This document shows, piece after piece, positions 1-7,521 of a stretch of DNA of 7,521 nucleotides. The stretch spans positions 1-7,521 of the forward strand of contig JAJRTI010000417.1 in assembly GCA_024278415.1 (NCBI GenBank). The letters run 5' to 3'. Both the position numbers and the translations under genes were made by a program. The stretch is from Planctomycetota bacterium (GTDB lineage: Bacteria > Planctomycetota > Brocadiia > JAJRTI01). The notes beneath the pieces are model-generated. The model saw nothing but the letters and a program-made list of their open reading frames with translations. It did no database searches and was not told where the DNA came from. Positions within the stretch are counted from its first letter, which is position 1. Each line of letters begins with the position of its first letter.

Positions 1-90
1 CTGCCATTCGCCATCTGGCGTTGGCTATCGTGTCTGACCGCCTGAGAGCGGACTTTCCAACACCCTCTGCACGACGAGAAAGGAACGCGT

Positions 91-837
91 ATGTCACTGC
101 CCATCGCACTTCAACTCTACACGGTTCGCGACCAGATGGAGAAGGATACGCCCGGCACGCTCAAAGCTGTGGCCGACATCGGCTACACGCAGGTCGAAGC
201 CGCGGGCACGTGCGGCATGGAGCCGGCCGCGTTCAAGGAGGCCTGCGACGCGGCCGGCCTGACGATCATCAGCGCGCACGTGCCGCCGCCGACAGGCGGG
301 TGCCCCTGCGAGACCATCCAGATGGCCAAGGCGCTTGGCGTGTCGTACCTCGGCACCGGCATGCCCGGGCCGTTACGCGAGCAAGGCCTCGAAGGGTTCA
401 AGGCACACGCCGCGAACTGCGACAAAGCAGCCAAAGCCCTCGCGGAAGAAGGCATCACCCTCTGCTACCACAACCACTCGTTCGAGTTCGTCGAGTTCGA
501 TGGCAAGTACGGGCTCGATGTGCTCTACGAGGAGTCGACTGCGCTTATGGCTCAGTTCGATGTGTATTGGGTTTTGCACGGCGGCGAGGATCCCGCCCCA
601 TACATGCTGAAGTGGAAGGACCGCTGCAAGACGATCCACCTCAAGGACATGCTCGACGACGAGGCGAAGTCCTTCGCGGAAGTCGGCCAAGGCATCCTCG
701 ACTGGCCGAGCATCTTCGAGGCGGCCGCGGAGATCGGCGTGGCCTACTACATCGTCGAACAAGACCGCTGCGCGGGGCCGTCGCTCGAGTCGGCCAAGAT
801 CAGCTTCGACAACCTGAAGAGTTGGGGCTACGCGTAG
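91..837 (+). CDS. Sugar phosphate isomerase/epimerase (xylose isomerase-like TIM barrel)
   Basis: The 248-residue product looks like a single-domain AP endonuclease 2/xylose isomerase-like TIM barrel, the family of cytoplasmic sugar or inositol-derivative isomerases and epimerases that use a divalent metal. The opening 'ALQLYTVRDQ' (6-15), 'YHNHSFEF' (126-133, His127 and His129), 'FDVYWV' (156-161, Asp157), 'GGEDP' (164-168), 'IHLKDM' (182-187) and 'VEQDRC' (222-227) are the usual family landmarks and contain the likely metal and substrate ligands. The length is normal for the short bacterial members. The ATG at 91 follows AAAGGAA at 79-85 by a few bases, which decides this start over the longer overlapping frame beginning at 21. 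The substrate cannot be read from the sequence. A strong hairpin follows the gene and separates it from the dsr genes, so it is probably a metabolic neighbour and not part of the sulfur pathway. No signal peptide is visible. Confidence 0.93.
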   Translation: MSLPIALQLYTVRDQMEKDTPGTLKAVADIGYTQVEAAGTCGMEPAAFKEACDAAGLTIISAHVPPPTGGCPCETIQMAKALGVSYLGTGMPGPLREQGLEGFKAHAANCDKAAKALAEEGITLCYHNHSFEFVEFDGKYGLDVLYEESTALMAQFDVYWVLHGGEDPAPYMLKWKDRCKTIHLKDMLDDEAKSFAEVGQGILDWPSIFEAAAEIGVAYYIVEQDRCAGPSLESAKISFDNLKSWGYA

Positions 838-869
838 TCGTCGGCCCCGATTCCCAAGCACGATGTCCC

Positions 870-899
870 GTCAACGCCGGCCGCGTGGCCGGCGTTGAC
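870..899 (+). terminator. Perfect 13-bp hairpin, likely transcription terminator of the isomerase gene
   Basis: GTCAACGCCGGCC (870-882) and GGCCGGCGTTGAC (887-899) are exact reverse complements separated by the four bases GCGT. A moderately T-rich stretch follows (ATGTTCTTT, 900-908), lacking a long unbroken T run. It starts 32 bases after the isomerase stop codon. The position and very stable GC-rich stem suit an intrinsic terminator, although the weak T tract leaves efficiency uncertain. Confidence 0.75.
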
Positions 900-923
900 A
901 TGTTCTTTGAGCGGCGTTAGAAT
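895..923 (+). promoter_or_regulatory. Strong sigma-70-type promoter for dsrC
   Basis: TTGACA (895-900, full -35 consensus) is followed after exactly 17 bases by TAGAAT (918-923, five of six -10 consensus bases). Transcription would begin near 930 and give a leader of about 90 bases before the dsrC ATG. DsrC is typically among the most abundant dsr proteins, so a strong dedicated promoter is reasonable. The -35 box overlaps the right arm of the preceding terminator hairpin. The promoter is inferred from sequence only. Confidence 0.7.
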
Positions 924-929
924 GGTAGT

Positions 930-1022
930 TTTGTCCTGCCTAAGGCAAGTGGCCCGGCGACGCAAGAGATGGTTAGCCCCGGGCCACAACACACGTCGGC
1001 AGCCAGTTGAAGGAGCATACCC
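930..1022 (+). promoter_or_regulatory. dsrC 5' leader with 9-bp stem and strong ribosome binding site
   Basis: The leader contains GTGGCCCGG (949-957) and its exact reverse complement CCGGGCCAC (979-987), enclosing a 21-base loop, preceded by a small TGCC/GGCA hairpin (937-947). AAGGAG (1010-1015) sits seven bases before the ATG and is left single-stranded by this fold. The stem may stabilise the mRNA or carry a regulatory element. It matches no riboswitch class I can identify. Confidence 0.45.
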
Positions 1023-1340
1023 ATGGCTACGTTGAACCTCGGTGGCAAGGATCTGGAAATCGATGAGGACGGCTTCATCCAGGATCCCGAACAGTGGGAT
1101 GATGGCGTTGCCGCCGACCTCGCCAAGACTGAGCAAGTGGATGAACTGACTGAGGACCACTGGAAGGTTGTGAACTACATTCGGGAATACTTCATCGAGT
1201 TCGGGTCCGCGCCCATGGTCCGCAAGCTGTGCAAGGCGAGCGGATTCAAGCTGAAAGAAATCTACGAACTCTTCCCCACCGGCCCTGCGAAGGGAGCCTG
1301 CAAGATTGCCGGCCTGCCCAAGCCCACGGGTTGCGTGTAG
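1023..1340 (+). CDS. dsrC: DsrC, sulfur-carrier substrate protein of dissimilatory sulfur metabolism
   Basis: The 105-residue cytoplasmic protein belongs to the DsrC/TusE/DsvC family. It has the flexible C-terminal arm ending 'GACKIAGLPKPTGCV', with Cys93 and the penultimate Cys104. In the family these two cysteines hold sulfur as a DsrC trisulfide made by the sulfite reductase DsrAB, which DsrMK then reduces (or the reverse in sulfur oxidisers). Having both cysteines, the length, and the conserved N-terminal 'DEDGFIQDPEQWDD' (15-28) and 'HWKVVNYIREYF' (46-57) support a true DsrC over a TusE, which keeps only the last cysteine. Cys70 is an additional cysteine. The ATG is fixed by AAGGAG at 1010-1015. 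dsrC has its own promoter and is separated by 95 bases with two dyads from the next gene, so it may be expressed above the rest of the locus. dsrAB are not in this window. Confidence 0.95.
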   Translation: MATLNLGGKDLEIDEDGFIQDPEQWDDGVAADLAKTEQVDELTEDHWKVVNYIREYFIEFGSAPMVRKLCKASGFKLKEIYELFPTGPAKGACKIAGLPKPTGCV

Positions 1341-1365
1341 CGGACGCTAGACGCGTTACGAGTAC

Positions 1366-1413
1366 GGGGTTTATCGCGCCGCGATGCCCCCTGAGTCCGC
1401 GACGGTCCGTCGC
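1366..1413 (+). promoter_or_regulatory. Two dyads in the dsrC-osmC gap, possible attenuator or operator
   Basis: The first structure pairs GGGG (1366-1369) with CCCC (1387-1390) and ATCGC (1373-1377) with GCGAT (1381-1385), leaving a bulge between them. The second is the exact dyad GCGACGG-T-CCGTCGC (1399-1413). No T tract follows either. They could reduce readthrough from the strong dsrC promoter, protect the dsrC 3' end, or bind a regulator. The function is inferred from position only. Confidence 0.35.
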
Positions 1414-1435
1414 ACTAATGAGGATTGCTCGCGTC

Positions 1436-1831
1436 ATGAGCCTTGTTTCTGTGGAGCATCGGGCCGGGAAGTCCTTCACGGTCAGCATTCGGCAGCACGA
1501 GTTGGTCGTGGATGCCAGTCTTGAGGATGGCGGTGAGGACGGTGGCCCCAAGCCTACTGAACTCTTCGTTGCCTCCCTCGGATCATGTATCGGCATCATG
1601 ATCGCTGCGTACTGCCAGAATGCTGATTTGCCCTATGAAGGCATGGAGGTCGACGCAGCGTTTGACCTCGCGGCGGATCCCATTTGCATCGGCAGTATCG
1701 CCATTGACATCACGATGCCGGAGGGTTTCCCCGAGGAACGGCGCAAGGCGCTGCTGCGAGTCGCACAAGCTTGCCCCATTCACAATACTTTGCACCGACC
1801 GCCCCAGATCAGCGTGGAAGTGGTCGACTAA
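1436..1831 (+). CDS. OsmC-family redox protein
   Basis: The 131-residue product shows the OsmC/Ohr fold signature: an N-terminal beta region, then 'ELFVASLGSCIG' (42-53) on the central helix and 'ACPIHNTL' (112-119) near the end. Cys51 and Cys113 are the paired cysteines that in this family reduce organic hydroperoxides or handle thiol and persulfide chemistry. The protein is short and has no signal peptide, so it is cytoplasmic. I chose the ATG at 1436 because GAGGA (1420-1424) lies upstream and the family-like sequence begins there; an in-frame ATG at 1418 would add six residues but has no visible ribosome site. It lies between dsrC and the RsbRD_N gene, 29 bases from the latter. A role in sulfur handling or in protecting the Dsr proteins from oxidation is inferred from context. 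The true substrate is unknown. Confidence 0.88.
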   Translation: MSLVSVEHRAGKSFTVSIRQHELVVDASLEDGGEDGGPKPTELFVASLGSCIGIMIAAYCQNADLPYEGMEVDAAFDLAADPICIGSIAIDITMPEGFPEERRKALLRVAQACPIHNTLHRPPQISVEVVD

Positions 1832-1860
1832 CCGTCTGGGGGCCAAGGCGGAGGGCGAGT

Positions 1861-2394
1861 ATGAGCCTTCGAGACAGACTGGCCGAGCGGAAGGGCGCAG
1901 TCGTGGCTGAATGGCTGCGCCAGGCGATCGAGGCGTACCCCGCAGATGCGGCGCGATTCCTCTTGCAAGAGACCGATCCTTTCGCAAACCCTCTTGGCCG
2001 CACGACGGCGGAAGGCCTCGCAGGGCTCGTTGACGAGTTGCTTGGCCGCGGGAGCATTGCGTCGTCTTCGCCACATTTGCGGCGAATCGTCGAGGTCCGA
2101 GCGATTCAGGATTTCCCGCCATCCCAGGCGCTCGCTTTCTTGGGCAAGCTGAAGGAAATCGTGCGGGAGGAGCTGGCGCACGCTGGCGCGTCTGAAGGGT
2201 TAGACCATGAGTGGCTCGCGTTCGATGCTGAGGTGGACAAGCTCGTGCTCGCCGCATTCGACGCGTACATGGCTTGCCGCGAGAAGGTGTATGAGTTGAA
2301 GGCCAACGAGATCCGCAACCGTACGGCGATGCTCCTGCAACGCACGGGCGTGCTGGCTCCTGAGGAGCCTTGCGCGGCCGGCCCATCCGACTGA
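1861..2394 (+). CDS. RsbRD_N (RsbR-type N-terminal sensor) domain protein of the dsr operon
   Basis: The 177-residue protein consists almost wholly of the all-helical RsbRD N-terminal domain, marked by 'WLRQAIEAYP' (18-27), 'DPFANPLGRTT' (39-49), 'LRRIVEVRAIQDFPPSQALAF' in two parts (73-83 and 84-93) and 'LGKLKEIV' (94-101). In RsbR-type stressosome proteins this domain precedes a STAS domain. Here no STAS domain follows, only a helical tail (about 115-165) and a short disordered end. From family knowledge, stand-alone proteins of this kind are recurrent neighbours of dsrM in sulfate reducers, and their function is unproven. GGAGGG (1850-1855) precedes the ATG by five bases. Cys139 and Cys171 are the only cysteines. 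It may help assemble or regulate DsrMK. That role is inferred from conserved position. Confidence 0.85.
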   Translation: MSLRDRLAERKGAVVAEWLRQAIEAYPADAARFLLQETDPFANPLGRTTAEGLAGLVDELLGRGSIASSSPHLRRIVEVRAIQDFPPSQALAFLGKLKEIVREELAHAGASEGLDHEWLAFDAEVDKLVLAAFDAYMACREKVYELKANEIRNRTAMLLQRTGVLAPEEPCAAGPSD

Positions 2395-2436
2395 GAACTC
2401 ACAGGAAGACGCCACCGCCCTCAAGATTGTCGCTTC

Positions 2437-3444
2437 ATGAACGCGTTACCTGCCATCGTCGCCTCGATCACCGCCATCATGCTGCTGGCCATGGTGCCGC
2501 TGCTGGGCGTTGTCGCGGCGAAGCTCGACTTTGTTTTTGCCATCGTTATCCCGTATCTGGCTGCAGCCACCTTCCTCGTTGGCGTCGTCTACCGCGTCGT
2601 GCTTTGGGCTCGATCCGCGGTGCCGTTCCGGATTCCCACGACCTGCGGGCAGCAGAAGTCGCTGGAATGGGTGCAGGGCCAGCCGCTGGAGAACCCACCG
2701 TCTATGCCATGGGCCGTCGCTCGTATGGCGCTGGAGGTGCTTGTGTTCCGGTCGCTCTTTCGCAACACGAAGGCGCGGTTGCATGAGGATGGCCGGCTCT
2801 CGTACCGCTCCGAGAAACTGCTTTGGGCCGCGGGGCTGCTGTTCCACTGGAGTTTGCTCGTGGTGGTCGTGCGCCACCTTCGCTTCTTTTGCGCACAGGT
2901 GCCGAAGCCCGTCTCTATGCTGGCGTCGCTTGATTCCTGGTTCAATATTGGCGCGCCTGAGGTTTACCTTTCCGGGCGGGTATTGCTGCTCGCGCTCTTG
3001 TTCCTTTTCTTCCGTCGGGTCCTGAGTCGTCAGTTGCGGTACATCTCTCTGGCGGCGGATTATTTCCCCCTGTGCCTCATCGGAGCGATCGCGCTGTCCG
3101 GAATCTTTCTACGGCAGGTGAGTCGCATCGACATCACCGCTGCAAAGGCCCTGGCCGTTGGCCTTGCGACTTTTCATCCCATCGTGCCGGCCGGCTTGTC
3201 TCCCTTGTTTTACCTGCACATCTTTCTCGTGTGCGTGTTGCTTGTGTACGTTCCGTTCAGCAAACTGATGCACATGGGCGGCGTGTTCCTCTCCCCGACG
3301 CGTAACTTGGCGAACACTAGCCGCCTGCGCCGGCACGTGAACCCCTGGGATTACCCCGTGAAGGTTCACACCTACGAGGAGTACGAGGACGAGTTCAGAA
3401 CCAAGATGAAAGCCGCAGGCCTGCCATTGGAGAAGGACGAATAA
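2437..3444 (+). CDS. dsrM: DsrM, membrane diheme cytochrome b subunit of the DsrMK(JOP) complex
   Basis: The 335-residue protein is an inner-membrane NarI-like cytochrome b that exchanges electrons between the menaquinone pool and cytoplasmic DsrK. Hydrophobic segments lie near 5-27, 31-57, 127-146, 177-195, 208-227 and 255-276. Candidate heme b ligands are His137, His147, His247, His261 and His279. The linker 'PTTCGQQKSLEW' (67-78) and 'VFRSLFRNTKARL' (103-115) are characteristic of DsrM and separate it from plain NarI. The C-terminal 55 residues form a soluble tail rich in charged residues, probably contacting DsrK. It begins 42 bases after the RsbRD_N gene with a weak ribosome site, and its TAA overlaps the dsrK ATG (TAATG), implying coupled translation. 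The identification is firm. Which histidines bind heme is inferred. Confidence 0.95.
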   Translation: MNALPAIVASITAIMLLAMVPLLGVVAAKLDFVFAIVIPYLAAATFLVGVVYRVVLWARSAVPFRIPTTCGQQKSLEWVQGQPLENPPSMPWAVARMALEVLVFRSLFRNTKARLHEDGRLSYRSEKLLWAAGLLFHWSLLVVVVRHLRFFCAQVPKPVSMLASLDSWFNIGAPEVYLSGRVLLLALLFLFFRRVLSRQLRYISLAADYFPLCLIGAIALSGIFLRQVSRIDITAAKALAVGLATFHPIVPAGLSPLFYLHIFLVCVLLVYVPFSKLMHMGGVFLSPTRNLANTSRLRRHVNPWDYPVKVHTYEEYEDEFRTKMKAAGLPLEKDE

Positions 3445-5072
3445 TGCCAGAGAGTCCAGAAGGCATTGCCCCGCCGGAAGAACTCTCGCGGGTCGACTAC
3501 TCCCCACCTCCAACCGATTGGATGAACACGTCGGTCGACTTCAAGCAGGGCATGTGGTCGTACAGCGCCAAGGGCAAGCACTTGGAGTACCTCGATCTGC
3601 CCAACCCGCGCGACTGGTCGCCCAAGGACGACGATTGGCAGCTCCCCGAGAATTGGCGGGAGATCATCCTCGAAGGCCTCCGCGAACGCATCGACCGATT
3701 CCGCTCGTTGCGGGTGTTCATGGACATATGCGTGCGTTGCGGCGCGTGCTCGGACAAGTGCCACTTCTTCTTGGGCACGGGCGACCCGAAGAACATGCCA
3801 GTGCTGCGCGCCGAGCTGCTGCGCTCCGTGTACAAGCGCGAGTTCACCAAGGCGGGGAAGTTGCTCGGAAAGATCGCGGGTGCGCGAGACCTGACCGTCG
3901 ATGTGCTCAAGGAATGGTTCTATTATTTCTACCAGTGCACCGAGTGCCGGCGCTGCTCGGTGTATTGCCCGTACGGCATTGACACGGCCGAGATCACGAT
4001 ACTGGCCCGGGAGCTGATGACCCTCGTGGGGGTGAACATCGGCTGGACTATTGAGCCCGCGGCCAACTGCTTCCGCACCGGCAATCACCTGGGCGTGCAA
4101 CCCCACGGCATCGCGGACAGCATCGAGTTCGCGGTGGACGAGTTGGAGGAGATCACGGGCATAGCGGTCGACGCGCCGATCAACAAGAAGGGCGCGGAAG
4201 TGCTCTTCATCGCGCCATCTGCCGATTACTTTGCGACGCCTCACTACTTCACGCTCCTGGGCTACCTCGCGCTGTTCCACGAGATCGGCCTCGATTACAC
4301 GTGGAGCACGTATGCATCCGAGGGCGGCAATTTCGGCCTGTTCACGTCGCACGAAATGATGAAACGCTTGAACGCGAAGATGTACGCAGAGGCCGAGCGG
4401 CTTGGCGTCAAGTGGATTCTGGGCGGCGAGTGCGGGCACATGTGGCGGGTCGTGCACCAATACATGAGCACCATGAACGGGCCCGCCGATTTCCTCGAGA
4501 CGCCTGTCTCCCCCGTGACAGGCACGCGCTTCGGCCACGCGGCCGGCACGAAAATGGTGCACGTGTGCGAGTTCACCGCCGATCTGATTCAGCACGGCAA
4601 GATCAAGCTCGACCCCAGCCGCAACGACCAGTGGCGCGTGACGTTCCACGATTCTTGCAATCCAACCCGCGCGATGGGCATGATCGAGGAGCCGCGCTAC
4701 ATCATCAAGAGCGTGTGCAACAACTTCTTCGAGATGCCAGCGAACACGATCCGCGAGCACACGTTCTGTTGCGGGAGCGGCGCGGGCCTCGGCGGGGAAG
4801 AGAACATGGAGGCGCGCCTGCGCGGCGGATTCCCACGAGCTAACGCGGTCCGGCACGTGCACGAGAAGCACGGCGTGAACTTGCTCGCGTGCATCTGCGC
4901 TGTGGACAAGGCGTCGTTTCCCGCATTAATGGATTACTGGGTTCCAGGCGTCGAGGTTGGAGGCATCCACGAACTCGTGGGCAACGCGCTGGTGATGGAA
5001 GGCGAGCATGAGCGTGTGACGGATCTTCGCGGGGAGCCGTTGCCAGGAAAGGAGACGCAGGGCGATGTATGA
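3444..5072 (+). CDS. dsrK: DsrK, HdrD-like catalytic iron-sulfur subunit of the DsrMK(JOP) complex
   Basis: The 542-residue cytoplasmic protein carries two ferredoxin-type [4Fe-4S] motifs, Cys96-99-102-106 and Cys165-168-171-175, each followed by an aromatic-rich stretch. A C-terminal CCG-type site has Cys405 ('HDSCNPTRA'), Cys442-Cys443 ('FCCGSGAGLGG') and Cys483/Cys485 ('LACICAVDKA'). In the HdrD family such sites hold a noncubane [4Fe-4S] cluster that reduces disulfides; in DsrK the substrate is oxidised DsrC. Cys330 ('GGECGHMW') and Cys375 are further conserved-looking cysteines. 'DYWVPGVEVGGIHELVGNAL' (497-516) is typical of the DsrK C-terminus. The length is normal. AAGGA (3433-3437) inside the end of dsrM serves the ATG at 3444. 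The gene overlaps dsrJ by eight bases. There is no membrane segment, so attachment would be through DsrM. Confidence 0.96.
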   Translation: MPESPEGIAPPEELSRVDYSPPPTDWMNTSVDFKQGMWSYSAKGKHLEYLDLPNPRDWSPKDDDWQLPENWREIILEGLRERIDRFRSLRVFMDICVRCGACSDKCHFFLGTGDPKNMPVLRAELLRSVYKREFTKAGKLLGKIAGARDLTVDVLKEWFYYFYQCTECRRCSVYCPYGIDTAEITILARELMTLVGVNIGWTIEPAANCFRTGNHLGVQPHGIADSIEFAVDELEEITGIAVDAPINKKGAEVLFIAPSADYFATPHYFTLLGYLALFHEIGLDYTWSTYASEGGNFGLFTSHEMMKRLNAKMYAEAERLGVKWILGGECGHMWRVVHQYMSTMNGPADFLETPVSPVTGTRFGHAAGTKMVHVCEFTADLIQHGKIKLDPSRNDQWRVTFHDSCNPTRAMGMIEEPRYIIKSVCNNFFEMPANTIREHTFCCGSGAGLGGEENMEARLRGGFPRANAVRHVHEKHGVNLLACICAVDKASFPALMDYWVPGVEVGGIHELVGNALVMEGEHERVTDLRGEPLPGKETQGDV

Positions 5073-5445
5073 CCGGGGAAAGATCATCCTGGGCTTGATC
5101 CTCTTTGTCGCGGCCGCGATGTTCCCGATTTGGGCCAACCTCGCGACGGCCCGCACGGCTGACAAGCCTGGCCTCAAGCCGGTCGAGCCCTATGTGGACC
5201 CGTCGCTCACGCCGCCCACTTACCACTTGCCTCTGAAGAAGTGGCGAGCGAACCATTTGCGCAGCGTCAAGAAGGGCGCACGCACGCGATACGAATGCGT
5301 GCTGTGCCACGAGCCGCCGCGGCACTGCAATCGATGCCATCGCTACATGGGTGTCCGCGATTTCATTGACCGGCCAGTTGCGCCTCCCATGTCCCCTCAG
5401 CCGGCCCCGAGCCCGCCGGCACGATCTCCCGCGTCGCAACCATGA
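5065..5445 (+). CDS. dsrJ: DsrJ, periplasmic cytochrome c, variant with only two heme sites
   Basis: The start 'MYDRGKIILGLILF' and 'MFPIWANL' (19-26) form the uncleaved-looking signal anchor typical of DsrJ, and 'WRANHLRSV' (60-68) matches the conserved pre-heme helix. Two c-type heme motifs follow: CVLCH (78-82) and CNRCH (88-92), the latter leading into the DsrJ-like 'RYMGV'. DsrJ of known sulfur bacteria binds three hemes, with a third CxxCH near the C-terminus and an N-terminal cysteine that ligates one heme iron. Here the third motif is replaced by 'RDFIDRPV' and a proline-rich tail (105-126), and the only cysteines are the four heme-binding ones. The equivalent of the cysteine region reads 'EPYVDPS' (41-47). 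AAAGGAG (5048-5054) precedes the ATG. The stop overlaps the next start as ATGA. Identity rests on the N-terminus, operon position and the two motifs. Confidence 0.86.
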   Translation: MYDRGKIILGLILFVAAAMFPIWANLATARTADKPGLKPVEPYVDPSLTPPTYHLPLKKWRANHLRSVKKGARTRYECVLCHEPPRHCNRCHRYMGVRDFIDRPVAPPMSPQPAPSPPARSPASQP

Positions 5446-6212
5446 ATCCCTTTTCACTTATCATCACTGGCCTGCTGGCTCTGCCCACGGCCGCCTCGCA
5501 CGCGCCGGGCTGGAGCCCTGAGCGCGCAGCGGCTTACCGCCGGGTGACGACCCTGCACGCGAAGAGGATGGTCGAAAAGCTCCAAACTCGCGGGCAGTAA
5601 TTCCGAAAGGACGGATTGCCCTGCCTCGGCGCGGGCGACCGCCTCTGTTTGTCGTGCCATGTCCTCGCCCCAGGCACGGCCCGGAGCCTGAGCCCGCTCC
5701 ACATCACGATGATGCGCGGCATGCACAAGGGGCTCACTAAGAGTGCTCCCAAGGACATACGCAGAGTCCTCTGCGTCGATTGCCACGCGTATCCGCTGGC
5801 CAGTGGGGATTTGGCCAAGGGCGGGATGAAGGCTGAGGCATTGGTTGGCGTGCAGTCGGGGGATTTGAAGTTCGACATTAATCGCAAAGCCTGCGTGCAG
5901 CCGGCCTGCCACACGGACCAGAACCTCAAGTGGGCCGAGACCTCTCTTGATCGCATGAAGCAGGCCGTGAAACATGTGCCGACCGACGAGCTGTTCCGCG
6001 CGGACACGACGTGCGACCTCCTGGGACATCGATTTGACAGCTTCATCGGGCGCGGCCCCCTGAAGCTGGCGGGCGTGGTGACGCCGTGGATTCTTCTGGC
6101 CGTGATGCTCGCGATCGGCTATCGCCTATTGCAGATCGCGTCCCGCTCCGCATCGGGCAAACCGCCCGCGGACGCGGATTCATCTGCTAGCGAGGAGGCG
6201 CAACATGAATAG
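5442..6212 (+). pseudogene. Membrane-anchored multiheme cytochrome c between dsrJ and dsrO, interrupted by an in-frame TAA
   Basis: Read through a single TAA at 5598-5600 (codon 53), one frame encodes a coherent exported cytochrome. It has a Sec signal peptide ('FSLIITGLLALPTAASHA', 4-21), heme motifs CLSCH (69-73) and CVDCH (111-115), a longer-spaced CVQPACH (151-157, CX4CH), and a single C-terminal membrane helix ('VVTPWILLAVMLAIGYRLL', about 212-230) with a short polar tail. Cys61 and Cys191 are outside the heme motifs. The start overlaps the dsrJ stop (ATGA) and the end overlaps dsrO by eight bases, so the gene is built into the operon. The frame, heme motifs and anchor downstream of the stop are all intact. 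This suggests a sequencing error, a very recent mutation or readthrough, not an old decayed gene. TAA is the normal stop of dsrM and the OsmC gene here, so code reassignment is unlikely. I do not recognise the family. Confidence 0.75.
5616..6212 (+). CDS. Intact downstream part of the interrupted cytochrome c (possible restart product)
   Basis: This is the open portion after the in-frame TAA, 198 residues if initiated at the TTG at 5616. AAAGGA (5606-5611) lies four bases upstream, so reinitiation is conceivable. It contains all three heme motifs and the C-terminal membrane helix but no signal peptide. Heme attachment and export would not be expected from this product alone, which is why I regard it as part of the larger gene starting at 5442 and not an independent protein. 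Confidence 0.4.
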   Translation: MPCLGAGDRLCLSCHVLAPGTARSLSPLHITMMRGMHKGLTKSAPKDIRRVLCVDCHAYPLASGDLAKGGMKAEALVGVQSGDLKFDINRKACVQPACHTDQNLKWAETSLDRMKQAVKHVPTDELFRADTTCDLLGHRFDSFIGRGPLKLAGVVTPWILLAVMLAIGYRLLQIASRSASGKPPADADSSASEEAQHE

Positions 6213-7026
6213 ACGAGACTTCATCAAAAACGCGGCGGCCGCCGGCGCCCTGGTGCTGGGAGGGCGGTATGCCGTGGTCCTCGCGACGAGCTGCGGCCAG
6301 GACGGCCGCGGATTCATTTGCGATCGGGCGACTGACCCGCCCCTGAAGTTCTCCGATGCCGCGCCAGACCCCACAGCCCTTTACGGCATGGTCATCGACG
6401 CGGAGAAGTGCATCGGCTGCCACAGTTGCGCCATGGCCTGCCGCAACGAATTCCACGTGCCGCCTGGCGTGTGGAAATCCTGGGTCAAGGTCGTGCAGAA
6501 GGCCGGCCAGAAGCTTTTCCTGCCGCGCCTGTGCAATCACTGCAACGAAGCCCCGTGCGTCTCGGCGTGTCCTGTGAAGGCGTCTTACCGTCGCGAAGAC
6601 GGCTTGGTGCTGGTGCGCTACGATCGCTGCATTGGGTGCAAAGCCTGCATGGTCGCGTGTCCGTATGATGCGCGGTTCGTGCATCCTGTGAAGCATGTGG
6701 TAGACAAGTGTACTTTCTGCGCGCATCGGCTGGAGGAATGCCGGGGCCCTGCCTGCGTGGAGGTGTGTCCCACGCGAGCGCGTATCTTCGGCAACCTTAA
6801 CGACCCGAGCAGCGAGATCTCTCGCGTCCTCGCGAAGACCCCCGTGCAGACGCTCAAGGCCGGCCTGGGCACGCACTGCAAGGTCTTCTACGCCAACGCG
6901 GACCAGAGCACCTTTGGCCGGATCGAAGTTGGCCGCACTCCGACCGAAACTGTTGATCGATATGAGGAGTCCTTGCCGGCCGACGTGCGCGACGCGTTCC
7001 GCAAGTACGAGAAGCAAGTGTACTAG
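6205..7026 (+). CDS. dsrO: DsrO-like periplasmic ferredoxin with Tat signal
   Basis: The 273-residue protein begins with a twin-arginine signal 'NRRDFIKNAAAAGALVLGG' (2-20) and carries 16 cysteines in four [4Fe-4S] ferredoxin sets: Cys69-72-75-79, Cys110-113-118-122, Cys142-145-148-152 and Cys169-172-184-188. This is the architecture of DsrO and of related PsrB/NrfC/PhsB-type electron-transfer subunits. The Tat signal, the dsr position and the length favour DsrO. In known complexes it passes electrons between DsrJ and the membrane subunit DsrP. GAGGAGG (6192-6198) six bases before the ATG is the strongest ribosome site in the operon, so dsrO can be translated well despite the upstream interrupted gene. 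'VLATSCG' (25-31) weakly resembles a lipobox with Cys30. No dsrP follows within the next 495 bases. Partner identity here is therefore open. Confidence 0.9.
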   Translation: MNRRDFIKNAAAAGALVLGGRYAVVLATSCGQDGRGFICDRATDPPLKFSDAAPDPTALYGMVIDAEKCIGCHSCAMACRNEFHVPPGVWKSWVKVVQKAGQKLFLPRLCNHCNEAPCVSACPVKASYRREDGLVLVRYDRCIGCKACMVACPYDARFVHPVKHVVDKCTFCAHRLEECRGPACVEVCPTRARIFGNLNDPSSEISRVLAKTPVQTLKAGLGTHCKVFYANADQSTFGRIEVGRTPTETVDRYEESLPADVRDAFRKYEKQVY

Positions 7027-7038
7027 CACGTTCGTCGT

Positions 7039-7056
7039 GAGGCCCGTGTGGGCCTC
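7039..7056 (+). terminator. Terminator-like hairpin after dsrO
   Basis: GAGGCCC (7039-7045) and GGGCCTC (7050-7056) form a perfect 7-bp stem with a GTGT loop, 13 bases after the dsrO stop. No T run follows, so it may act as a weak or factor-assisted terminator or as a 3'-end stabiliser. Its position marks the likely end of the dsr message. Confidence 0.5.
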
Positions 7057-7090
7057 CTCCGAGACGGACCATACCATCCGCCCGTAGTAC

Positions 7091-7136
7091 GCGCTGAGTC
7101 GCTTGCCGGTTTTCGAACGACAACAGGTTGTCGATG
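7091..7136. repeat. 44-46 bp interspersed repeat, copy 1
   Basis: This copy shares GTCGCTTGCCGG, a TTTTCGAAC stretch and the core CGACAACAGGTTGTCG (7118-7133) ending in ATG with two further copies downstream. It is the most divergent of the three, with two extra bases and a G in place of the central T of the palindrome. Confidence 0.75.
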
Positions 7137-7147
7137 CGCCCCGTTGT

Positions 7148-7278
7148 GGAGTGCGCCGGCTTGACGGCGCTTTGGCTGGCAGCGCGTAGCGTTGCTTTGC
7201 ATCCGCACACTCGCGGTCCGTTCGCCAGCGACAGGTGAAAAGCTAAAGCGGCGTTCCCGCACATGCGGGACCGCACTC
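7148..7278. repeat. Large nested inverted-repeat element A
   Basis: Outer arms GAGTGCG (7149-7155) and CGCACTC (7272-7278) pair exactly, and CGCTTTGGCT (7168-7177) pairs with AGCTAAAGCG (7241-7250) with one G-U wobble. Each side also holds its own hairpin: GCGCCG/CGGCGC (7153-7158 with 7165-7170) and TCCCGC/GCGGGA (7255-7260 with 7265-7270). The central part (7178-7240) shows no clear structure or gene. The arrangement resembles noncoding intergenic palindromes dispersed in some bacterial genomes. There is no transposase in the window. Confidence 0.6.
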
Positions 7279-7284
7279 TAGATG

Positions 7285-7327
7285 GGCTGCGGCGCAGCCG
7301 CCTCCTGCTCCAAGCAATCTCTTGGAG
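7285..7327. repeat. Two small adjacent hairpins
   Basis: GGCTGC-GGC-GCAGCC (7285-7299) and CTCCAAG-CAATCT-CTTGGAG (7308-7327) are perfect stems of 6 and 7 bp lying between element A and repeat copy 2. They are probably part of the same repeat-rich intergenic block. Confidence 0.5.
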
Positions 7328-7330
7328 GAA

Positions 7331-7374
7331 GCGTAGTCGCTTATCGGTTTGCCAACGACAACATGTTGTCGATG
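7331..7374. repeat. 44-bp interspersed repeat, copy 2
   Basis: The unit runs GCGTAGTCGCTTATCGGTTT, then a short spacer, then the perfect palindrome CGACAACATGTTGTCG (7356-7371) and ATG. It is the same length as copy 3 and differs from it at three positions. All copies are in the same orientation. Confidence 0.85.
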
Positions 7375-7397
7375 TGTGCGGCGCGAGGCGACGTGGT

Positions 7398-7475
7398 TTG
7401 TAGTAGGGCAATTCATTGCCCGTCGAACGCCTTTGCCCTCACGAGGCAGACGGGCGGCAAATCGCCCTACTACAA
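7398..7475. repeat. Nested inverted-repeat element B
   Basis: TTGTAGTAGGGC (7398-7409) and GCCCTACTACAA (7464-7475) are exact 12-bp reverse complements. Inside lie two alternative hairpins using the same bases: GGGCAA-TTCA-TTGCCC (7406-7421) and GGGCG-GCAAAT-CGCCC (7452-7467). The element ends exactly where repeat copy 3 begins. No open frame in it looks protein-coding. Confidence 0.7.
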
Positions 7476-7519
7476 GCGTAGTCGCTTGTCGGTTTGCGAA
7501 CGCCAACATGTTGTCGATG
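7476..7519. repeat. 44-bp interspersed repeat, copy 3
   Basis: This is the same unit as copy 2, with one base change in the left half of the palindrome (CGCCAACATGTTGTCG, 7501-7516). It lies at the window edge, so the array may continue beyond it. Confidence 0.85.
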
Positions 7520-7521
7520 TC

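Follow-up and report, generated by a model that had tools for sequence, protein, structure and literature searches.

An anchored triheme cytochrome c beside a shortened DsrJ suggests a differently wired Dsr complex in a Planctomycetota bacterium

The Tmc and Hmc complexes of Desulfobacterota bring together a c-type cytochrome with DsrM-like and DsrK-like subunits and are thought to reduce DsrC. DsrMKJOP is held to move electrons from quinones to DsrC, with Tmc described as a second route to the same protein (PMC10553843), and DsrM and DsrP have been named as hypothetical quinone sites (PMC8076601). Organizations consisting of dsrMK only and of dsrMKJOP were described by Neukirchen and others (PMC10504309), and a further report describes the role of DsrJOP as unclear and says that certain organisms do not require it (PMC10926707). 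For cable bacteria, dsrTMKJ are described as standing alone, with dsrOP homologues and a tetraheme cytochrome in a distant TMH1-dsrOhPh-tetraheme locus (PMC13047784).

Here we describe a dsr locus on a contig of 7,521 nucleotides from a Planctomycetota bacterium; this whole stretch of DNA is referred to below as the window. It carries an extra gene for a triheme cytochrome c, and DsrO and DsrP were not found alongside; this make-up points to a known respiratory complex with altered wiring. The cable-bacteria arrangement is the nearest published report (PMC13047784). In both cases, dsrMKJ is found without adjacent canonical dsrOP and a multiheme cytochrome occurs with a ferredoxin of the DsrO kind. 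The tetraheme cytochrome of cable bacteria, however, lies beside an NrfD-type DsrPh and far from dsrMKJ, whereas the window cytochrome is triheme, membrane-anchored, located inside the dsr operon, and DsrJ-fused in relatives, with no NrfD seen. Among the papers listed by a full-text literature search, which left most subscription papers outside, no title or abstract start described a DsrJ-cytochrome fusion or this operon.

Operon layout and core genes

The features of the window are listed in Table 1. As a comparison set, we took from the species genomes the 80 loci whose DsrK is nearest to that of the window (best identity 76%).

Table 1. Features of the 7,521-nucleotide window
Feature	Position	Strand	Remarks
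IolE-like TIM barrel gene	91–837	+	
dsrC	1023–1340	+	Both C-terminal cysteines present; end ...ACKIAGLPKPTGCV
OsmC-like gene	1418–1831	+	Between dsrC and the RsbRD_N gene
RsbRD_N-domain gene	1861–2394	+	Upstream of dsrM; Pfam RsbRD_N 4.5e-14
dsrM	2437–3444	+	Di-heme cytochrome b subunit; NF038037
dsrK	3444–5072	+	Cytoplasmic DsrC-reducing iron-sulfur subunit; NF045796
dsrJ variant	5065–5445	+	N-terminal membrane helix, two hemes
Triheme cytochrome c gene	5442–6212	+	C-terminal membrane anchor; one in-frame stop
In-frame TAA of the cytochrome gene	5598–5600	+	
Ferredoxin gene	6205–7026	+	16 cluster cysteines (four [4Fe-4S]); probable TAT signal; TtrB/NrfC-like
Stretch with repeats	7027–7521	.	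No coding frame recognised; no dsrP/NrfD gene; up to contig end

The DsrM, DsrK, and DsrC of the window are typical of canonical DsrMKJOP systems. DsrM scored 489 bits against a family cut-off of 300 and DsrK 732 against 400, and DsrC was identified by Pfam DsrC (6.6e-38) and TIGR03342 (122.5 bits, cut-off 53.5). The order dsrC - rsbRD - dsrM - dsrK - dsrJ is also that of 59 of the 61 comparison loci in which all five genes were found, and the RsbRD_N gene is a frequent neighbor of dsrM, matched in 73/80 DsrK loci. A tree of 81 DsrK rows placed the window as sister to an Abyssobacteria locus (L001; support 98/87), the operon of which is canonical. The locus may resemble Tmc and Hmc functionally, by analogy of a cytochrome c with DsrM-like and DsrK-like subunits, but the same DsrK reached only 173 bits as TmcB and 148 as HmcF, and DsrM behaved likewise. 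As for the accessory genes, the OsmC-like gene has relatives in only four of the 80 loci (L046, L050, L054, and L080), and the product of the TIM-barrel gene shares at most 42% identity with its best match in 60 genomes.

The locus differs from canonical DsrMKJOP in that a conserved cysteine and one heme motif are missing from DsrJ, the place of DsrO is taken by a TtrB-like ferredoxin, an extra triheme cytochrome is present, and DsrP was not found in the window. The initial annotation had held that the usual operon has no gene at the position of the cytochrome. Indeed, the cytochrome was not matched in any of the 80 DsrK loci (tblastn, E 1e-3), 76 of which span the dsrJ-dsrO junction.

A two-heme DsrJ and its triheme partner

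The heme motifs of the window DsrJ are CVLCH and CNRCH. The protein scored 40.9 bits with NF038038, under the cut-off of 100, and in hhalign its match to the profile built from 78 canonical DsrJ had a probability of 99.5% (E 7e-23). A third heme motif occurs in all 78 of these canonical proteins, and an upstream conserved cysteine, which we take to be the ligand of DsrJ's His/Cys heme, in 77; the window DsrJ has neither. Published work on A. vinosum proposes the His/Cys heme of DsrJ as a place of sulfur chemistry (PMC9562282) and reports DsrJ as essential for stored-sulfur oxidation (PMC4213376), so that the reduced window DsrJ could also mean loss of function. Four comparison loci with otherwise canonical operons have CX3CH rather than CxxCH as the first heme motif of DsrJ: L007 (3767-4123), L008 (3555-3929), L033 (9598-9954), and L038 (9608-9982).

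The cytochrome frame contains CLSCH (residues 69–73), CVDCH (residues 111–115), and CVQPACH (residues 151–157), a set of three motifs that arose in 0/20,000 residue shuffles of the frame; the two CxxCH and one CX4CH sites noted at the outset are thus present. The C-terminal membrane helix also noted then coincides with the hydropathy peak at residues 207–225. That helix was the only stretch with block pLDDT >60 in an AlphaFold2 model of the cytochrome, and the models were poor overall, with a mean pLDDT of 43 for the cytochrome and 41 for its relative P0003 (see below). A signal peptide, likewise claimed, is plausible: the window protein scored under the hydropathy threshold used, and its stand-alone relative P0006 passed. 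The gene overlaps dsrJ by 4 bases (5442–5445) and the ferredoxin gene by 8 (6205–6212). Overlaps on both sides are therefore real, as first described, though the downstream neighbor is by sequence not dsrO (see below), and they fit co-production of the proteins while giving no proof of the complex they had been taken to imply.

Relatives of the cytochrome were sought in two protein searches. In the first, run over 5.8 billion proteins, 1,515 candidates were scored, and the matches were the window itself and P0003. The second, with a two-row alignment as the query, found the window and P0003, P0004, P0005, and P0006. As both searches were word-based, and the second scored its best 7,995 word-sharing candidates, distant cytochrome relatives may be missed. 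P0006 (236 residues) is a stand-alone cytochrome like the window gene. The other three, P0003, P0004, and P0005 (336, 383, and 340 residues), are fusions in which a DsrJ-like N-terminal domain with two hemes, CVLCH and CTKCH, is followed by the triheme domain and its anchor. Like the window DsrJ, all three are without the third heme motif and the upstream cysteine. Their N-termini matched the window DsrJ at 99.7% probability (E 2e-25) and canonical DsrJ directly at 39.8% only; the identification of the fused domain as DsrJ runs through a series of profile comparisons in which the window DsrJ is the link. Since three of the four relatives found are DsrJ-like fusions, the sequences support the cytochrome as a rare partner of DsrJ, in agreement with the initial annotation, which had placed it with that subunit. 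We also considered whether the window itself holds such a fusion split by a frameshift and rejected this because the N-terminus of its cytochrome resembles that of P0006.

All three heme motifs are kept in 5/5 sequences, the window protein and its four relatives, and so are histidines 39 and 87 (numbered as in the window), the best candidates for distal heme ligands; no third invariant histidine outside the heme motifs occurs in the alignment. The cytochrome reached the cut-off of no model in Pfam or NCBIfam, had no match to PDB sequences at E 1, and matched neither TmcA nor HmcA. Kinship with NrfB was rejected: the cytochrome scored 17.4 bits against a cut-off of 166.6 and has three heme motifs rather than five, and the faint NrfB-like score (E 0.0013 to 0.0042) came from only one of the five members. 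This faint score is what speaks for the cytochrome serving some other enzyme as an electron carrier of its own and having only the operon in common with the dsr genes, which we consider very improbable given the DsrJ-like fusion in 3/4 relatives and the start and stop codons that overlap both neighbors. The initial annotation had named two outcomes that would weigh against its reading, membership in a known cytochrome family with an unrelated partner and homologs generally unlinked to dsr genes. No family model passes its cut-off, and none of the four relatives that the two protein searches yielded, the stand-alone P0006 among them, could be seen to be unlinked.

Searches of genomes added no relatives. 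The cytochrome alignment gave no match in sets of 5, 3, 60, 82, 195, 84, and 291 genomes reached through other loci (slightly overlapping sets). The negatives from the 195- and 291-genome sets are soft, as scoring there was limited to 11 and 7 candidates per genome, and an empty genome search says little without a known positive. Among 132 genomes of the phylum of locus L002, one weak match (L124) was set aside as spurious, as it runs counter to an open frame which by inspection resembles a replicative helicase gene. No relative was found with P0003 patterns in species genomes, with the cytochrome alignment in viral contigs, or with P0006 in plasmids.

The cytochrome reading frame is broken by the TAA at 5598–5600, to which the initial annotation had alluded, and as a result the protein database entry (P0002) is a 198-residue piece without the signal peptide. 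All four relatives read through this position with ordinary residues, of three kinds. Recoding was ruled out: TAA also terminates dsrM and the OsmC-like gene in the window, so the genetic code is unchanged. The TAA is either a fresh nonsense change in this copy or a contig error. Together with the shortened DsrJ and the lack of a cytochrome relative with the ferredoxin's nearest kin, it could point to a locus in decay, one that has lost dsrO and dsrP and retains a degenerate DsrJ and a cytochrome gene that has only recently become a pseudogene. We regard such decay as improbable. There is only one lesion, and the heme motifs, the anchor, and the two overlaps are undamaged; G+C at third codon positions is 0.77 before the TAA and 0.79 after it, inside the 0.755–0.859 of the neighboring genes; and three relatives, all with open frames, show the same DsrJ differences. 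The picture would, moreover, be no different if the metagenome contig contained an error of sequencing or assembly.

The ferredoxin and the places of DsrO and DsrP

The cytochrome gene had initially been placed between dsrJ and dsrO. The ferredoxin encoded downstream scored 175.7 bits on the DsrO model, under the cut-off of 200 and below its own TtrB score of 188.8, whereas the DsrO proteins of L001 and L003 scored 322 and 313. It was also under the TtrB (188.8 versus 416 bits) and NrfC (169.6 versus 377.6 bits) cut-offs. All 16 cluster cysteines aligned, the first cluster is CxxCxxC with a spacing as in TtrB/NrfC-like paralogues, and DsrO's inserts are absent. A TAT signal and TAT export are probable, Pfam TAT_signal giving E 0.004 and 17.5 bits, under the cut-off of 22.7.

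We then examined its phylogeny in a tree of 73 rows, sampled as 33/119 non-self ferredoxin matches listed, 25/77 DsrO rows, and 14/20 paralogue loci. As 2 of the 14 paralogue loci are DsrO, the tree holds 27 DsrO, and these formed one clade (100/99) with the window protein outside, in a separate clade of 14 (99/96) with P0008–P0018, P0020, and P0021. Forcing the window ferredoxin into the DsrO clade was rejected by the AU test at p 0.027, a moderate result with long branches about. This tree supersedes an earlier one that had long branches and included a fragment row, L058, which is not a true DsrO. Names alone mislead here, as further-out relatives narrowly pass the DsrO cut-off (P0022, 201 bits; P0047, 207 bits) and four of the ferredoxin matches among those listed bear the NCBI name DsrO (P0054, P0075, P0089, and P0124). 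By these sequence comparisons, the ferredoxin is TtrB/NrfC-like and not DsrO, which leaves the placement of the cytochrome before dsrO unsupported. The window thereby shares with NrfB-NrfC/TtrB modules a ferredoxin that scores best as TtrB, an adjoining multiheme cytochrome, and five hemes, here in DsrJ plus the cytochrome, but it differs from them in scores far under the family cut-offs and in having neither NrfD/TtrC nor NrfA/TtrA, the latter searched for among the window genes with Pfam and NCBIfam.

P0020, which belongs to the same ferredoxin clade, lies on one contig of 4,168 bases; the contig that carries the fusion P0005 has this length too, and the two are probably one and the same. 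In its last third, P0020 is unlike its kin and may be a chimera. Both P0020 and P0021 look chimeric, with some parts near-identical to P0015 or P0011 and others from a different family, an appearance that could come from misassembly or recombination. The closest ferredoxin, P0008, is 74% identical to that of the window and has 54 kb as its longest contig; neither protein search found a cytochrome relative on a contig of that size. The contigs of P0003, P0004 (171 kb), and P0006 (41 kb) have sizes without counterpart among the 120 ferredoxin matches listed of 6,319.

In 73 of the 80 DsrK loci, DsrP follows DsrO within 255 bases, and the other seven end before that point, so that DsrP is present in 73/73 loci running past DsrO. 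A search of the window with baits for DsrP (taken from L001 and L003) and for NrfD (taken from L118 and L119) gave no significant match (best E 0.42); in a control on L001, both DsrP baits and the L118 bait recovered dsrP. The four open frames reaching into 7027–7521 had no Pfam match. Since the contig stops 495 bases after the ferredoxin gene, a DsrP or NrfD may be encoded elsewhere in the genome. This final stretch holds three copies of a diverged 55-base repeat (7082–7136, 7320–7374, and 7465–7519) and an inverted repeat (7388–7424 / 7449–7485), and the repeats at 7082–7519 are perhaps a dispersed element of the host genome.

The position of the contig end bears on whether the complex is still quinone-linked on its periplasmic side, with a DsrP or other NrfD encoded elsewhere pairing with the ferredoxin and the cytochrome merely lengthening the DsrJ chain or docking a further partner. 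Contexts were fetched for six more distant ferredoxin relatives (L118–L123), and in the four inspected (L118–L121) each relative directly precedes an NrfD-like gene, two of them confirmed as NrfD by Pfam. The distant dsrOP homologues of cable bacteria offer a precedent (PMC13047784). The close spacing of dsrP to dsrO in all 73 informative loci and the absence of any NrfD or DsrP match in the window argue against such a link, which we judge rather unlikely. No DsrM, DsrK, or DsrJ was detected in the L118–L123 stretches (tblastn with window proteins, E 0.01).

A candidate complex

We consider the case evenly poised that the window encodes a variant Dsr membrane complex, with the usual DsrM and DsrK and a rebuilt periplasmic half. 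Such a complex would couple the two-heme DsrJ with the anchored triheme cytochrome into a set of five hemes, which in three relatives are on one polypeptide. The TtrB/NrfC-like four-cluster ferredoxin would occupy the place of DsrO, with no quinone-binding DsrP encoded beside it; the periplasmic half would in that case depend on a different partner, for which we infer a soluble cytochrome or an enzyme. Ferredoxin and hemes could then act as a periplasmic wire between this partner and DsrM, from whose b hemes electrons would pass to DsrK, which would reduce the DsrC trisulfide, a path similar to that envisaged for Tmc. The periplasmic half would in this arrangement be free of quinone exchange, though DsrM may still bind quinone. 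The cytochrome might also do work that normally needs DsrP, as the initial annotation suggested. In support of the variant complex are the fusions in 3/4 relatives with their profile chain to canonical DsrJ, the heme motifs kept in 5/5 sequences, the shared DsrJ differences, the position of dsrP close behind dsrO in the comparison loci, the ferredoxin's place outside the DsrO clade, the probable sharing of one contig by P0020 and P0005, and a typical DsrM, DsrK, and DsrC, the first two above their cut-offs and the last with both of its cysteines. Counting against it are the in-frame TAA, the contig end 495 bases past the ferredoxin gene, the poor structure models, the weak direct match of the fusions to canonical DsrJ (39.8%), the essential role reported for DsrJ in A. 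vinosum, the NrfD-like genes adjoining distant ferredoxin relatives, the chimeric look of P0020, the contig sizes of P0003, P0004, and P0006, and the lack of a cytochrome relative for P0008.

More tentatively, we propose a Dsr complex free of DsrP, in which a TtrB-like ferredoxin and a wire of five hemes, made up of DsrJ and the cytochrome, would replace the quinone-linked DsrOP half. DsrMK would then be a periplasmic-cytochrome:DsrC reductase, and the split genes of the window and the fused genes of P0003–P0005 two stages of one rebuilding. If such a complex works, then the conserved cysteine and third heme of DsrJ, DsrO, and, at this locus, DsrP would be dispensable for DsrMK serving DsrC, and DsrMK could accept electrons by another periplasmic route, making the locus a natural experiment.

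One of the comparison loci also showed an extra frame within its dsr operon. In the Bacteroidetes locus L041, a 129-aa frame between dsrK and dsrJ (9700-10089) matched Pfam 23S_rRNA_IVP (9e-22), placing a four-helix-bundle gene of rRNA intervening sequences inside the operon.
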